This document shows positions 1 through 64,000 of a stretch of DNA of 64,000 nucleotides, piece after piece. The DNA comes from Anaerosalibacter bizertensis (GTDB lineage: Bacteria; Bacillota; Clostridia; Tissierellales; Sporanaerobacteraceae): the NCBI RefSeq assembly GCF_009696605.1, contig NZ_VULR01000004.1, positions 62,001-126,000 on the forward strand, in the 5' to 3' direction. A program made the position numbers and the translations under genes. Under the pieces are notes generated by a model that worked only from the letters and a program-made list of their open reading frames with translations, was not told where the DNA came from and did no database searches. Position 1 is the first letter of the stretch, and each line of letters opens with the position of its first letter.

Positions 1-449
1 TTTGCTTGGCAGCTTCAGCAGAGAGAGGAAATTTAAAACTTATTTCAGTAGTATTAGGATGTGAAACCTCAAAGATAAGATTTGATGAAAGTAAAAAGCT
101 CTTAGATTATGGATTTTCAAATTATGATTCTGTTACTATAGGTAGAAAAAATGATATTATAGATAAAGTGGTGGTCCAAAAAGGAAATGTAGAAAAAGCA
201 GATGTTGTTTTAGAAAGAGATGCATATATACTTTTACCCAAAGATTCTAAAGCAAAAGTAGAAAAAGAAATCATATTACCCAAATCTATTAATGCACCTG
301 TAGATAAAGGTAAAAAAGCAGGAGAAATGGTTTTAAGTGTTGATGGAAAAGAGATTCAAAAAATAAACTTATTGATTGATAATACAATAGATAAAGCAGG
401 ATTTAAAAATATGTTTAAGAAAAGTTTCAATAAATTTTTAACTCAATAG
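1..449 (+). CDS. dacF: D-alanyl-D-alanine carboxypeptidase, 3' end only (partial)
   Basis: The reading frame is already open at the window edge (first whole codon at base 3), so only the C-terminal ~149 residues are visible. They match the end of DacF/PBP5-type carboxypeptidases: the last part of the penicillin-binding domain (SVVLGCET, then LLDYGFSNY) followed by the beta-rich C-terminal domain. The same LLDYGF-(S/D)NY landmark occurs in the complete paralogue at 3567-4655, so two dacF-type genes lie a few kb apart. The catalytic SxxK, SxN and KTG motifs lie outside the window, so activity cannot be judged. Family role: trimming the terminal D-Ala of peptidoglycan stem peptides outside the membrane. 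Confidence 0.85.
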   Translation, partial: CLAASAERGNLKLISVVLGCETSKIRFDESKKLLDYGFSNYDSVTIGRKNDIIDKVVVQKGNVEKADVVLERDAYILLPKDSKAKVEKEIILPKSINAPVDKGKKAGEMVLSVDGKEIQKINLLIDNTIDKAGFKNMFKKSFNKFLTQ

Positions 450-457
450 ATATAATT

Positions 458-507
458 AGCTAGATATATTGTATTTTTTTAGAATTAATTATACAATATA
501 TCTAGCT
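458..507 (+). terminator. Hairpin terminator after the first dacF
   Basis: Perfect 17-bp inverted repeat (arms 458-474 and 491-507) around a 16-base loop, starting 9 bases after the stop codon and followed by TTATTTT. It is consistent with a rho-independent terminator that separates dacF from the next operon. Confidence 0.7.
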
Positions 508-531
508 TTATTTTGAGAGTGAGGGTTATAT

Positions 532-1125
532 ATGGTTTTAGAAAAGTTAATTTCTCTGCCAGGTCTATTAATAGCTATAATATTTCATGAGTTAGCCCAT
601 GGATATACTGCTTATAAATTAGGAGATCCTACTGCGAAAGAATCAGGAAGATTGACGATTAATCCATTAAAACATATTGATGTAGTAGGATTTTTATTTA
701 TGTTGATTTTTAGATTTGGATGGGCTAAGCCTGTACCTATTAATCCAAGTTATTTTAAGCATAGAAAAAGAGATACTATATTAGTGTCATTAGCAGGTCC
801 TATGACAAATTTTATAATAGCTATAATATCTGCACTAATAATATCTGCTAACTTTATTGAAAATGCCATTATCATAGATATTCTAGTAATAACTTTGTGG
901 TATAATATTATGTTAGGGGTGTTCAACTTATTACCTTTTCCTCCTTTAGATGGTTCAAAAATAATTGCAAGTATTCTTCCTGAAAAGTGGGAATATAAAT
1001 TTTACAAATATGAAAGGTATTTCTATTTAATATTAGTTTTTTTAATTATAAGTGATACTATAGATAAAATACTAGGACCTTTAATAAATATGAGTCTAAA
1101 TATTTTATTGAAAATAGTTATTTAA
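532..1125 (+). CDS. Site-2 protease family membrane metalloprotease (M50)
   Basis: A 197-residue polytopic membrane protein with the HExxH zinc motif near residues 19-23 (FHELAHG) in the first membrane segment and the second family motif NLLPFPPLDG near residue 135, which supplies the third zinc ligand. This is the compact YwhC/Rip-type M50 architecture without PDZ or CBS domains. Such enzymes cut substrates within the membrane, but no substrate can be inferred here. It is followed by scpA after 12 bases, so the two are probably cotranscribed, as is common in Firmicutes. The ATG at 532 has a GAGGG ribosome site. Confidence 0.85.
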   Translation: MVLEKLISLPGLLIAIIFHELAHGYTAYKLGDPTAKESGRLTINPLKHIDVVGFLFMLIFRFGWAKPVPINPSYFKHRKRDTILVSLAGPMTNFIIAIISALIISANFIENAIIIDILVITLWYNIMLGVFNLLPFPPLDGSKIIASILPEKWEYKFYKYERYFYLILVFLIISDTIDKILGPLINMSLNILLKIVI

Positions 1126-1137
1126 AGGAGTTTTTAT

Positions 1138-1911
1138 ATGAAATATAAAGTTGTTCTAAATACTTTTGAAGGGCCTTTAGATTTATTATTGCATTTAATA
1201 GAAAAAGCTAAAGTTGATATTTATGATATACCTATTAGTGAAATAACAGATCAATATATGGAATATTTGAATAAAGCTGAAGAAATTGATATGGAAATAA
1301 CCAGTGAGTTTTTAGTCATGGCCTCTACTTTATTAGAAATTAAATCTAAAATGTTATTACCTTCTGTTAAGGAAGATAATGAAGGAATTCAGATGGAAAT
1401 GGAAGAAGTAGATCCTAGAATGGAATTGGTAAAAAGATTAGTTGAATATAAGAAATATAAAAAAGCAGCTGAAAAACTTAAGGATTATGAACAAAGACAA
1501 AATAAAGTTTTTTATAAACCTAAGGAAGAAATTTCTCAATATATAACAGAAGATGTGGAAGAAGACACAGTATTAGATGATATTGAACTAGAGCAATTAG
1601 CAGATATATTAAATAATATACTAAAGAAAAGAAAGATAAAAGCAGAACCTATAGATATTAACGAGATACAAAGAGATGAAATTACTCTTGAAGAGTGCAT
1701 GGAGGATTTAAAATTTAGATTAAATGTAGAAAGAAAAATTGAATTTAGTCAATTATTTGATGAAAATACCACAAATTCAGAAATTATAATAACTTTTCTA
1801 TCAATTTTAGAGCTTGCGAAATTAAAGTATATTAGAGTAAAACAAAAGAATAATTTTTCAGATATTATTTTAATTAAAAAACCACTTGAAGGGGTGGCTA
1901 GTAATGGATAA
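1138..1911 (+). CDS. scpA: Segregation and condensation protein A
   Basis: ScpA is the kleisin that bridges the SMC heads and, with ScpB and SMC, forms the chromosome condensin. The 257-residue product starts with the typical kleisin sequence (FEGPLDLLLHLI at ~10-21), has an acidic middle and ends in a winged-helix region that binds the SMC cap. Length is normal for the family. AAAGGAG precedes the ATG. The last codons overlap the scpB start by 8 bases, implying translational coupling and balanced amounts of both subunits. Confidence 0.95.
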   Translation: MKYKVVLNTFEGPLDLLLHLIEKAKVDIYDIPISEITDQYMEYLNKAEEIDMEITSEFLVMASTLLEIKSKMLLPSVKEDNEGIQMEMEEVDPRMELVKRLVEYKKYKKAAEKLKDYEQRQNKVFYKPKEEISQYITEDVEEDTVLDDIELEQLADILNNILKKRKIKAEPIDINEIQRDEITLEECMEDLKFRLNVERKIEFSQLFDENTTNSEIIITFLSILELAKLKYIRVKQKNNFSDIILIKKPLEGVASNG

Positions 1912-2428
1912 AAAAGAAATTAAATCAATTATTGAAGCACTTTTATTTATTTGGGGAGATCCCTTGTCTTTAAAGGATATTTCTTATGTTCTAGAAATAG
2001 ATGAAAAAAAAACTAAAGAAATAATACATGAAATGATTGATGAGTTTAATTTTGATAGAAGAGGAATTAAGATAATTCAAATAGAAGATAGTTATCAATT
2101 AGGTACGAGAGCTGAACATTTTAAATGGATAGAAAAGCTAAGCATACCAAAAACAAAGAAGAATTTATCTAATGCTGCTTTGGAAACATTATCCATAATT
2201 GCTTATAGACAACCTATAACAAAAAGTGAAATAGAAGCTATCAGAGGTGTAAGATGCGATAAAGCTTTAGATACTTTACTTGAAAAAGAAATTATTGAGG
2301 AGAAAGGCAGATTAGAAAAAACAGGAAGGCCTATAATATATGGTACTACCAAACAATTTTTAAAATATTTTGGATTAGGAAGTTTAAATGAATTACCATC
2401 ATTGAATGATTTTAAAACCAATAATTAA
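1904..2428 (+). CDS. scpB: Segregation and condensation protein B
   Basis: ScpB dimers stabilise the SMC-ScpA ring. The 174-residue protein has two winged-helix domains, with the family landmarks ALLFIWGDPL near the start and AYRQPITKSEIE in the second domain. The ATG at 1904 is preferred over the upstream TTG at 1886, because it follows GGGGTGG at normal spacing and gives the usual family N-terminus. It overlaps the end of scpA. Confidence 0.95.
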   Translation: MDKKEIKSIIEALLFIWGDPLSLKDISYVLEIDEKKTKEIIHEMIDEFNFDRRGIKIIQIEDSYQLGTRAEHFKWIEKLSIPKTKKNLSNAALETLSIIAYRQPITKSEIEAIRGVRCDKALDTLLEKEIIEEKGRLEKTGRPIIYGTTKQFLKYFGLGSLNELPSLNDFKTNN

Positions 2429-2429
2429 G

Positions 2430-2467
2430 GAAAATAATACATTTGTTTGTGTTATTTTCTTTTTTTA
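2430..2467 (+). terminator. Terminator after scpB
   Basis: GAAAATAA (2430-2437) pairs with TTATTTTC (2452-2459) and is followed by a run of T. It starts just after the scpB stop and probably ends the site-2 protease-scpAB operon. Confidence 0.6.
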
Positions 2468-2513
2468 TGGAAATAATAGTTATTAGCCTTTCACATTATA
2501 ATGAGGTGAATTT

Positions 2514-3116
2514 ATGAATTGGTTTTTAATTGTTTTAATTATAGTACTGATATTAATAATATTATTATTTTGGCCTTTGTACATAGTTATTGATTTTAAG
2601 AAAAAAGAAAATAACACATTTAATATTCAATTAACAGCATTAAAAGGACTAATTAAATATAAAATTTATAATGAAAAAAAAATGTTGAAACGTAAAAAAC
2701 AAAACAAGAATGTTAAAAACAAAAAATTACAGATAAAAAAGTACTTAGCAAATTATAACCAGTACAAAAAAATAATTTCTTTTTTTTTGAGAAAAGGAAG
2801 TTTAAAGAAATTATATTGGGTGACTAGTGTTGGAACAGAAGATGTAGCTTTAACTGGTATATATACGGGAATTCTTTGGGCCATAAAAAATTCTATTATT
2901 TCTATTTTTATAAACAAAACAGAAGTTGATGAAATTTATATAAACGTACATCCAGATTTTAATAATAAAAAATTTGAAATTACATTTAATTGTATAATTA
3001 AATGTAATTTGGTTTATATTATTATTGTAAGTTTATATGGATTTAGTATAAAAAAGGTGGTGAATAAAGATGCCAGAACATCCAATAGAAGGATTAATGA
3101 AAACTACAATGAATAG
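2514..3116 (+). CDS. DUF2953 membrane-anchored protein (YtfI-like)
   Basis: A 200-residue protein with one strongly hydrophobic N-terminal segment (~4-28), a basic lysine-rich stretch (~50-80) and a second hydrophobic region near the end (YIIIVSLYG). Position directly before ytfJ and the overall layout match the YtfI/DUF2953 family, which pairs with the sporulation protein YtfJ in Firmicutes; its biochemical role is not established. Its 3' end overlaps ytfJ by 47 bases in another frame, so the two are translated from one message. Confidence 0.7.
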   Translation: MNWFLIVLIIVLILIILLFWPLYIVIDFKKKENNTFNIQLTALKGLIKYKIYNEKKMLKRKKQNKNVKNKKLQIKKYLANYNQYKKIISFFLRKGSLKKLYWVTSVGTEDVALTGIYTGILWAIKNSIISIFINKTEVDEIYINVHPDFNNKKFEITFNCIIKCNLVYIIIVSLYGFSIKKVVNKDARTSNRRINENYNE

Positions 3117-3498
3117 TATAAAGGAAATGGTAGATGTAAATACAATAGTTGGAGATCCTGTTCAATCACCAGATGGATTAGTTATTATACCTATTTCAAA
3201 GGTATCTTTTGGCTTCGCATCTGGCGGAACTGAATTTAATGATATGACTAGAAGAAACAAAAAAGATGATTATAGTACTGAAGAAAAACAATTGCCTTTT
3301 GGAGGTGGAGCTGGAGCTGGAGTATCGATTCAACCAATAGCATTCATGGTAGTGGGAAATGAACAGATAAAAATGTTACCAGTAGATGAAGGAAGTAATG
3401 CAATAAACAATGTTCTTGATTTAGCAGGAAAACTTGCTACTGATCTTATGAACAAAAATAATACTAACAATGAAATTAATAATATTGAAACTAGTTAA
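3070..3498 (+). CDS. ytfJ: Sporulation protein YtfJ (GerW family)
   Basis: The 142-residue product has the family signature: an HPIEGLMKTTMNSIKEM-type N-terminus, VGDPVQSPDG, then the glycine-rich FGGGAGAGVSIQP segment. In Bacillus, YtfJ/GerW is a forespore-expressed protein needed for normal germination with some nutrients. The start at 3070 lies inside the upstream gene and follows AAAAAGGTGGTG. The coupling with the DUF2953 gene is conserved in relatives. Confidence 0.92.
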   Translation: MPEHPIEGLMKTTMNSIKEMVDVNTIVGDPVQSPDGLVIIPISKVSFGFASGGTEFNDMTRRNKKDDYSTEEKQLPFGGGAGAGVSIQPIAFMVVGNEQIKMLPVDEGSNAINNVLDLAGKLATDLMNKNNTNNEINNIETS

Positions 3499-3520
3499 GA
3501 AGCAGAAAACATCTGCTTCT
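3498..3520 (+). terminator. Hairpin after ytfJ
   Basis: AGAAGCAGA and TCTGCTTCT pair around a 5-base loop at the ytfJ stop codon. The following ATTATTTAAT is only weakly T-rich, so termination may be partial and the downstream dacF gene may receive read-through. Confidence 0.5.
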
Positions 3521-3566
3521 ATTATTTAATATAAGAGAATAAAAACATATGACTGGAGGGTAAAAT

Positions 3567-4655
3567 TTGAAATTTAAAACTGTTATTATATCTCTTATAA
3601 TTTTATTTTTAATAAATTCTATATCATACAGTAGTCCTGAAATAGATGCAGAAAGTAGTGTACTTATAGATGTAAAATCTGGTAGAATTCTTTACACTTT
3701 AAATCCTCATAAAAAGCTACCAATGGCTAGTACAACAAAAATAATGACAGCTTTAGTTGCATTAGAAAATGGAAAATTAGATGAAAAGATTAAAGTAAAG
3801 AAAGAATTTGTGGGAGTAGAAGGATCAAGTATATATATATATGAAGGAGAAGAAATAAGTTTAAAAGATCTATTGTATGGTTTAATGCTTAGATCTGGAA
3901 ATGATGCCGCCATGTTAATTGCAGATAATGTTGCTGGAGATACAGATAAGTTTATTGAATTAATGAATAACAAAGCAAAAGAGATAGGAGCTTTGAATAC
4001 AAACTTTACTAATCCTCATGGCTTAGAAGATGAAAACCATTATACAACTGCTTATGATTTAGGACTTATTACAAGAGAAGCATTAAAAAATGATGATTTT
4101 AAAGAAATAGTGAGTAGTAAATCATGGACAGCAGATAGAGATAAGAACAATTATTTCTATAATAAAAATAAAACTTTATGGCAATATGAAGGTGGAGATG
4201 GAGTGAAAACTGGATATACAAAACGGGCTGGAAGATGTTTAGTTTCAAGTGCTACTAGAAGTGGTATGCAATTGGTTTCTATAGTTTTAAATGATGGAAA
4301 TTGGTTTAATGATTGCTATAAATTATTAGATTATGGTTTTGATAATTATAAGCCTTATTTTTTATATGATGAAGGACAATTTATAAAAAATATAAAAGTA
4401 GAAGATGGCAGTAAAGAATATTTGCCAGTAGTTACAAATACATCTTGTATTTTACCACTTAAGGAGAAAGAAAAAGAAAACATTAAAATAACTATAGATT
4501 TACCTGAAAAAATAACTCCGCCTATAAAGGAAGGAAAGGTACTTGGGAAGATATCCGTATATTTAAATGGAAAACTAATATATGCAAGTGATTTAATTTC
4601 AAAAGAAGAGGTAAAAGAATTAAATTTCTTTACAAAACTAAAAAAGAGCCTATAG
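3567..4655 (+). CDS. dacF: D-alanyl-D-alanine carboxypeptidase (DacF/PBP5 type)
   Basis: A 362-residue secreted, membrane-associated low-molecular-weight penicillin-binding protein. A hydrophobic signal segment covers ~4-20. The three active-site motifs are visible: STTK near 55-58 (acylated serine), SGN near 110-112 and KTG near 213-215. A beta-sandwich domain and a C-terminal tail follow. It removes the terminal D-Ala from pentapeptide stems, which limits cross-linking; in spore formers DacF shapes the spore cortex. The TTG start at 3567 has GGAGGG at good spacing. It is a paralogue of the fragment at 1-449. Confidence 0.93.
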   Translation: MKFKTVIISLIILFLINSISYSSPEIDAESSVLIDVKSGRILYTLNPHKKLPMASTTKIMTALVALENGKLDEKIKVKKEFVGVEGSSIYIYEGEEISLKDLLYGLMLRSGNDAAMLIADNVAGDTDKFIELMNNKAKEIGALNTNFTNPHGLEDENHYTTAYDLGLITREALKNDDFKEIVSSKSWTADRDKNNYFYNKNKTLWQYEGGDGVKTGYTKRAGRCLVSSATRSGMQLVSIVLNDGNWFNDCYKLLDYGFDNYKPYFLYDEGQFIKNIKVEDGSKEYLPVVTNTSCILPLKEKEKENIKITIDLPEKITPPIKEGKVLGKISVYLNGKLIYASDLISKEEVKELNFFTKLKKSL

Positions 4656-4665
4656 GCTCTTTTTT
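4641..4665 (+). terminator. Terminator overlapping the dacF stop codon
   Basis: AAAAAGAGCC and GGCTCTTTTTT form a compact hairpin with a T-run; the stop codon lies in the loop. It is a standard rho-independent terminator. Confidence 0.85.
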
Positions 4666-4739
4666 ATTGCCTTAAAATAGTAACAAAATATCTTTAAATT
4701 AATATTTTATTAATAAGTGATAAAAGAGGAGGAGGTTTT

Positions 4740-5675
4740 ATGGGTAATCTTTTCAAATGTATAGATGCAGGAACAAAATATTGTCCTTGTATTCTAGCAG
4801 AGACTAAGGATTGTGTGTCTTGCTCCCAGTTACAAGGAGGAGAATTTTGTGATTGTGAATGGAACGGATTGTGTATTTTAAATGAGTATTATATGAATAA
4901 TAAAAAAGCAAAAAAAAACAGGAGAAATTATAAAGGGGCTTTAGTTAATAAGGAAAAAATAGATGACAAATTATATTTGTTGAAAATTGAAACGGATAAA
5001 GATCTTGTACAAGAATTAAATAGATCAGGTTCTTATGTATTTATAAGAGGAGAAGGAGAAGAAAGTCATTTTGATGTACCTATGTCTATATTAGACACTG
5101 AAGAAAACAAGTATATAAGAATATTATATAAGCTTAGAGGATGTAAGACAAAAACTTTGAACAATAGTAGTGAATATATAATAAGAGGACCTTATTGGAA
5201 TGGTATATTAGGAATTAAATATTTAAAAGAAATTAAAAATTCTAATTGTCTAATAATATCAAAAGGTATGGGGCAAGCATCTGTAGGTTTAGTAATTAAG
5301 GAGATGTTTAGAAATAACAATAAAGTGATATTTGTTTTGGATAAAGGTGATTTAGATAAAGTCTATATAGACAATTTTATAAATGATAAGAAAATAAGAA
5401 TATTAAAATATGATATAGAGAATGAAAAAGAAAAAATCTTAAAGTTAATTGAAGAAAAAAATATAAAGTTATTATTTAGTGCTGGTTCAGATCTATTACA
5501 TGAATCAATAGATGAAGTGCTGAAATATGCTAACAAAGATATTAAACTTATGACAACAAATAATTCTAAACTCTGTTGTGGTGAAGGAATATGTGGTTCT
5601 TGCACTAACAGGACTAAAGAAGGACAAAGAGTAAAGCTTTGTAAAGGGAAGGTTAATCAAAAAATATTTTATTGA
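4740..5675 (+). CDS. Iron-sulfur flavin/NAD-binding oxidoreductase (PyrK/sulfide dehydrogenase-like)
   Basis: A 311-residue protein resembling the electron-transfer subunits of dihydroorotate dehydrogenase B and sulfide dehydrogenase: a central ferredoxin-reductase-like region (~60-160), a nucleotide-binding half, and a C-terminal cysteine cluster (CCGEGICGSC near 278-287 plus a later Cys) that fits a [2Fe-2S] site. Unusually, the first ~50 residues hold a second Cys-rich region with ten cysteines (for example KYCPCILAETKDC). There are no pyrimidine genes nearby, so a PyrK role is unlikely. It is followed after 14 bases by an FAD-dependent oxidoreductase, its probable electron-transfer partner. 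Substrate unknown. Confidence 0.7.
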   Translation: MGNLFKCIDAGTKYCPCILAETKDCVSCSQLQGGEFCDCEWNGLCILNEYYMNNKKAKKNRRNYKGALVNKEKIDDKLYLLKIETDKDLVQELNRSGSYVFIRGEGEESHFDVPMSILDTEENKYIRILYKLRGCKTKTLNNSSEYIIRGPYWNGILGIKYLKEIKNSNCLIISKGMGQASVGLVIKEMFRNNNKVIFVLDKGDLDKVYIDNFINDKKIRILKYDIENEKEKILKLIEEKNIKLLFSAGSDLLHESIDEVLKYANKDIKLMTTNNSKLCCGEGICGSCTNRTKEGQRVKLCKGKVNQKIFY

Positions 5676-5689
5676 TAGAGGTGATTTAA

Positions 5690-6970
5690 TTGGATACTGT
5701 AGTTATAATAGGTGGAGGATGGGCAGGATGTGCAGCAAGTATATCTGCTAGAAAAGCAGGAGCAAAAGTAGTTTTAATAGAGAGAACAGACATGCTTCTT
5801 GGCTTGGGGAATGTTGGAGGAATAATGAGAAACAATGGTAGATTTACCGCTACAGAGGAAAATATATACTTAGGAGCAAATGAATTATTCGAAATAACGG
5901 ATAAACTATCAAGACATAAAAACATAGAATTTCCAGGCCACAAACATGGAAGTCTTTATGATGTAACAAAAGTTGAGCCGGAAGTAAAGAAACTTTTGGA
6001 TTCTTTAGATATAGAAGTTATTACTAGAAAAAGGGTTGTAGATGTTATAATGGATAAGAACACTATTAAAAGTATAGTACTTGATGATGAGAGTATTATT
6101 GATGGAGATGCATTTATAGATACTACAGGTTCAACAGGACCTATGGGGAATTGTCTTAAATATGGCAATGGATGTTCTATGTGTATTCTTAGATGTCCTA
6201 CTTTTGGACCTAGAATAAGTATTAGTCAAAAAGCAGGAGTTAAAGATCTAATAGGAAAAAAAAGTGATGGTAGTTATGGAGCTTTTAGTGGTTCTTGTAA
6301 ATTGAACAAAGATTCACTAAGCGAAAATATTAGAAAAGAATTAAATGAAAAGGGAGTAGTCATAGTTCCAGTACCTATAGAAAAAATAGATATGAGCAAA
6401 TTATCTAAAAAAGTATGCCAACAGTATGCCTTAAAAGAATATGCAGAGAATTTAATTTTATTAGATACTGGTCATGCTAAACTTATGACATCTTTTTATC
6501 CGCTAGAGGATTTAAGAAAAATTAAAGGGTTTGAGAATGCCCGATATGAAGATCCTTATTCTGGTGGCGTAGGAAACTCTGTAAGATACTTATCTATGGC
6601 ACCTAGAGACAATACTATGAAAGTAATAGGAGTAGATAATCTATTTTGTGGAGGAGAAAAGTCGGGTTTATTTGTAGGGCATACTGAAGCAATTTCAACG
6701 GGAAGTTTAGCAGGACATAATAGTGTTAGATTTATTAAAGAAAATAAACTTTTAGAAATCCCTAGAAATATAGCTATAGGAGATATTATTGCATATGCCA
6801 ATGAAATGATTAAGGATAAAAAAGGCCTTATGAAAAGATATACTTTTGCTGGAGACAATTATTTTGAAAGAATGAAAAGATTGAGTTTATATACTACTGA
6901 TAAAGAGATAATAAGAAAAAGAATAGAAGATAGTGGATTACTTAATATTTATGATAGATCTTTTATTTAA
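5690..6970 (+). CDS. FAD-dependent oxidoreductase, substrate unknown
   Basis: A 426-residue flavoprotein that starts with the Rossmann dinucleotide motif (VVIIGGGWAGCAASISARKAG, shown here up to its core GGGWAG near 8-13) and ends with a second FAD-contacting region (DNLFCGGEKSGLFVGHTEA). It resembles the FAD_oxidored/MnmG-like group rather than a defined enzyme. A cysteine cluster in the middle (CSMCILRCPTFG near 164-175) could be redox-active. The TTG at 5690 is chosen because it follows GAGGTG and places the dinucleotide fold directly at the N-terminus. It forms a two-gene unit with the iron-sulfur flavoprotein upstream. Confidence 0.7.
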   Translation: MDTVVIIGGGWAGCAASISARKAGAKVVLIERTDMLLGLGNVGGIMRNNGRFTATEENIYLGANELFEITDKLSRHKNIEFPGHKHGSLYDVTKVEPEVKKLLDSLDIEVITRKRVVDVIMDKNTIKSIVLDDESIIDGDAFIDTTGSTGPMGNCLKYGNGCSMCILRCPTFGPRISISQKAGVKDLIGKKSDGSYGAFSGSCKLNKDSLSENIRKELNEKGVVIVPVPIEKIDMSKLSKKVCQQYALKEYAENLILLDTGHAKLMTSFYPLEDLRKIKGFENARYEDPYSGGVGNSVRYLSMAPRDNTMKVIGVDNLFCGGEKSGLFVGHTEAISTGSLAGHNSVRFIKENKLLEIPRNIAIGDIIAYANEMIKDKKGLMKRYTFAGDNYFERMKRLSLYTTDKEIIRKRIEDSGLLNIYDRSFI

Positions 6971-7033
6971 ATTTGAAAATATACAATAAAGTATTAGAAT
7001 ATAGATAGGCTTTAGATAAGAAAGGAGTTTAAA

Positions 7034-7741
7034 ATGAGATTACAAAAGTACATGGCTCTTTGTGGTATAGCTTCAAGGAGAAAATCAGAGGAAATTATTT
7101 TGGAAGGAAGAGTAAAGGTAAATGGGAAAGTTATAAATGAATTAGGAGTGAAGATAGAGCCAGGGAGAGACATAGTAATTGTTGATGGTAAAAATATTAA
7201 AATGGAAGAGAAAAAAGTGTATATAATGCTTAATAAACCTATTGGATATGTAACTACCGTTAAAGATGAGTTTAATAGGAATAAGGTTATAGATTTAATT
7301 GATGGAGTTGAAGAAAGAATATATCCAGTGGGAAGATTAGATTATGATACATCTGGATTGTTGCTTTTAACAAATGATGGGGAAATGACTTATAAATTAA
7401 CCCATCCAAGCAATGAAGTTAAAAAAACATATATTGGAAAAGTTAGAGGGGTTCCTACTGAAGCAGAACTTGAAAAGTTTAGAAATGGATTGAAGATTTA
7501 TAATTATATTACTGCGAAGGCAGAAATTAAGATTCTAAAAAAGAGCAAGGACTCTTCATTATTAGTTATGGAAATACATGAAGGAAGAAACAGGCAGATA
7601 AGAAAGATGTGTGCTGCTATAAATCATCCTATAATTAAATTAAAAAGGGTAGCCATTGGTAAGCTGAAATTAGGGGATTTAAAATTAGGAGATTGGAGAT
7701 ATTTAAAAAACAAAGAAGTAGAATATTTAAAAAAACTTTAA
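7034..7741 (+). CDS. rluB: Ribosomal large subunit pseudouridine synthase B
   Basis: The 235-residue enzyme has an N-terminal S4 RNA-binding domain (RLQKYMALCGIASRRKSEE) and the RsuA/RluB catalytic domain with GRLDYDTSGLLLLTNDG, whose first aspartate is the catalytic nucleophile. It converts uridine to pseudouridine in 23S rRNA (or 16S, if RsuA-like). Length and the S4 domain favour RluB. AAAGGAG precedes the ATG. In many Firmicutes rluB follows scpAB and the dacF/ytfJ genes, as it broadly does here. Confidence 0.93.
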   Translation: MRLQKYMALCGIASRRKSEEIILEGRVKVNGKVINELGVKIEPGRDIVIVDGKNIKMEEKKVYIMLNKPIGYVTTVKDEFNRNKVIDLIDGVEERIYPVGRLDYDTSGLLLLTNDGEMTYKLTHPSNEVKKTYIGKVRGVPTEAELEKFRNGLKIYNYITAKAEIKILKKSKDSSLLVMEIHEGRNRQIRKMCAAINHPIIKLKRVAIGKLKLGDLKLGDWRYLKNKEVEYLKKL

Positions 7742-7784
7742 TATTTTAACTTCGGTAAATATTTAAAACCGAAGTTAAAATATT
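7740..7784 (+). terminator. Terminator after rluB
   Basis: Perfect 17-bp inverted repeat (7740-7756 and 7768-7784) with an 11-base loop that begins at the rluB stop codon. The T-rich arm makes it a likely terminator, possibly in both directions. Confidence 0.7.
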
Positions 7785-7900
7785 AAACATTTTTCATAAT
7801 TATGATTTTGTATTTAAAAGCATCTTATTTCTAATATAATGAAAATAGACAAAACTATATTTTTCAAAAAATACTATATATAACATGGAGTTGACATTAA

Positions 7901-8473
7901 ATGGGTTATAGATATTTTATAAATGCTGTAGAGTTGGCAAAAAAAATAATGAAAGATACTATTTTTCCAGGAGATATTACTATAGATTGCACTGTAGGAA
8001 AAGGGAATGATACTCTATTATTAGCTAAATTAGTAGGACCTTTGGGTAAAGTTTATGGATTTGATATTCAATTAAATGCTTTAGATTATACTCAAGAGAA
8101 GCTTAAAAAAGAAAATTTAATAGATAGGGTTAAACTTATTTACGATGGTCATGAAAATGTTTTGAATTACATAGAAGATGAAAAAGTTAAACTTGTAATA
8201 TTTAATTTAGGTTACTTACCAACAGGAGATCATAATGTTGTTACAAAGCCTGAAACAACTATTAAGGGAATAAAAGGTTCTTTAAAGTTATTGTGCAAGA
8301 ATGGTATTCTTCTTATAGCTAGTTATATAGGCCATAATGGAGGCTTAGAAGAAAAAGAAAGAGTAGAAGAATTTTTAAATAATCTTGACCAAAAAACTTA
8401 TAGTGTTTTAAAGTTTCAATTTGTCAACCAGATTAACAATCCGCCAATACTATATGGCGTAGAAAAGCTTTAA
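7901..8473 (+). CDS. Class I SAM-dependent methyltransferase (YtqB-like rRNA methylase family)
   Basis: A 190-residue protein with an AdoMet-binding fold: DCTVGKGNDTLLLA near 28-41 (motif I), FDIQ at the end of strand 2, and FNLGYLPTGD near 106-115, the NxGYLP hallmark of the YtqB family. In Staphylococcus the YtqB homologue MnmM methylates the wobble base of tRNA in the mnm5s2U pathway. By family, that is the best guess here, although older annotations say rRNA methylase. It stands between a terminator and oadA. Confidence 0.8.
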   Translation: MGYRYFINAVELAKKIMKDTIFPGDITIDCTVGKGNDTLLLAKLVGPLGKVYGFDIQLNALDYTQEKLKKENLIDRVKLIYDGHENVLNYIEDEKVKLVIFNLGYLPTGDHNVVTKPETTIKGIKGSLKLLCKNGILLIASYIGHNGGLEEKERVEEFLNNLDQKTYSVLKFQFVNQINNPPILYGVEKL

Positions 8474-8488
8474 ATAGGAGGGGTAAAG

Positions 8489-9886
8489 TTGTCAGGTGTA
8501 AAAATAACAGAAACTATATTAAGAGATGCTCATCAATCATTAATAGCTACTAGAATGAAAACAGAAGAAATGCTGCCTATTCTCGAAAAATTGGATCGAG
8601 TTGGATATTACTCTTTAGAAGTATGGGGTGGAGCTACTTTTGATTCTTGCTTGAGATTTTTAAAAGAAGATCCATGGGAACGACTTAGAGTTTTAAGAAA
8701 AAACTTTAAAAATACTAAACTACAAATGTTACTCAGAGGCCAGAATTTGTTGGGATACAAGCATTATCCTGATGATGTTGTAGAAGAGTTTGTAAAAAAA
8801 TCTATAGAAAATGGTATAGATATAATAAGAATATTTGATGCATTAAATGACACTAGAAATTTAAGAACTGCTGTAGAAGCAACTAAGAAATCAGGAGGAC
8901 ATGCTCAAACAGCAATATCTTATACAGTAAGTCCAGTTCACAATATTAATTATTATGTAAACTTAGCTGTAGAAATGGAAAATATGGGGGCTGATTCAAT
9001 ATGTATAAAGGATATGTCGGGCATATTACTTCCATATGTTGCAGAAGAATTGATTAAACAGATAAAAAAAGAGATTCACATACCTGTCCAAATTCATTCA
9101 CACTTCACTAGTGGAATAGCAAATCAAACCTATATGAAATCAATAGAAGCTGGTGCAGATATAATAGATACTGCAATTTCTCCATTTGGAATGGGTACAA
9201 GCCAACCTGCAACTGAACCTATGGTAGCTTCTTTAAAAAATTCTCCTTATGATCCGGGATTAGACATGGACCTATTATTAGAAATCTCCGAGTATTTTAA
9301 AGATATAAAAGAAAAATATATAAATGATGGGGTATTGGACCATAAAGTACTTGAAGTGAATGCTAAGACTTTGAAATATCAAGTGCCAGGAGGAATGCTA
9401 TCTAATTTAGTATCCCAATTAAAAGCTCAAGGAGCTTTAGATAGGTTTGAAGATGTTTTAGAAGAAGTTCCAAAGGTGAGAGAAGATTTAGGTTATCCTC
9501 CATTAGTGACTCCTATGAGTCAAATGGTAGGAACTCAATCTGTATTCAATGTTGTTTTAGGCGAGAGATATAAAATGATACCTAAAGAAGTTAAAAACTA
9601 TGTTAAAGGACTGTATGGAAAGCCTACTATTCCTATAAAAGATGATATTAAAAAAATAATAATTGGGAATGAAAAAGTTTTTACAGGACGTCCTGCAGAC
9701 TTATTAGAGCCTGAATTAGATACTTTGAAAGAAAATATTAAAGAGTACATAGAACAAGATGAAGATGTGTTATCTTATGCACTATTTCCTCAAGTTGCAT
9801 TAGATTATTTTAAGTATAGAGAAGCTAAAAAATATAAAATAGATACAAATTTATTAAATGAAGAATTTAAAACTTACCCTGTATAA
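8489..9886 (+). CDS. oadA: Oxaloacetate decarboxylase alpha / pyruvate carboxylase subunit B-type carboxyltransferase
   Basis: A 465-residue carboxyltransferase with the DRE-TIM metallolyase barrel (ILRDAHQSLIATRM at ~9-22 with the metal-binding Asp; the metal ligands HSHFTSG near 203-209) followed by the conserved PYC_OADA domain. The C-terminal biotinyl-lysine domain (an MKM motif) is absent, and no biotin carrier or sodium-pump subunits lie nearby. It must therefore use a separate biotin protein or a different acceptor. The TTG at 8489 follows AGGAGGGG at good spacing. Exact reaction uncertain (oxaloacetate decarboxylation or transcarboxylation). Confidence 0.8.
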   Translation: MSGVKITETILRDAHQSLIATRMKTEEMLPILEKLDRVGYYSLEVWGGATFDSCLRFLKEDPWERLRVLRKNFKNTKLQMLLRGQNLLGYKHYPDDVVEEFVKKSIENGIDIIRIFDALNDTRNLRTAVEATKKSGGHAQTAISYTVSPVHNINYYVNLAVEMENMGADSICIKDMSGILLPYVAEELIKQIKKEIHIPVQIHSHFTSGIANQTYMKSIEAGADIIDTAISPFGMGTSQPATEPMVASLKNSPYDPGLDMDLLLEISEYFKDIKEKYINDGVLDHKVLEVNAKTLKYQVPGGMLSNLVSQLKAQGALDRFEDVLEEVPKVREDLGYPPLVTPMSQMVGTQSVFNVVLGERYKMIPKEVKNYVKGLYGKPTIPIKDDIKKIIIGNEKVFTGRPADLLEPELDTLKENIKEYIEQDEDVLSYALFPQVALDYFKYREAKKYKIDTNLLNEEFKTYPV

Positions 9887-9920
9887 AGAATTAAAAAGCC
9901 TTAGGGCTTTTTAATTCTTT
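9885..9920 (+). terminator. Terminator after oadA
   Basis: AAAGAATTAAAAAGCC pairs with GGGCTTTTTAATTCTTT around a 3-base loop right behind the stop codon. It is a strong rho-independent terminator. Confidence 0.85.
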
Positions 9921-10061
9921 ATAACAATAAAACACTATTACATGAAGTAAAACTTGCAAAATAATAATAATAAACAATAAAAATGAAATAAATCTTGCAA
10001 ATACTTATTCAATTTGTTATTATTTAAGTAAAGAAATATTTATAATAAGGGGGAAAGTAAG

Positions 10062-10274
10062 GTGCCTGAGAAAACGTTTAAAATGCTACAAATAAATGAA
10101 AAGTGGTGTAAGGGTTGTGGCATATGTGTAGCATTTTGTCCCAAAGATGTTCTTGATATCAAAAGTGGAAAAGTAATAATCAAAGATATAGATGCATGTA
10201 TTAAATGCGGTCAATGTGAGTTAAGATGTCCAGACTATGCTATTTATTTAGGAGGTGAAGATGATGAAAAATAA
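10062..10274 (+). CDS. korD: 2-oxoacid:ferredoxin oxidoreductase, ferredoxin-like delta subunit
   Basis: A 70-residue two-cluster ferredoxin with the motifs CKGCGICVAFCP and CIKCGQCELRCP, each giving ligands for a [4Fe-4S] cluster. It is the electron-transfer subunit of the KorDABC complex encoded by the next three genes. The start is GTG at 10062 behind AAGGGGGAAAG. Its end overlaps the start of korA, indicating coupling. Confidence 0.92.
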   Translation: MPEKTFKMLQINEKWCKGCGICVAFCPKDVLDIKSGKVIIKDIDACIKCGQCELRCPDYAIYLGGEDDEK

Positions 10275-11400
10275 AAATGTAAAATTAATGCAAGGTAATG
10301 AAGCGTGTGTAGAAGGGGCTCTTGCAGCAGGTATGAGATTTTATGCAGGATATCCTATAACTCCGTCTACAGAAATAGCTGAAATTTCTGCAGCTAAACT
10401 TCCTAGGATTGGTGGAAAGTTTATTCAAATGGAAGATGAAATAGCAAGTATGGGAGCTGTAATAGGTGCTTCTTTAACTGGATTAAAATCTATGACCGCA
10501 ACTAGTGGACCAGGTTTTTCATTGAAACAAGAAAATATAGGATATGCTGCAATGGCGGAAATTCCTTGTGTTATAGTAAATGTTCAAAGAGGAGGACCTA
10601 GTACCGGACTACCTACATCACCAGCCCAAGGGGATGTAATGCAAGCTAAATGGGGAACTCATGGAGATCATCCAATGATAGCTTTAAGTCCATCCTCTGT
10701 TAAAGAGACTTATGAAGTTACTATTAAAGCTTTCAATTTATCGGAAAAGTATAGAACGCCAGTTATAATATTAATGGATGAAGTAATTGCTCATATGAGA
10801 GAAAAAATAGAAATACCTGATAAAGATGAATTGGAAATAATCAATAGGACAAAACCTGGAGATAATTTTGAAAATTATAATCCTTATGAAGTTAAAGAAG
10901 GGAAGCTGGTTCCTCCAATGGCAAGTTTTGGTGAGGGCTACAAATTTCATATAACTGGATTGGTTCATGATAAAACAGGTTTTCCAACTAATAAATCAGA
11001 TGTGGCAGAGGATTTAATAAATAGACTAGTTAAAAAGGTGGAAAAAAACACTAAAGATATAGTAGAATATGAAGAATATTTTTTAGAAGATGCAGACATA
11101 GCTATATTAGCCTATGGCGGAACAGCTAGATCAGTTAAAAGTGCTGTAGATATTGCGAGAGAAGAAAACATCAAAGTTGGAATGTTTAGACCTATTACAA
11201 TTTGGCCTTCTCCTGAAGAGCAAATCCGTAAACTAGCTAAAAAGGTTAAAAAAATAATAGTAGTAGAAATGAATTTAGGTCAATATTATCTTGAAGTTGA
11301 TAGGATTGCTAATAAGTTAACAGAAGTACATAAATATGGTAGAGTTAATGGAGAATTGATAACTCCTGACGAAATTATATCCTATATTAAGGAGGTATAG
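10264..11400 (+). CDS. korA: 2-oxoacid:ferredoxin oxidoreductase subunit alpha
   Basis: A 378-residue alpha subunit of the four-subunit 2-oxoacid oxidoreductase family. The GYPITPSTEIAE motif (~22-33) and the pyrimidine-binding domain are typical, with the domain II region near the end (GMFRPITIWP). Together with KorBCD it oxidatively decarboxylates a 2-oxoacid to the acyl-CoA and reduces ferredoxin. 2-oxoglutarate or branched-chain 2-oxoacids are plausible, and the sequence alone does not decide. ATG codons at 10261 and 10264 both sit behind AGGAGGTG; 10264 has the better spacing. Confidence 0.9.
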   Translation: MKNKNVKLMQGNEACVEGALAAGMRFYAGYPITPSTEIAEISAAKLPRIGGKFIQMEDEIASMGAVIGASLTGLKSMTATSGPGFSLKQENIGYAAMAEIPCVIVNVQRGGPSTGLPTSPAQGDVMQAKWGTHGDHPMIALSPSSVKETYEVTIKAFNLSEKYRTPVIILMDEVIAHMREKIEIPDKDELEIINRTKPGDNFENYNPYEVKEGKLVPPMASFGEGYKFHITGLVHDKTGFPTNKSDVAEDLINRLVKKVEKNTKDIVEYEEYFLEDADIAILAYGGTARSVKSAVDIAREENIKVGMFRPITIWPSPEEQIRKLAKKVKKIIVVEMNLGQYYLEVDRIANKLTEVHKYGRVNGELITPDEIISYIKEV

Positions 11401-11403
11401 AAA

Positions 11404-12213
11404 TTGCCTAGTGAATTAATAAATAATTATTTTAGAACTAATAGTTTACCACATATATGGTGTCCAGGTTGTGGAAATGGTATAGTTACACGTTCAATTG
11501 TTGAAGCTATAGATAATTTAAATTTGGATAGAGATAAAGTTTGTATTGTTTCTGGAATAGGTTGTTCATCAAGAGCTTCAGGCTATTTAGACTTTAATAC
11601 ATTACATACAACTCATGGAAGAGCTCTTACATTTGCTACTGGAATAAAGATGGCTAATCCTGATTTAGAAGTTATAGTGATTACTGGAGATGGAGATTGT
11701 TCCGCAATTGGAGGAAACCATTTAATACATGCTTCAAGAAGAAATATAGATATTACTACTATAGTTTATAATAATAACATATACGGAATGACAGGAGGAC
11801 AATACTCCCCCACAACTCCTAAAGGGGATAAAGGCACTACAGCACCTTATGGAAGTATTGATACTGATTTTGATCTTTGTAGTTTAACTGCTGGAGCTGG
11901 TGCAACCTATGTAGGAAGAGCTACGGTATTTAATCCAAAACTAATTGTGAAATTAATAGAAAATGGTATAAAGAATAAAGGCTTTTCTTTTATAGAAACT
12001 GTAACAACATGCCCAACTTATTATGGAAGGAAAAATAAGAAAGGCAGTGCTGTAGATATGATGAGATATTTAAAGGATAATTCTATTAATATAGAGGCAG
12101 CTAAAAATTTAGAAGCTGATAAATTAAAGGATAAAATTATAGTTGGAGAATTATATAAAAACATTAGACCTGAATATACAGATGAATATACTAAAATAGT
12201 AGATTCTTTTTAA
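11404..12213 (+). CDS. korB: 2-oxoacid:ferredoxin oxidoreductase subunit beta (TPP-binding)
   Basis: The 269-residue beta subunit holds thiamine diphosphate. WCPGCGNGIV near 20-29 and the GDGDCSAIGGNHL...NNNIYGMTGGQ stretch (TPP/Mg motif, GDG to NN) are both present. The start is TTG at 11404, with the ribosome site (AAGGAGGT) lying in the korA stop region. Four bases separate korA and korB. Confidence 0.92.
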   Translation: MPSELINNYFRTNSLPHIWCPGCGNGIVTRSIVEAIDNLNLDRDKVCIVSGIGCSSRASGYLDFNTLHTTHGRALTFATGIKMANPDLEVIVITGDGDCSAIGGNHLIHASRRNIDITTIVYNNNIYGMTGGQYSPTTPKGDKGTTAPYGSIDTDFDLCSLTAGAGATYVGRATVFNPKLIVKLIENGIKNKGFSFIETVTTCPTYYGRKNKKGSAVDMMRYLKDNSINIEAAKNLEADKLKDKIIVGELYKNIRPEYTDEYTKIVDSF

Positions 12214-12228
12214 AAGGAGGGTAATTTC

Positions 12229-12834
12229 ATGGTGCAAAAAGAATTAAGATTAAGTGGTTCAGGAGGCCAAGGATTGATATTGGCAGGTATTATTTTAGCA
12301 GAAGCAGCTCTTTCAGATGAAAAAAATGTAGTTCAATCCCAATCCTATGGTCCAGAAGCTAGAGGTGGAGCAAGTAAAGCAGAAGTCATTATTAGTGAGA
12401 AAGAAATAAACTATCCTAAAGTAAGAAATTGCGATGTTTTATTAGCATTGACTCAAGTTGCATGTGATAAATATATAGATTCCTTAAAAGAAGGTGGATC
12501 ATTAATTTTAGATAGTAGTGTAAAAAATAAACCTGATAGGAAAGATATAGATATTTATAATGTGCCAATATTAGAGACTGCGGAAAAAAAATTGCATAAA
12601 CCAATGGTTGCAAATATGGTAGCATTGGGAAGTTTAAATGGACTTATTAAAATTGTAAATGATAATTCTTTAGAGACTGCTGTATTAAATAGGGTTCCAA
12701 AAGGGACTGAAAGAATAAATAAAACTGCATTGGAAGAAGGTCTAAATTTAATAAGAGAATATAAGGGAGAATACTATGAAAGACAATATAGATCTAATGA
12801 AATTAATGCAACAGAACTTTGCCAGGCTAAGTAA
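12229..12834 (+). CDS. korC: 2-oxoacid:ferredoxin oxidoreductase subunit gamma
   Basis: A 201-residue gamma subunit (POR/KOR catalytic gamma domain) with SGSGGQGLILAG near 8-19 and QSYGPEARGGAS near 40-51, both diagnostic. It completes the korDABC operon. Its last 59 bases overlap the 5' end of the RpiR-type regulator gene in another frame, so the C-terminal ~20 residues are constrained by both genes. Confidence 0.92.
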   Translation: MVQKELRLSGSGGQGLILAGIILAEAALSDEKNVVQSQSYGPEARGGASKAEVIISEKEINYPKVRNCDVLLALTQVACDKYIDSLKEGGSLILDSSVKNKPDRKDIDIYNVPILETAEKKLHKPMVANMVALGSLNGLIKIVNDNSLETAVLNRVPKGTERINKTALEEGLNLIREYKGEYYERQYRSNEINATELCQAK

Positions 12835-13666
12835 AGGACAAAAATTAATTGCGGAATATATTATGGAGAATTATGATAAAGCAGCTTTTATGACAGCTGC
12901 AAAACTAGGCGAAACAGTAGGAGTAAGTGAATCAACTGTAGTGAGATTTGCAGATACTTTAGGTTATAATGGATATAGAGAATTGCAAAATGAATTGCAA
13001 GAGGTTATTAAAAATAAATTGACTACAGTTCAAAGAATATCTTTAGTTGATGACTATTCTAATAAAGAAAATTTATTGAAAAAAGTTTTTAAGAAGGATA
13101 TGTCTAATATAAATAAAACTATAGATGAAATCGATTATGAAATTTTTCAAGAGGCAGTAAATGAAATTTTAAATAGTGAAAAAGTGTATGTACTAGGATT
13201 AAGGAGTTCATCTTTTTTAGCAGGTTATTTAGGATTTTATCTGAATTTTATATTAGAAAACGTAACTGTTGTAACTGCAGGACCTAGTGATATTTTTGAA
13301 CAATTATTAAAAGTTACTAACAAGGATATAGTTATTGGAATTAGTTATCCAAGATATTCAACCAGAACTTTAGAGGCTTTGAACTACGTTAAAAGAAAAG
13401 GTTGTAAAGTTATAGGAATAACAGATAGTTTGATTTCACCTGCTGCTCAAATATCAGATATAACACTTCTTGCTAGCAGCAATATGGTTTCTTTTGTTGA
13501 TTCATTAGTAGCCCCAATGAGCTTGATAAATGCATTGGTAATTGCTATTGGAATGGAAAAGAAAGACGATATAACTAAATACTTTGAAAGTTTAGAAGAT
13601 ATTTGGAAAAAACATAGTGTATATAACTCTAACAATAAAAATAAGGGAAATATTAAAAACAGATAG
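12776..13666 (+). CDS. MurR/RpiR family transcriptional regulator
   Basis: A 296-residue regulator: N-terminal HTH_6 domain (ARLSKGQKLIAEYIMENY; then VGVSESTVVRFADTLGY near 46-62) and a C-terminal SIS sugar-phosphate-binding domain (~110-250; VLGLRSSSFLAGYLG). RpiR-type proteins sense phosphosugars and repress or activate sugar genes. Here the gene is fused into the kor operon by a 59-base overlap and has its own ribosome site (AAGGGAG), so it may tune 2-oxoacid oxidation in response to sugar supply (inference). Confidence 0.88.
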   Translation: MKDNIDLMKLMQQNFARLSKGQKLIAEYIMENYDKAAFMTAAKLGETVGVSESTVVRFADTLGYNGYRELQNELQEVIKNKLTTVQRISLVDDYSNKENLLKKVFKKDMSNINKTIDEIDYEIFQEAVNEILNSEKVYVLGLRSSSFLAGYLGFYLNFILENVTVVTAGPSDIFEQLLKVTNKDIVIGISYPRYSTRTLEALNYVKRKGCKVIGITDSLISPAAQISDITLLASSNMVSFVDSLVAPMSLINALVIAIGMEKKDDITKYFESLEDIWKKHSVYNSNNKNKGNIKNR

Positions 13667-13704
13667 AGTTAAATTTCTTATCTACTCTATCTGTTTTTAA
13701 TATT
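13649..13704 (+). terminator. Terminator of the kor-rpiR operon
   Basis: Perfect 21-bp stem (13649-13669 with 13684-13704) spanning the stop codon region and containing a T-rich second arm. It ends the korDABC-rpiR transcript. Confidence 0.8.
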
Positions 13705-13807
13705 TTATATCATAATAAATCTTATCATAATTGATAAACTATTATTGCCTAAATTTCTAAAAATATATTATAATAATATTAATACAATATAAAAAGGAGA
13801 ATAAAAA

Positions 13808-14422
13808 ATGAGAAAACTATATTTAGTAAGACATGGTGAATCTGAATGGAATATTTTAAAAAAAGTTCAAGGACAGAAAGATGTTAATTTAACTAAAAAA
13901 GGAGAACAGCAAGCTGAAAAAATTGCAAATAGATTATATAATGAAAATATAGATATAATATATTCTAGTGATTTAAAAAGAGCATTTGAAACCGCGAAAA
14001 AGATAGGCCACAAATTAAAATTAGATGTGAACCCAGATAAAAGCTTTAGAGAAATTAATTTTGGAATTTGGGAAGGTATTTCAACAAAAGAGCTTTCTGA
14101 TAACTATAGTGAAGAACATCTTTTATGGATGAAAGAACCTCATAAATTAAAACTAGAAGGAGCAGAAACTTTAGAAGAGCTACAAAATAGAACAATTAAA
14201 GGAGTTAATAGAATATCTAAACTAAACCCAAATAAAAACATTTTAATAGTATCTCATAGTGCTGCAATTAAAACTATTATCTTAGGATTATTAGATATGG
14301 ATATTAGCTATTATAGTAAGATGTCTTTAAATAATGTTAGTTTAAGTATTATTGAATTTAGAGATTATAATAATGTATTAAAATTATTTAATGATACTTG
14401 TCACCTTAGGGAGGAAAAATAA
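13808..14422 (+). CDS. Histidine phosphatase family protein (phosphoglycerate mutase-like)
   Basis: A 204-residue branch-1 histidine phosphatase. The catalytic RHGESEWN motif lies at 8-15 (His phosphorylated during catalysis), with a second catalytic His in LIVSHSAAI near 150. Relatives include broad-specificity phosphatases (PhoE), alpha-ribazole phosphatase (CobC) and GpmB-type enzymes. No cobalamin genes are nearby, so the substrate is open. Its stop codon shares one base with the start of the next gene. Confidence 0.85.
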   Translation: MRKLYLVRHGESEWNILKKVQGQKDVNLTKKGEQQAEKIANRLYNENIDIIYSSDLKRAFETAKKIGHKLKLDVNPDKSFREINFGIWEGISTKELSDNYSEEHLLWMKEPHKLKLEGAETLEELQNRTIKGVNRISKLNPNKNILIVSHSAAIKTIILGLLDMDISYYSKMSLNNVSLSIIEFRDYNNVLKLFNDTCHLREEK

Positions 14423-15651
14423 TGGAGGAAAAGATAGCAGTAATAGGCGGAGGACCATCTGGAATGGTGGCTGCTGGATTTGCAAGTTCCAGACATAAAA
14501 ATGTAAAATTATTTGAGAAAAATAATAAATTAGGCAAAAAACTTTTCATAACAGGAAAAGGACGTTGCAATATTACAAATAATACGGATATAGAAAATTT
14601 TTTAGACAATGTTACAACTAATAAGGACTTTTTATACAGTGCATTGTACAGCTTTACTAATACAGATATATTATCTCTCTTATCTAATTATAATCTTAAA
14701 ACTAAAGTTGAAAGAGGGGGCAGAGTATTTCCAGTATCAAATAAATCAAGTGATGTCATAAAAGCTTTTGAAAAATTTTTAACGGAAAAAGATGTAAACA
14801 TAATTTTAAATAAGGAAGTCAATAAAATTATATACAAAAATGGTTTTTTTGTATTGGAATTTAAAGATGGTTCTAATGAAAGCTTTGATAAAATAATAAT
14901 TGCAACGGGAGGCAAGTCGTATCCTGTAACTGGTTCTACTGGGGACGGGTATAGGTTTGCAAGATACCTAGGACATTCAATTATAGATTTAAAACCTGCA
15001 TTGGTACCTTGCGAGGTTCAAGAGAATTGGGTTAAAGATATACAGGGTTTAACTTTAAAAAATATTAGTATTTCTGCTTTTATTGATAATAAAAAAGTTT
15101 ATGAAAATTTTGGAGAAATGCTCTTTACTCATTTTGGAATAACAGGACCAATAGTTTTAACTATGAGCAATATAATAAATAAATATATAGAACAAAAAAG
15201 AAAAATAAACTTTTTTATAGATTTAAAACCTGCTCTTTCATTAGAAAAACTTGATAATCGTATTTTAAGAGATTTTGAAAAATATAATAATAAGCAAGTA
15301 AAAAATGGATTAAAGGATCTATTACCCCAAAATCTTATACCAATTGTATTAAAACTATCAGGTATTGCTGAAGAAAAAAGCATTAATCAAATAACTAAAG
15401 AGGAAAGAAATAGACTTACAAAAACTATCAAGAACATAGAATTAAATTTTCTGAAATTTAGGCCGTTAGATGAAGCTATTGTTACTTCTGGAGGGGTTTC
15501 TACCTTAGAAATAGATCCTTCCACTATGGAATCTAAACTAATTCCTGGATTGTTTTTTGCAGGTGAAGTTATTGACGTAGAAGCATTAACAGGAGGTTAT
15601 AATTTACAAATTGCATATTCAACTGGCTATTTAGCAGGTATTAACTGTTAG
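14422..15651 (+). CDS. NAD(P)/FAD-dependent oxidoreductase, HI0933/YhiN family
   Basis: A 409-residue flavoprotein with the N-terminal dinucleotide fold (AVIGGGPSGMVAAGFA), the family stretch FITGKGRCNITNN near 43-55 and the C-terminal GLFFAGEVIDVEALTGGYNLQ-type FAD-contact region (shown core: GEVIDVEALTGGYN). The HI0933 group includes BaiN, an NADH-dependent reductase in bile-acid-metabolising clostridia, but most members are of unknown function and broadly conserved. Translationally coupled to the phosphatase gene by a TAATG overlap. Confidence 0.85.
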   Translation: MEEKIAVIGGGPSGMVAAGFASSRHKNVKLFEKNNKLGKKLFITGKGRCNITNNTDIENFLDNVTTNKDFLYSALYSFTNTDILSLLSNYNLKTKVERGGRVFPVSNKSSDVIKAFEKFLTEKDVNIILNKEVNKIIYKNGFFVLEFKDGSNESFDKIIIATGGKSYPVTGSTGDGYRFARYLGHSIIDLKPALVPCEVQENWVKDIQGLTLKNISISAFIDNKKVYENFGEMLFTHFGITGPIVLTMSNIINKYIEQKRKINFFIDLKPALSLEKLDNRILRDFEKYNNKQVKNGLKDLLPQNLIPIVLKLSGIAEEKSINQITKEERNRLTKTIKNIELNFLKFRPLDEAIVTSGGVSTLEIDPSTMESKLIPGLFFAGEVIDVEALTGGYNLQIAYSTGYLAGINC

Positions 15652-15737
15652 AATAATATCTAATTTTATATCTATACATTATTTATATATATATTACATA
15701 AACTTATAATATATAAATTAATGTATAGGAGGCTTCT

Positions 15738-16184
15738 ATGGATAACTTATTTAAAAAGATCGAGTTATTTATTTTAACTTTAGCTATAATGAGCTTAATA
15801 GTTTTAGTATGTATACAATTTATAAATATAAAAGATGACAATATAATAAATACAACTAAGTTTAATGATGGCATCAAATATGTTCCTTTAAATAATATGA
15901 AAGAAATGGATAGTGGTATTTTAATATTAAAGCTTATAGATAGCGAACAAGAAGATATTAAAGTGTTAGTAAATGGAGAAGTAGTAAGTGATTTTTTAAA
16001 GAAAGATGAAATTGAAATAAATGTTTCAAATAATGATTTAATTGAAATAGATGGAACAAGGTATATGGAAAAAAATACAATAAAAGTAATTGGTATCAGT
16101 AAAAATATTGAAAGTCCTAAACTAAATACAACTGTGTCTACATCCCAAAGCATAGAAATATTAGGAAAAGTAAAATTAAAATAG
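15738..16184 (+). CDS. Membrane-anchored protein of unknown function
   Basis: A 148-residue protein with one N-terminal hydrophobic segment (~10-29) preceded by lysines, suggesting a single anchor with the rest outside the cytoplasm. The exposed part is rich in Asn, Ile and acidic residues, with a repeated beta-strand pattern and no recognised motif. A strong AGGAGG site precedes the ATG. It sits directly upstream of aroH and may share its transcript. A long open frame on the opposite strand (15704-16306) is treated as a shadow. Confidence 0.6.
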   Translation: MDNLFKKIELFILTLAIMSLIVLVCIQFINIKDDNIINTTKFNDGIKYVPLNNMKEMDSGILILKLIDSEQEDIKVLVNGEVVSDFLKKDEIEINVSNNDLIEIDGTRYMEKNTIKVIGISKNIESPKLNTTVSTSQSIEILGKVKLK

Positions 16185-16235
16185 CTTGAGAGATTGATAT
16201 TTTTAATATATAATAAAAAAAGGATAGTGGTATAA

Positions 16236-16598
16236 ATGAGTATTGTTGCTATAAGAGGGGCAATCACTGTAGAAAATAATGATTCCGAAGATATAATAAT
16301 AAACACAGTAAATTTATTAAAAGAAATAGAGAAAAGAAATCATTTAAATAAAGATAAAGTAATTAGTATCTTATTTTCTTCTACTAGTGATTTAAATAAG
16401 GAGTATCCTGCAAAAGCTGCAAGAAATATTGGATATAAAGATTCTGCATTGATGTGTTTTAATGAAATGAAAGTTGAAGGAAGTTTAGAAAAATGTATAA
16501 GAGTAATGTTATTGTATAGTTCTAATATAGATCAAAAAGACGTAAAACATGTTTATTTGAAAGGAGCAAAATCTTTAAGACCTGATTTGAATAAATAA
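16236..16598 (+). CDS. aroH: Chorismate mutase, AroH type
   Basis: The 120-residue monofunctional AroH-class enzyme converts chorismate to prephenate, the branch point to Phe and Tyr. Visible landmarks: AIRGAITVENN (with active-site Arg at 6), LFSSTSDLNKEYPAKAAR and the C-terminal VYLKGAKSLRPDL-type tail that closes the active site. Length is normal. It heads the aroH-cmk-plsC-ispH/rpsA gene group that is typical of clostridia. Confidence 0.93.
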   Translation: MSIVAIRGAITVENNDSEDIIINTVNLLKEIEKRNHLNKDKVISILFSSTSDLNKEYPAKAARNIGYKDSALMCFNEMKVEGSLEKCIRVMLLYSSNIDQKDVKHVYLKGAKSLRPDLNK

Positions 16599-16608
16599 AA
16601 AGCAGCAA

Positions 16609-16635
16609 AACCACCAAATGGTGGTTATAGTTTTA
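16609..16635 (+). terminator. Short hairpin between aroH and cmk
   Basis: CCACC and GGTGG pair within 16611-16624, flanked by AAAA and a short TTTT, right after the aroH stop. The T-run is short and interrupted, so it may be a weak terminator or attenuator ahead of cmk. Confidence 0.4.
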
Positions 16636-16654
16636 CATAAGGAGGATTTAAACT

Positions 16655-17323
16655 ATGGATAATAAATGTGACAGTATTTCTATTGCTATAGATGGACCAG
16701 CAGGAGCAGGGAAAAGTACAATATCTAAGTTGGTTGCTAAAAAACTAAATATAGAATATGTTGATACAGGAGCAATGTATAGAGCTTTCACTTTAAAATT
16801 ATTAGAAGAAAAAATAGATTTAACTGATGAGTTTAAAATTTTGGAAGAATTAAAGAATACTTCTATAGATTTTATAGATGGCCATATTTATTTAGATTCC
16901 AAAATTGTAGACAAGCAGATTAGAGATAATATTGTTAGTCAAAATGTATCAAATATAGCAAAGATTAAAGAAGTAAGGGAAGGCATGATAAAATTACAGA
17001 GAAAAATTGCTGAAGGTAAAGATATTATAATGGATGGTAGGGATATAGGCACTGTAGTATTACCAAATGCAAAATTTAAGTTTTTTATTATTGCTTCTAT
17101 TGAAGAAAGGGCTAAAAGAAGATATAAAGATTTAATTAAAAAGGAAGAAAAAAATATTTCTTTGGAAAAAGTTAAGAAAGAAATAGAAAAACGTGATAAA
17201 ATAGATAGCACTAGAGCTATTGCCCCCCTAAAAAAATCTGTAGATGCTATTGAAATAGATACAACTAATAAATCAGTAAATGAATGCGTTAAATTAATAG
17301 TTGATATAGTTGAAGGGAGGTAA
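16655..17323 (+). CDS. cmk: Cytidylate kinase
   Basis: A 222-residue (d)CMP kinase with the P-loop GPAGAGKST near 14-22, the CMP-binding VDTGAMYRAFT segment and the DGRDIGTVV motif near 128. It phosphorylates CMP/dCMP for nucleotide and phospholipid synthesis. AAGGAGG precedes the ATG, and plsC follows after 3 bases. Confidence 0.95.
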   Translation: MDNKCDSISIAIDGPAGAGKSTISKLVAKKLNIEYVDTGAMYRAFTLKLLEEKIDLTDEFKILEELKNTSIDFIDGHIYLDSKIVDKQIRDNIVSQNVSNIAKIKEVREGMIKLQRKIAEGKDIIMDGRDIGTVVLPNAKFKFFIIASIEERAKRRYKDLIKKEEKNISLEKVKKEIEKRDKIDSTRAIAPLKKSVDAIEIDTTNKSVNECVKLIVDIVEGR

Positions 17324-17326
17324 GAA

Positions 17327-17908
17327 ATGCCATTTTTTTATAGACTCTGTTATTTTATTGGTAACGTTGTTTTTAGAATTATATTTAGATTTAAAGTAAC
17401 GGGAAAACATAATATTCCTAAAGAAGGAAAAGTTATTTTATGTTCTAACCATATTAGTGATCTAGATCCTCTAATATTAGGTTTAGCTATTCCTAGAAAT
17501 ATACGATTTATGGCTAAAAAAGAGCTGTTTGAAAATAAATTTCTTGGTGGACTAGTAAATGCTTTAGGGGCTTTTCCAGTAGATAGAGAAGCAGCAGATT
17601 TGTCTGCAATTAGAAATTCTCTAAATGTTCTAAAAAATGACGAAGTACTAGGGATATTTCCTGAAGGAACAAGGGTAACTGAAGAAAATATCGAAAATGC
17701 TAAACCTGGCATTGCTTTAATAAGTATAAAAGCTAAAGCACCGGTGATTCCCATATATATTGAATCTAAATATAAAGTTTTTAGCAAAATCAAAATAAAT
17801 ATAGGTGAACCTATATATTTTAATGAATATTATGGAAAAAAACTTAAAACAGAAGATTACAAAATTCTTAGTCAAGAAATAATGAAATCAATTTACTCTT
17901 TAAAATAA
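17327..17908 (+). CDS. plsC: 1-acyl-sn-glycerol-3-phosphate acyltransferase
   Basis: A 193-residue membrane-associated acyltransferase with the catalytic NHxxxxD motif (NHISDLD near 40-46) and the phosphate-binding FPEGTR motif near 113. It makes phosphatidic acid from lysophosphatidate. The N-terminal hydrophobic segment is short. It lies between cmk and ispH/rpsA, a common clostridial arrangement. Confidence 0.93.
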   Translation: MPFFYRLCYFIGNVVFRIIFRFKVTGKHNIPKEGKVILCSNHISDLDPLILGLAIPRNIRFMAKKELFENKFLGGLVNALGAFPVDREAADLSAIRNSLNVLKNDEVLGIFPEGTRVTEENIENAKPGIALISIKAKAPVIPIYIESKYKVFSKIKINIGEPIYFNEYYGKKLKTEDYKILSQEIMKSIYSLK

Positions 17909-17929
17909 TTATTTTAGGAGGATATAGAA

Positions 17930-19888
17930 TTGAAAATTATTATAGCTGATAATGCAGGTTTTTGTTTTGGTGTGAAAAGAGCTATGGATATGAGCATGGA
18001 AGTATTGAATGAAAACAATGATTCTATTCATTCTTTAGGACCTCTTATACATAATAGACAAGCAGTTGATAAACTAAATAGATTAGGCCTTAGAGTAGCT
18101 AATTCAATTGATGAGATAGAAAATGGTAAAGTTATTGTAAGATCCCATGGAATTCCTTATGAAATATATGAAAAAATTAGTAAAATGGATTTAGAATTGA
18201 TTGACTGTACATGTCCTTATGTTAAAAGTATTCATAAAAAAGTAAATGAATATTGGAGAAAAGGTTATAAGATTGTTATTATTGGAGATAAAGATCATCC
18301 AGAAGTTATAGGTATAAATGGATGGTGTAATAATGAAGGTATAGTTATTAATACTGAGGATGAAGCAACAAACTTACCTAATTTAAATAAAATCTGTATA
18401 GTTTCTCAAACAACAAATACTTTGGATAAATTTAATACATTATCAAAAATAGTTTCACAAAAATCGAGTAATGTAGAAATATTTAATACTATATGCAATG
18501 CTACTAATTTAAGACAAAGTTCTTGCAAAGAAGTTGCCAAAAAAGTTGAAGCAATGATAGTAATTGGCGGATATCATAGTTCAAATACAAATAAATTAGT
18601 AGAAATTAGCAAAAAATACTGTCAAAATGTATACCATATTGAAACGGTTAATGATTTATCTTTTAAAGAACTTTCAAAATATGAAGCAATAGGATTAACA
18701 GCAGGTGCTTCAACACCTGATTGGATTATTAAGGAGGTAATTGAAAAAATGGAAAATATAAATAATGATGAAATGATGAAAGCCATAGAAGATTCAATGG
18801 TTTATTTACAACGTGGAAGTATTGTTAAGGGAAATGTTATTCTTGTTACAGACAATGAAGTGATGGTAAATGTAGGCTATAAGTCTGATGGTATTATAGA
18901 AAGAACAGAGCTTTCAAATGATCCCAATATTTCTCCTAAAGAGCTTTTTAAAGAAGGAGATGAAGTTGATGTCTATGTAATTAAATTAGATGATGGTGAA
19001 GGAAATGTTGTATTATCAAGTAAAAGAGTAGAAGATGTTAAAAATTGGGATGAAGTTGAAAAAATCTATGAAAATCAAGAAAAAGTAGAATGCAAAGTTA
19101 TAGAAGTAGTTAAAGGTGGTGTTATAGCATCAGTTAATGGATTAAGAGGTTTTATACCTGCTTCCTTATTATCTGTAAAGTATGTTAGAAACTTAGATGA
19201 ATATAAAGGAAAAACTCTTTTAGCAAAGATAATAGATTTTAATAGAAATAAAAATAAAATAATATTATCTAGAAAAGAAATAGAAAAAGAAGAAATAGAG
19301 GAAATAAAAAATAAAGTATGGGACAGTCTTGAAATAGGTAATATTATAGAAGGAGAAGTAAAACGAATTACAAACTTTGGTGCTTTTGTAGATATAGGTG
19401 GCATTGATGGTTTAGTTCATATTTCAGATTTGTCTTGGAATAAGATTAAACATCCTTCTGAAGTAGTAAGCGAAGGAGAAAAAATTAAAGTCGAGGTTTT
19501 AGATTTCAATAGAGAAAATAATAGAATTTCTTTAGGTTTAAAACAAATTTTACCTAGACCTTGGGATGTATTTATGGATAGTTGTAAAGTTGGAGATATT
19601 GTTAAAGGTGAAATTGTCAATTTATTAGATTTCGGGGCATTTGTAAGATTAGATTCAGGTGTAGATGGTTTAGTTCATATATCTCAAATTTCTAATGAAC
19701 ATGTAAACAGACCTTCTGACAAATTAAAGGTTGGAGAAAAAGTTAAAGTTAAAATTATGGACATAGATGAAGAAAAAGAACGTATTAGCCTTAGTATTAA
19801 AGAAGCATTGGAAGAAGACAAAGATGAATATATTATAGAAAATAAAGAAATTGATAGTACAATAGAGGAAAGAATGAAAAATAAATAA
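17930..19888 (+). CDS. ispH: Fused HMB-PP reductase (IspH) and ribosomal protein S1
   Basis: A 652-residue bifunctional protein. Residues 1-~280 are IspH: conserved cysteines for the [4Fe-4S] cluster in GFCFGVKRA (Cys ~12), DCTCPYV (~96) and NTICNATNLRQ (~188), plus RSHGIP. This half makes IPP and DMAPP in the final MEP pathway step. Residues ~295-625 hold four S1 RNA-binding repeats, two with the classic GAFV...DGLVHIS sequence. The fusion is known from clostridia. The TTG start at 17930 has AGGAGGA. No stop codon or frameshift separates the two halves. Confidence 0.95.
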   Translation: MKIIIADNAGFCFGVKRAMDMSMEVLNENNDSIHSLGPLIHNRQAVDKLNRLGLRVANSIDEIENGKVIVRSHGIPYEIYEKISKMDLELIDCTCPYVKSIHKKVNEYWRKGYKIVIIGDKDHPEVIGINGWCNNEGIVINTEDEATNLPNLNKICIVSQTTNTLDKFNTLSKIVSQKSSNVEIFNTICNATNLRQSSCKEVAKKVEAMIVIGGYHSSNTNKLVEISKKYCQNVYHIETVNDLSFKELSKYEAIGLTAGASTPDWIIKEVIEKMENINNDEMMKAIEDSMVYLQRGSIVKGNVILVTDNEVMVNVGYKSDGIIERTELSNDPNISPKELFKEGDEVDVYVIKLDDGEGNVVLSSKRVEDVKNWDEVEKIYENQEKVECKVIEVVKGGVIASVNGLRGFIPASLLSVKYVRNLDEYKGKTLLAKIIDFNRNKNKIILSRKEIEKEEIEEIKNKVWDSLEIGNIIEGEVKRITNFGAFVDIGGIDGLVHISDLSWNKIKHPSEVVSEGEKIKVEVLDFNRENNRISLGLKQILPRPWDVFMDSCKVGDIVKGEIVNLLDFGAFVRLDSGVDGLVHISQISNEHVNRPSDKLKVGEKVKVKIMDIDEEKERISLSIKEALEEDKDEYIIENKEIDSTIEERMKNK

Positions 19889-19978
19889 AAAAAGTTTGGG
19901 GATAATGTATAAAAAAAATTAATTTGTCAAAGATATTAAATGACCTCACAAAATACATCAAGACCCCCTTTACATTAA

Positions 19979-20010
19979 TCTGTGGCTTTATTTGCCACAG
20001 TTCTTTTTTA
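19979..20010 (+). terminator. Terminator after ispH/rpsA
   Basis: CTGTGGC and GCCACAG form a stem with the loop TTTATTT, followed by TTCTTTTTT. It is a clear terminator ~90 bases after the stop; the intervening stretch shows no coding potential. Confidence 0.75.
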
Positions 20011-20055
20011 TTGCTAAAATGTTAGATATACACAATACTGGAAAGGGGTTTATCT

Positions 20056-20841
20056 ATGGATAAATATGAAATATTTAAACAAGAAGTAGAGAAATTAATA
20101 GGCATTAATTTAAATTTATATAAGGAAAAGCAAATGAAAAGAAGAATAACCTCTTTGCTTGCTAGAAATGATTTTAAAGATTTTGATGATTATTTAATAG
20201 GTTTAAAAAAAGATGAAAATCTATTAAATGAATTTGTAAATTATCTCACTATAAATGTTTCGGAATTTTACAGAAATCCAAATCAGTGGAAAGTTTTAGA
20301 GGATGATATTATTCCAACTTTTATAAAAAAATGGGACAACCCTCCTAAAATATGGAGTAGTGCTTGTTCTACAGGAGAAGAACCATATTCAATAGTAATG
20401 TTATTGAGCAAGTTTTTTGATTTGAAAGATATAAATGTTTTAGCAACAGATATAGACTTAGAAGCCATAAATAAAGCTAAAATTGGTATCTATAATAAAA
20501 AATCATTAGAAAACTTACCTAAAGAATTTAAAAGAAAATATTTTACACCTTTACAAAATACATATAAGATTAAAGATGAAATAAAACAATGTGTAACATT
20601 TAAAAAAATAGATTTATTAAAAGATTCCTTTACTAAAAATGTAGACTTAATTATGTGCAGAAATGTAATGATATATTTTACTGAAGCTGGAAAAGAATTA
20701 TTATATAAAAAGTTTCATAATAGCTTATCAGATGAAGGAATATTGTTCGTTGGTAGTACTGAACAAATAATATTGCCTAATAAGCATAATTTTGAGCCTG
20801 TTAAAACTTTTTTTTATAAAAAAATTAGGGAGTCTAATTAA
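20056..20841 (+). CDS. cheR: CheR-type protein-glutamate O-methyltransferase
   Basis: A 261-residue CheR with the N-terminal all-alpha domain (~1-75) and the SAM-binding domain: WSSACSTGEEPYSIVMLL near 98-115, ATDIDLEAI and the C-terminal CRNVMIYF motif near 197. It methylates receptor glutamates in chemotaxis, but no other che, mcp or flagellar genes are in the window. It is flanked by a terminator on one side and the M42 peptidases on the other. Membership of the CheR family is clear; the target is not. Confidence 0.88.
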   Translation: MDKYEIFKQEVEKLIGINLNLYKEKQMKRRITSLLARNDFKDFDDYLIGLKKDENLLNEFVNYLTINVSEFYRNPNQWKVLEDDIIPTFIKKWDNPPKIWSSACSTGEEPYSIVMLLSKFFDLKDINVLATDIDLEAINKAKIGIYNKKSLENLPKEFKRKYFTPLQNTYKIKDEIKQCVTFKKIDLLKDSFTKNVDLIMCRNVMIYFTEAGKELLYKKFHNSLSDEGILFVGSTEQIILPNKHNFEPVKTFFYKKIRESN

Positions 20842-20883
20842 TTCAAGTTATGATATAATATTATCAAAAAGGGGGTACGCTTA

Positions 20884-21945
20884 ATGAATTCAAAAGAATT
20901 TATTGAAATTTTATCTAATTCCAATGGAGTTTCTGGTTATGAATACAGAATTAAAGATAAAATTATTTCTGAGTTTAACAAATATTCTGATGAAATAGAA
21001 ACTGATAATCTTGGTAATGTGATAGCTATAAAAAAAGGCAATTTAAATAAAAATAAAAATAGAATTAAAATTATGCTTGCAGCACATATGGATGAAATTG
21101 GTTTAATAGTTACAGATATTGAAAAAGACGGTCTTTTAAGATTTGCAACAATTGGAGGAATAGATCCTAGAACCCTTCTAGGACAGGAAGTCTTAGTCCA
21201 TGGAAAAAAAGATTTATTTGGTATAATAGGTGCAAAACCTCCACATTTACAAGAAGAGTCTGAAAGAAATAATCCAGTTAAATTAGAAAATATGTATATC
21301 GATTTAGGTTTAAAAAAAGAAGACATTTTAGAACTTATAAAAATAGGAGATAGTATCACTATCAAAAGAAATTTAATTAAATTACAAGGTAATAAAGTAT
21401 CGGGTAAAGCTTTAGATGATAGGGCTGGAGTAGTTGCATTATATGAATGTATTAAAAAATTACATAAACTTAATCATTATTCTGATATATATTTTGTCTC
21501 TACTGTTCAAGAAGAAGTAGGTTGTAGAGGAGCTACTACAAGTGCATATAGTATTAACCCAGATATAGGCATTGCAATAGATGTAGGTTTTGGTTCTACG
21601 CCTGAACTTCCAAAAGAAGACACTTTAGATATGGGAAAAGGTCCAGGAATTACTTTAGGAGGCAATATTCATCCAGGTCTTAGGAAGAAATTAGTAGAGA
21701 TAGCTAAGGAATATAATATACCATTTCAATTAGAAGTAGAACCTGGACCAACTGGAACAGACGCAAGAGCCATCCAAATTACTAGACAAGGAATACCTAC
21801 ATTATGTATTTCTATTCCTTTAAGATATATGCATACTTCAGTTGAGGTCATAGATTTAAAAGATATAGAAAATACGGCAAAATTACTTGCATTTTTTGTA
21901 GCTTCAATTTCAAATGAAAATTTGGGGGGGTTATTATGCTACTAA
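20884..21945 (+). CDS. M42 family metallopeptidase, copy 1
   Basis: A 353-residue aminopeptidase/glutamyl-aminopeptidase-like enzyme. The dinuclear metal site is complete: AAHMDEIG (His), ALDDRAG (bridging Asp), VQEEVGCRGA (catalytic Glu and ligand Glu), AIDVGFG (Asp) and the late RYMHTSVE (His). M42 enzymes form large TET-type 12-mers that degrade short peptides in the cytoplasm. First of three adjacent M42 genes; its end overlaps copy 2 by 10 bases. Confidence 0.92.
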   Translation: MNSKEFIEILSNSNGVSGYEYRIKDKIISEFNKYSDEIETDNLGNVIAIKKGNLNKNKNRIKIMLAAHMDEIGLIVTDIEKDGLLRFATIGGIDPRTLLGQEVLVHGKKDLFGIIGAKPPHLQEESERNNPVKLENMYIDLGLKKEDILELIKIGDSITIKRNLIKLQGNKVSGKALDDRAGVVALYECIKKLHKLNHYSDIYFVSTVQEEVGCRGATTSAYSINPDIGIAIDVGFGSTPELPKEDTLDMGKGPGITLGGNIHPGLRKKLVEIAKEYNIPFQLEVEPGPTGTDARAIQITRQGIPTLCISIPLRYMHTSVEVIDLKDIENTAKLLAFFVASISNENLGGLLCY

Positions 21946-22955
21946 AAAAATTAACTGAAGCTTCTGGTGTTTCAGGAAACGAAAAAGAAGTTAGAGATAT
22001 AATTATTGAAGAAATAAAGGAATATGTAGATAATATACAAGTAGATAAAATAGGTAATATTATTGCTTATAAAAAAGGAAGAAAAGACTCACCAAGATTA
22101 ATGATAACTGCCCATATGGACGAAGTAGGTTTTATTATAACCGGCATAAATGATTCTGGTCTTTTAAAGTTTACAACTGTTGGAGGAATTGATCATAGAA
22201 TTCTTGTATCTAAACCTGTAAAAGTAGGTAAGAAAGAAATACCAGGCGTTATAGGAGCTAAGCCAATACACTTGCAAAAAAAAGAGGAACGTCTAAAAAC
22301 ATTAAGTTTAGACCAACTTTATATTGATATAGGCGTTAACAGTAAAGAAGAAGCAGAAGGTTTGGTTTCTATAGGAGATTATGTAACATTTTATAGTGAA
22401 TATGTAGAGTTTGGAAATGACTTGATAAAAGCAAAAGCTTTGGATAATAGGGTGGGATGTAATCTTCTTATAGATTTACTCAAATCTAATACAGATTTAA
22501 GCTTTTATGCTGTATTCACTGTAATGGAAGAAGTTGGTTTAGTAGGAGCTGGTCCGGCTGCTTATACTGTAGAACCTGAAATCAGTATAATTTTAGAAGG
22601 AACTCTTTGTTCAGATGATCTAGATACTGAGGAACATTTAATTCCTACTAAATTAAAACAAGGACCTGCTATCTCTTTGTTAGATAGAACTACATTATTT
22701 AATATTGATTTCAGAAAATATATAGTTAATATTGCAGAAAAAAATGGTATACCTTATCAATTTAGAAAAACTAGCTTTGGAGGAAATGATTCGGGAAAAA
22801 TACACCAGGCTAAAAGTGGTTCCACTACAGCAACTATATCAGTACCATGTAGATACATACACTCACCTATATCAGTTATGGCAAAAGAAGATTATAAAAA
22901 TACCTATAAACTCTTAAAATTTATATTAAGTGAAATTGAAAAGGGGGATTTTTAA
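21936..22955 (+). CDS. M42 family metallopeptidase, copy 2
   Basis: A 339-residue M42 paralogue with AHMDEVG, ALDNRVG, VMEEVGLVGAG and RYIHSP. The segment where copies 1 and 3 have AIDV (metal-binding Asp) reads ILEGTLCSDD, so Glu appears to take the Asp position; related M42 subgroups also have Glu. It is the most divergent of the three and may have a different specificity. A G-rich ribosome site lies in the end of copy 1. Confidence 0.9.
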   Translation: MLLKKLTEASGVSGNEKEVRDIIIEEIKEYVDNIQVDKIGNIIAYKKGRKDSPRLMITAHMDEVGFIITGINDSGLLKFTTVGGIDHRILVSKPVKVGKKEIPGVIGAKPIHLQKKEERLKTLSLDQLYIDIGVNSKEEAEGLVSIGDYVTFYSEYVEFGNDLIKAKALDNRVGCNLLIDLLKSNTDLSFYAVFTVMEEVGLVGAGPAAYTVEPEISIILEGTLCSDDLDTEEHLIPTKLKQGPAISLLDRTTLFNIDFRKYIVNIAEKNGIPYQFRKTSFGGNDSGKIHQAKSGSTTATISVPCRYIHSPISVMAKEDYKNTYKLLKFILSEIEKGDF

Positions 22956-23948
22956 ATGAACTTTAATAGTGAATTAGCAAAAAAGCTAGTAAATATATAT
23001 TCACCATCAGGTGATGAAAACAATATTAGAGAATTTATAAAAGATGAAATTAAAGATTTTGTAGACGAAGTTGAAATAGATTCACTGGGAAATTTAATAG
23101 CTAGAAAAAAAGGAAAAGGTAAAAAAATAATGCTTGCAGCTCATATGGATCAAATAGGACTTATGGTAACAGATATTGATGATAAAGGATTTTTAAGATT
23201 TACAAATATAGGAGGAATTTCCCCTGTACTATCTCTTGGTCAAAAAGTTATTTTTAAAAATGGAACTGTTGGAGTAATATTTGCAGAACCTGTAGATAAT
23301 ATAGGAAAATTAAAACTTGAAAATATGTTCATAGATATTGGAGTACTAAATAAAGAAGAAGCAGAGAAAAAAGTAAGCATAGGAGATATTTGTGTTTATG
23401 AATCAGGCTTTTCTGAAAATGATAATGTGATTTTTTCAAAATGCTTAGATGACAGAATAGGATGTTTTGTCCTTATAGAAACTCTAAAAAGAGTGAAAAA
23501 TAGTGACAATGATTTATATTTTGTATTTACTGTTCAAGAAGAAGTTGGTCTTAGAGGAGCTAGGACTTCTGCTTATAAAATAAATCCAGATTTAGGCATT
23601 GCAATTGATGTTACTTCAAGTGGTGATACTCCAAAAGCCAAAAGATTTGCTGTTTCATTAAATAAAGGGACAGCTATTAAAGTAAAAGATAATTCTATAC
23701 TTACTCATCCTAAGGTAAGAGAACTTATGGCTGAAGTTGCAGAAGAAAATAGTATACCTTACCAAATGGAAGTTTTAGAATTTGGAGGTACAGATTCTGG
23801 AGCCATTCATTTAACTAGAGAAGGAATTCCTACTGGCGCAATTTCTATACCTACTAGATATGTTCATTCAACTGTAGAAATGTCTTCTAAAAAAGATATT
23901 AATTATTCTGTAGATTTATTAGTAAAATTGTTGGAAAAAACTATTTAA
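22956..23948 (+). CDS. M42 family metallopeptidase, copy 3
   Basis: A 330-residue M42 enzyme with AAHMDQIG, CLDDRIG, VQEEVGLRGA, AIDVTSSGDTP and RYVHSTVE, so all metal ligands are present. Glu after HMD is replaced by Gln, a position that is not a ligand. It starts at the base after the copy 2 stop codon, with AAAAGGGGG upstream, so the three enzymes are made from one message and may form a mixed TET-like particle (inference). Confidence 0.92.
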   Translation: MNFNSELAKKLVNIYSPSGDENNIREFIKDEIKDFVDEVEIDSLGNLIARKKGKGKKIMLAAHMDQIGLMVTDIDDKGFLRFTNIGGISPVLSLGQKVIFKNGTVGVIFAEPVDNIGKLKLENMFIDIGVLNKEEAEKKVSIGDICVYESGFSENDNVIFSKCLDDRIGCFVLIETLKRVKNSDNDLYFVFTVQEEVGLRGARTSAYKINPDLGIAIDVTSSGDTPKAKRFAVSLNKGTAIKVKDNSILTHPKVRELMAEVAEENSIPYQMEVLEFGGTDSGAIHLTREGIPTGAISIPTRYVHSTVEMSSKKDINYSVDLLVKLLEKTI

Positions 23949-23982
23949 AAATAGGGACTGAATCATCAGTCCCTATTTTTTT
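23947..23982 (+). terminator. Terminator after the M42 cluster
   Basis: Perfect 15-bp stem (23947-23961 with 23966-23980), 4-base loop and a T-run. It ends the three-gene transcript. Confidence 0.88.
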
Positions 23983-24133
23983 ACCCTATTTGACAAAATA
24001 GCTAAATTAGATACATTTATATAATTTATTATGTCAATAAATGAACTAAAAAACATCTATTATATAAAAAGGAAATAAGAACTTTTTAAAGAATAGTATT
24101 ATATAGGGTAATAATATTAAGGGGGCGGAATAT

Positions 24134-24754
24134 ATGGCAGATATAGATTTAGAAAAAGAACATACTATTTCTGAAGTATCTAAAATAACTGATTATCCTC
24201 CGCATGTTTTAAGGTATTATGAAAAAGAGTTTGAGCTTGATATTCCAAGAAATGATTCTAATCACAGATATTACACTTATAAAGAAATAGAATTACTTCA
24301 ATATATAAAGTCATTACAAGAAAAAGGTTTTAGCAATAAACAAATTAAATTAATAATAAAATCTCCTGAAATTCTTGCTAATAATCAAGAAGAGGCAGTA
24401 ACTACAACAACATACGGATTGCAAAAAATTGATGTTAATAATTTATCACAAGAAATCAGTAATGAATTAAGTCAAGTAATTACCTCAAAACTTACTGAAG
24501 AAATAAAAGTTATTTTAAATTTTAATCAAGAAAATGGAGATAAATTAATTATGGGACTAAAAAATGAGATTGAACAATTGAGAAAAGAATTAACTAGTAA
24601 GGAAAGAGATGTTCTAATTTGTGAAAATGCTAAACTAAAATTGAAGGTAAAAGAAAAATCTTATGAAGTGGCAGGATTAAAAGAAAAAGTTAAGAGAATG
24701 GAATCTTCTAATAAAGGTTTTTTCAAAAAAATATTTGGCTCTAAGAAAATATAA
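24134..24754 (+). CDS. MerR-type helix-turn-helix protein with coiled-coil tail
   Basis: A 206-residue protein. Residues ~10-75 form a MerR-like winged helix (ISEVSKITDYPPHVLRYYEKEF, core ISEVSKITDYPPHVLRYY), followed by a linker and a long lysine/glutamate-rich coiled coil (~125-190) that ends in a basic tail. There is no metal- or drug-binding motif. The layout recalls the RacA/DUF-type DNA-anchoring proteins and small MerR-like regulators of Firmicutes. AAGGGGG precedes the ATG. Function unknown; DNA binding is likely. Confidence 0.65.
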   Translation: MADIDLEKEHTISEVSKITDYPPHVLRYYEKEFELDIPRNDSNHRYYTYKEIELLQYIKSLQEKGFSNKQIKLIIKSPEILANNQEEAVTTTTYGLQKIDVNNLSQEISNELSQVITSKLTEEIKVILNFNQENGDKLIMGLKNEIEQLRKELTSKERDVLICENAKLKLKVKEKSYEVAGLKEKVKRMESSNKGFFKKIFGSKKI

Positions 24755-24916
24755 TTTATTAAACATATAACGATTACTTTATAATCCTTATTGTTTATAC
24801 ATTAAAATAGGAAAATGCAATAATTTGTAGGACAAGTTGCAAGATTCTGAAAATACTATTGAATTTTTATTAAATACATGATATGATTTTGTAAAAGGAA
24901 AAAGGGGAAGAGGTAT

Positions 24917-25066
24917 ATGGGTAAAAAGCCAAATAAAAACACTAAATTAAAATCTAATATAGTGTTAAGAAAATGTGGAGCGGTAAGCTGTATAAACAAT
25001 ATTCAAGGATTCTGTGATTTCGCCAAATGTGAACTATATGAACGATCATTGGCTCAGGAATATTAA
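24917..25066 (+). CDS. Small four-cysteine protein, 49 residues
   Basis: A short frame from ATG 24917 to TAA 25066 behind a good ribosome site (AAGGGGAAGAGG) and a TATGAT-type -10 ~30 bases further upstream. The basic N-terminus (~1-19) is followed by a C-x4-C-x7-C-x4-C pattern (Cys at 20, 25, 33 and 38), which suggests a small metal- or disulfide-stabilised knuckle. It fills the gap between the MerR-type gene and a terminator. No family is recognised with certainty; a distant likeness to DUF1540-type Cys-rich proteins is possible. Confidence 0.6.
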   Translation: MGKKPNKNTKLKSNIVLRKCGAVSCINNIQGFCDFAKCELYERSLAQEY

Positions 25067-25110
25067 GTATAAAAAAATGAGTAGATAAATACCTACTCAT
25101 TTTTTTATAC
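25067..25110. terminator. Bidirectional terminator between convergent genes
   Basis: Perfect 18-bp arms (25067-25084 and 25093-25110) around an 8-base loop, A-rich on the left and T-rich on the right. It can end both the small Cys-rich gene and the leftward aminotransferase, whose stop codon begins at the edge of the repeat. Confidence 0.85.
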
Positions 25111-26303
25111 TATTTTTTATCAGGATAAACTTTTAATGCTTCTTTTAGGATTCCCATAGCTTTTTTAAGATCTTCTACATTTAAACAGTAAGATATTCTT
25201 ACTTCATCTCTCCCTAAACCTTCAGTTGCATAAAATCCTTCAGCAGGTGCTAACATAACGGTTTCGTTGTCAATGTCAAACTCCCTTAATAACCATATAA
25301 CAAACTTTTCAGCATCCTTTACTGGCAATTTAGCAATATTATAAAAAGCACCATGAGGCTGTTCACAAACCACCCCATCCATTTCTTTTAATGCACCATA
25401 GACAACATCTCTTCTTCTTCTATACTCTTCTTTTGTTTCTTCAATATATTCATCGGCCACATTAATAAAGTTAGCAGCTCCAACTTGTTCAATAGTAGCT
25501 ACACAAAGTCTACCTTGGCATAGCTTTAATATTTGCTTCATTAAATCTTTGTTCTTAGAGGCGATACAACCAATTCTAGCACCGCAGGCACTAAATCGTT
25601 TTGAAACACTATCTGTTAAAATAACCCTATCAGAAATATCTTTTAAATTAGCAAAGCTCATATATTCTAATCCGTCATAAACAAATTCTCTATAAACTTC
25701 ATCTGCAATTATAAATAAATTATGTTCTTTAGCTATTTCTTCTAACATGTACATTTCTTCTTTTGTATAAATTGTTCCAGTTGGATTTCCTGGGTTTGAG
25801 AACATTATTGCTTTAGTTTTTGGAGTAATAAGCTTTTCTATTTCAGTCTTTTCAGGTAAATGGAAACCGTTTTCCGCCTTTGTTGTAATAGGTACAACAT
25901 TAACACCAGTCATATTTCCAAATCCGTTATAATTTGTGTAGAAAGGTTCTGGTACTAAAACTTCTTCACCATGGTCACATACAGCTAAGAGGGAAAATAT
26001 TAGAGCTTCACTTCCACCATTTGTTACAAGAATTTCATCTTTATCAAAGTTAATATTGTATTTTTCATAATATCTTCTAATAGCATCTATAAGTTCTGGA
26101 GTACCTTGAGATGGCGCGTATGCTAAAACTTCTTCGTCAAATTCTTTAATAGCTTCAAAAAATTCTACAGGAGTTTTAATATCAGGTTGTCCTATGTTTA
26201 AATGATAGACTTTCTTCCCTTTAGATTTAGCCTCTTGTGCTATAGGCACTAATTTTCTAATAGGGGATTCTTGCATAACCTCAATTCTTTTAGAAAAATT
26301 CAT
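25110..26303 (-). CDS. PLP-dependent class I aminotransferase
   Basis: A 397-residue fold-type I aminotransferase with the substrate-side motif HLNIGQPDIKTP, the PLP region SNPGNPTG near 165-172, DEVYREFVYDG, and the Schiff-base lysine in DSVSKRFSACGARIG (~235). Best matched to the PatA/AspC-like group; the amino donor is not evident. It is the only leftward gene in the first 35 kb and has its own 240-base leader with two hairpins. GGAGGAG precedes the ATG. Confidence 0.88.
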   Translation of the reverse strand: MNFSKRIEVMQESPIRKLVPIAQEAKSKGKKVYHLNIGQPDIKTPVEFFEAIKEFDEEVLAYAPSQGTPELIDAIRRYYEKYNINFDKDEILVTNGGSEALIFSLLAVCDHGEEVLVPEPFYTNYNGFGNMTGVNVVPITTKAENGFHLPEKTEIEKLITPKTKAIMFSNPGNPTGTIYTKEEMYMLEEIAKEHNLFIIADEVYREFVYDGLEYMSFANLKDISDRVILTDSVSKRFSACGARIGCIASKNKDLMKQILKLCQGRLCVATIEQVGAANFINVADEYIEETKEEYRRRRDVVYGALKEMDGVVCEQPHGAFYNIAKLPVKDAEKFVIWLLREFDIDNETVMLAPAEGFYATEGLGRDEVRISYCLNVEDLKKAMGILKEALKVYPDKK

Positions 26304-26591
26304 AAAAAATCTCCTCCTTAAAATTGGTTATTGTAGAATTAGTTATTATATATAGCCAATCCTAATATTGGTCTCTTTTGAAGATATGTGCTACTTAAGA
26401 GATCAAATTTGACTTATAATATTTGTGCTTAACCTTTATCTATATAATATCATAAAGTAAAAGCAAATAATAGCATGGTATTATTACTTTTATTAATATT
26501 GACAAGAAAATTTATAATGACTCTATAAATATGATATAATAATGTGGATAAAATCAAAAGAAGAGAAGAAAGAAATTTGGAGGTATTTAAA

Positions 26592-27953
26592 ATGAAATTT
26601 GAAAATAAATTTGAAAATATTAATGATATAGGAAAAGGCAAAAAGTATATGATTTTTACTTATGGATGTCAAATGAATGAACATGACTCAGAAGAAATAG
26701 CATGGATACTAGAAAATATGGGATATTCTCCTGCTATTAACAAAGAAGAAAGTAATTTAATTATATTCAATACATGTTCTGTAAGGGAAAATGCAGATTT
26801 AAAAGTCTATGGACAACTTGGAGCATTAAAAGCACTTAAAAGAGAAAAACCAGACCTTACTATAGCAGTATGTGGATGTATGAGTCAACAAGAAAGTGTA
26901 AGAAACTTTATAATGGATAAATTTAAACATGTAGACATAATATTTGGTACAAATAATATACACAAATTACCTCAACTTATAAATAATCACCTACAAACTG
27001 GGGAAACCGTAGTAGATATAGTTGAAGAAAGTCGTGAGATTGTGGAAAGCATAGATTCTCATAGAAAATATGATTTTAAAGCTTTTGTTAATATAATGTA
27101 TGGGTGCAATAATTTTTGTACCTATTGTATAGTCCCTTATACTAGAGGGAGAGAAAAAAGTAGGAAACCAGAAAGCATACTAAAAGAAATAGAAACATTA
27201 GCTGAAAAAGGATATAAAGAAATCACTCTTCTAGGTCAAAATGTCAATTCTTATGGAAAAAATCTTAAGAATCCATATACTTTTGCTCAATTATTGAGAG
27301 ATATAAATAAGATTGAAGGTATTGAACGAATAAGGTTTATGACATCCCATCCTAAAGATTTATCTGATGAACTTATATATGCTATGAGAGATTGTGATAA
27401 GGTATGTAAACATCTACATTTGCCAGTTCAATCAGGTAGTGATAAAATATTAAAGAATATGAATAGAAAATATACTAAAGAAAACTATTTAGAACTTGTT
27501 AAAAAAATCAAAACTGAAATACCAGATATTGCACTAACTACAGATATAATTGTAGGTTTTCCTGGAGAAACAGAAGAAGATTTTGAAGAAACTTTAGATT
27601 TAGTAAAAAAAGTTAGATACGATTCAGCATATACATTTTTATACTCTAAGAGAGAAGGTACTATTGCTGCAAAGCAAGAAGAACAAGTTCCTGAAGATAT
27701 AAAACATAAAAGATTTCAAAGGCTTTTAGATACTTTGTATCCTATATCTTATGAAATTAATAGTAGTTATATAGGTCAAACTGTAAAAGTATTAGTTGAA
27801 GATATAAGTAAAAATGATGAAACTGTATTAAGTGGAAGAACTGATTCTAGTAAGTTAGTTCATTTTAAAGGCAATAAAGAATTAATTGGAACTTTTGTAG
27901 ATGTGAAAATTACTAATGTAAAAACTTTCACATTAGAAGGCCATATAGTTTAA
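26592..27953 (+). CDS. miaB: tRNA-2-methylthio-N6-dimethylallyladenosine synthase
   Basis: The 453-residue radical-SAM methylthiotransferase adds the 2-methylthio group to i6A37 of tRNA. Domains: N-terminal UPF0004 with cluster cysteines ([26 protein letters not shown]), the radical-SAM core with CNNFCTYC near 174-181, and a C-terminal TRAM domain. The ATG at 26592 has TTGGAGG at normal spacing; an upstream in-frame ATG at 26544 lacks one. Next to mutS as in B. subtilis; it works downstream of MiaA (32516-33469). Confidence 0.95.
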
Positions 27954-27982
27954 AGCCTTTTTTTATAGTGGAGGGATTTATT

Positions 27983-30613
27983 TTGAAAGATTTAACACCA
28001 ATGATGAAACAGTATATGAATATAAAAAACAAATATAAAGATTGTATATTATTCTTCAGGCTTGGTGATTTTTATGAAATGTTTTTTGATGATGCTGTTC
28101 TAGCATCTAAAGAACTAGAAATTACATTGACTCAAAGAGAAATTGGAAATAAAAAGAAAGCACCTATGTGTGGTGTACCTTATCATGCTGCTGATTCATA
28201 TATTTCAAAGCTTATAAAAAAAGGTTATAAAGTAGCTATTTGTGAGCAATTGGAAGACCCTTCAGTGGCAAAAGGGATTGTTGAAAGAGATGTAATTAGG
28301 GTTATTACACCAGGAACTATTACTGATTTAAAAGCCTTAGATGAAAAGTCTAATAATTTTCTTTCAAGTGTATATATAGGGAATAGGGGAGCAGGAGTAT
28401 CTTATGTAGATATTTCTACTGGAGAATTTTATACAACCCAATATTTTGGAAATATTAATGATAGCTTAAGTTTTGTAATTGATGAATTAGGTAAAATTTC
28501 ACCATCTGAATTAATGATAAGTGAAAGATTGTTTCAAAATGAAAAAGCAATGAAGATAATAGAAAATAATATAAATCCACATATAGAAGTATATAAAGAA
28601 ACTAGATTTAATTTAAATGATTGTAAAGATAAGATAGAAAGCCATTTCGGCAATGGTTCAATTAAAAAATTTAACCTTGATAATAAAGATTATTCTATAA
28701 TCTCTATATGTATATTGTTATCTTATCTATTTGATACTCAAAAAACTAGTTTAGAGCATATAAATAAGATTTTTCTTTATTCGGTTAAAAACTATATGTT
28801 CTTAGATATTAATACAAGGGTTAATTTAGAAATAAATGAAACAATTAGAGGGAAAGAAAAGAAAGGTTCTCTTATGTGGCTTCTAGACGATACCTCAACA
28901 GCAATGGGTGGAAGACTTTTAAAAAAATGGCTAGAACAACCTTTGTTAACTAAAGAAAAAATTGAATATAGACTTGAAATAGTGGAAAACTTTGTTGAAG
29001 ATATTATACTTATGGATGAGGTAAAAGAGGCTTTAAAAAATATTTATGATTTAGAGAGAATCATGGGCAAGATTACTTATGGAAGCTGTAACGCTAGAGA
29101 CTTAATTTCATTAAAAAATTCATTAAACTCATTACCAAAATTGAAAAAAATACTAACTAATTCAGGAAGTAAAAGATTAATAGATATAGGTAGTAAGATT
29201 GATACATTAGATGATATTTTCCATTTAATTAATGATTCTATAGTAGAAGAACCTCCTATTTCAGTAAGAGAAGGAGGAATTATTAAAACTGAGTTTAACG
29301 AAGAATTAAAAGAATTTAGGGAGGCAGCCATAAAAGGAAAAGAGTGGTTAGCAAATTTAGAAGAAAGAGAAAAGAAAAAAACAGGGATAAAAACATTAAA
29401 AGTTAGCTTCAATAGGGTTTTTGGCTATTTTATTGAAGTATCAAAATCCTATTTAAAATTAGTTCCTGAAAATTATATTAGAAAACAAACTCTAGCCAAT
29501 TCAGAAAGATATTTTATACCTGAATTAAAGGAAATGGAAGCTAAAATTTTAGGTGCAGAAGAAAGAATGGTAGATTTAGAATACAATATTTTTGTAGAAA
29601 TCAGGAATAAAATAAAAAATGAAATTGAGAGAATACAAAAAGTAAGTAAAATAGTATCTAAAATTGATGTGCTAAATTCTTTTGCTCAGGTAGCCTATAA
29701 AAATGATTATGTAAAGCCTGATTTGAATGATGACGGAATTATAGATATAAAAAATGGTAGGCATCCTGTAGTAGAAAAGATGTTAGAGGAAAATACATTT
29801 GTAGCTAATGATACCTACTTAGATACAAATAAAAACAGAACTATGCTTATTACAGGCCCTAATATGGCTGGTAAATCCACATATATGAGACAGGTAGCAT
29901 TAATAACCTTAATGGCTCAAGTAGGTAGCTTTATACCTGCAGAATCAGGAAATATTGGAATAGTGGATAGAATATTTACCAGAATTGGTGCTTCTGATAA
30001 TTTGGCTCAAGGTGAAAGTACTTTTATGGTGGAGATGAATGAAGTTTCTAATATTATTCAAAATGCAACCGAAAATAGTCTTATTATACTAGATGAAGTA
30101 GGTAGAGGAACAAGTACTTTTGATGGCTTAAGTATTGCTTGGGCTGTAATTGAGTATATTAACGAGAACATTAAAGCTAAAACACTATTTGCTACTCACT
30201 ATCATGAATTAACTCAATTAGAAGGCAAGCTTGAAGGAATAAAAAACTATACAATTTTAATTGAAGAAAAAGGCGAAGAAATTACTTTTCTAAGGAAGAT
30301 AGATAAAGGCAGCACAAATAAAAGTTATGGTATAGAAGTAGCTAGACTTGCTGGAATAAATAAAGATATTATAAATAGAGCAGGTGAAATTTTAGACAGT
30401 ATTGAAGGTAATAAGGAAGTAAAAAATTCTGTGGAAGTTAAGGATGAAGTTAATAATAAAATAAGGGAAGAAGAATTGGAACAATTAGATTTATTTCAGT
30501 ATAAAGGTGAAAATCTTATAAATAAATTAAAAAATTTAGATGTGATTAAATTGACACCAATGGATGCTATGAATATACTATATAATATAGTTGAGGAAGC
30601 TAAAGACCTCTAA
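27983..30613 (+). CDS. mutS: DNA mismatch repair protein MutS
   Basis: The 876-residue mismatch-recognition ATPase has the N-terminal mismatch-binding domain (FFRLGDFYEMFFDDA with the base-stacking Phe/Glu pair), connector, core and clamp domains, and the ABC ATPase with P-loop GPNMAGKST near 617 and DEVGRGTSTFDG near 690. The TTG at 27983 is chosen because GGAGGG lies 7 bases upstream. The next gene, mutL, follows after 12 bases. Confidence 0.96.
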   Translation: MKDLTPMMKQYMNIKNKYKDCILFFRLGDFYEMFFDDAVLASKELEITLTQREIGNKKKAPMCGVPYHAADSYISKLIKKGYKVAICEQLEDPSVAKGIVERDVIRVITPGTITDLKALDEKSNNFLSSVYIGNRGAGVSYVDISTGEFYTTQYFGNINDSLSFVIDELGKISPSELMISERLFQNEKAMKIIENNINPHIEVYKETRFNLNDCKDKIESHFGNGSIKKFNLDNKDYSIISICILLSYLFDTQKTSLEHINKIFLYSVKNYMFLDINTRVNLEINETIRGKEKKGSLMWLLDDTSTAMGGRLLKKWLEQPLLTKEKIEYRLEIVENFVEDIILMDEVKEALKNIYDLERIMGKITYGSCNARDLISLKNSLNSLPKLKKILTNSGSKRLIDIGSKIDTLDDIFHLINDSIVEEPPISVREGGIIKTEFNEELKEFREAAIKGKEWLANLEEREKKKTGIKTLKVSFNRVFGYFIEVSKSYLKLVPENYIRKQTLANSERYFIPELKEMEAKILGAEERMVDLEYNIFVEIRNKIKNEIERIQKVSKIVSKIDVLNSFAQVAYKNDYVKPDLNDDGIIDIKNGRHPVVEKMLEENTFVANDTYLDTNKNRTMLITGPNMAGKSTYMRQVALITLMAQVGSFIPAESGNIGIVDRIFTRIGASDNLAQGESTFMVEMNEVSNIIQNATENSLIILDEVGRGTSTFDGLSIAWAVIEYINENIKAKTLFATHYHELTQLEGKLEGIKNYTILIEEKGEEITFLRKIDKGSTNKSYGIEVARLAGINKDIINRAGEILDSIEGNKEVKNSVEVKDEVNNKIREEELEQLDLFQYKGENLINKLKNLDVIKLTPMDAMNILYNIVEEAKDL

Positions 30614-30625
30614 GGAGAGGAGAAC

Positions 30626-32497
30626 ATGAACAATAAAATAAAGATTTTAGATGAAGCTACTATTGCTAAGATTGCAGCTGGTGAAATTATTGAAAGGCCA
30701 GCTTCTATTGTGAAAGAATTAATTGAAAATTCAATAGATGCAGGAGCATCTAATATCGTTATAGAAATTAAAAATGGGGGTAAAACATATATACGTGTTA
30801 CAGATGATGGTATAGGAATGAATGAAGATGAGGTAGAATTTGCTTTTCTAAGACATTCTACTAGTAAGATTTCAGTTGCTGAAGACCTACTAAATATACA
30901 TTCATTAGGATTTAGAGGAGAGGCATTGGCAAGTATTTCTACAACTTGTATGATGGAAACTTTGACTCGTAATATAAGTTCTAATAAAGGTATAAGGGTG
31001 TTTTTAGAAGAAGGTAAAATTATAAAAAAAGAACCAATTGGATGTCCAGAAGGTACTACAATGATAGCAAAGGATTTATTTTATAATACTCCTGTAAGAA
31101 AGAAATTTTTAAAAAGTGATTTAGTAGAGTCAAACCATATAAGTGATGTGATTTATAAGTTAGCATTGGGTAACCCTGGCATTTCTTTTAAGTATATTAA
31201 AGATAGCAAAGTAATATTAAAAACTCCTGGAAATAATCAGGTAAAATCAAATATATATTCAGTACTTGGTAAAGATTTTATAGATAATTTATTTGAAATA
31301 AGTTATTATGATAGTGATCTATCTATACAAGGTTATATATCTAAAAATGATTTTTATAGAGGAAATAGAGGACATCAATATATATTTGTAAATGGACGAT
31401 GGATAGAAAACATTGAATTAACTAAAATCATAGAAAACTGCTATAAGTCTCTAATACCTATTAATAGGTTTCCAATCTTTATATTATTTATTGAAATTGA
31501 ACCAAGTTTAATAGATGTAAATATACATCCAACAAAACAAGAGATTAAATTTTCTAATCAAAACAAAATAAATAATACTTTAAAACAATTAGTAAACAAG
31601 AAATTGAAAGATATTATATCTATACCTAAGATTGAAATTAATGATAAAAAAAATGAAAATATAGAAGAAATCAATTTTTTAGATACTACTTTAGCCACTA
31701 CTAAGGTAGAAAAGTCATTAGATGAACCTGAAACATATGAAAAAGATTTTATAAAAGAAGATGATTTAAGTAGTGAGGATATGCTTAAGTCGATTTATTT
31801 CAAGAAAAAACCAGAACAAAATAAAAAGGGTTTTAATATTGAAGTTAATGAATATAGAGCAAATAGTTTAGAAGAAGTATCTGATATAAATAAAAAAGAA
31901 GATTTAACAAATATATTTAAAAATACTAAATTAGTAGGTATATTATTTAATACCTATATTATTTTAGAAAATACAGTAGATGATTATTTCTATCTTATAG
32001 ATCAACATGCAGCTCATGAAAGAATTAAATATGAACAATATAAAAAAGAATATGAAAAAGAAGATATTGCTATTCAAAGATTATTATCTCCAGAAATTAT
32101 TCAATTGACAAACAAAGAATATTCGATTGTTAAAGATAATTTAGACTTATTTAATAAACTAGGATTTGAAATTGAAGGCTTCGGATTAAATAGTGTGGCA
32201 TTACGAGGTGTACCTTTAATTTTTGGAAAACCTCAGATAAAAGAATTATTTTTTGATATACTAGATAATATGAAAAGCAATTTAAATACTAGTTATGATG
32301 TAAAAATAGAAAAAATAATGAAGATGGCCTGTACAAATGCTATAAAAGGAGGAGATAAAATCACAAAAATAGAAATCGAAGAGTTATTAAATCAACTTGC
32401 AAAAGCAAATAGTCCTTATACATGTCCGCATGGGAGGCCAATTATAATAAAAGTGACTAAAAGAGATTTGGAAAAGAAATTTAAAAGAATTATTTAA
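30626..32497 (+). CDS. mutL: DNA mismatch repair protein MutL
   Basis: A 623-residue GHKL ATPase and latent endonuclease. ATP-site motifs: ELIENSIDAGA near 32-42, DDGIGMN and GFRGEALASIS near 92. The C-terminal domain keeps the nuclease metal motif DQHAAHERIKYE near 461 and CPHGRPI near the end, so it should be a nicking MutL as in Bacillus and other bacteria without MutH. The linker (~340-430) is charged and low in complexity. Confidence 0.95.
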   Translation: MNNKIKILDEATIAKIAAGEIIERPASIVKELIENSIDAGASNIVIEIKNGGKTYIRVTDDGIGMNEDEVEFAFLRHSTSKISVAEDLLNIHSLGFRGEALASISTTCMMETLTRNISSNKGIRVFLEEGKIIKKEPIGCPEGTTMIAKDLFYNTPVRKKFLKSDLVESNHISDVIYKLALGNPGISFKYIKDSKVILKTPGNNQVKSNIYSVLGKDFIDNLFEISYYDSDLSIQGYISKNDFYRGNRGHQYIFVNGRWIENIELTKIIENCYKSLIPINRFPIFILFIEIEPSLIDVNIHPTKQEIKFSNQNKINNTLKQLVNKKLKDIISIPKIEINDKKNENIEEINFLDTTLATTKVEKSLDEPETYEKDFIKEDDLSSEDMLKSIYFKKKPEQNKKGFNIEVNEYRANSLEEVSDINKKEDLTNIFKNTKLVGILFNTYIILENTVDDYFYLIDQHAAHERIKYEQYKKEYEKEDIAIQRLLSPEIIQLTNKEYSIVKDNLDLFNKLGFEIEGFGLNSVALRGVPLIFGKPQIKELFFDILDNMKSNLNTSYDVKIEKIMKMACTNAIKGGDKITKIEIEELLNQLAKANSPYTCPHGRPIIIKVTKRDLEKKFKRII

Positions 32498-32515
32498 AGA
32501 TGAAGGATGATTTTT

Positions 32516-33469
32516 ATGTCAAGTAAGATACCTTTAGTTGTATTAGTAGGACCAACTGGCATAGGTAAAACGGAAATATCTATAAAATTAGCTAAAGAAT
32601 TAAATGGAGAAATTATTTCGGCAGATTCTGCTCAAATATATAGACATATGAATATAGGAACTGCAAAGATTAAAGAAAAGGAAAAAGAAGGCATTCCTCA
32701 CTATTTAATAGATATAGTTGATCCTGATAAAGAATTTACTGTAGCAGATTATAAAGAGATGGCTACTAAATGTATAGAAGATATCCATGGTAGAGGAAAG
32801 CTCCCAATGGTAGTTGGAGGTACAGGACTATATATAAATTCTTTAGTTTATGATTTGAATTTTATTGATGTAGCTCCAAATGATGATTTTAGAGAAAAAT
32901 ACAATAATTTGGCTGATAAATATGGAAATGAATATATATATAACAAGCTTAAAGAAATAGATCCCGATTCTACAAATAGAATTAATATAAGTGATAGAAA
33001 AAGAATAATACGTGCATTGGAAGTGTATAATGAAACAGGAAAGCCTATGTCAAAATATTACAAGAATTTTAGAAAATATAATGAAAATTATGATATAGCG
33101 ATGGTTGGACTAACTATGAATAGAAAAAGGTTATATCAAAGAATCAATATTAGAGTAGATAAAATGATAGAAGAGGGATTGATAGAAGAAGTAAAAAATA
33201 TTTTGAATATGAACTATAGTAAAGATCTCAATTCTTTAAAAGCTTTAGGATATAAAGAAATTATTTTTTATTTAAATGGTGAAAAGACTTTAGATGAATC
33301 TATAAACTTACTTAAAAGAGATACAAGACGATTTGCAAAAAGACAACTGACATGGTTTAGGAGAGATAGTAGAATTGAGTGGGTAGATTATGAGAATTTT
33401 AATAATAAGGATGAAATTATAAATTATATTATAAAGTATATAATTTATAAATTAAATTTAAATAACTAA
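32516..33469 (+). CDS. miaA: tRNA dimethylallyltransferase
   Basis: The 317-residue enzyme transfers a dimethylallyl group to A37 of tRNAs reading UNN codons, providing the substrate for MiaB. P-loop GPTGIGKTE near 10-18, then [13 protein letters not shown] and [13 protein letters not shown] near 278. The ATG at 32516 with AAGGA 8 bases upstream is preferred over 32507, which overlaps that site. Followed by hfq, the classical miaA-hfq pair. Confidence 0.94.
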
Positions 33470-33482
33470 AGGAGGGGAGAGT

Positions 33483-33722
33483 GTGAAAGGAAATATTAAT
33501 CTACAAGATGTTTTTTTAAATAAAGCAAGAAAAGAAAGTATAGATATTACAATTTTTTTAGTTAACGGCTATCAATTGAAAGGCAATGTTAAAGGATTTG
33601 ACAATTATACAATAATATTAGAAAGTGAAGGTAAGCAACAGCTTATCTATAAACATGCTATCTCTACAATTGTACCAAGTAAGTCTATTAATTATATAAA
33701 CAAATTTAATGAAGAAGAATAG
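33483..33722 (+). CDS. hfq: RNA chaperone Hfq
   Basis: A 79-residue Sm-like protein with [13 protein letters not shown] (Sm1 start), [20 protein letters not shown] and the Sm2 motif [12 protein letters not shown]. It forms hexameric rings that pair small RNAs with mRNAs. The GTG at 33483 follows GGAGGGGAG. The short C-terminus is typical of Gram-positive Hfq. Confidence 0.95.
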
Positions 33723-33734
33723 GCTTAGACAAAT

Positions 33735-33765
33735 GTCTCTGATTGCTCAGAGGCTTTTGTTTTTA
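33735..33765 (+). terminator. Hairpin and T-run between hfq and ynbB
   Basis: GTCTCTGA and TCAGAGGC pair around TTGC and are followed by TTTTGTTTTT. It could end the miaB-mutSL-miaA-hfq transcript or act as an attenuator, since the next gene starts only 25 bases later. Confidence 0.75.
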
Positions 33766-33789
33766 AATATTTTAGAAAAGGTGAAGACT

Positions 33790-35100
33790 ATGAATATAGA
33801 AAAGGATACAATAAATTTTTTATGTAAACAATTTGACTTAAAAGAAGAAGTTATAAAATATGTAGAAGAAAAAGAGGAATTAATTGCAAAAAAAATTTTT
33901 AATATTAATAGAATTAAAGAATATAATCAATATAAAGTAATAGAAGCAATGCAGAGGGCTAAATTAAGCTCTACTGATTTTTATTGGACTACAGGATATG
34001 GATATGATGATATGGGAAGAGATAAAGTAGAAGAGATATATTCTTATGTGTTTAATACAGAAGACGCTTTAGTAAGGCCTACAATAGCTTCTGGCACCCA
34101 TGCAATTACTTTAACTTTATCAGGAATATTAAGGCCTGGAGATGAATTGATATGTATTACTGGAAGTCCCTATGAAACTTTACAAAAGGTTATAGGAGTA
34201 AAAGGTGAGGAAAAAGGAACCTTTAGTGAATTTGGAATATCCTATAGAGAAATTCCTCTAGATAAAAATAATAATATAGATGTGGATAAGGTATTAGAAA
34301 CAATTACAGAAAAAACTAAATTACTTTTAATACAAAGATCTACTGGATATAGTGATAGAAACGCTATAACTATAGAAGAAATAGCTAGATCTATTAAAAA
34401 AATAAAAGAAGTTTACAAAGATATAATAATCATGGTAGATAATTGCTATGGAGAATTTGTAGAAAAACAAGAACCTACAGATGTAGGTGCAGATATTATG
34501 GCAGGCTCTCTAATTAAAAACCCAGGAGGAGGACTTGCATTATCAGGAGGATATATAGTAGGAAATAAAGAATTGATAGAATTAGTAGCAAATAGAAGTA
34601 CAGCCCCAGGACTTGGTAAAGATTGTGGGTTAACTTTTGGAATGACAAGAAATATATTACAAGGTTTATTTTTAGCGCCTCTTATTGTATCAGAGGCTGT
34701 AAAAGGAGCTTTGCTAATGGCCGCAGTATATAAAAGCTTAGGTTTTAAAGTTGTTCCAGATGTAGATGATCTTAGAAGTGATATTATACAAGGTATAGAA
34801 TTTAATAGTAAAGAAAGGGTTGTAGAATTTTGTAAAGGTATACAAAGTGCTTCGGCAGTAGATTATTACTTTGCACCAGAACCTTCAGAAATGCCTGGAT
34901 ATGAAGATGAAGTAATAATGGCTGCTGGAGGATTTGTACAAGGTTCTTCTATTGAACTAAGCGCAGATGCTCCTATGAGAGAGCCTTATTATGCATATTA
35001 CCAAGGCGGTCTTACTTATGAACACTGTAAATTAGGAGTAATGAAATCTTTAAATAATTTATATGAAAACGAGCTATTAAATAAGGATAATCTGATTTAA
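33790..35100 (+). CDS. ynbB: Methionine gamma-lyase-like PLP enzyme (YnbB / aluminium-resistance protein family)
   Basis: A 436-residue PLP-dependent enzyme of the Cys/Met metabolism superfamily: RPTIASGTHAITLTLSGIL (co-factor pocket), MVDNCYGEFVE and the lysine in GSLIKNPGGGLALSGGY near 265. Annotated in Firmicutes as aluminium resistance protein or methionine gamma-lyase; the physiological reaction is not certain. The ATG at 33790 is preferred because AAAGGTG lies upstream. Position after hfq is conserved in Bacillus. Its last 10 codons form one arm of a long palindrome shared with lexA. Confidence 0.85.
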   Translation: MNIEKDTINFLCKQFDLKEEVIKYVEEKEELIAKKIFNINRIKEYNQYKVIEAMQRAKLSSTDFYWTTGYGYDDMGRDKVEEIYSYVFNTEDALVRPTIASGTHAITLTLSGILRPGDELICITGSPYETLQKVIGVKGEEKGTFSEFGISYREIPLDKNNNIDVDKVLETITEKTKLLLIQRSTGYSDRNAITIEEIARSIKKIKEVYKDIIIMVDNCYGEFVEKQEPTDVGADIMAGSLIKNPGGGLALSGGYIVGNKELIELVANRSTAPGLGKDCGLTFGMTRNILQGLFLAPLIVSEAVKGALLMAAVYKSLGFKVVPDVDDLRSDIIQGIEFNSKERVVEFCKGIQSASAVDYYFAPEPSEMPGYEDEVIMAAGGFVQGSSIELSADAPMREPYYAYYQGGLTYEHCKLGVMKSLNNLYENELLNKDNLI

Positions 35101-35127
35101 ATCAGATTATCCTTATTTAATAGCTCG
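35070..35127. terminator. 58-bp perfect palindrome shared by the ends of ynbB and lexA
   Basis: Two perfect 29-base arms meet at 35098/35099. The left arm codes for the last residues of YnbB and the right arm for the end of LexA, so both stop codons lie inside the structure. It would fold into a long hairpin on either transcript and is probably a bidirectional terminator, although there is no classical T-run on either side. Confidence 0.7.
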
Positions 35128-35733
35128 ATATAATCCTATCACTTTACCTAAAATTTTAACATCTTTTGTAAATATAGGGGATATAGCTTCATTTTCTGGC
35201 TGTAATCTTATACAATTCTTTTCTTTAAAAAATCTTTTTACTGTTGCTTCATCATCTAATAACGCAACAATAATATCACCATTCTCAGCACTATTCTGTT
35301 GTTTAACTAAAACATAATCTCCATCAAGTATACCTGCACCTATCATACTTTCTCCTTGAATTTCTAACATAAATATAGGGCCTTTTTCGGCTATATCTAG
35401 AGGTATAGGGAAGGTTTCTTGTATATTTTCAACGGCAAGTATAGGTTGACCAGCAGTTACTTTTCCTATAATAGGTATGTCAACAGTTTTTTTAGGAGCA
35501 AATAAATAATCTTCATCTCTGTCTAAAATTTCGATAGCTCTCGGTTTAGTTGGATCTTTTCTAATATAGCCTTTTTCCTCTAATTTTTCTAAATGGCTAT
35601 GAACAGTAGAAGTCGATTTTAAGCTAACACCACTACAAATTTCTCTTACAGAAGGAGGATAGCCTTTTCTTTGAATTTCATTTTTTATAAAATATAATAT
35701 TTCAATTTGTTTCTGACTTAAATCTTCATACAA
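35113..35733 (-). CDS. lexA: LexA repressor
   Basis: The 206-residue SOS repressor has an N-terminal winged-helix DNA-binding domain (~1-65) and an S24 self-cleavage domain: Ala-Gly cleavage site in VTAGQP near 86, the catalytic Ser in GESMIGAG near 125 and Lys in ATVKRFF near 163. RecA filaments trigger self-cleavage. The TTG at 35733 follows GAGGTG and gives the canonical YEDLSQKQ start. Divergent from the yneA-like gene with LexA boxes in between. Confidence 0.95.
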
Positions 35734-35802
35734 TTTAAACACCTCACATAAGAATAGTATATAAAGTATACTTATATTCAAACATATATCTAAATTATAT
35801 TA

Positions 35803-35831
35803 ATTATAGCATAAAGAAAAAGACTTTTCAA
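35803..35831 (-). promoter_or_regulatory. lexA promoter
   Basis: On the minus strand TTGAAA (35831-35826) and TATAAT (35808-35803) are 17 bases apart, a good SigA promoter ~70 bases upstream of the lexA start. A LexA-like box touches its -35 element, which fits autoregulation. Confidence 0.7.
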
Positions 35832-35841
35832 ACAAGAGTTC
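35830..35841. promoter_or_regulatory. LexA box (imperfect) at the lexA promoter
   Basis: Reads AAAC-AAGA-GTTC on the plus strand. This matches the Gram-positive SOS box GAAC-N4-GTTC except for one base in the left half-site, and overlaps the -35 of lexA. Confidence 0.55.
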
Positions 35842-35859
35842 TTTTTTAGGAAAAAAGTA

Positions 35860-35888
35860 TTGACATGGAACCTGTGTTCGTCTATAAT
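35860..35888 (+). promoter_or_regulatory. Promoter of the yneA-like gene
   Basis: A consensus SigA promoter: TTGACA (35860-35865), 17-base spacer, TATAAT (35883-35888). The spacer contains a perfect LexA box, so RNA polymerase and LexA compete for the same DNA. Confidence 0.85.
35868..35879. promoter_or_regulatory. LexA box 1 (perfect) in the yneA-like promoter
   Basis: GAAC-CTGT-GTTC is a perfect SOS half-site pair with G on both flanks (GGAAC...GTTCG). It lies between the -35 and -10 elements, the ideal place for repression. Confidence 0.85.
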
Positions 35889-35904
35889 AATAATTAAGGG
35901 AATC

Positions 35905-35916
35905 GAACTTATGTTT
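35905..35916. promoter_or_regulatory. LexA box 2 downstream of the yneA-like promoter
   Basis: CGAAC-TTAT-GTTT matches the Bacillus-type SOS consensus with one deviation in the right half. It sits between the -10 element and the ribosome site, so two LexA dimers could bind the same promoter. Confidence 0.6.
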
Positions 35917-35930
35917 TGGAGGGGATTATA

Positions 35931-36245
35931 GTGAGGAAAAAGGTTAGAATAGTAAATTTCAAAAGATTTTTGCTATCAATTTTTTCTATTTTAACAATGA
36001 TTGCTCTAATAACAGCTATGTTCTTAAATGATGGAAAAGCTTATAGCAGTGTATATGAAGAAAAATTTAATAAAGTAAAAATTAAAGAAGGGGATACTAT
36101 ATGGGAAATTGCACTAGAAAATAAACCTGAAGATTATGACACAAGAAAAATGGTTTTAGATATAATAGAGCTTAATAATTTAGAAAAAAGAAATATATAT
36201 CCAGGAGATATTATTAAAGTCCCAATAAAAAATAAAGGTGATTAA
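35931..36245 (+). CDS. yneA: SOS-induced LysM cell-division inhibitor, YneA-like
   Basis: A 104-residue protein with one N-terminal membrane segment (~11-30), an extracytoplasmic linker and a C-terminal LysM domain (~48-100; VKIKEGDTIWEIALEN). B. subtilis YneA has the same plan: it is divergent from lexA, repressed by LexA and blocks division during DNA damage. The visible LexA boxes and position support the same role here. The GTG at 35931 follows GGAGGGG and replaces a weaker upstream TTG. Its stop codon lies in a palindrome shared with the recombinase gene. Confidence 0.85.
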   Translation: MRKKVRIVNFKRFLLSIFSILTMIALITAMFLNDGKAYSSVYEEKFNKVKIKEGDTIWEIALENKPEDYDTRKMVLDIIELNNLEKRNIYPGDIIKVPIKNKGD

Positions 36246-36260
36246 TCACCTTTATTTTTT
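36227..36260. terminator. 34-bp palindrome between yneA and the recombinase gene
   Basis: Perfect 17-base arms meet at 36243/36244; the stop codons of both convergent genes lie inside. The A-rich left and T-rich right flank give a functional terminator in both directions. Confidence 0.8.
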
Positions 36261-37228
36261 TCTTTCTCAATATGAGAATGAGAAAGGGGGTTACTATTTA
36301 CAGCTTCTCTTAATCTTTCATCATCAATATGTGTATATATTTGAGTTGTAGCAACATTTTCATGTCCTAATATATCTTGTAATGCTCTTATGTCTACATT
36401 ACCGTATTTATACATTAGGGTAGCGGCAGTATGTCTAAGTTTATGCGTAGAGTAAATAGATGGATCGAGGCCAGTTTTTTCTAAATATTTATCTATCATA
36501 TGTTGAACAGCTCTAGTGCTAATCCTGTTTTTTCTCTTACTCAAAAATAATGCTTTCTCATCTTTTGCATCTTTAGGTCTAATTTTTATATAATCATTAA
36601 GAGCTTCTTTACAAGCATCATTTAAATATATAGTTCTTTCTTTATTTCCTTTTCCTATTACAGTTAAAGTATCTTCTTTAATTTTATGTATATCAATACT
36701 TACCAACTCTGATAGTCTAAGACCACAATTTAAAAACAACGTTACAATAGCATAATCCCTTTTTCTAAATAGTTCATTAGGATTATTGCTAATCGTATCT
36801 AATAAAGATTTAGCTTGCTCCAAAGTTAAATATACAGGTTGTCTATTGTCAGTTTTCGGAAACTCTAAATTATTTGCTGGATTCTTTTCTATAAGATTGA
36901 TTTTTGTATGGAGATAGTCAAAAAATGAGCGAATACTTGCAACCTTTCTAGCTTTAGCAGAGTTGCCATTGCCTCTATTTTTATCTACAAAGGAAATAAA
37001 AGCATGTAAGTCCTGTATAGTAACCCGTTTAATGAAATCTATATCTATATCATATATTTCGATTTCTTCTAAAGGAGTATTTTTTTCTACTAATCTGTAT
37101 CTAATTTTTAAAAATCTAAGAAATATCCTTATGTCAAAGAAATATTCTTTAACTGTATTTGGAGATTTGCCTCTTATTGTTTCCATATAATTTAAATAAT
37201 CTTCTAATATCAATGGAATATCATCCAT
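36242..37228 (-). CDS. Tyrosine recombinase (XerC/XerD-like)
   Basis: A 328-residue site-specific recombinase with an N-terminal core-binding SAM-like domain (~1-115) and the catalytic domain with all residues of the family: Arg in NCGLRLSEL, Lys in GKGNKERTIYL, HKLRH (HxxR), LGHENVATTQIY with His and the nucleophile Tyr. Length fits the Xer group rather than long phage integrases. The ATG at 37228 follows AAAGTGGTG. The position after lexA-yneA matches chromosomal recombinases annotated xerC in clostridia. Two palindromes upstream (37256-37297, 37597-37651) are candidate target sites. Confidence 0.85.
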   Translation of the reverse strand: MDDIPLILEDYLNYMETIRGKSPNTVKEYFFDIRIFLRFLKIRYRLVEKNTPLEEIEIYDIDIDFIKRVTIQDLHAFISFVDKNRGNGNSAKARKVASIRSFFDYLHTKINLIEKNPANNLEFPKTDNRQPVYLTLEQAKSLLDTISNNPNELFRKRDYAIVTLFLNCGLRLSELVSIDIHKIKEDTLTVIGKGNKERTIYLNDACKEALNDYIKIRPKDAKDEKALFLSKRKNRISTRAVQHMIDKYLEKTGLDPSIYSTHKLRHTAATLMYKYGNVDIRALQDILGHENVATTQIYTHIDDERLREAVNSNPLSHSHIEKEKNKGD

Positions 37229-37255
37229 ATTATCACCACTTTCCATAATTTTCAC

Positions 37256-37297
37256 ATATGATTAGTCACAAAATGTTTATTTTGTGACTAATCATAT
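37256..37297. repeat. Large palindrome upstream of the recombinase gene
   Basis: Perfect 18-base arms (37256-37273 and 37280-37297) separated by TGTTTA. This arm-6 bp-arm geometry is that of tyrosine-recombinase core sites. It lies 28 bases upstream of the recombinase start codon, so it could also be an operator. There is no T-run to suggest a terminator for a known gene. Confidence 0.7.
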
Positions 37298-37596
37298 AGT
37301 TCTACATATAATTTAAAAATCCTTCTTTAAATATAATTATTTTTATAAATCTAATACTTACAACCCTATATTAAATATCTCTTCTCTAAATATAATACAA
37401 CTTACTATTGTTTCTAGAACTTCAATCCTAATCATACAGAAAAATAATAGTAAGTTAATTATAGAAAAAACTTAGTCATGAGTAAAAAATATGAAAGAAT
37501 AATACTTAAACACTATATGTTATATATTAATTATAAAGTCTATCGATATATGAAATTAATTTAACCTATATTCTTTTAGCTATAAAACTCCTATTA

Positions 37597-37651
37597 ACAA
37601 GCCAGCGATAAGTTTACATAATTATGTTATGTAAACTTATCGCTGGCTTGT
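37597..37651. repeat. dif-like palindrome (candidate chromosome dimer resolution site)
   Basis: Perfect 24-base arms (37597-37620 and 37628-37651). The inner part, 37611-37637, reads AGTTTACATAA, TTATG, TTATGTAAACT. The right half-site is identical to what I recall as the XerD arm of B. subtilis dif, and the left is its inverted copy. The outer part (GCCAGCGATA and its complement) is unusually G+C-rich for this DNA. No T-run follows on either strand, which argues against a plain terminator. The central spacer is one base shorter than in dif. Confidence 0.5.
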
Positions 37652-37865
37652 CTTATTGTAAAAACTTATAATTAATATCTATTTTAGTTTTTTGCTCAAT
37701 AATTAGCTTATTTGTTAGATGGTTTTTTAGAAAACTGTCGAATTTGATTTTAGGGACTTACAGAAGGTTTAAAGAGGTCTCTCTATCCTTGCATACAATT
37801 ATATTCTAATCATACAAAACGCCTCTTAGAACTTAAATTATGAAGAGTTTTTAATCTAACTAGTT

Positions 37866-37897
37866 AACAAATAAATTATATTATTAATTTATTTGTT
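37866..37897 (-). terminator. A+T-rich hairpin at the end of the aminotransferase gene
   Basis: AACAAATAAATTA pairs with TAATTTATTTGTT around a short loop and overlaps the stop codon of the leftward aminotransferase. It is only A-T paired, so it is a weak terminator candidate. Confidence 0.4.
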
Positions 37898-39085
37898 TTC
37901 TACTATCTTTTTAATTCTGCTTAATCCTTTTTCAATATTTTCTATAGATGTCGCATAAGATAATCTGATATAATCATCATCTCCAAAAGCAATACCAGGA
38001 ACAACTGCAACCTTGCCTTCTTCTAATAAAAGATTGGCAAAATCTAAAGAACTATTTATTTCTACATTTTTGATTTTTTTGCCTTTAAGTTTTGTGAAGT
38101 TAACCATTACATAAAAAGCACCTTTAGGTTTTTTACAGCTTAGTCCGTTAATATTATTTATAGTATGTACCATGAAGTTTCTTCTTTCCTCAAAATGTTT
38201 TTTCATTTCTACTATACTAGATTGATCTCCTAATAATCCTTCAACACTTGCATATTGAGAAATTGAACAAGGATTTGAAGTAGTATGACTCTGAATATTA
38301 CTCATAATCTTTGCGATTTTTTTATCTGCAGCTGCATATCCTATTCTCCACCCTGTCATTGCATAAGCTTTAGACATTCCATTTATAACGATAGCTATTT
38401 TTTTAATATCATCATTTATGGAAGCAATGCTTATATGTTCTTTTCCATCATATACTAATTTCTCATAAATTTCATCTGATATTACAAGTACATTATTTTT
38501 TACAGCCCAATCTGCAATTTCTTTTAATTCTTCTTCGTTATAAAAAGTACCTGTAGGGTTATTAGGGCTATTCAATATAATTGCCTTAGTTTTATTTGTT
38601 AGTGCATTATCTAAATCATTTATAGTATATTTAAAGTCATTTTCTTCTTTAGTTTTTATATATACTGGAATACCACCAGCAATTTTAATTAATTCTGGAT
38701 AGCTTACCCAATAAGGCACAGATATAATTATTTCATCATTAGGATTTGTAATAGCCATTAAAGCATTATATATAGAGTGTTTAGCTCCGTTAGATATTAT
38801 AATATTCTCAGGTGTATACGAAAGTCTATTATCTTTTTCAAACTTTTGACATATGGCTTCCTTCAATTCTATAATGCCAGATGCAGGAGTATATCTAGTT
38901 AAACCTTGTTTAATAGCATTAATTCCAGATTCAACTATATTATCAGGTGTATTAAAATCCGGCTCTCCTGCTCCAAAGCTAACTACATCTATCCCCTTAG
39001 CTTTCATTGATTTTGCCTTTGCTGTAATATCTAAAGTTAAAGATGGGGAAATTTTTAAACCTTTTTCTGATAATTTTAAATTCAT
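37889..39085 (-). CDS. Aspartate aminotransferase-like PLP enzyme
   Basis: A 398-residue class I aminotransferase with the AspB-type N-terminus (SPSLTLDITAKAKSMKA), SFGAGEPDFNTP, the NSPNNPTGTFY PLP region near 172, and the lysine in NGMSKAYAMTGWRIGYA near 238. The MTGWRIGY sequence is typical of Firmicutes/archaeal aspartate aminotransferases of the Ib subgroup. The ATG at 39085 follows TGGAGGT; an upstream in-frame start lacks a ribosome site. It stands alone on its transcript. Confidence 0.9.
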   Translation of the reverse strand: MNLKLSEKGLKISPSLTLDITAKAKSMKAKGIDVVSFGAGEPDFNTPDNIVESGINAIKQGLTRYTPASGIIELKEAICQKFEKDNRLSYTPENIIISNGAKHSIYNALMAITNPNDEIIISVPYWVSYPELIKIAGGIPVYIKTKEENDFKYTINDLDNALTNKTKAIILNSPNNPTGTFYNEEELKEIADWAVKNNVLVISDEIYEKLVYDGKEHISIASINDDIKKIAIVINGMSKAYAMTGWRIGYAAADKKIAKIMSNIQSHTTSNPCSISQYASVEGLLGDQSSIVEMKKHFEERRNFMVHTINNINGLSCKKPKGAFYVMVNFTKLKGKKIKNVEINSSLDFANLLLEEGKVAVVPGIAFGDDDYIRLSYATSIENIEKGLSRIKKIVENK

Positions 39086-39178
39086 GCTTCTACCTCCATT
39101 ATTTAATACGATTTTATTTCTCATAACTACTATTTCTACATTTAAAGGTTTTTTCCTTTTTTAAATTATTAATTTTTA

Positions 39179-39562
39179 TTAATCATCTATACCGTAAATA
39201 TCTTTTAATACAGTTTTTATAATATATAAAGAATCTTCAAAGACTGACTTATACATTAGTAATATAACTTTATAATGCTCATATCCATCATCAGTAAGCC
39301 TATATCTTCTAATAGAACGCTTATCTGGCTCTTCCCACCATCCAACAACATACCCTTCTTCTTCTAAATCTCTTAACAATGGATATACCATTCCAGGGCT
39401 TGGTTCCCATTTGTTATTAAGTCTTAGTTTAATTTCATCAATTATTTCATTTCCATAATAACTTTTTTCTCTTAGTAAATGTAGTATATATAGCTTCACA
39501 AAAGAAGTAGTACTAATTTTAGAAGGAAATTGTCTATTTCTTTGACCTCTATAAGTTGACAA
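39179..39562 (-). CDS. PadR family transcriptional regulator
   Basis: A 127-residue winged-helix protein. LYILHLLREKSYYGNEI near 24-40, PSPGMVYPLLRDLEEEGYV near 56-74 and a C-terminal dimerisation helix match PadR. These regulators often control transport or stress genes; no target is evident. The TTG start at 39562 overlaps the end of the PHP gene by 14 bases, so translation is coupled. Confidence 0.85.
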   Translation of the reverse strand: MSTYRGQRNRQFPSKISTTSFVKLYILHLLREKSYYGNEIIDEIKLRLNNKWEPSPGMVYPLLRDLEEEGYVVGWWEEPDKRSIRRYRLTDDGYEHYKVILLMYKSVFEDSLYIIKTVLKDIYGIDD

Positions 39563-40379
39563 CTTTAATCATTCCTTTCATTTTTGGTATATTATTAACA
39601 TTTACATAGTAGTCCCCTAATAAATATTTTCCATTTACAAGTTTTCCATGACAATCTGAACCACCAGTTTTAATCATATCATATTTATTAGCTATATCCA
39701 TCAGTTTTAAAAATTCCTCTCTTGAATGTTTAGAATGGATTATTTCCATCCCGTCAATACCTAATTTAATACAATAATATATTATTTCTTCCCTTTTAAT
39801 AAGTCCAGGATGGGCTATAATAGCTATACCACCAATGTCATGTATTAAATTTATTGCATCTTCTATAGTTAGCTTATATCTTTTAACATAAGCTGGTTTC
39901 CCTTTATCTAAAAACTTTTCAAAAGCTTGATTAATATTTTTTACATATCCTTTTTTAATTAATGCTCTAGCAATATGAGGTCTACCAATTACATTTTGTT
40001 CTGAAAATTCTTCAACATCTGATAAAGTAATATCTATTCCTAATTTATTTAGATTTGCAATAATTTTCTTAGCCCTAATAACTCTTTCATATTGCAGCTT
40101 TTTCGTTAGATTTATTATATTAATTGAATTATATTCTATAAAATAACCTAATATATGAACATCTTCATCTTCATGTGTACAACTTAATTCTATACCTGGT
40201 ATTATATGAAAACTTTCATATAATTTACTTCTTTCCATAGCTCTATAAATTCCTAATGTAGTATCATGATCAGTAATAGCTAAAGCTTTTAAATCTTTTT
40301 TTACTGCTAAATCTACAACTTGTTCCGGTGTCAAAAGTCCATCAGAGTAGATCGTATGTACATGTAGATCTGCTATCAT
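39549..40379 (-). CDS. PHP domain phosphoesterase
   Basis: A 276-residue metal-dependent phosphoesterase with the PHP motifs DLHVHTIYSDG near 3-13, ITDHDT near 37-42, ELSCTHEDEDVHILGYF, AHPGL near 168 and GGSDCHG near 240. The group includes RNase AM/YciV-type 5'-3' exonucleases and 3',5'-nucleotide bisphosphatases, so a role in RNA or nucleotide turnover is likely. AAAGGAGTG precedes the ATG. Confidence 0.88.
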   Translation of the reverse strand: MIADLHVHTIYSDGLLTPEQVVDLAVKKDLKALAITDHDTTLGIYRAMERSKLYESFHIIPGIELSCTHEDEDVHILGYFIEYNSINIINLTKKLQYERVIRAKKIIANLNKLGIDITLSDVEEFSEQNVIGRPHIARALIKKGYVKNINQAFEKFLDKGKPAYVKRYKLTIEDAINLIHDIGGIAIIAHPGLIKREEIIYYCIKLGIDGMEIIHSKHSREEFLKLMDIANKYDMIKTGGSDCHGKLVNGKYLLGDYYVNVNNIPKMKGMIKVVNL

Positions 40380-40435
40380 ATAAGAACACTCCTTTGAAAA
40401 ATACTAGATACTTATAGTATAACATTTTAAAAGTT

Positions 40436-40463
40436 AAAAAAACCTGCCTTTTGGCAGGTTTTT
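40436..40463 (-). terminator. Terminator of spoVS copy A
   Basis: ACCTGCC and GGCAGGT stem with a TTTT loop, A-run on one side and T-run on the other. It is identical in sequence to the terminator of copy B. Confidence 0.9.
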
Positions 40464-40468
40464 CATTA

Positions 40469-40729
40469 CTATCTTGGTTCTACAATTAATTTCATTGCTG
40501 TTCTTTCTTCACCGTCAATTTCAATGTCGGTAAATGCTGGTATACAAATAAGATCCATTCCACTTGGAGCAACAAATCCTCTAGCAATAGCAACTGCTTT
40601 AACAGCTTGGTTTAATGCCCCTGCTCCTATAGCTTGAATTTCAGCAGCACCCTTTTCTCTTAAAACTCCTGCTAGTGCTCCTGCAACAGAATTTGGACTT
40701 GATTTAGTTGCTACTTTTAATACATCCAT
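40469..40729 (-). CDS. spoVS: Stage V sporulation protein S, copy A
   Basis: An 86-residue Alba-like nucleic-acid-binding protein, almost invariant in spore formers (SSPNSVAGALAGVLREKGAAE, core VAGALAGVLREKG). In Bacillus, spoVS mutants fail in stage V. Copies A and B differ in 6 of 261 bases and only at residues 7-8 (Ala-Thr here). AGGAGG precedes the ATG. A SigH promoter lies ~60 bases upstream. Confidence 0.96.
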   Translation of the reverse strand: MDVLKVATKSSPNSVAGALAGVLREKGAAEIQAIGAGALNQAVKAVAIARGFVAPSGMDLICIPAFTDIEIDGEERTAMKLIVEPR

Positions 40730-40790
40730 TAAAATTAGCCTCCTATTTAATAAAATATTTTTATTTAAATAAAATACATCTCTAATATAT

Positions 40791-40817
40791 ATTCTACAAA
40801 TAATAGAAAAATCCTTT
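40791..40817 (-). promoter_or_regulatory. SigH promoter of spoVS copy A
   Basis: On the minus strand AAAGGATTT (-35, consensus RNAGGAWWW), 11-base spacer, GTAGAAT (-10, RNNGAAT). Every consensus position matches. B. subtilis spoVS is also SigH-dependent. Confidence 0.8.
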
Positions 40818-40877
40818 ATTTATAAGATATTTATAAAAATTCTGAAAAACAAGCTATATCTTAAAATTTTATTAATA

Positions 40878-40905
40878 TAAAAAACCTGCCTTTTGGCAGG
40901 TTTTT
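40878..40905 (-). terminator. Terminator of spoVS copy B
   Basis: Same ACCTGCC/GGCAGGT hairpin with TTTT loop and T-run as behind copy A, so the duplicated unit includes the terminator. Confidence 0.9.
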
Positions 40906-40910
40906 CATTA

Positions 40911-41171
40911 CTATCTTGGTTCTACAATTAATTTCATTGCTGTTCTTTCTTCACCGTCAATTTCAATGTCGGTAAATGCTGGTATACAAATAAGATCCAT
41001 TCCACTTGGAGCAACAAATCCTCTAGCAATAGCAACTGCTTTAACAGCTTGGTTTAATGCTCCTGCTCCTATAGCTTGAATTTCAGCAGCACCTTTTTCC
41101 CTTAAAACTCCTGCTAGTGCTCCTGCAACAGAATTTGGACTTGATTTTGCTGATACTTTTAATACATCCAT
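40911..41171 (-). CDS. spoVS: Stage V sporulation protein S, copy B
   Basis: An 86-residue SpoVS, 84 of 86 residues identical to copy A (Ser-Ala instead of Ala-Thr at 7-8). It has its own ribosome site (GAGGGGGC), its own SigH promoter and its own terminator, so it is a complete independent gene. The high nucleotide identity implies a recent duplication or ongoing gene conversion. Confidence 0.96.
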   Translation of the reverse strand: MDVLKVSAKSSPNSVAGALAGVLREKGAAEIQAIGAGALNQAVKAVAIARGFVAPSGMDLICIPAFTDIEIDGEERTAMKLIVEPR

Positions 41172-41225
41172 TAAAATAGCCCCCTCTACCTATATTATTT
41201 TATTTATATATTATATATATTCTTT

Positions 41226-41252
41226 ATTCTACAAATAATAGAAAATTCCTCT
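41226..41252 (-). promoter_or_regulatory. SigH promoter of spoVS copy B
   Basis: On the minus strand AGAGGAATT (-35), 11-base spacer, GTAGAAT (-10). The spacer sequence is the same as in copy A, while the -35 differs but still fits the consensus. Confidence 0.8.
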
Positions 41253-41323
41253 TTTATTTTTGAAAAAATTTTAAAAATAATATGTTTTTTTCATTAGCTA
41301 CCATAACATTCCGTTTATACAAA

Positions 41324-42853
41324 CTATTTAGCATATTCTACAGCTCTAGTTTCTCTAATTACATTTACTTTTATTTGTCCTGGATAGTCAAGTTCAGCTT
41401 CAATTCTCTTTACTATTTCTCTTGCAGTATGCATTATTTCATCATCATTTATTAATTCTGGTTTGACCATTATTCTCACTTCACGACCTGCTTGTATAGC
41501 ATAAGATTTTTCTATACCATCAAAAGAGTTAGCGATTTCTTCTAGTTTTTCAAGTCTTTTAATATATGCCTCTAGGGTTTCTCTTCTAGCACCTGGTCTA
41601 GCTGCTGAAATAGCATCGGCAGCTTGGACTAATACAGCTTCTACAGTTTGTGGCTCAATATCACCATGATGAGCCTCTATAGCATGAAGTATTTCCTTAG
41701 ACTCTTTATATCTTCTAGCTAAATCCACACCAATTGCTACATGCGGACCTTCTACTTCATGATCTACAGCCTTGCCTATATCATGAAGTAGACCTGCTCT
41801 TTTAGCTACTCTTATATCAGCACCTAATTCAGCTGCCATGACTCCTGCTAAATGAGAAACTTCTATAGAATGTCTCAATACATTTTGTCCATAACTTGTT
41901 CTATATTTAAGCCTACCAAGTAACTTTATAAGCTCATGATGTAAGCCATGAACTCCAGTTTCAAAAGCTGCTTGTTCTCCTTCTTCACGTATAATATTAT
42001 CTACTTCTTTTTTAGCTTTATCAACCATTTCTTCTATTCTTGCTGGATGAATTCTTCCATCTACAATTAATTTTTCAAGAGCAATTCTAGCTACTTCTCT
42101 TCTTATAGGATCAAAACCAGATAAAACTACAGCTTCAGGAGTGTCGTCTATTATTAGATCTATTCCAGTTAATGTTTCTAATGTTCTAATATTTCTACCT
42201 TCCCTTCCTATTATTCTACCTTTCATTTCATCATTTGGTAAAGGAACAACGGTAACGGTAGTTTCAGCTACATGGTCAGCAGCACACTTCTGAATAGCAC
42301 AAGAGATAATTGCTCTTGCTTTTTTTTCTGCTTCTTCTTTTGCTCTATTTTCTGTTTCTTTAATCATTATAGCAGATTCATGAACAATTTCTTTCTTTAT
42401 ATCACTTAGTAAAAGTTCTTTTGCTTCTTCAGAAGTTAATCCAGACAATCTTTCAAGTTCTTCAACTTGCTTATCGTAGAGTTCTTCTATTAAACTTTCT
42501 TTTTGTTTTAACTCTCTAGCCTTTCTAGCTATAAGTTCCTCTTTTTTTTCTAAAGACTCACTTTTTCTATCTATGGTCTCTTCTCTATTAACTAATCTTC
42601 TTTCTAATCTTTGAAGCTCATTTCTTCTTTCTCTGTTTTCTTTCTCAATATCATTTCTTAGAATATGGATTTCTTCTTTGGCTTCAAGAAGAACTTCCTT
42701 TTTCTTAGTTTCTACTTCTCTCTTTCCATCACTTACTATTTTCTCTGCTATTTTCTCTGCATTATTAATTTTACCTTCGGCTATAGTCTTTCTTATATAA
42801 AAACCAACGATAATTCCTATAGCAGCACTTATAATTAGTTTAATTGGGTCAAT
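41324..42853 (-). CDS. rny: Ribonuclease Y, with a probable ATT start codon
   Basis: The 509-residue RNase Y is a membrane-anchored endonuclease that initiates mRNA decay. N-terminal membrane segment ([14 protein letters not shown]), long coiled coil (~25-200), KH domain ([15 protein letters not shown] near 212) and HD domain ([13 protein letters not shown] near 365). The frame is open from 42871 down, but the first ATG/GTG/TTG in it is a TTG at 42448, far inside the coiled coil. ATT at 42853-42851 lies 9 bases after GGAGG and aligns with the usual MxPI start. An in-frame TAG at 42874-42872 excludes a start further upstream. Confidence 0.9.
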
Positions 42854-42862
42854 AACACAGCA

Positions 42863-42867
42863 CCTCC
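42863..42867 (-). promoter_or_regulatory. Ribosome binding site that decides the rny start
   Basis: GGAGG (minus strand), part of GGAGGTG, 9 bases from the in-frame ATT. The GTG and TTG codons just after it are in another frame and run into a stop within eight codons. Confidence 0.75.
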
Positions 42868-42930
42868 ATTTCTATTAACTTTTCAAGTTCCATACCACAT
42901 TCTCAATTAAATGATTCATGATAAAAATAC

Positions 42931-42952
42931 AAACCGAGTAGTCTCGGTTTAT
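42931..42952 (-). terminator. Terminator after the split Rad50-like operon
   Basis: On the minus strand AAACCGAG and CTCGGTTT form a stem around ACTA, followed by GTATTTTT. It lies 75 bases after the stop of the ATPase C-terminal gene and separates it from rny. Confidence 0.8.
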
Positions 42953-43027
42953 AGAGTCTACATTTACGTATTGATATAACTTGCACACGATTTTATTTTA
43001 TTACTTTTATATAGGTATGTCAAGTAA

Positions 43028-43684
43028 TTAATTGGGAGTGACTTTCTCTACTTTACTTTCTGTTCCTTTTAATTGAACTCTATAAGAGTTTGTACTAACT
43101 GATGATAAATGATTATTATGAGTTACCATTATAATTTGCCTATCAAACATTTCAGAAGTTCTTTTTAGAAAATCTGCAACATTAAAAATGAAATCTTCAC
43201 TAACATGTTTAGCAGGTTCATCTAATATTAATGGTCCCTGTATAAGTGGTTTATGCACCTGAAGAAAGGAAATCCTAAGCGCTAAAGAAATTATATCTAC
43301 TACGCCTCCTCCTCTAGAAAGCTCTGGCTTAGTTTTTATGATGTTTTTTCCTTCTTTTGTAATAACATAAAATTCAGCATTAGGTTTCCCGTATAATTCT
43401 TCAATCTCAATTATAAATTCCATATTAGAGTCAAATATATATTGAAGACAATTAGAAACTATAACTTCAATTTGTTTTTTTGCTTGTTCCCTTGCATATT
43501 CAGAAGTTTTTTGAAGTAATATATTGACTTTTTCCAATACTTCTACATTTTTACTAATAGTAGATATATCTGCAGAAATATCTTTTATTTGCTCTAAAAT
43601 TTTATCTCTTTTTCCAGACTCTCTTGATAAAAAGTTATTCATATATTCTATTTTGTTTTCTAAATCCGAATAATTTCCAATCAT
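43028..43684 (-). CDS. Split SbcC/Rad50-like ATPase, C-terminal lobe
   Basis: A 218-residue protein that looks like the C-terminal half of a Rad50/SbcC ATPase. A coiled coil (~5-75) leads into a lobe with the ABC signature LSRGGGVVDIISLALR (~122-137), Walker B PLILDEP (151-157) and a terminal His in MVTHNNHL near 193-200. There is no P-loop. It lies 6 bases downstream of a small coiled-coil gene and two genes downstream of the N-terminal lobe, which supplies Walker A. The two lobes probably join in one ATPase head. Confidence 0.75.
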   Translation of the reverse strand: MIGNYSDLENKIEYMNNFLSRESGKRDKILEQIKDISADISTISKNVEVLEKVNILLQKTSEYAREQAKKQIEVIVSNCLQYIFDSNMEFIIEIEELYGKPNAEFYVITKEGKNIIKTKPELSRGGGVVDIISLALRISFLQVHKPLIQGPLILDEPAKHVSEDFIFNVADFLKRTSEMFDRQIIMVTHNNHLSSVSTNSYRVQLKGTESKVEKVTPN

Positions 43685-43690
43685 TGTCCA

Positions 43691-43942
43691 TCACTTCTTT
43701 TCTAATATATCTTTTGGTAACATTTCATTAGCTTGTTTAAACAAATCATTTATTTCTTTAGTTAATTTTTCAATCTCTTCATCTAATTCATTAGGATTAA
43801 CTCCTAATTCTTTTAATTCTTCAATAATTTCTTCTTGTTGCTTGTTTAATTGTTCCAATCTTGCTTCTGCTTTATATTTTAAAGACTTAGCTTTTTCAAG
43901 ATCTTTTTTTAACACACCTAGTTCTTTTTCATAATTAGTCAT
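43691..43942 (-). CDS. Small coiled-coil protein of the Rad50-like operon
   Basis: An 83-residue protein, almost entirely charged heptad coiled coil (~1-75), interrupted near GVNPNELDEE. GGGAGG precedes the ATG. It sits between the N- and C-terminal ATPase halves. It may supply the descending arm that pairs with the long coil of the N-terminal half (inference). No homologue is recognised by name. Confidence 0.65.
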   Translation of the reverse strand: MTNYEKELGVLKKDLEKAKSLKYKAEARLEQLNKQQEEIIEELKELGVNPNELDEEIEKLTKEINDLFKQANEMLPKDILEKK

Positions 43943-43953
43943 TTCTATCCTCC

Positions 43954-45396
43954 CTAACTATAATTGTTTATTATTTCTTCTATGGTTTTATTATCTATTT
44001 TATGGAAACATACTGGACATACTTCAAATTGTTCTAATAATATTTTATATTCTTCAAGAAGTTTTTTTATTTGTAAATTTTCTTTTTCAATATTCTTCAC
44101 AGTTGAATCTAATTCAGATTGAATAAATGAAGTTTTATTTTTTATATTTGCTAGAGTTAATAAATTAGATACTTTTGTTTCAAGATTATACAAAATACTA
44201 TCTGCTTGATCTAATTTTGAGAACTTTTCCAAATAATTAAATCCATAAGTTGTCCTAATATAATTTTCATGAAATTTTTTCTTAATAGTTTTTAATTCCA
44301 TAAGTCTTTTACTATATTCATATATGCTATAAGTTTTTGATTCTACAATATCAATATTTTCTAACTTATTTACAATATTATTGTTTACTATTATATTTTT
44401 TGCTATAGATTTATAGTTTGAATTTATATTTTCTAATCTTCTTTTCTTATATACTTTATCCTCTAATTCTATAATAAATTGACTCGTCTGATTTAAATTT
44501 TTAAGGGAATTTATTATATTTACATTATAACAAATACTTTTATTAATATCTAATAAGTGCTTTCGTTTATTATTCATAAAATTATATACTTTTACCTTTA
44601 CATTTAAATCATTAGCAATATTTTCTACAACATCTACACTATTTAATTCACCAATTAACTTTTTTGTATTAGATATTTGTTTTTCTGTATCAACATATTT
44701 TAATTTTATATTTTTTAATTTCCCTACCTTTTCTTGTGATTCTTTTATTTTAATTTTTATTTCTTCCAATATTTTTACTTTTTTTTGTAGTTGTTCCAGA
44801 TAATCATATTCCTTTAAATTCTCCTCTAATTTATTTAATTGTTCCGTCAGATTTCGTTTAGATAAATTTAAGTTTCTTATATCTTTTAAAGTATCTCCAA
44901 CGGCATCGTCTACAATATGAACACCTACCAATCTCCCAATTGAATTGGCTCTTGTTGCAGTTTTTTCAGACAATAGGAAAGGTCCTTCTAATTGATCGCT
45001 TATATTTATAGAATTAGTTTGTTTGCCATCTAAATATACTTTTCTAATATTGGTTGCTTCTATTATTTCTTTAGGAACATTGGTCCCAAAGCCTTCAAAA
45101 ATTTGCTCCTTATTTTCACTGTTATAAAGATAATATAAATTTTTACTTTTACTTTTATATCTTTTTATTTTAGTATTATCATTAAATACTATAGTTACAC
45201 TACAATCATTTTCTCCTTCTCTTATGAAAAAATTCCCAGATGGTTCATTAAAAAGTGCCCATTTTATTCCTCTAATTATAGCACTTTTGCCTTGATCTGA
45301 AGGACCAACAATAACATTCAAACGTTCATCAAATTCTAGTTCTGTATATTTGTGAGATTGAAAATTTTCTAAAACTACTTTTTTAATATATTTCAT
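43954..45396 (-). CDS. Split SbcC/Rad50-like ATPase, N-terminal lobe with zinc hook
   Basis: A 480-residue protein beginning with the Rad50/SbcC N-lobe (VVLENFQSHKYTEL; P-loop GPSDQGKS at 31-38), followed by a long coiled coil (~165-455) and ending 17 residues after a CPVC zinc-hook motif (460-463). Signature motif and Walker B are absent and lie in the gene at 43028-43684. The gene stops where a normal Rad50 would turn at the hook and return. It follows the Mre11-like gene with 3 bases in between. Confidence 0.82.
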   Translation of the reverse strand: MKYIKKVVLENFQSHKYTELEFDERLNVIVGPSDQGKSAIIRGIKWALFNEPSGNFFIREGENDCSVTIVFNDNTKIKRYKSKSKNLYYLYNSENKEQIFEGFGTNVPKEIIEATNIRKVYLDGKQTNSINISDQLEGPFLLSEKTATRANSIGRLVGVHIVDDAVGDTLKDIRNLNLSKRNLTEQLNKLEENLKEYDYLEQLQKKVKILEEIKIKIKESQEKVGKLKNIKLKYVDTEKQISNTKKLIGELNSVDVVENIANDLNVKVKVYNFMNNKRKHLLDINKSICYNVNIINSLKNLNQTSQFIIELEDKVYKKRRLENINSNYKSIAKNIIVNNNIVNKLENIDIVESKTYSIYEYSKRLMELKTIKKKFHENYIRTTYGFNYLEKFSKLDQADSILYNLETKVSNLLTLANIKNKTSFIQSELDSTVKNIEKENLQIKKLLEEYKILLEQFEVCPVCFHKIDNKTIEEIINNYS

Positions 45397-45399
45397 TTT

Positions 45400-46383
45400 T
45401 TAATCATCTCCTAAATTCTTCATTTGAGAAGATGCAATCCTTTTTAATGCTTCTTCTTTTATATTTTCAGAAACACCTTCAGCTGTAGATACTTCCAGTA
45501 AGACTTCATTAATATCTAATTTTTCAAAATTAGTAGTTGAATCTATGGATTGTTTAAATTGAACTAATTTTTCATTTTTGAAAATAAAAGTTTCGATTTT
45601 TTCTCTATCTAATATCTCTTCTCCAGGCAATGCTGTTTCTAATGGGATAAGCTTTATATCTATATTATTATCTATTTCAATTAAAACTACCTCTGGAGTC
45701 CTTTCTATTTCTCTAAGACTATTAGTTATTCGAATTAAGCTACCTGGATTAATGAAGTATTTATTTTCTGATTTTATGATACCAAATCCTGAATGATAAT
45801 GTCCAGAAAGGGTAATATCTGCTTTAGTAGATTTTATATCATCTATTAATGTGTAGGGTATCCCTTTTATAAAGGGCTTGTTTAACAGCATACCATGCAC
45901 CATATGAATAGAATAATCAGCTTTGGGATCTACATCTTTTACAATATATTTACACAAACTATTTTTATCATCAATGTTATATGTATATGGCTGGCCTGTT
46001 AACTGTACTATGATATTATCTTTTTCTAAAAAAACCACTTCATTTTCATCTATTAAATTTATAATTTCTATAGAATTGAATAAACCTAGCATAGTTCTAT
46101 TTATAGTATGGGGGTTATGCCCATATATATCATGATTTCCACAAATCATATATATAGGTACTTCAAATTTGTTCAATATAGAAGCAAATTTACTCACAAT
46201 AGATACAGAAACATCTGGTCTATCAAATAAATCGCCTCCATGTAAAATATAATCCACATTATATTTCTTAGAAATTGATAATATTTCATAAAATTTTTTT
46301 TCTAGAGTTTCAACTAAATTATCCTTTCTATTTTTAGGTGTAGTGCCTCTTATATGTGTATCTGTAAAAAACAATATTTTCAA
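45400..46383 (-). CDS. SbcD/Mre11-like metallophosphoesterase
   Basis: A 327-residue calcineurin-like nuclease with FFTDTHIRG near 5-13, GGDLFDRPD near 48, GNHDIYG near 84, MVHGM and SGHYHSG near 195, the full phosphodiesterase metal set. Family role: the nuclease partner of Rad50/SbcC in processing DNA ends and hairpins. The start is TTG at 46383 behind AAGGGAG. It heads the four-gene split Rad50-like operon and lies right behind recA. Confidence 0.85.
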   Translation of the reverse strand: MKILFFTDTHIRGTTPKNRKDNLVETLEKKFYEILSISKKYNVDYILHGGDLFDRPDVSVSIVSKFASILNKFEVPIYMICGNHDIYGHNPHTINRTMLGLFNSIEIINLIDENEVVFLEKDNIIVQLTGQPYTYNIDDKNSLCKYIVKDVDPKADYSIHMVHGMLLNKPFIKGIPYTLIDDIKSTKADITLSGHYHSGFGIIKSENKYFINPGSLIRITNSLREIERTPEVVLIEIDNNIDIKLIPLETALPGEEILDREKIETFIFKNEKLVQFKQSIDSTTNFEKLDINEVLLEVSTAEGVSENIKEEALKRIASSQMKNLGDD

Positions 46384-46399
46384 ATATAAACACTCCCTT

Positions 46400-46439
46400 A
46401 TATTAAAACCTCCTTATAGCTATAAGGAGGTTTTAATAT
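46400..46439. terminator. 40-bp palindromic terminator after recA
   Basis: Perfect 20-base arms meeting at 46419/46420 with a CCTCC/GGAGG core and T-rich end. It ends the recA transcript ahead of the Mre11-like gene, whose ribosome site starts just beyond it. Confidence 0.8.
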
Positions 46440-46443
46440 TATT

Positions 46444-47493
46444 TTACTTATTTTTCTTTTTTTCAGGTTCAGTTACATTATCTTTCTTTTCTTTTGTATT
46501 TGTTAAACCATATTTTTCTCTAATCTTGTTTTCTATTTCTAGAGCTATTTTAGGGTTTTCTTTTAGAAAATCCTTGGAATTTTCCCTACCTTGTCCTAGT
46601 CTATGTTCACCATAACTATACCAAGAACCAGATTTATTGATAATTTCAGAAGCTGCTCCCACATCTAAAATATTTCCTTCTTTTGATATTCCCTCTCCAT
46701 ACATTATATCAAACTCTGCTTTCTTAAAAGGAGGAGCAACCTTGTTTTTAACAACCCTTACTCTCGTACGATTTCCTATTATATTGTCACCTTGTTTTAT
46801 TGCTTCTATTCTTCTTACATCTAATCTTACAGAGGAATAGAATTTTAGTGCTCTTCCTCCAGTAGTCGTTTCAGGGTTTCCAAACATTACCCCTACTTTT
46901 TCTCTTAGTTGATTTATGAATATGGCAATAGTTTGAGATTTACTTATAGAACCTGATAATTTTCTTAAAGCTTGAGACATAAGCCTTGCTTGCAAACCTA
47001 CGTGACTATCTCCCATTTCACCTTCTATTTCTGCTTTTGGAACTAGTGCAGCAACAGAGTCTACTACAACAATATCTATAGCACCACTTCTAACTAAAGC
47101 TTCTGCAATTTCTAGTGCTTGTTCTCCTGTATCAGGCTGAGATACAATAAGATTATCAATGTCCACACCTAATTTTTTTGCATAAGTAGGATCTAAGGCA
47201 TGTTCAGCATCTATAAATGCAGCAATGCCACCTCTTTTTTGTGCCTCTGCTATAGCATGAAGAGCCACTGTTGTTTTACCTGAAGATTCTGGCCCAAATA
47301 TTTCTATTACCCTTCCTTTTGGAAGACCGCCAATTCCTAAGGCTATGTCTAAGTCTAAAGAACCTGTTGGAATTACCTCAATGTTCATATGAACATTTTC
47401 CCCTAATTTCATTATAGAACCTTTACCAAACTGTTTTTCTATTTGATTTAAAGCAACATCTAATGCCTTTTGTTTGTCATTATTATCAACCAT
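46444..47493 (-). CDS. recA: Recombinase RecA
   Basis: The 349-residue strand-exchange ATPase has P-loop GPESSGKTT near 66-74, the [21 protein letters not shown]2 region (core [10 protein letters not shown] near 205) and a basic/acidic C-terminal tail. It drives recombination and LexA self-cleavage. A stop codon directly precedes the ATG at 47493, so no longer form exists. A LexA box and SigA promoter lie upstream. The Shine-Dalgarno sequence AAAGGTGG is ~22 bases from the ATG with a hairpin in between. Confidence 0.97.
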
Positions 47494-47526
47494 TTATACC
47501 CAGTTAAACTGGATTCACCACCTTTC
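47494..47526 (-). promoter_or_regulatory. recA leader with a hairpin between ribosome site and start
   Basis: On the minus strand AAAGGTGG is followed by a 13-base palindrome (CCAGTTTAACTGG) and then GTATAA-ATG. Folding the hairpin brings the ribosome site to ~9 bases from the ATG. A mini-frame GTG-AAT-CCA-GTT-TAA also starts at the ribosome site. Confidence 0.5.
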
Positions 47527-47533
47527 AAATATT

Positions 47534-47547
47534 CGAACATAAGTTCC
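47534..47547. promoter_or_regulatory. LexA box of recA
   Basis: CGAAC-ATAA-GTTCC on the plus strand, a perfect GAAC-N4-GTTC box located just downstream of the recA -10 element, where bound LexA would block transcription. Confidence 0.85.
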
Positions 47548-47555
47548 TAATACCT

Positions 47556-47584
47556 ATTTTACATTATTTCAGTGGTATAGTCAA
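47556..47584 (-). promoter_or_regulatory. recA promoter
   Basis: On the minus strand TTGACT (47584-47579), 17 bases, TAAAAT (47561-47556). The -35 element overlaps the stop of cinA. This lets recA be induced apart from cinA. Confidence 0.7.
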
Positions 47585-48816
47585 TTATTAATTTCAAGTA
47601 AATATTTTCTTCCTTCTACAAAGACTTTATTTGCAGCTTTATTTTGTATATCTTGTCTACTGCCTGTAAAAATATTTTTTATAACATAAGATTTATCTTT
47701 ACTTGCTAAGCCTATATAAACTAACCCAACTGGTTTATCTTTAGTTCCTCCAGTTGGACCTGCAATTCCAGTTATAGATAAAGCCATATCTACATTGGTT
47801 TTGTTTAATAGCCCTATAGACATCTCTTTTGCTGTCTCTTCACTTACAGCTCCATAAGTTTTCAATGTACTTTCCTTTACGTTTAACTCTTCAATTTTAG
47901 AATTATTGGTATAAGTAACTATTCCTCTTTCAAATACTTGGGAGGCTCCAGGGATAGCAGTAAATCTACTGGAGACTAAACCACCAGTACAAGATTCACA
48001 AAACGCTACTGTCATATGATTCTTTTTTAACTGCTTAAAAAAAACTTCTTCTATAGATTCATTATTATAACTATAGATATATTCTCCTAGTCTTTTATCA
48101 ATTTCTTTTACTAAAGGATCAATTATTAAATCAATCTCTTTCTCATTTTTACCTTTCCCAGTTACTTGTATCTCTACTTGTCCCTGTTTTGCATAAGTAG
48201 CAATAGTTGGATTAGATTGTTCAATAACAAGGTCTTTAATCAGTTCTTCTAAAGAAGATTCTCCTATTCCCATGGTTCTTATAGTTTTTGATTTTATAAT
48301 ACTATCTTGTTTTAGCAAAGGAGCTGTATAGTTATTGAACATAGTTTTCATTTCAGTAGGAGGACCAGGCAATAGTATTATTTTTTTATCTTTCCAATTA
48401 AAAAAAACACCAGGTGCTGTTCCTATATCATTGTTTAAAACTTTACTATCTTTAATTATATAAGCTTGTTTTATATTGTTATCTGTCATTTTCATATTTC
48501 TTTTTTCAAAGTATTTTTTTATTTTTGCAAGATGAACATTATCAAGTTCTAAATCAACACCTAAAGTTTCAGAGACAACTTCTTTTGTTAAATCATCTTC
48601 AGTTGGTCCTAGACCTCCTGTATAAATAATTAAATCAGACCTATCAAGCGCTATTTTTGTAATTGTTTTAAGCCTATATACATTATCTCCAACAACAGTG
48701 TGATAAAATACATCAATTCCCAATTCAGCTAATTTTCTAGATAAAAAGCTAGCATTGGTATTTACAGTATTTCCAAGAAGTAATTCACTACCAACACTAA
48801 TGATTTCAGATTTCAT
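47581..48816 (-). CDS. cinA: CinA, competence/damage-inducible protein
   Basis: A 411-residue two-domain protein: N-terminal MoCF/ADP-ribose-pyrophosphatase-like part (SEIISVGSELLLGNTVNTN; TGGLGPTEDDLT near 67) and C-terminal nicotinamide-nucleotide amidase (CESCTGGLVSSRFT near 268). The family recycles NMN and has been linked to competence. AGGAG precedes the ATG. Position between pgsA and recA is conserved across Firmicutes. Confidence 0.95.
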   Translation of the reverse strand: MKSEIISVGSELLLGNTVNTNASFLSRKLAELGIDVFYHTVVGDNVYRLKTITKIALDRSDLIIYTGGLGPTEDDLTKEVVSETLGVDLELDNVHLAKIKKYFEKRNMKMTDNNIKQAYIIKDSKVLNNDIGTAPGVFFNWKDKKIILLPGPPTEMKTMFNNYTAPLLKQDSIIKSKTIRTMGIGESSLEELIKDLVIEQSNPTIATYAKQGQVEIQVTGKGKNEKEIDLIIDPLVKEIDKRLGEYIYSYNNESIEEVFFKQLKKNHMTVAFCESCTGGLVSSRFTAIPGASQVFERGIVTYTNNSKIEELNVKESTLKTYGAVSEETAKEMSIGLLNKTNVDMALSITGIAGPTGGTKDKPVGLVYIGLASKDKSYVIKNIFTGSRQDIQNKAANKVFVEGRKYLLEINN

Positions 48817-48831
48817 TTCTTCAACTCCTAT

Positions 48832-49377
48832 CTATCTTTCTCCAGAATGTAAGACCTTCTTATTTTTATATATATAATCTACTCCTGATAATATTGTGAA
48901 GAATACTGCAAGATAAAGCATTATCCTATCAAAAGGAAAATTAATTAATTTGAAAGGATAGTTATTAAATAATATTGCGATTACAGCTACCAATTGGGTT
49001 ATTGTTTTTATTTTACCTAATTTGCTTGCAGCAATAGTAATTCCTTCTGAAGCAGCAATAACTCTTAATCCTGTTATAGCAAATTCTCTTGCAATAATGA
49101 CTATAACCATCCATGCAGGTACTTTTGACATTTCTACTAAAGAAATCAAAGCTGCAGAAACCAATAACTTATCAGCTAGTGGATCCATAAATTTACCAAA
49201 ATTAGTTACCTGATTTCTACTTCTAGCTATATATCCATCTAAAGTATCTGTAAGAGATGCTATTATGAATATTACTGCTGCTATATACTGTCCATTACTT
49301 ACATCTGTAAGTAAGAAAAACATAAAAATTGGAATTAAAACAACTCTAAATAGTGTTATCTTGTTGGCTAGATTCAT
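48832..49377 (-). CDS. pgsA: CDP-diacylglycerol-glycerol-3-phosphate 3-phosphatidyltransferase
   Basis: A 181-residue polytopic membrane enzyme that makes phosphatidylglycerol phosphate. The CDP-alcohol phosphotransferase motif D-G-x2-A-R-x8-G-x3-D-x3-D is present (DGYIAR...GKFMDPLAD near 46-70). The start lies 32 bases inside the end of rimO, so both are translated from one message. Confidence 0.95.
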   Translation of the reverse strand: MNLANKITLFRVVLIPIFMFFLLTDVSNGQYIAAVIFIIASLTDTLDGYIARSRNQVTNFGKFMDPLADKLLVSAALISLVEMSKVPAWMVIVIIAREFAITGLRVIAASEGITIAASKLGKIKTITQLVAVIAILFNNYPFKLINFPFDRIMLYLAVFFTILSGVDYIYKNKKVLHSGER

Positions 49378-50698
49378 TTATAATCGCCCCCATTAAATCA
49401 TATTCTAAATAGTCAGCAATATTTATATTTATAAAACTACCTATATCTACTTTATCACTGCTATTAAAATAAACAAGTCCATCTATTTCAGGACTATCCA
49501 TATAAGTTCTTCCTATATATACTCCATCGTCTACTTCTTCTTCAATTAGAACTTTATAAGTTTTTCCAACCTTTTTTCTATTGAAATCTAATGATATACT
49601 TTTTTGTAATTTCATTAACTTATCTTTTCTTTGGTTTTTAGTATCTTCATCTATTTGATCTTCAAAATTATATGCAGTTGTTCCTTCTTCCCGGGAATAA
49701 GTAAATACACCTAACCTATCAAATTTAATTTTATTAATATAATCATATAATTCATTGAAATCTTCTGCAGTTTCTCCTGGAAATCCTACAATTATTGTAG
49801 TTCTAATAACAATGTCTGGGATTTCAAATCTTAATTTTTGTATTAATTTAGTAATATCTTGTTTATTAGTTTTTCTATTCATTCTTTTTAAAACTTTATC
49901 ACTTATATGTTGAATAGGGATGTCCAAGTATTTAACTACTTTTTCATTTTCTTTAATAGCTTTTATTAGTTCATCATTAAAATTATCAGGATACATATAT
50001 AAAAGTCTGATCCATTCTATTTTTTCAATTTTGTTTAGTTCTTTCAATAAATATGGTAGTTTATATTCACCATATAAATCGATTCCATAATCTGTTGTAT
50101 TTTGTGCTATTATTATTATTTCTTTAACCCCTTTATTTGCTAAAGATTTAGCTTCTGAAACAATATCTTCTACCTTCCTACTTCTATATTTACCACGAAG
50201 TTTCGGTATTATGCAATAAGAACAATAATTATTACATCCTTCAGAAATTTTTATATAAGCAGTATGATTATAATTTGTTCTCTCTACTTTTTCTATATAT
50301 TCATTATTTATGTTTCCAACCTTTACAATTCTATTCTTCGTTTTTAATTCTTCAATTAGATTAACTATTTCTTTTATATTTCCTGTTCCTACAATACCAT
50401 CTACATAAGGTATTTCATCTAATAATTCTTTCCAGTACCTTTCAGCTAAACAGCCTGCCAAAATAATATATTTACAATTTCCATACTCTTTATATTTGCA
50501 CATTTCCCAAATAATTTCTATAGATTCTTTCTTTGCTTCATTAATAAAGCCACATGTATTTATTATTATTATGTCCGCTTTATCAAGTTCTTTTGTTATA
50601 GAATAATTATTATCAATCAAAATACTAGTCATTAAATCTGAGTCTATTTCATTCTTTGAACAACCTAAAGTTACTACAGCTATATTTTCAATATTCAC
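49346..50698 (-). CDS. rimO: Ribosomal protein S12 methylthiotransferase
   Basis: The 450-residue radical-SAM enzyme methylthiolates an Asp of S12. UPF0004 cysteines (LGCSKNEIDSD, NTCGFI, GCLAER), radical-SAM CNNYCSYC near 155 and a C-terminal TRAM domain. It differs from MiaB (26592-27953) by the CSKNEID sequence. The GTG at 50698 follows AAAGAGGTG; an upstream in-frame start would overlap ftsK. It lies between ftsK and pgsA. Confidence 0.93.
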   Translation of the reverse strand: MNIENIAVVTLGCSKNEIDSDLMTSILIDNNYSITKELDKADIIIINTCGFINEAKKESIEIIWEMCKYKEYGNCKYIILAGCLAERYWKELLDEIPYVDGIVGTGNIKEIVNLIEELKTKNRIVKVGNINNEYIEKVERTNYNHTAYIKISEGCNNYCSYCIIPKLRGKYRSRKVEDIVSEAKSLANKGVKEIIIIAQNTTDYGIDLYGEYKLPYLLKELNKIEKIEWIRLLYMYPDNFNDELIKAIKENEKVVKYLDIPIQHISDKVLKRMNRKTNKQDITKLIQKLRFEIPDIVIRTTIIVGFPGETAEDFNELYDYINKIKFDRLGVFTYSREEGTTAYNFEDQIDEDTKNQRKDKLMKLQKSISLDFNRKKVGKTYKVLIEEEVDDGVYIGRTYMDSPEIDGLVYFNSSDKVDIGSFININIADYLEYDLMGAIINESSQQDNTI

Positions 50699-50714
50699 AA
50701 CTATAAACACCTCT

Positions 50715-52859
50715 TTATTCTGAATTAAGATTTTCCTTATCAATTAGCACCTTCCTTGGTTTACTACCTTCATATCCACCAACAATTCCTCTTTCCTCCA
50801 TTTCATCTATAAGACGTGCAGCTCTTGCATATCCAATTCTTAATTTCCGTTGGAGCAATGAAATAGAGGCCTGTTCTTCTTCAATAACTAAATTTATAGC
50901 ATCAGGAAGCAATTCATCTCCATTATTTTTACTAGAAACCCTTTTATTTTGTATAGAATCTAATATTTCTTCATCATACTCTATATCATTTTGTTCTTTT
51001 AAAAAACTTACCACTTCCATAACTTCCTCATCATCAACAAAAGCACCTTGAACTCTCAGCGGCTTAGAAAAATTTGAAGGATAAAAAAGCATATCTCCTT
51101 TACCTAACAGTTTTTCTGCGCCTCCCATATCTAAAATAGTTCTAGAGTCTGCTTGAGATGTCACTGCAAAAGAAATTCTGGAAGGTATATTAGCTTTAAT
51201 AGTGCCGGTAATTATGTCTACTGATGGTCTTTGAGTAGCAACTATTAAATACATTCCTGCAGCCCTTGCCATCTGTGCTAACCTACAGATATAATCTTCA
51301 ATTTCTTGAGCAGATACCATCATTAAATCTGCTAATTCATCAATGATTATAACTATTTGTGGTAAGGTTTCTGCTTCTTCATTATCCTTAATTTTATTAT
51401 TATAACTATGAATATCTCTTACATTGTTTTTAGCAAATATTTTATATCTTCTAGTCATCTCCTCTACTGCCCAGTTTAATGCATTTCTAGCTTTCTTAGC
51501 CTCTGTTACAACTGGAATCAGTAGATGTGGTATACCATTGTAAACATTTAATTCTACAACTTTAGGATCTATTAAAATTAACTTCACATCATCTGGAGTA
51601 GATTTATATAATATACTCATAATAATAGTATTTATACATACACTTTTACCTGAGCCTGTAGCTCCTGCAATAAGTAGGTGAGGCATCTTTGCCATATTAG
51701 TTATTATTGGTTTTCCAGCTATGTCTTTCCCTAAAGCCAAAGGAGTCTTTGTATCAATATTTTTATATTCATCTGACATTAGGATTTCCTTTAAAGATAC
51801 ACTTACCTTGTTTTTATTAGGTACTTCTATACCTACTGCTGCTTTTCCAGGTATAGGTGCTTCTATTCTAACATCAGATGTAGCTAAATTTAAAGCTATA
51901 TCATTAGATAGATTTACAATTTTACTTACTTTAACTCCTGGGGCAGGTTGAAGTTCATAACAAGTAATAGTAGGTCCTTTACTTATTTGAACTATATCTG
52001 CTTGAATTCCAAAATTCTCCATAGTTTCTTCTATTTTTTTTGCATTTGTTAAAACTTCTTTTTTGTCATCAGAATCCCTTTCATTACTTCTGTTTTTTAA
52101 TAACTCTAATGTTGGAAGTTTATAATTATTTATAGATTCTTCAGTATTAGAAATTGTATTTTTTGTTTTAGATTTTTTACTTTCTAGTCCATTGATTTTT
52201 TCGTTATTTTTATTATTATAATCCAATATTTTTATTTTTTCATTTCTTTTTTTATTAGATTTTACTTTTTGCTTTTTTTCTACTTTATTTAAAGTATTAT
52301 TAGTATTATTTTTTTTAGTATTATCTTTTTCAAACTTAGAAAGTTTTAATTTATCATTTATTTTTTTAAAAAAATTTCCTACTTCTATTTCTGTTATTAA
52401 TAAGAAATTAACTAATATAATAAGCAGCAATATTATATTAGAGCCTAAAGAACCAAATAACTTAAAGAAAATATATCCAAAGAAAGCACCTATAATTCCT
52501 CCACCTAATCCACTTTGACTATATTCAAAAGCAAGACTTATTTGTTCTTTAAAGGAGCCTGCTTTTGTTTTATTAATATCTAAAATAGTTATAAAACATA
52601 AAAAAATTATTAATAAAAATATTGATTTTTTATCTTCAGATATATCTGTTCTATTGATTATAAGCCATAATCCTATAAATACAATTATTAATGGAAATAT
52701 ATAGCCTCCAAAACCCATTAAAGTTAAATACGTGTTTTTTAATAAAGCCCCTACTAATCCCATTTTATTACTAAATAAACTTAAAATAGAGAGAATTCCT
52801 AGGGATATTATAACTATCCCTATTACCTCTCTATTATTTTTGCTTTTTTTCTTTTTCAA
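50715..52859 (-). CDS. ftsK: DNA translocase FtsK/SpoIIIE
   Basis: A 714-residue septal DNA pump: four N-terminal membrane segments (~15-160), a low-complexity Lys/Asn linker (~165-250), the motor with P-loop GATGSGKSV near 400 and Walker B IIIDELADLMM near 503, and the gamma winged-helix at the end (RKLRIGYARAARLIDEMEERG, core GYARAARLIDEM) that reads DNA polarity signals. It moves chromosomes during division and sporulation. TTG at 52859 behind GAGGTGG is preferred to the GTG at 52868, which overlaps the ribosome site. Confidence 0.93.
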   Translation of the reverse strand: MKKKKSKNNREVIGIVIISLGILSILSLFSNKMGLVGALLKNTYLTLMGFGGYIFPLIIVFIGLWLIINRTDISEDKKSIFLLIIFLCFITILDINKTKAGSFKEQISLAFEYSQSGLGGGIIGAFFGYIFFKLFGSLGSNIILLLIILVNFLLITEIEVGNFFKKINDKLKLSKFEKDNTKKNNTNNTLNKVEKKQKVKSNKKRNEKIKILDYNNKNNEKINGLESKKSKTKNTISNTEESINNYKLPTLELLKNRSNERDSDDKKEVLTNAKKIEETMENFGIQADIVQISKGPTITCYELQPAPGVKVSKIVNLSNDIALNLATSDVRIEAPIPGKAAVGIEVPNKNKVSVSLKEILMSDEYKNIDTKTPLALGKDIAGKPIITNMAKMPHLLIAGATGSGKSVCINTIIMSILYKSTPDDVKLILIDPKVVELNVYNGIPHLLIPVVTEAKKARNALNWAVEEMTRRYKIFAKNNVRDIHSYNNKIKDNEEAETLPQIVIIIDELADLMMVSAQEIEDYICRLAQMARAAGMYLIVATQRPSVDIITGTIKANIPSRISFAVTSQADSRTILDMGGAEKLLGKGDMLFYPSNFSKPLRVQGAFVDDEEVMEVVSFLKEQNDIEYDEEILDSIQNKRVSSKNNGDELLPDAINLVIEEEQASISLLQRKLRIGYARAARLIDEMEERGIVGGYEGSKPRKVLIDKENLNSE

Positions 52860-52910
52860 ACTAACCACCTCTAGAATTATTTCTACAGATGATTTTAAAA
52901 TCCTCTTTAT

Positions 52911-53735
52911 TTAAAACATCTGAGTAAATAATAATATTATTCCTAAAGCCCATAGATAATAAGAAAAATAATATAATTTTTCATTTTCTAGTAGCTTAAT
53001 CAATATTCTTATTGAAATAACGCCTACAATTGTAGAAACAATTACTCCCACTACTAAAGGAGCAGAAAATTGGGTTTGGCTTCCTGTATCTATAACCTCT
53101 TTTATTCCTAATAATCCAGCACCAAAAGTCGCTGGCAATGCAAGTAGAAAAGAAAACTCTGTTGCTAACTTTCTGTTTAAGCCTCTAAATAAACCACCAG
53201 CTATAGTTGAACCAGATCTAGATATACCTGGAGCTATAGCAGCTCCTTGAAAAATTCCTATTAATATAGAGTCAATAAAATTCATATCTTTTATATCTTT
53301 ATTTCCTCTAGATTTTTTATCAACAAACCATAAAATAAATCCTGTTATTAAAAAAGCAATACTAATAGCTAAAATAGAATTATACAATTTTTCAAAAGTA
53401 TCTTTGAACACTAAGCCTATTATAGCAGTAGGAATGCTACCTAAAATTATAAGAATAGCCATCTTTTGATATATGTTAGTAACTCTGATTTTTTTGTTTT
53501 TTATACCTTGTCCTAACATTTTAAAGAATTCAGCTATTATTTTTATAATATCATTAAAGTACACTATGAAAATAGAAATTAATGTACCAAAATGAAGCAT
53601 CTCAGTAAAAAATAAATTTCCTTCTTTTATACCAAAGAAATTTTGCAAAACCACCAAATGTCCTGAACTACTAATTGGCAAAAATTCAGTAATACCTTGA
53701 AATATTCCTAAAACTATTGCTTGCAAAAAAGTCAA
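52911..53735 (-). CDS. uppP: Undecaprenyl-diphosphatase
   Basis: A 274-residue polytopic membrane phosphatase (BacA/UppP) with GITEFLPISSSGHL near 14-27 and PGISRSGSTIAGGL near 170. It recycles the undecaprenyl lipid carrier of cell-wall synthesis and gives bacitracin tolerance. The TTG at 53735 follows GGGGGGA. Confidence 0.94.
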   Translation of the reverse strand: MTFLQAIVLGIFQGITEFLPISSSGHLVVLQNFFGIKEGNLFFTEMLHFGTLISIFIVYFNDIIKIIAEFFKMLGQGIKNKKIRVTNIYQKMAILIILGSIPTAIIGLVFKDTFEKLYNSILAISIAFLITGFILWFVDKKSRGNKDIKDMNFIDSILIGIFQGAAIAPGISRSGSTIAGGLFRGLNRKLATEFSFLLALPATFGAGLLGIKEVIDTGSQTQFSAPLVVGVIVSTIVGVISIRILIKLLENEKLYYFSYYLWALGIILLFTQMF

Positions 53736-53822
53736 AAAAATCCCCCCTTAAAAGTATTCATTTGCTTATTTTATTATAGCATAATATGGTTTGTTATACT
53801 ATATTCTTTAATTAATAGAAAT

Positions 53823-54512
53823 CTAGAATAGACTCTTAAGTTTGTTCAATGCTTTACTAAATCCACCAACATCATCTATTAAACCATATTCTACAGCTTC
53901 TTGCCCAATAAGTATAGTTCCCACATCATTAGCAATTTCATCAGTCGCATACATTAGCTCCATTAAAACCTTTCTATCTATTTTTGATGTTCTTAATATA
54001 AAATCTATAATTCTTTGCTGCATTTTTTCGAAATATCTAAAGGTTTGAGGTCCACTTATTACTAATCCAGTAGTTCTTATTGGATGAATAGTCATAGAAG
54101 CAGAAGGAACTATAAAAGAATAATCAGAAGCAGTAGCTAAAGGAACACCTATACTATGACCACCTCCAAGGACTAAAGATACAGTAGGTTTATCGATACT
54201 ATTTATCATTTCTGCTAATGCAAGACCAGCTTCTACATCGCCACCTATAGTATTTAACATAATAAATATTCCCTTTATATTTGGATCTTCCATAGCTGCA
54301 ATTAATAGTGGAATTATATGCTCATATTTTGTAGCTTTTTTTTGAGGGGGAGAAACATTATGGCCTTCAATTTCACCTATTATAGTTAGAAATTGTATAT
54401 TTTTAGGGATATTTTTACTATCTGATTGTTTCTCAGTACCCAACTCTATAATGCTTTCAATTTCTTCTTCATTGTTTTTATCTTTATCATTATTTAAATT
54501 TAAAAAGCTCAT
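53823..54512 (-). CDS. tepA: ClpP-like serine protease, TepA family
   Basis: A 229-residue ClpP-fold protease with the nucleophile Ser in LGGGHSIGVPLA near 119 and the catalytic His in SMTIHPIRTTG near 143. It resembles TepA/YmfB (translocation-enhancing protein) and sits beside ftsK/spoIIIE and the aspartokinase gene exactly as in B. subtilis. It may degrade signal peptides or small acid-soluble spore proteins, as suggested for TepA. GGAGG precedes the ATG. Confidence 0.88.
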   Translation of the reverse strand: MSFLNLNNDKDKNNEEEIESIIELGTEKQSDSKNIPKNIQFLTIIGEIEGHNVSPPQKKATKYEHIIPLLIAAMEDPNIKGIFIMLNTIGGDVEAGLALAEMINSIDKPTVSLVLGGGHSIGVPLATASDYSFIVPSASMTIHPIRTTGLVISGPQTFRYFEKMQQRIIDFILRTSKIDRKVLMELMYATDEIANDVGTILIGQEAVEYGLIDDVGGFSKALNKLKSLF

Positions 54513-54593
54513 AAAATACTACCTCCATTTTTATATCAATAATCTCTTTTAGTTTCTGCTTTTTATTTAAAAATATGCTAAATAAATAAAAGT

Positions 54594-54647
54594 AATAAAA
54601 AAATATAATTATCTTTGGGTACCCAAAGATAATTATATTTTTTTATT
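54594..54647. terminator. 54-bp perfect palindrome after the aspartokinase gene
   Basis: Perfect 27-base arms meet at 54620/54621 (core TTTGGGT/ACCCAAA). A-run on one side and T-run on the other make a strong terminator for the aspartokinase transcript, and it would also block antisense reading into it. Confidence 0.85.
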
Positions 54648-55857
54648 TATATAATTTAAATTCTTCATGTAAAGCAGTTAAAGCTTTATTGGTATCCTTC
54701 TCTTCTATTAGACACCAAATAGTGCTATGTGAGTCAGAGGTTTGCAGTATTTTTATTCCTTTTTTTGATAAAGCTTTAACTATTCTAGCCATCACTCCTG
54801 GTATCCCTTGCATTTTATAACCTATGGCGCTTAACTTACAGCAGTTTTTAATTAATTTATAATTATATTTGCCTTTTTTTAATATGGATTCAACTACTTT
54901 TAAATCTTCTTTATCAATAGTGAATATTTTTTTATCAATAAAAAAGTTTATAAGATCAATACTTATATTATTAGAAGTCAATTCTTCCATCAATTTTTCA
55001 GTATTATCTTCTTCCGTATCCATATAAATTATGACTTGTATTCTATCCTTTTTATATGTTATTGCAGTAATAACTTTTTCATTTTCAAAATTTTTTTTGC
55101 CATTTAAGATTAATGTTTCAGTACTTTCTATAGTGGTACCTTGTTTGTCCGAAAAAGTATTTTTTATTTTTATAGGAATATTATATTTTTGAGCTATTTC
55201 TACAGCTTTAGGATGTATTATTTTTGCTCCATCTTCAGCTAGTTGATAGACTTCCGAATAACCCATTGTTTCTAAGGAACGAGCATTGGGCACAATATTT
55301 GGATCTGCAGTCATTATACCATCTACATCAGAATAAATTTCTACCCATTTACTATCTAGAGCTTTTCCTAAGGCTACAGCACTAATATCGCTACCGCCTC
55401 TACCTAAAGTTGTTATTTCTCCCTCTTTAGTAGCACCCTGGAAACCAGCGACTATTACAATATAATTATTCTTTAAACTTTCCCTAATCTTATTAGGTTC
55501 AATTTCAATAATTTTAGCTTTTCCAAAATCTTTATTCGTCTTTATCCCTGCTTGATATCCTGTATATACAATAGACTTATATCCATTCTCACTTAAAGCA
55601 TTAGATAATACTACTGCAGATATGATTTCTCCACAAGATAAAATCATATCTAACTCTCTTTTAGAAATGGAATTTTTATTTATTAAATCAATCAATGAAT
55701 CAGTAGAATAAGGATTTTCTTTTCTTCCAATTGCAGACACTACTACAACTACATTATAACCTTTTTTATGTTTTTCTATAATTTTAGATACAACTTTTTC
55801 TCTGCTTTCTTTCGTAGCTAAGGAAGTTCCACCATATTTTTGAACTATTGTTTTCAT
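54643..55857 (-). CDS. Aspartate kinase
   Basis: A 404-residue aspartokinase with KYGGTSLA near 6-13, GRGGSDISAVALG near 150 and two C-terminal ACT domains (~265-400) for allosteric control. It starts the aspartate pathway to lysine, methionine, threonine and dipicolinate. Position corresponds to B. subtilis dapG, next to tepA and the ymxH-type gene, though the spoVFAB dipicolinate synthase genes found there in Bacillus are missing here. The ATG at 55857 follows GAGGTG. Confidence 0.9.
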   Translation of the reverse strand: MKTIVQKYGGTSLATKESREKVVSKIIEKHKKGYNVVVVVSAIGRKENPYSTDSLIDLINKNSISKRELDMILSCGEIISAVVLSNALSENGYKSIVYTGYQAGIKTNKDFGKAKIIEIEPNKIRESLKNNYIVIVAGFQGATKEGEITTLGRGGSDISAVALGKALDSKWVEIYSDVDGIMTADPNIVPNARSLETMGYSEVYQLAEDGAKIIHPKAVEIAQKYNIPIKIKNTFSDKQGTTIESTETLILNGKKNFENEKVITAITYKKDRIQVIIYMDTEEDNTEKLMEELTSNNISIDLINFFIDKKIFTIDKEDLKVVESILKKGKYNYKLIKNCCKLSAIGYKMQGIPGVMARIVKALSKKGIKILQTSDSHSTIWCLIEEKDTNKALTALHEEFKLYK

Positions 55858-55929
55858 TGTAGCTTTCACCTCTAATTCTATTTGTCTCTAGTTTTATAAT
55901 ATGGATCGACTAAAAGTTTGTGACATTTT

Positions 55930-56172
55930 TTAATAATCTTCTATTTCTACTATTATCATATCATCTCCTACTTTTTTAATTGAATCCCAAGGAATCTCTA
56001 TTTCTTCTTTTTCTCCAAACAACTTGAATTGCACTCTTTTATCTGGAAGTAACAATGATATAATCTTACCAGTATTTTCATCTATTATGACGTCTGAGTC
56101 TGCTATCATCCCTAGTCTTCCGCCATCATTTAAGTTTACAATTTCTTTTCCCCCTAATTCGCTTAACAGCAT
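55930..56172 (-). CDS. ymxH: YlmC/YmxH family sporulation protein (PRC-barrel)
   Basis: An 80-residue PRC-barrel-like protein (GKEIVNLNDGGRLGMIADSDV, core NLNDGGRLG near 14-22). YmxH lies between the M16 peptidase and aspartokinase genes in B. subtilis, and here dut is added between it and the peptidase gene. TGGAGGT precedes the ATG. It has a separate upstream region with an element shared with the ylxY-like gene. Confidence 0.85.
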   Translation of the reverse strand: MLLSELGGKEIVNLNDGGRLGMIADSDVIIDENTGKIISLLLPDKRVQFKLFGEKEEIEIPWDSIKKVGDDMIIVEIEDY

Positions 56173-56228
56173 TTTAATACCTCCAGTTTAGTTTTTTAAT
56201 ATGTTATAGTATTTATATTCTTTTTTTA

Positions 56229-56277
56229 TTTAATATATTACCGTTATCACCTATGATAAAATCTATTATGACTTTTA
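56229..56277 (-). promoter_or_regulatory. Shared element upstream of ymxH (see 58784-58828)
   Basis: On the minus strand it reads TCATA, 15 bases, GGTGATAACG. About 35 of 47 bases match the element upstream of the ylxY-like gene. The TCATA-N15-RRTGATA pattern resembles a forespore sigma (SigF/SigG) promoter, but the fit is imperfect. Confidence 0.4.
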
Positions 56278-56706
56278 ATATCCTGTATGTCCAAAACCTC
56301 CAGTTCCTCTCTCCGTACTATTTAAAGAATCTACTTCTATAAAATTAACTTTTTCGTATTTTGTAAAAACTAACTGAGCTATTCTATCTCCTCTTTTTAT
56401 AATAAAATCTTCATTACTTAGATTAATAAGAATAACTTTAATTTCACCTCTATAATCACTATCTATAGTACCTACAGCATTAGCCAAAGTAATGCCATGT
56501 TTTAGTGCTAAACCACTTCTAGGTCTAACTTGTCCTTCATAACCTGAAGGAATGGAAACAGATATTCCTGTAGGTACTAATATTCTCTCTAAAGGCTTTA
56601 AAACTTCTTGTGATTTAATATTTGCATATAAATCAACTCCTGCAGAACCTTCTGTTTTATATTTAGGTAGAGGAAAGGGACTTTTATTTATTATTTTTAT
56701 TTGCAT
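56275..56706 (-). CDS. dut: dUTP diphosphatase
   Basis: A 143-residue trimeric dUTPase with all five motifs visible: [43 protein letters not shown] and the C-terminal P-loop-like [12 protein letters not shown]. It removes dUTP and makes dUMP. The ATG at 56706 follows GAGGTG. It is translationally close to the M16 peptidase gene, whose stop is 11 bases upstream. Confidence 0.95.
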
Positions 56707-56716
56707 TTTTATCACC

Positions 56717-57997
56717 TCAACTATATAAGATTTCTTTTAATTTTTTTTCAACTTGTTCTTTTTTTGATAAATTACCTACATAAATAGTATTAAGTTTATC
56801 AAAATTAAATATTTTTTCTACTACAATTTCTATGTCTTCCATATCTACTTCATTTATTTTTTTTACTATTTCATTTGGATGATAGGTTTTATCCATTAAC
56901 AGCTTACTCCTACCTATTTCAGCCATTCTACTAGAAGTATTTTCTAATCCTAATAAGTAATTGCCTTTCAATTGTTCTTTTGATTTAAATAGCTCTTCTT
57001 TTGTAATAAGCTCTTTTTTTGCAATTTCTATATCTTCTTTAACCAATTCTACAGCTTCATATATTTTTTCTGGATTTAAACCTACATATATTGTAAATGT
57101 GCCTGTTTTTTCATAAAAAGAAGGATGAGAATAGACAGAATATGCTAATCCTTTGTCTTCTCTTATTCTTTGAAATAACCTTGAACTCATACTTCCACCA
57201 AAAATATTATCAAATACAAGAAGAGGATATACATAGTTATTCTTTCGTGATAACCCTTCCATACCAATAAGTAAATTTAATTGTTCAGTGTCTTTTATGA
57301 ACCCATTTATTTTTTTAGTATAAACATAATTTTGATCTAGTATGATTCTGTCGTTCTTATTATCTTGAATATTAAAGTCTCCAAAATAATCTTCAAGTAA
57401 TTTCAATGTTTCATTTTCATTTATATTTCCAACAATTGAAATAACAATATTCTCTGGAGTATAATTCTTTTTAAAATAATCTATAATATCTTCTCTATCT
57501 ATACTTTCTAAACTATCTATAGTTCCTAATATAGGTAGTTCTAAAGATGTACCTTCAAACATAGTTTTTGCTAATAAATCATAAGCAATATCTTCAGGAG
57601 AATCTTGATACATTTTAATTTCTTCATATATTACTTTTTTCTCTTTTAATATATCTTCTTCGTTAAATAAACTATTCTTTAGCATATCAGATAATAGATC
57701 AATAGCTAATCTCTCATAAGTATTTAAAACTTTTACATAAAGACATGTATATTCTTTAGTTGTAAAAGCATTTAGTTGTCCTCCTATATTATCAATAGAT
57801 TCAGCAATTTCCTTAGCTGTTCTATTTTTAGTTCCCTTGAAAAGCAAATGTTCAATAAAATGAGAAATGCCACTGTTATGCTTGTCCTCATTTATAGATC
57901 CATTTTTTATCCATATCCCTAATGAAATGGAATTTACATAGGGAATGTTTTCCATTACTATGTTAATTCCATTGCTAAGTATTTTATTATTATACAT
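56717..57997 (-). CDS. M16 family zinc peptidase (YmxG/MlpA-like)
   Basis: A 426-residue pitrilysin-type peptidase with the inverted zinc motif HFIEH near 46-50 and the downstream Glu in [12 protein letters not shown]-like context ([15 protein letters not shown] near 121-135). It resembles mitochondrial processing peptidase beta and B. subtilis MlpA/YmxG. A role in protein or signal-peptide turnover is likely. GGGAGG precedes the ATG. Confidence 0.92.
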
Positions 57998-58029
57998 TTT
58001 TACCTCCCATTTATCTTATGTTCTTTAAT

Positions 58030-58740
58030 TTATTTTATAACTTGGCCAACCTTAACTATATCATATCCTTCTTCTTTAAGTGTTTGAATAATTACAGGTA
58101 ACGCTTTTATAGTTTCTTTTGTAGGATGCATCAATACTATAGCAGAATTTTCTGCTTGAGTTAACACTCTATTTATTATTTTATCTTGAGTACTGTCTTC
58201 TCGCCAATCTATGGTATCAATACTCCACATAATTATATCATAATTTAATTCTTCTGCTGCTTTAATTGTATTATCATTAAAAGAACCTGCCGGAGGTGCA
58301 AAATATTTGCACTCCATATTTAATATATTATTTAAAACTTCATGACATTTTTTAATTTCTCTTAAATTATCATCATAATTTAATTTTCCATAGTCAGCAT
58401 GAGCATATCCATGGTTTCCTATTTCATGTTTATATGAGTATATATCTTTTAATAATTTTTCGTTCTTTTCTGCCCATTTTCCCGTAACAAAAAAAGTTAT
58501 TTTAATATCTTCTTTTTCAAATATAGATAGCATTTCAGGTATGTACTCATTGCCCCAATCCACATTACAAGCAAAGGCAATAACTTTTTCGTCTATATTA
58601 CCTTTATAATAAATATCTTCTTTAAATGTCTCTTCTGAATTTTTATAGTATATATTATAAAATATTATTGCAAATATTGCTAATACTAAAATGGTTATTA
58701 ACAAACGTAACTTTTGTTTTTTTATATAGAAAATTTTCAT
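58030..58740 (-). CDS. ylxY: Polysaccharide deacetylase, YlxY-like
   Basis: A 236-residue NodB-domain protein with an N-terminal membrane anchor (~12-30). The usual TFDDG motif is changed: AFACNVDWGNEY (~54-65) stands in its place. Its metal-binding HxxxH equivalent (HEIGNHGYAH near 125) and the FAPPAG motif are present. Such enzymes trim N-acetyl groups of peptidoglycan; the variant first motif matches the YlxY/PdaB-like sporulation group. Position next to pnp matches B. subtilis ylxY. AAAGGAGGG precedes the ATG. Confidence 0.85.
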   Translation of the reverse strand: MKIFYIKKQKLRLLITILVLAIFAIIFYNIYYKNSEETFKEDIYYKGNIDEKVIAFACNVDWGNEYIPEMLSIFEKEDIKITFFVTGKWAEKNEKLLKDIYSYKHEIGNHGYAHADYGKLNYDDNLREIKKCHEVLNNILNMECKYFAPPAGSFNDNTIKAAEELNYDIIMWSIDTIDWREDSTQDKIINRVLTQAENSAIVLMHPTKETIKALPVIIQTLKEEGYDIVKVGQVIK

Positions 58741-58783
58741 GTTTTCCCTCCTTTTTTTATTTAATATATTATATTCATTTTAA

Positions 58784-58828
58784 TTTAATATATTCTATAT
58801 CATTTATGATAAGATTTACTATGATATT
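58784..58828 (-). promoter_or_regulatory. Shared element upstream of the ylxY-like gene (see 56229-56277)
   Basis: On the minus strand TCATA, 15 bases, AATGATATAG, lying ~45 bases before the start codon. The similarity to the ymxH upstream element suggests common regulation of two sporulation-linked genes. Confidence 0.4.
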
Positions 58829-58835
58829 AGTGTAT

Positions 58836-58872
58836 AAAAAAACATGAACCAGCTTCAGGTTCATGTTTTTTT
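58836..58872 (-). terminator. Terminator after pnp
   Basis: CATGAACC and GGTTCATG form a stem around AGCTTCA, flanked by A- and T-runs at the pnp stop. It is a strong terminator. Confidence 0.9.
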
Positions 58873-60988
58873 ATTTTTTCTTATCTTTTCTATCTTTTTT
58901 TTCATCTTCATCTTTTGGTAAAGTAGCTTTTCTAGATAGATTTATTCTTCCTTGATTATCTATTTCTATTACTTTTACAAGTATTTCATCTCCAATAGAT
59001 AGAACATCTTCTACTTTATTTATTCTTTCTCTTGCTATATTAGATATATGAACTAAACCTTCTTTTCCATTTAATATTTCTACAAAAGCTCCAAATGGAA
59101 CAATTCTATTTACTTTACCTAAATATACTTCTCCAACTTCCACATCTTTTACTGCTCTGTTCACCATCTCCATAGCTTTATTTCCTTTTTCTTCATCATC
59201 CGCCGCTATAAGAACTTTACCTTTTTCATCTATATCAATCTTGACATCTGTTTCATCAATTATTTTGTTAATAACTTTTCCACCTGGTCCAATTACATCT
59301 CTTATTTTTTCTGGACTTACTTGCATAGTAAATATCCTTGGAGCATATGGTGACAATTGTTCTCTTGGTTCGGGAATTACAGATAACATTTTATTTAAAA
59401 TAAATAATCTACCCATTCTTGCTCTTTCCAATGCCTCTTCCAATATTTCTCTTCCTATTCCAGCTATTTTTATATCCATTTGAATAGCTGTAATTCCTTT
59501 TGCAGTACCTGCAACTTTAAAATCCATATCTCCTAAAAAGTCTTCTAAACCTTGAATATCTGTCAAAATAACAACTTTATCTTCCGATTTCATAAGTCCC
59601 ATGGCAATACCTGCAACTGGTGCTTTAATAGGTACTCCTGCATCTAATAATGCTAAAGTACTTCCACATACACTAGCTTGAGAGGAAGATCCATTAGAGC
59701 TTAATATCTCAGATACTAATCTTATAGTATATGGGAATTCTTCTTCAGAAGGTATAACTGGTTCTAAAGCTCTTTCTGCTAAAGCTCCATGACCAATTTC
59801 TCTTCTTCCAGGCCCTCTAAGCATTCTAGTTTCTCCAACGCTATATGGTGGAAAATTATAATGATGCATATATCGCTTAGATTCTTCTTCATCAATTCCA
59901 TCAATTATTTGTACATCACTTGAAGCACCTAATGTAGCAATTGTAAGAGCTTGAGTTTGACCTCTTGTAAATAGTCCTGAACCATGAGCCCTAGGCAACA
60001 AACCTACATCAATAGATATAGGACGTATTTCATCTACTTTTCTGTTGTCTGGCCTAATTCCTTTTTCTAATATCATTCTTCGAACTTCTTCTTTTTTTAT
60101 TTCATTTATAACTTCATCTATATCTTTTTCGTTATCTGGATATTTTTCTAGAAAATATTCAAAAATTTCTTCTTTAACTTTATCCATGTTTTCTTCTCTT
60201 ACTTGTTTATCAGTAGCTTGGATGGCTTCTTTAATTTTTTCTGTAGCAAAATCTCTTACTTGTTTTTCTATTTCTTCTTCAGGTTTAAAAATCTCATATT
60301 CTACTTTTTCTTTTCCTACTTCTTTTCTTATTTCCTCTATGAAATTACATATACCTTTTATATGCTCATGAGCAGTTATTATACTCTCTAGCATAATCTC
60401 CTCAGATACTTCATTTGCTCCTGCTTCTACCATCATTACGGCATCTTTAGTACCAGATACTACTAAATGTAGTTCAGATTTATCCCTTTCTTCACTGTTA
60501 GGATTAATAATAATTTCATCATCTACTAATCCTACTAATACTGAGCCAGTAGGTCCGGAAAACGGAATATCTGATATTGTTAAAGCTATAGAAGAACCTA
60601 TCATAGCAATAATATCAGGAGTACAATCTTGATCAGTAGATAGAACTGTTGCAATAACTTGTACATCATTTCTATAGCCCTTTGGAAATAATGGCCTTAT
60701 AGGCCTATCAATAAGCCTTGAAGTTAGAATTGCTTTTTCGCTGGGTCTTCCTTCTCTTTTTATAAATCCTCCAGGAATTTTTCCAACTGAATAAAGCCTT
60801 TCTTCAAAATCCACACTCAATGGGAAAAAATCTATTCCTTCTCTTGGTTCCTTAGAAGCAGTAGCCGTTACTAGTACAACAGTATCCCCATATCTGACTA
60901 CACAAGCTCCATTTGCCTGTTCAGCAACTTTACCTATAGTTACAGACAGTTTTCTGCCTGCTAACTCGTATTCAAAAACTTTTTCCAT
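58871..60988 (-). CDS. pnp: Polyribonucleotide nucleotidyltransferase (PNPase)
   Basis: A 705-residue phosphorolytic 3'-5' exoribonuclease with two RNase PH domains (~10-220 and ~310-540), a linking alpha domain, a KH domain ([19 protein letters not shown], core [10 protein letters not shown] near 567) and an S1 domain (~620-690). It works in mRNA decay alongside RNase Y, also encoded in this window. AGGAGG precedes the ATG. rpsO lies directly upstream, as in most bacteria. Confidence 0.97.
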
Positions 60989-61098
60989 GCTTTACCTCCT
61001 TTTATTCCTATAAAAAAACAATTAACAATAATATTATAACCTATTTTTTATAAAAAATTTTATTAGCTAACAAACATAATTTAAGTCTAATAAATCAA

Positions 61099-61117
61099 TA
61101 GAGCGGGAATCCCGCTC
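61099..61117 (-). terminator. Terminator/attenuator between rpsO and pnp
   Basis: AGAGCGGGA and TCCCGCTCT form a G+C-rich hairpin 5 bases after the rpsO stop. The following ATTGATTTATT is only partly T-rich, so read-through into pnp is expected. Confidence 0.7.
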
Positions 61118-61121
61118 TATA

Positions 61122-61391
61122 CTATCTTCTTATTCCTAATTTTTCAATAAGATTACGATATCTTTCAATATCTGACTTTTTTAAATATTTTAATAAACCT
61201 CTTCTTTGACCAACCATCTTCAATAAACCTCTTCTTGAATGATGATCCTTCTTATGATCTTTAAGATGTTCATTTAAAGTATTAATCCTATGAGTCAATA
61301 TAGCGATTTGAACTTCTGGTGAACCTGTATCACCTTCGTGTATCTTATAATCTTCAATAATTTTTGCTTTTTCTTCCTTAGTCAATGCCAA
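61122..61391 (-). CDS. rpsO: Ribosomal protein S15
   Basis: The 89-residue S15 binds 16S rRNA and helps assemble the 30S platform. [45 protein letters not shown] and the C-terminal [12 protein letters not shown] are diagnostic. The TTG at 61391 is chosen over the GTG at 61400, because it gives the canonical length and N-terminus and follows GAGGAGGTG. Confidence 0.97.
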
Positions 61392-61422
61392 TGGAAGCAC
61401 CTCCTCAAATTTTATTTTCGCC

Positions 61423-61475
61423 TTTAGCTAAGTAAATCGTCGAGGATACGATAAACTTAGCTAAAGGTAACGAAA
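61423..61475 (-). promoter_or_regulatory. Structured rpsO leader
   Basis: On the minus strand CCTTTAGCTAAGTTTATCG and CGATTTACTTAGCTAAAGG are near-perfect complements around TATCCTCGA, ending ~20 bases upstream of the rpsO ribosome site. It may be the S15 autoregulatory target known in other Gram-positives, or a terminator/antiterminator. Confidence 0.5.
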
Positions 61476-61517
61476 CTAGATTAATTTTATCATATACTTA
61501 TTGAATTGTAAACATAA

Positions 61518-62432
61518 TTAATTGTTTTTTATATTCTCTACATCTTTTAACATTTGATCTATAAGTTCTTCTTTTTTATTAAACTTAATTTCCTCTCTAT
61601 GGAATTGTAAAAATTTTATAGAGATTTTTTCACCATATATGTCTTGATTGAAGTCCAATATATAACTTTCTACACTGATATCATAATCATTGAAAGTAGG
61701 ATTTTCACCTACATTTGTTAGACTTAAATATTCTTTTCCATTAACCATAGTAATAGTTTTATATACTCCAAACCTAGGAATTAAATATCCTTCATCTAGT
61801 TTAAGATTTGCTGTAGGAAACCCCAGTCCCTTTCCTCTTTTATTCCCAGCTACTACTTTTCCTTCCATCTCATAAGGCCTTCCTAAAAAGTCATTAGCTT
61901 TTTTAATATTTCCTTCTCTCAAAAGTTTTCTTATTAAAGTACTACTTATAACTTCTTCTTCACCATAAACGGGTTCTACTACTATAACTTCAAAACCTAA
62001 CTCTTTGCCTAACTCTTTTAAATAATTGCTATCTCCTTTTGCTTTATATCCAAATCTGTAATTAAAACCTACTACTACTAGCTTGACATGTAATTTATCG
62101 ATTAATATATCCTCTACAAATTGTTTTGGACTAAGTCGCATTATATCTTCATTGAAATTCATTGAATAAATCATTTCAACACCAATAGATTCTAACAGTT
62201 CAATCTTTTGATTGTTTGAAGTAAGCATATTAGGTTTCTTATCTTTATTTATTACATTCTTAGTATGAGTTGTAAAAAGTAGTACTGAGGTCTTCAGTTC
62301 TTTTTTCTTACCTTCATGTACCATAGTTTTAATAAGTTGTTGATGCCCTATATGAAGTCCATCAAAATTACCTAAAGCTACAGCTGTTGCTCCTTTTACT
62401 CTCTCATTTTTATCATAACTTATCATTTCCAT
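61518..62432 (-). CDS. ribF: Bifunctional riboflavin kinase / FMN adenylyltransferase
   Basis: A 304-residue enzyme that turns riboflavin into FMN and FAD. The N-terminal adenylyltransferase has GNFDGLHIGHQQL near 22-34; the C-terminal kinase has GNKRGKGLGFPTANL near 195. AAAGGTG precedes the ATG. Position between truB and rpsO is conserved in Firmicutes. Confidence 0.95.
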   Translation of the reverse strand: MEMISYDKNERVKGATAVALGNFDGLHIGHQQLIKTMVHEGKKKELKTSVLLFTTHTKNVINKDKKPNMLTSNNQKIELLESIGVEMIYSMNFNEDIMRLSPKQFVEDILIDKLHVKLVVVGFNYRFGYKAKGDSNYLKELGKELGFEVIVVEPVYGEEEVISSTLIRKLLREGNIKKANDFLGRPYEMEGKVVAGNKRGKGLGFPTANLKLDEGYLIPRFGVYKTITMVNGKEYLSLTNVGENPTFNDYDISVESYILDFNQDIYGEKISIKFLQFHREEIKFNKKEELIDQMLKDVENIKNN

Positions 62433-62444
62433 AATTTATCACCT

Positions 62445-63344
62445 TTATAATAATACTTTATCCATTTTTAAAATATATTTTTCATTTCTATTTATAACTT
62501 TTCCTACACCTATGAATGTGTTATCACAATAAATACGTAAGAACTCATCTAATTCAATCCCTTTTGGTATATCATCTTGTTTTAACTCTAATTTTTCACC
62601 ATTAGATAACTTTTTCCAAAAAAAACTTGGAAAATTAAGGTGTTTGAAATCCTTCAAACCTTTATCCATAGGTATTAAAATATCTTCAATTTTTTTATCA
62701 TTATACTTATCATAAATACTATCTAAGCTAACTGATTCTTTTATATTAAATGGATAAACTTCTTCTCTTATTAAATAAGACATATATCCATATGTACCTA
62801 GAAGTTGTCCTATATCATCACATAAAGTTCTTATATATGTTCCTCTAGAACATCTAACTCTAAATAATATTTTATTATTATCTACTATATTTAATATAGA
62901 TATATCATATATATGCACCTTTCTCTTTTCTCTTTCTACTTCTATGCCTTCTCTAGCCAACTCATATAATTTTTTCCCTTTATGTTTCAAAGCTGAATAC
63001 ATAGGTGGAAGTTGATATATTTCACCTTTAAAACAATCAAAAGCTTTAATGATTTCTGATTCCGTTACAATTTTGTTTGATTGTTTTAAAACTATTCCAT
63101 CTTCATCTTGGGTATCAGTTTTATAACCTAATGTAAGTTCTCCAACATATACCTTATCTGAATTTAATAAGTATTCACTAATCCGTGTAGCCTTACCTAT
63201 GCATATAGGTAAGACTCCACTAGCATTTGGATCCAGTGTACCTGTATGGCCTACTTTTCTTATACCCAATATTTTTCTAACTTCTCTAACTATATCATGA
63301 GAAGATAAACCTTTAGGTTTAAATATGTTTAAAATTCCATTCAT
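62445..63344 (-). CDS. truB: tRNA pseudouridine-55 synthase
   Basis: A 299-residue TruB with GILNIFKPKGLSSHDIV, the catalytic Asp in GHTGTLDPNASGVLP near 32-46, and CSRGTYIRTLCDDIG near 173. It makes pseudouridine 55 in the T-loop of tRNAs. A C-terminal PUA-like region is present. AAGGTGATG precedes the ATG. Confidence 0.95.
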   Translation of the reverse strand: MNGILNIFKPKGLSSHDIVREVRKILGIRKVGHTGTLDPNASGVLPICIGKATRISEYLLNSDKVYVGELTLGYKTDTQDEDGIVLKQSNKIVTESEIIKAFDCFKGEIYQLPPMYSALKHKGKKLYELAREGIEVEREKRKVHIYDISILNIVDNNKILFRVRCSRGTYIRTLCDDIGQLLGTYGYMSYLIREEVYPFNIKESVSLDSIYDKYNDKKIEDILIPMDKGLKDFKHLNFPSFFWKKLSNGEKLELKQDDIPKGIELDEFLRIYCDNTFIGVGKVINRNEKYILKMDKVLL

Positions 63345-63353
63345 GGCATCACC

Positions 63354-64000
63354 TTAAATAACATTATATATTTCATTCAGTATTAATTTTTTTGCATTTT
63401 CTATATTGTCATATATGGTGCAACCTGCAGCTCTTTTATGTCCGCCTCCATTAAATCTTAAGGAAATATTAGAAACATCAACTTTCTTTTTAGATCTTAA
63501 ACTAACTTTTATCTCCTCTTTATTGACTTCTTTTAAAATACATGCTACTTCTACATTTTCAATATCTCTAATAAAGGATACAATACCTTCTGCATCTTCT
63601 AAGGTAGCTCTACAAGTTTTTAACATATCTTGAGTTACTTTAACTATAGCGATTTTACCTTTTTTTAATATATCCAACGTATTTAAAGATTCTATGAAAA
63701 GTCTAGTTCTTTCTAATGTCCTACTTTGATATATGTTCACTATAATATTATTCAAATCAATATCTTTACTTAATAAATCTGCTGCAACTAAATGAGTATA
63801 TTTTGTTGTACTATCATACATGAAACTTCCTGTATCTGTGCTTATAGCAACATAAAGACATGTGGATATATCTTCGTCCATTTCAACATCCATTTCTTTT
63901 ATAATTCGATATACTATTTCTCCTGTAGCACTAGCAGTCGGTAAAACAATATTTAAATCTCCAAAATTCTCATTGGTTATATGGTGATCTATATTAATAA
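63354..64000 (-). CDS. nrnA: DHH family phosphoesterase, NrnA-like (partial, 5' end outside)
   Basis: The 3' part of an NrnA-type oligoribonuclease/3'-phosphoadenosine phosphatase. The frame runs through the window edge; the DHH motif itself (IDHHITNENFGD) lies at ~63960-63995, and the C-terminal DHHA1 domain with FNGGGHKRAAGC near the end is complete. NrnA degrades very short RNAs and pAp. A start at 63893 would cut off the DHH motif, so it is not the true start. Position before truB is typical. Confidence 0.92.
   Translation of the reverse strand, partial: INIDHHITNENFGDLNIVLPTASATGEIVYRIIKEMDVEMDEDISTCLYVAISTDTGSFMYDSTTKYTHLVAADLLSKDIDLNNIIVNIYQSRTLERTRLFIESLNTLDILKKGKIAIVKVTQDMLKTCRATLEDAEGIVSFIRDIENVEVACILKEVNKEEIKVSLRSKKKVDVSNISLRFNGGGHKRAAGCTIYDNIENAKKLILNEIYNVI

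Follow-up and report, generated by a model that had tools for sequence, protein, structure and literature searches.

Four genes between recA and rny

Four complete minus-strand open reading frames lie at positions 43028-46383 of the window, the 64,000-nucleotide stretch of an Anaerosalibacter bizertensis contig (NZ_VULR01000004.1) analysed here. The gene order on this strand, to which all window coordinates below refer, is recA (46444..47493), an Mre11-like gene, the N-half of a Rad50-like ATPase, a small protein, the C-half of the ATPase, and rny, encoding RNase Y (41324..42871). Both neighbours were assigned from their open frames and from synteny. A terminator-like hairpin (AAAACCTCCTTATAGCTATAAGGAGGTTTT, 46405..46434), read directly in the sequence, separates recA from the four-gene set. 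The gaps within the set are 3, 11, and 6 nt, and a plausible ribosome site precedes each gene, that of the C-half being the weakest. An earlier note on this DNA had described a compact four-gene set at this place, with a ribosome site for each gene and 17 residues following a CPVC motif in the second protein. Our reading of the frames, their sizes, and the motif agrees with that description.

The first gene (45400..46383) encodes a 327-aa metallophosphoesterase with a TTG start. It matches Pfam Metallophos (9e-17) and the Mre11 structure 1ii7 (E 4e-9), and the phosphoesterase motifs DxH, GD, GNHD, H, and GHxH are all present. Residues D8, H10, D51, N83, H84, H163, H195, and H197 are invariant in an alignment of 28 sequences. 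The protein scores 35 bits against the curated SbcD model TIGR00619, below the cut-off of 77.65. Matches to the NCBIfam Rad50 models likewise fall far under their cut-offs.

The second gene (43954..45396) encodes the N-half, a 480-aa protein made of an ATPase N-lobe, a repeat arm, and a C-terminal zinc hook. It matches Pfam AAA_23 (3e-15), PHROG 16465 (E 8e-70), and the N-half of Rad50 in the PDB (E 5e-11). The Walker A motif GPSDQGKS spans residues 31-38 (G31-S38, 45283..45306), with G31, G36, and K37 invariant in the alignment, and the Q-loop is at Q135. Alignment, profile match, and predicted model all give this lobe the Rad50 fold. Near the other end, the CPVC motif (residues 460-463, 44008..44019) stands 17 residues before the stop. 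C460, P461, and C463 are invariant in 26 sequences, and over positions 414-479 the profile resembles the solved Rad50 hooks 1l8d and 6zff (E 2.5e-4). The N-half thus carries a CxxC hook at the tip of its arm, and zinc binding is predicted.

The third gene (43691..43942) encodes a small helical subunit of 83 aa, with two predicted helices flanking a break that is conserved in the alignment as GVxPxxLxxEI (PHROG 18563, E 2e-9). The fourth (43028..43684) encodes the 218-aa C-half, which begins with a helix of ~80 residues and continues with the signature, Walker B, and H-loop. It aligns with its relatives and matches PHROG 15167 (E 1.5e-61) and the Rad50 C-half 3qkr_B (E 2e-8); no gathering score was reached in a Pfam search. 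N-half, small protein, and C-half fall in three separate phage families. The Walker B and D-loop sequence GPLILDEPAKH spans C-half residues 150-160 (43205..43237), where L154, D155, and E156 are invariant, as is the H-loop H189. Across the aligned relatives the Walker A, Q-loop, Walker B, catalytic Glu, and H-loop are invariant.

The earlier note had given the C-lobe a signature and a Walker B, and both are there, but the signature is not of standard form. Aligned under the LSGGER of Rad50 is RGGGVVD (residues 124-130, 43295..43315), in which G125, G126, G127, and D130 are invariant, so that RGGGxxD stands where LSGGE is expected. Replacement of the signature Ser and Glu may alter how ATP is sensed in trans. 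The two lobes are encoded by separate genes in the window, and fusion of Mre11 and Rad50 into one chain is seen only in some relatives. Because it lacks both the single up-and-back chain and LSGGE, the set was not filed as Rad50/SbcC proper.

Two side observations concern the flank beyond the set. The rny frame is open for 515 codons, yet no ATG, GTG, or TTG occurs within its first ~140 codons. An ATT codon lies 8 nt past a GGAGGT; one related locus (L065) has the same layout and another (L066) also has ATT there. The rny start codon is likely this ATT. At 40469-41171 is a tandem pair of near-identical 86-aa SpoVS-like genes, which occur in one or two copies in most neighbours within the order.

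A predicted ATPase head and an arm of repeats

In one Caloramator locus (L143) the three Rad50 genes lie in one frame, and the chain read through their stops was used for structure prediction (AF2). The alignment contained 46 rows, a single one of which joins all three parts; a first, mixed alignment had been dropped because the small protein fell on the C-half helix. The model of N-half, small protein, and C-half has a pLDDT of 78 and a pTM of 0.51. It superposes on the Pyrococcus furiosus Rad50 head with a Z of 26.5 (294 of 311 residues, 3.6 Å, model residues 2-782), and the superposition draws residues from both ends of the chain. Predicted structures without an assembled ATPase head would, according to the earlier note, speak against a split complex; in this prediction the N- and C-lobes assemble one Rad50-type ATPase head.

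For a model of just the arm and the small protein, Foldseek returned nothing significant (best E 1.3). Their closest superpositions are antiparallel helix pairs such as the Rad50 hook 1l8d (Z 9.2, 97 residues, 4.2 Å), under the level that is trusted for helical proteins.

In a self-comparison, the arm profile of the N-half gives peaks at shifts of 47 and 94 residues, far above block-shuffled controls. Predicted arm helices are ~44 residues long and are broken every ~47 residues. Four clear tandem units (N-half residues 242-288, 289-335, 336-382, and 383-429; 44110..44673) have one hydrophobic register in common. A phase-coherence scan of hook distances was broad, with its maximum at 51-53, so the 47-residue unit length rests on the self-comparison and not on a distance ladder. 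Judged from these sequence patterns, the arm consists of at least four tandem 47-residue helical units.

This modifies the earlier picture of a ~290-residue ascending coil set against shorter partners. The coil is not continuous, but the inequality of the arms is real and general. Across members, the spacing between Walker A and the hook falls into clusters near 325, 377, 428, 474, and 530. Members differ in arm length by roughly one 47-residue unit, while the C-half helix is constant in every arm-length class, and so is the small protein (median 74-83 matched residues). The distal arm would therefore have no length-matched descending partner. The C-half helix and the small protein can cover part of the arm only, which leaves the distal part to stand unaided or to pair with its twin. 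That the hook works differently from that of Rad50, as the note had suggested, is plausible.

Distribution, separate parts, and relation to SbcC

The N-half has matches in 29 of 60 genomes of the window's order, 27 of them strong, the window genome included. A search for co-occurrence and gene order, which the earlier note had proposed, found Mre11-N-small-C kept in all 26 strong relatives (two of them pieced together from two contigs). In all 25 relatives with a contig that extends far enough, recA precedes the set; rny comes after it in 24, and the two exceptions are among the most divergent. The relatives include Anaerosalibacter, Tissierella, Soehngenia, Thermohalobacter, Peptoniphilus, Caloramator, Thermosediminibacter, and Natroniella. 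In the wider phylum the C-half occurs in 65 of 398 sampled genomes, from about 27 families, and the parts are separate in 17 of 20 fetched loci, three of these 17 having the phage gene order. A search of viral_contigs gave 80 loci, many with the Mre11 gene after the C-half. tblastn of annotated phages gave only three records for the N-half and five for the C-half.

In phage vB_BboS-125 the set has genes for Holliday junction resolvase and helicase nearby. The Mre11 gene of this phage (L033:9256-10236) carries no annotation, and an AP2-domain gene, gp33 (L033:7416-7988), perhaps a homing endonuclease, interrupts the pair of N-half and small-protein genes. One bacterial genome (G046) has, besides its recA-linked set, a second, divergent four-gene set (L060) with a 604-aa N-half and a longer arm; this second set is possibly prophage-borne. 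A tree of the C-half covers both phage and bacterial members; it is unrooted and its deep branches are weak.

The relation to SbcC was followed in the same 60 genomes. The split set is found in 27 and full-length SbcC in 24, none has both, and nine have neither (Fisher p 1e-9, a raw value without kinship correction). Within each of two families, f4 and f8, SbcC and the split set are exchanged for one another. In a class-wide sample, one of 21 split-set genomes also has SbcC, against 8.9 expected; this one, G278 of family f4, is the sole sampled genome with the split set plus full-length SbcC. The check for a separate full-length sbcC that the note had called for found none in the window organism's genome. 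The split set thus appears, from these patterns of occurrence, to stand in for the usual SbcCD repair enzyme in its hosts. The mutual exclusion with SbcC, the recA neighbourhood, and the phage recombination module indirectly support a role in DNA end processing.

Taken with the motifs and the predicted head, these patterns make it very probable that the set is a working Mre11-Rad50-type complex, with Rad50 encoded as three polypeptides, that replaces SbcCD in its hosts. A split complex might instead serve mainly in a role unlike SbcCD's, such as DNA tethering or the repair of spore DNA, and the SbcC exclusion would then be a matter of lineage only. The variant signature motif and the unusual arm would fit such a role, as would the presence of other systems in the window genome, which also encodes an AddA-like protein and, as another Mre11/Rad50-like system on contig C41 (L276:3062-6948), a YhaN-like protein of 910 aa paired with a YhaO-like one of 385 aa. 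The roles of these proteins and of the split set may overlap. Yet the exchange with SbcC inside two families and the retention of all Mre11 active-site residues make a different main role unlikely.

Less probable still is a system for anti-phage defence, with kinship to Lamassu LmuB or similar SMC-like defence ATPases. PADLOC does match the N-half to LmuB (1e-13) and the C-half to PbeC (2e-9) and LmuB (2e-7). But the set occupies a fixed core site beside recA across an order, it has no effector gene except the Mre11 nuclease, many phages themselves carry it, and it is mutually exclusive with SbcC.

The halves could also be joined in translation, by programmed frameshifting or stop read-through, to give a one-chain Rad50. 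The gaps are small (3-11 nt), and in the window the small protein and the C-half share a reading frame. However, only 5 of 132 loci have N-half, small protein, and C-half all in the same frame. Among 62 viral loci, 42 lack a small-protein gene within 200 nt of the N-half gene, and in vB_BboS-125 the AP2-domain gene lies between the two. In 10 Acetivibrio-type genomes the C-half gene has a place of its own, which in the loci read is between folD and rny, with Mre11, N-half, and small protein in one block at another place. With the C-half located elsewhere in these 10 genomes, frameshifting or read-through is excluded as a general mechanism. It is refuted for the Acetivibrio-type and phage members, and for the set as a whole we regard it as very improbable.

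Fusions occur in some lineages. Mre11 and the N-half are fused in four viral contigs, where the C gene is separate and a recognisable separate small gene is present in three of the four. A single Mre11-N-C chain of 684-700 aa occurs in three genomes of one family (f138; L255:3501-5555, L256:4941-7043, and L257:4947-7034), without arm, hook, or small protein. No open reading frame joining N- and C-halves was found in 160 loci, and N-C fusion is limited to this arm-less form. Arm, hook, and small protein are, to judge from these proteins, lost together. That some lineages fuse Mre11-N or Mre11-N-C suggests that the separate parts act as one machine.

In a comparison with two relatives, dN/dS is 0.03-0.22 for all four genes against 0.06 for recA, and all four are under purifying selection. 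The view that the set is a working split design and no pseudogene is strongly supported by these values and by conservation of the split through the order and beyond, which together exclude both chance and decay. So is an ancient origin of the split, not confined to one strain, contrary to the recent strain-specific frameshift that the note had named as a refutation. Recent decay of a normal sbcC in this strain, which the Rad50-like head and hook motifs might have suggested, is refuted by low dN/dS and by the same split, with conserved lengths, in dozens of genera, and can hardly be credited.

Proposed mechanism and comparison with known systems

In the working three-polypeptide complex favoured here, the N- and C-halves would associate non-covalently to form an ABC head. 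Two heads would dimerise on ATP, and their two arms would join through the hooks. The C-half helix, perhaps with the small protein, would pair with the head-proximal arm, and the distal arm would hold itself or pair with its twin. The small protein stays with the N-half even in genomes that have the C-half gene at another locus. Like SbcCD, the Mre11 subunit would cut DNA at ends, hairpins, or blocked ends, and the split set would take the place of SbcCD in its hosts. The phage versions may serve phage recombination or replication, like T4 gp46/47.

In the usual view of Rad50 and SMC proteins, the chain must turn back at its tip to bring the two halves of the ATPase together. Encoded as three proteins in many clostridia and numerous phages, the split Rad50 would be evidence that its long arm and hook are possible without an up-and-back chain. 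A bolder reading, which we hold tentatively and somewhat doubt, is that Rad50 needs no up-and-back coiled coil at all. The hook would sit on the N-half alone, carried by an arm that supports itself and is built from stackable 47-residue helical units, with a difference of about one unit from species to species. The C-half and small subunit would be separate partners that can come from another locus, and a cell could then assemble and disassemble the head as it cannot with a one-chain Rad50. A widespread natural split Rad50 with arm lengths in near-unit steps puts the function of arm and hook directly to the test, and it offers a replacement for SbcCD in which each half is expressed on its own. 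The split also explains why these genes are labelled 'hypothetical protein', 'exonuclease', or 'ATPase'.

The closest known systems share parts of this design. Like Mre11-Rad50 and SbcCD, the split set combines a metallophosphoesterase with an ABC-ATPase head, a zinc hook, and a predicted head fold. It differs in its three-chain Rad50, its arm of 47-residue units, and its RGGGxxD signature. The P. furiosus Rad50 head crystals (1ii8, 3qkr, and 1f2t) contain the N- and C-halves as separate A and B chains in one head, a precedent for a head made from separate halves. Those pieces are engineered and hookless, whereas the split set is natural and keeps the hook on the N-half.

One locus, L148, on a 218,948-base contig that we take to be Bacillus phage 0305phi8-36, has a separate C-half gene downstream. 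Mre11/Rad50 fusions were described from that phage and from Anaerostipes, with one SbcC P-loop NTPase segment that 'was not observed' (PMC3175470). The nuclease and ATPase parts are the same, but the Mre11-N fusions seen here have separate small and C genes after them, and the downstream gene of L148 would explain the 'missing' segment.

T4 gp46/gp47 and the phage SbcCD-like families (PHROG 77 and 100) are also phage recombination nuclease-ATPases, with weak profile matches to the split set. T4 gp46 is one chain, and the split set has PHROGs 16465, 18563, and 15167 of its own. YhaN/YhaO is likewise a pair of Mre11-like and Rad50-like proteins, present in the same genome, but there the YhaN-like partner is a single chain of 910 aa, encoded at another locus. 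Lamassu LmuB is a single chain with an effector, LmuA, whereas the split set has split chains, partial LmuB matches, and a conserved locus without an effector gene. The literature searched yielded no account of Rad50 or SbcC in split form. By sequence, the split set most likely works like Mre11-Rad50, as a variant form of that machine.
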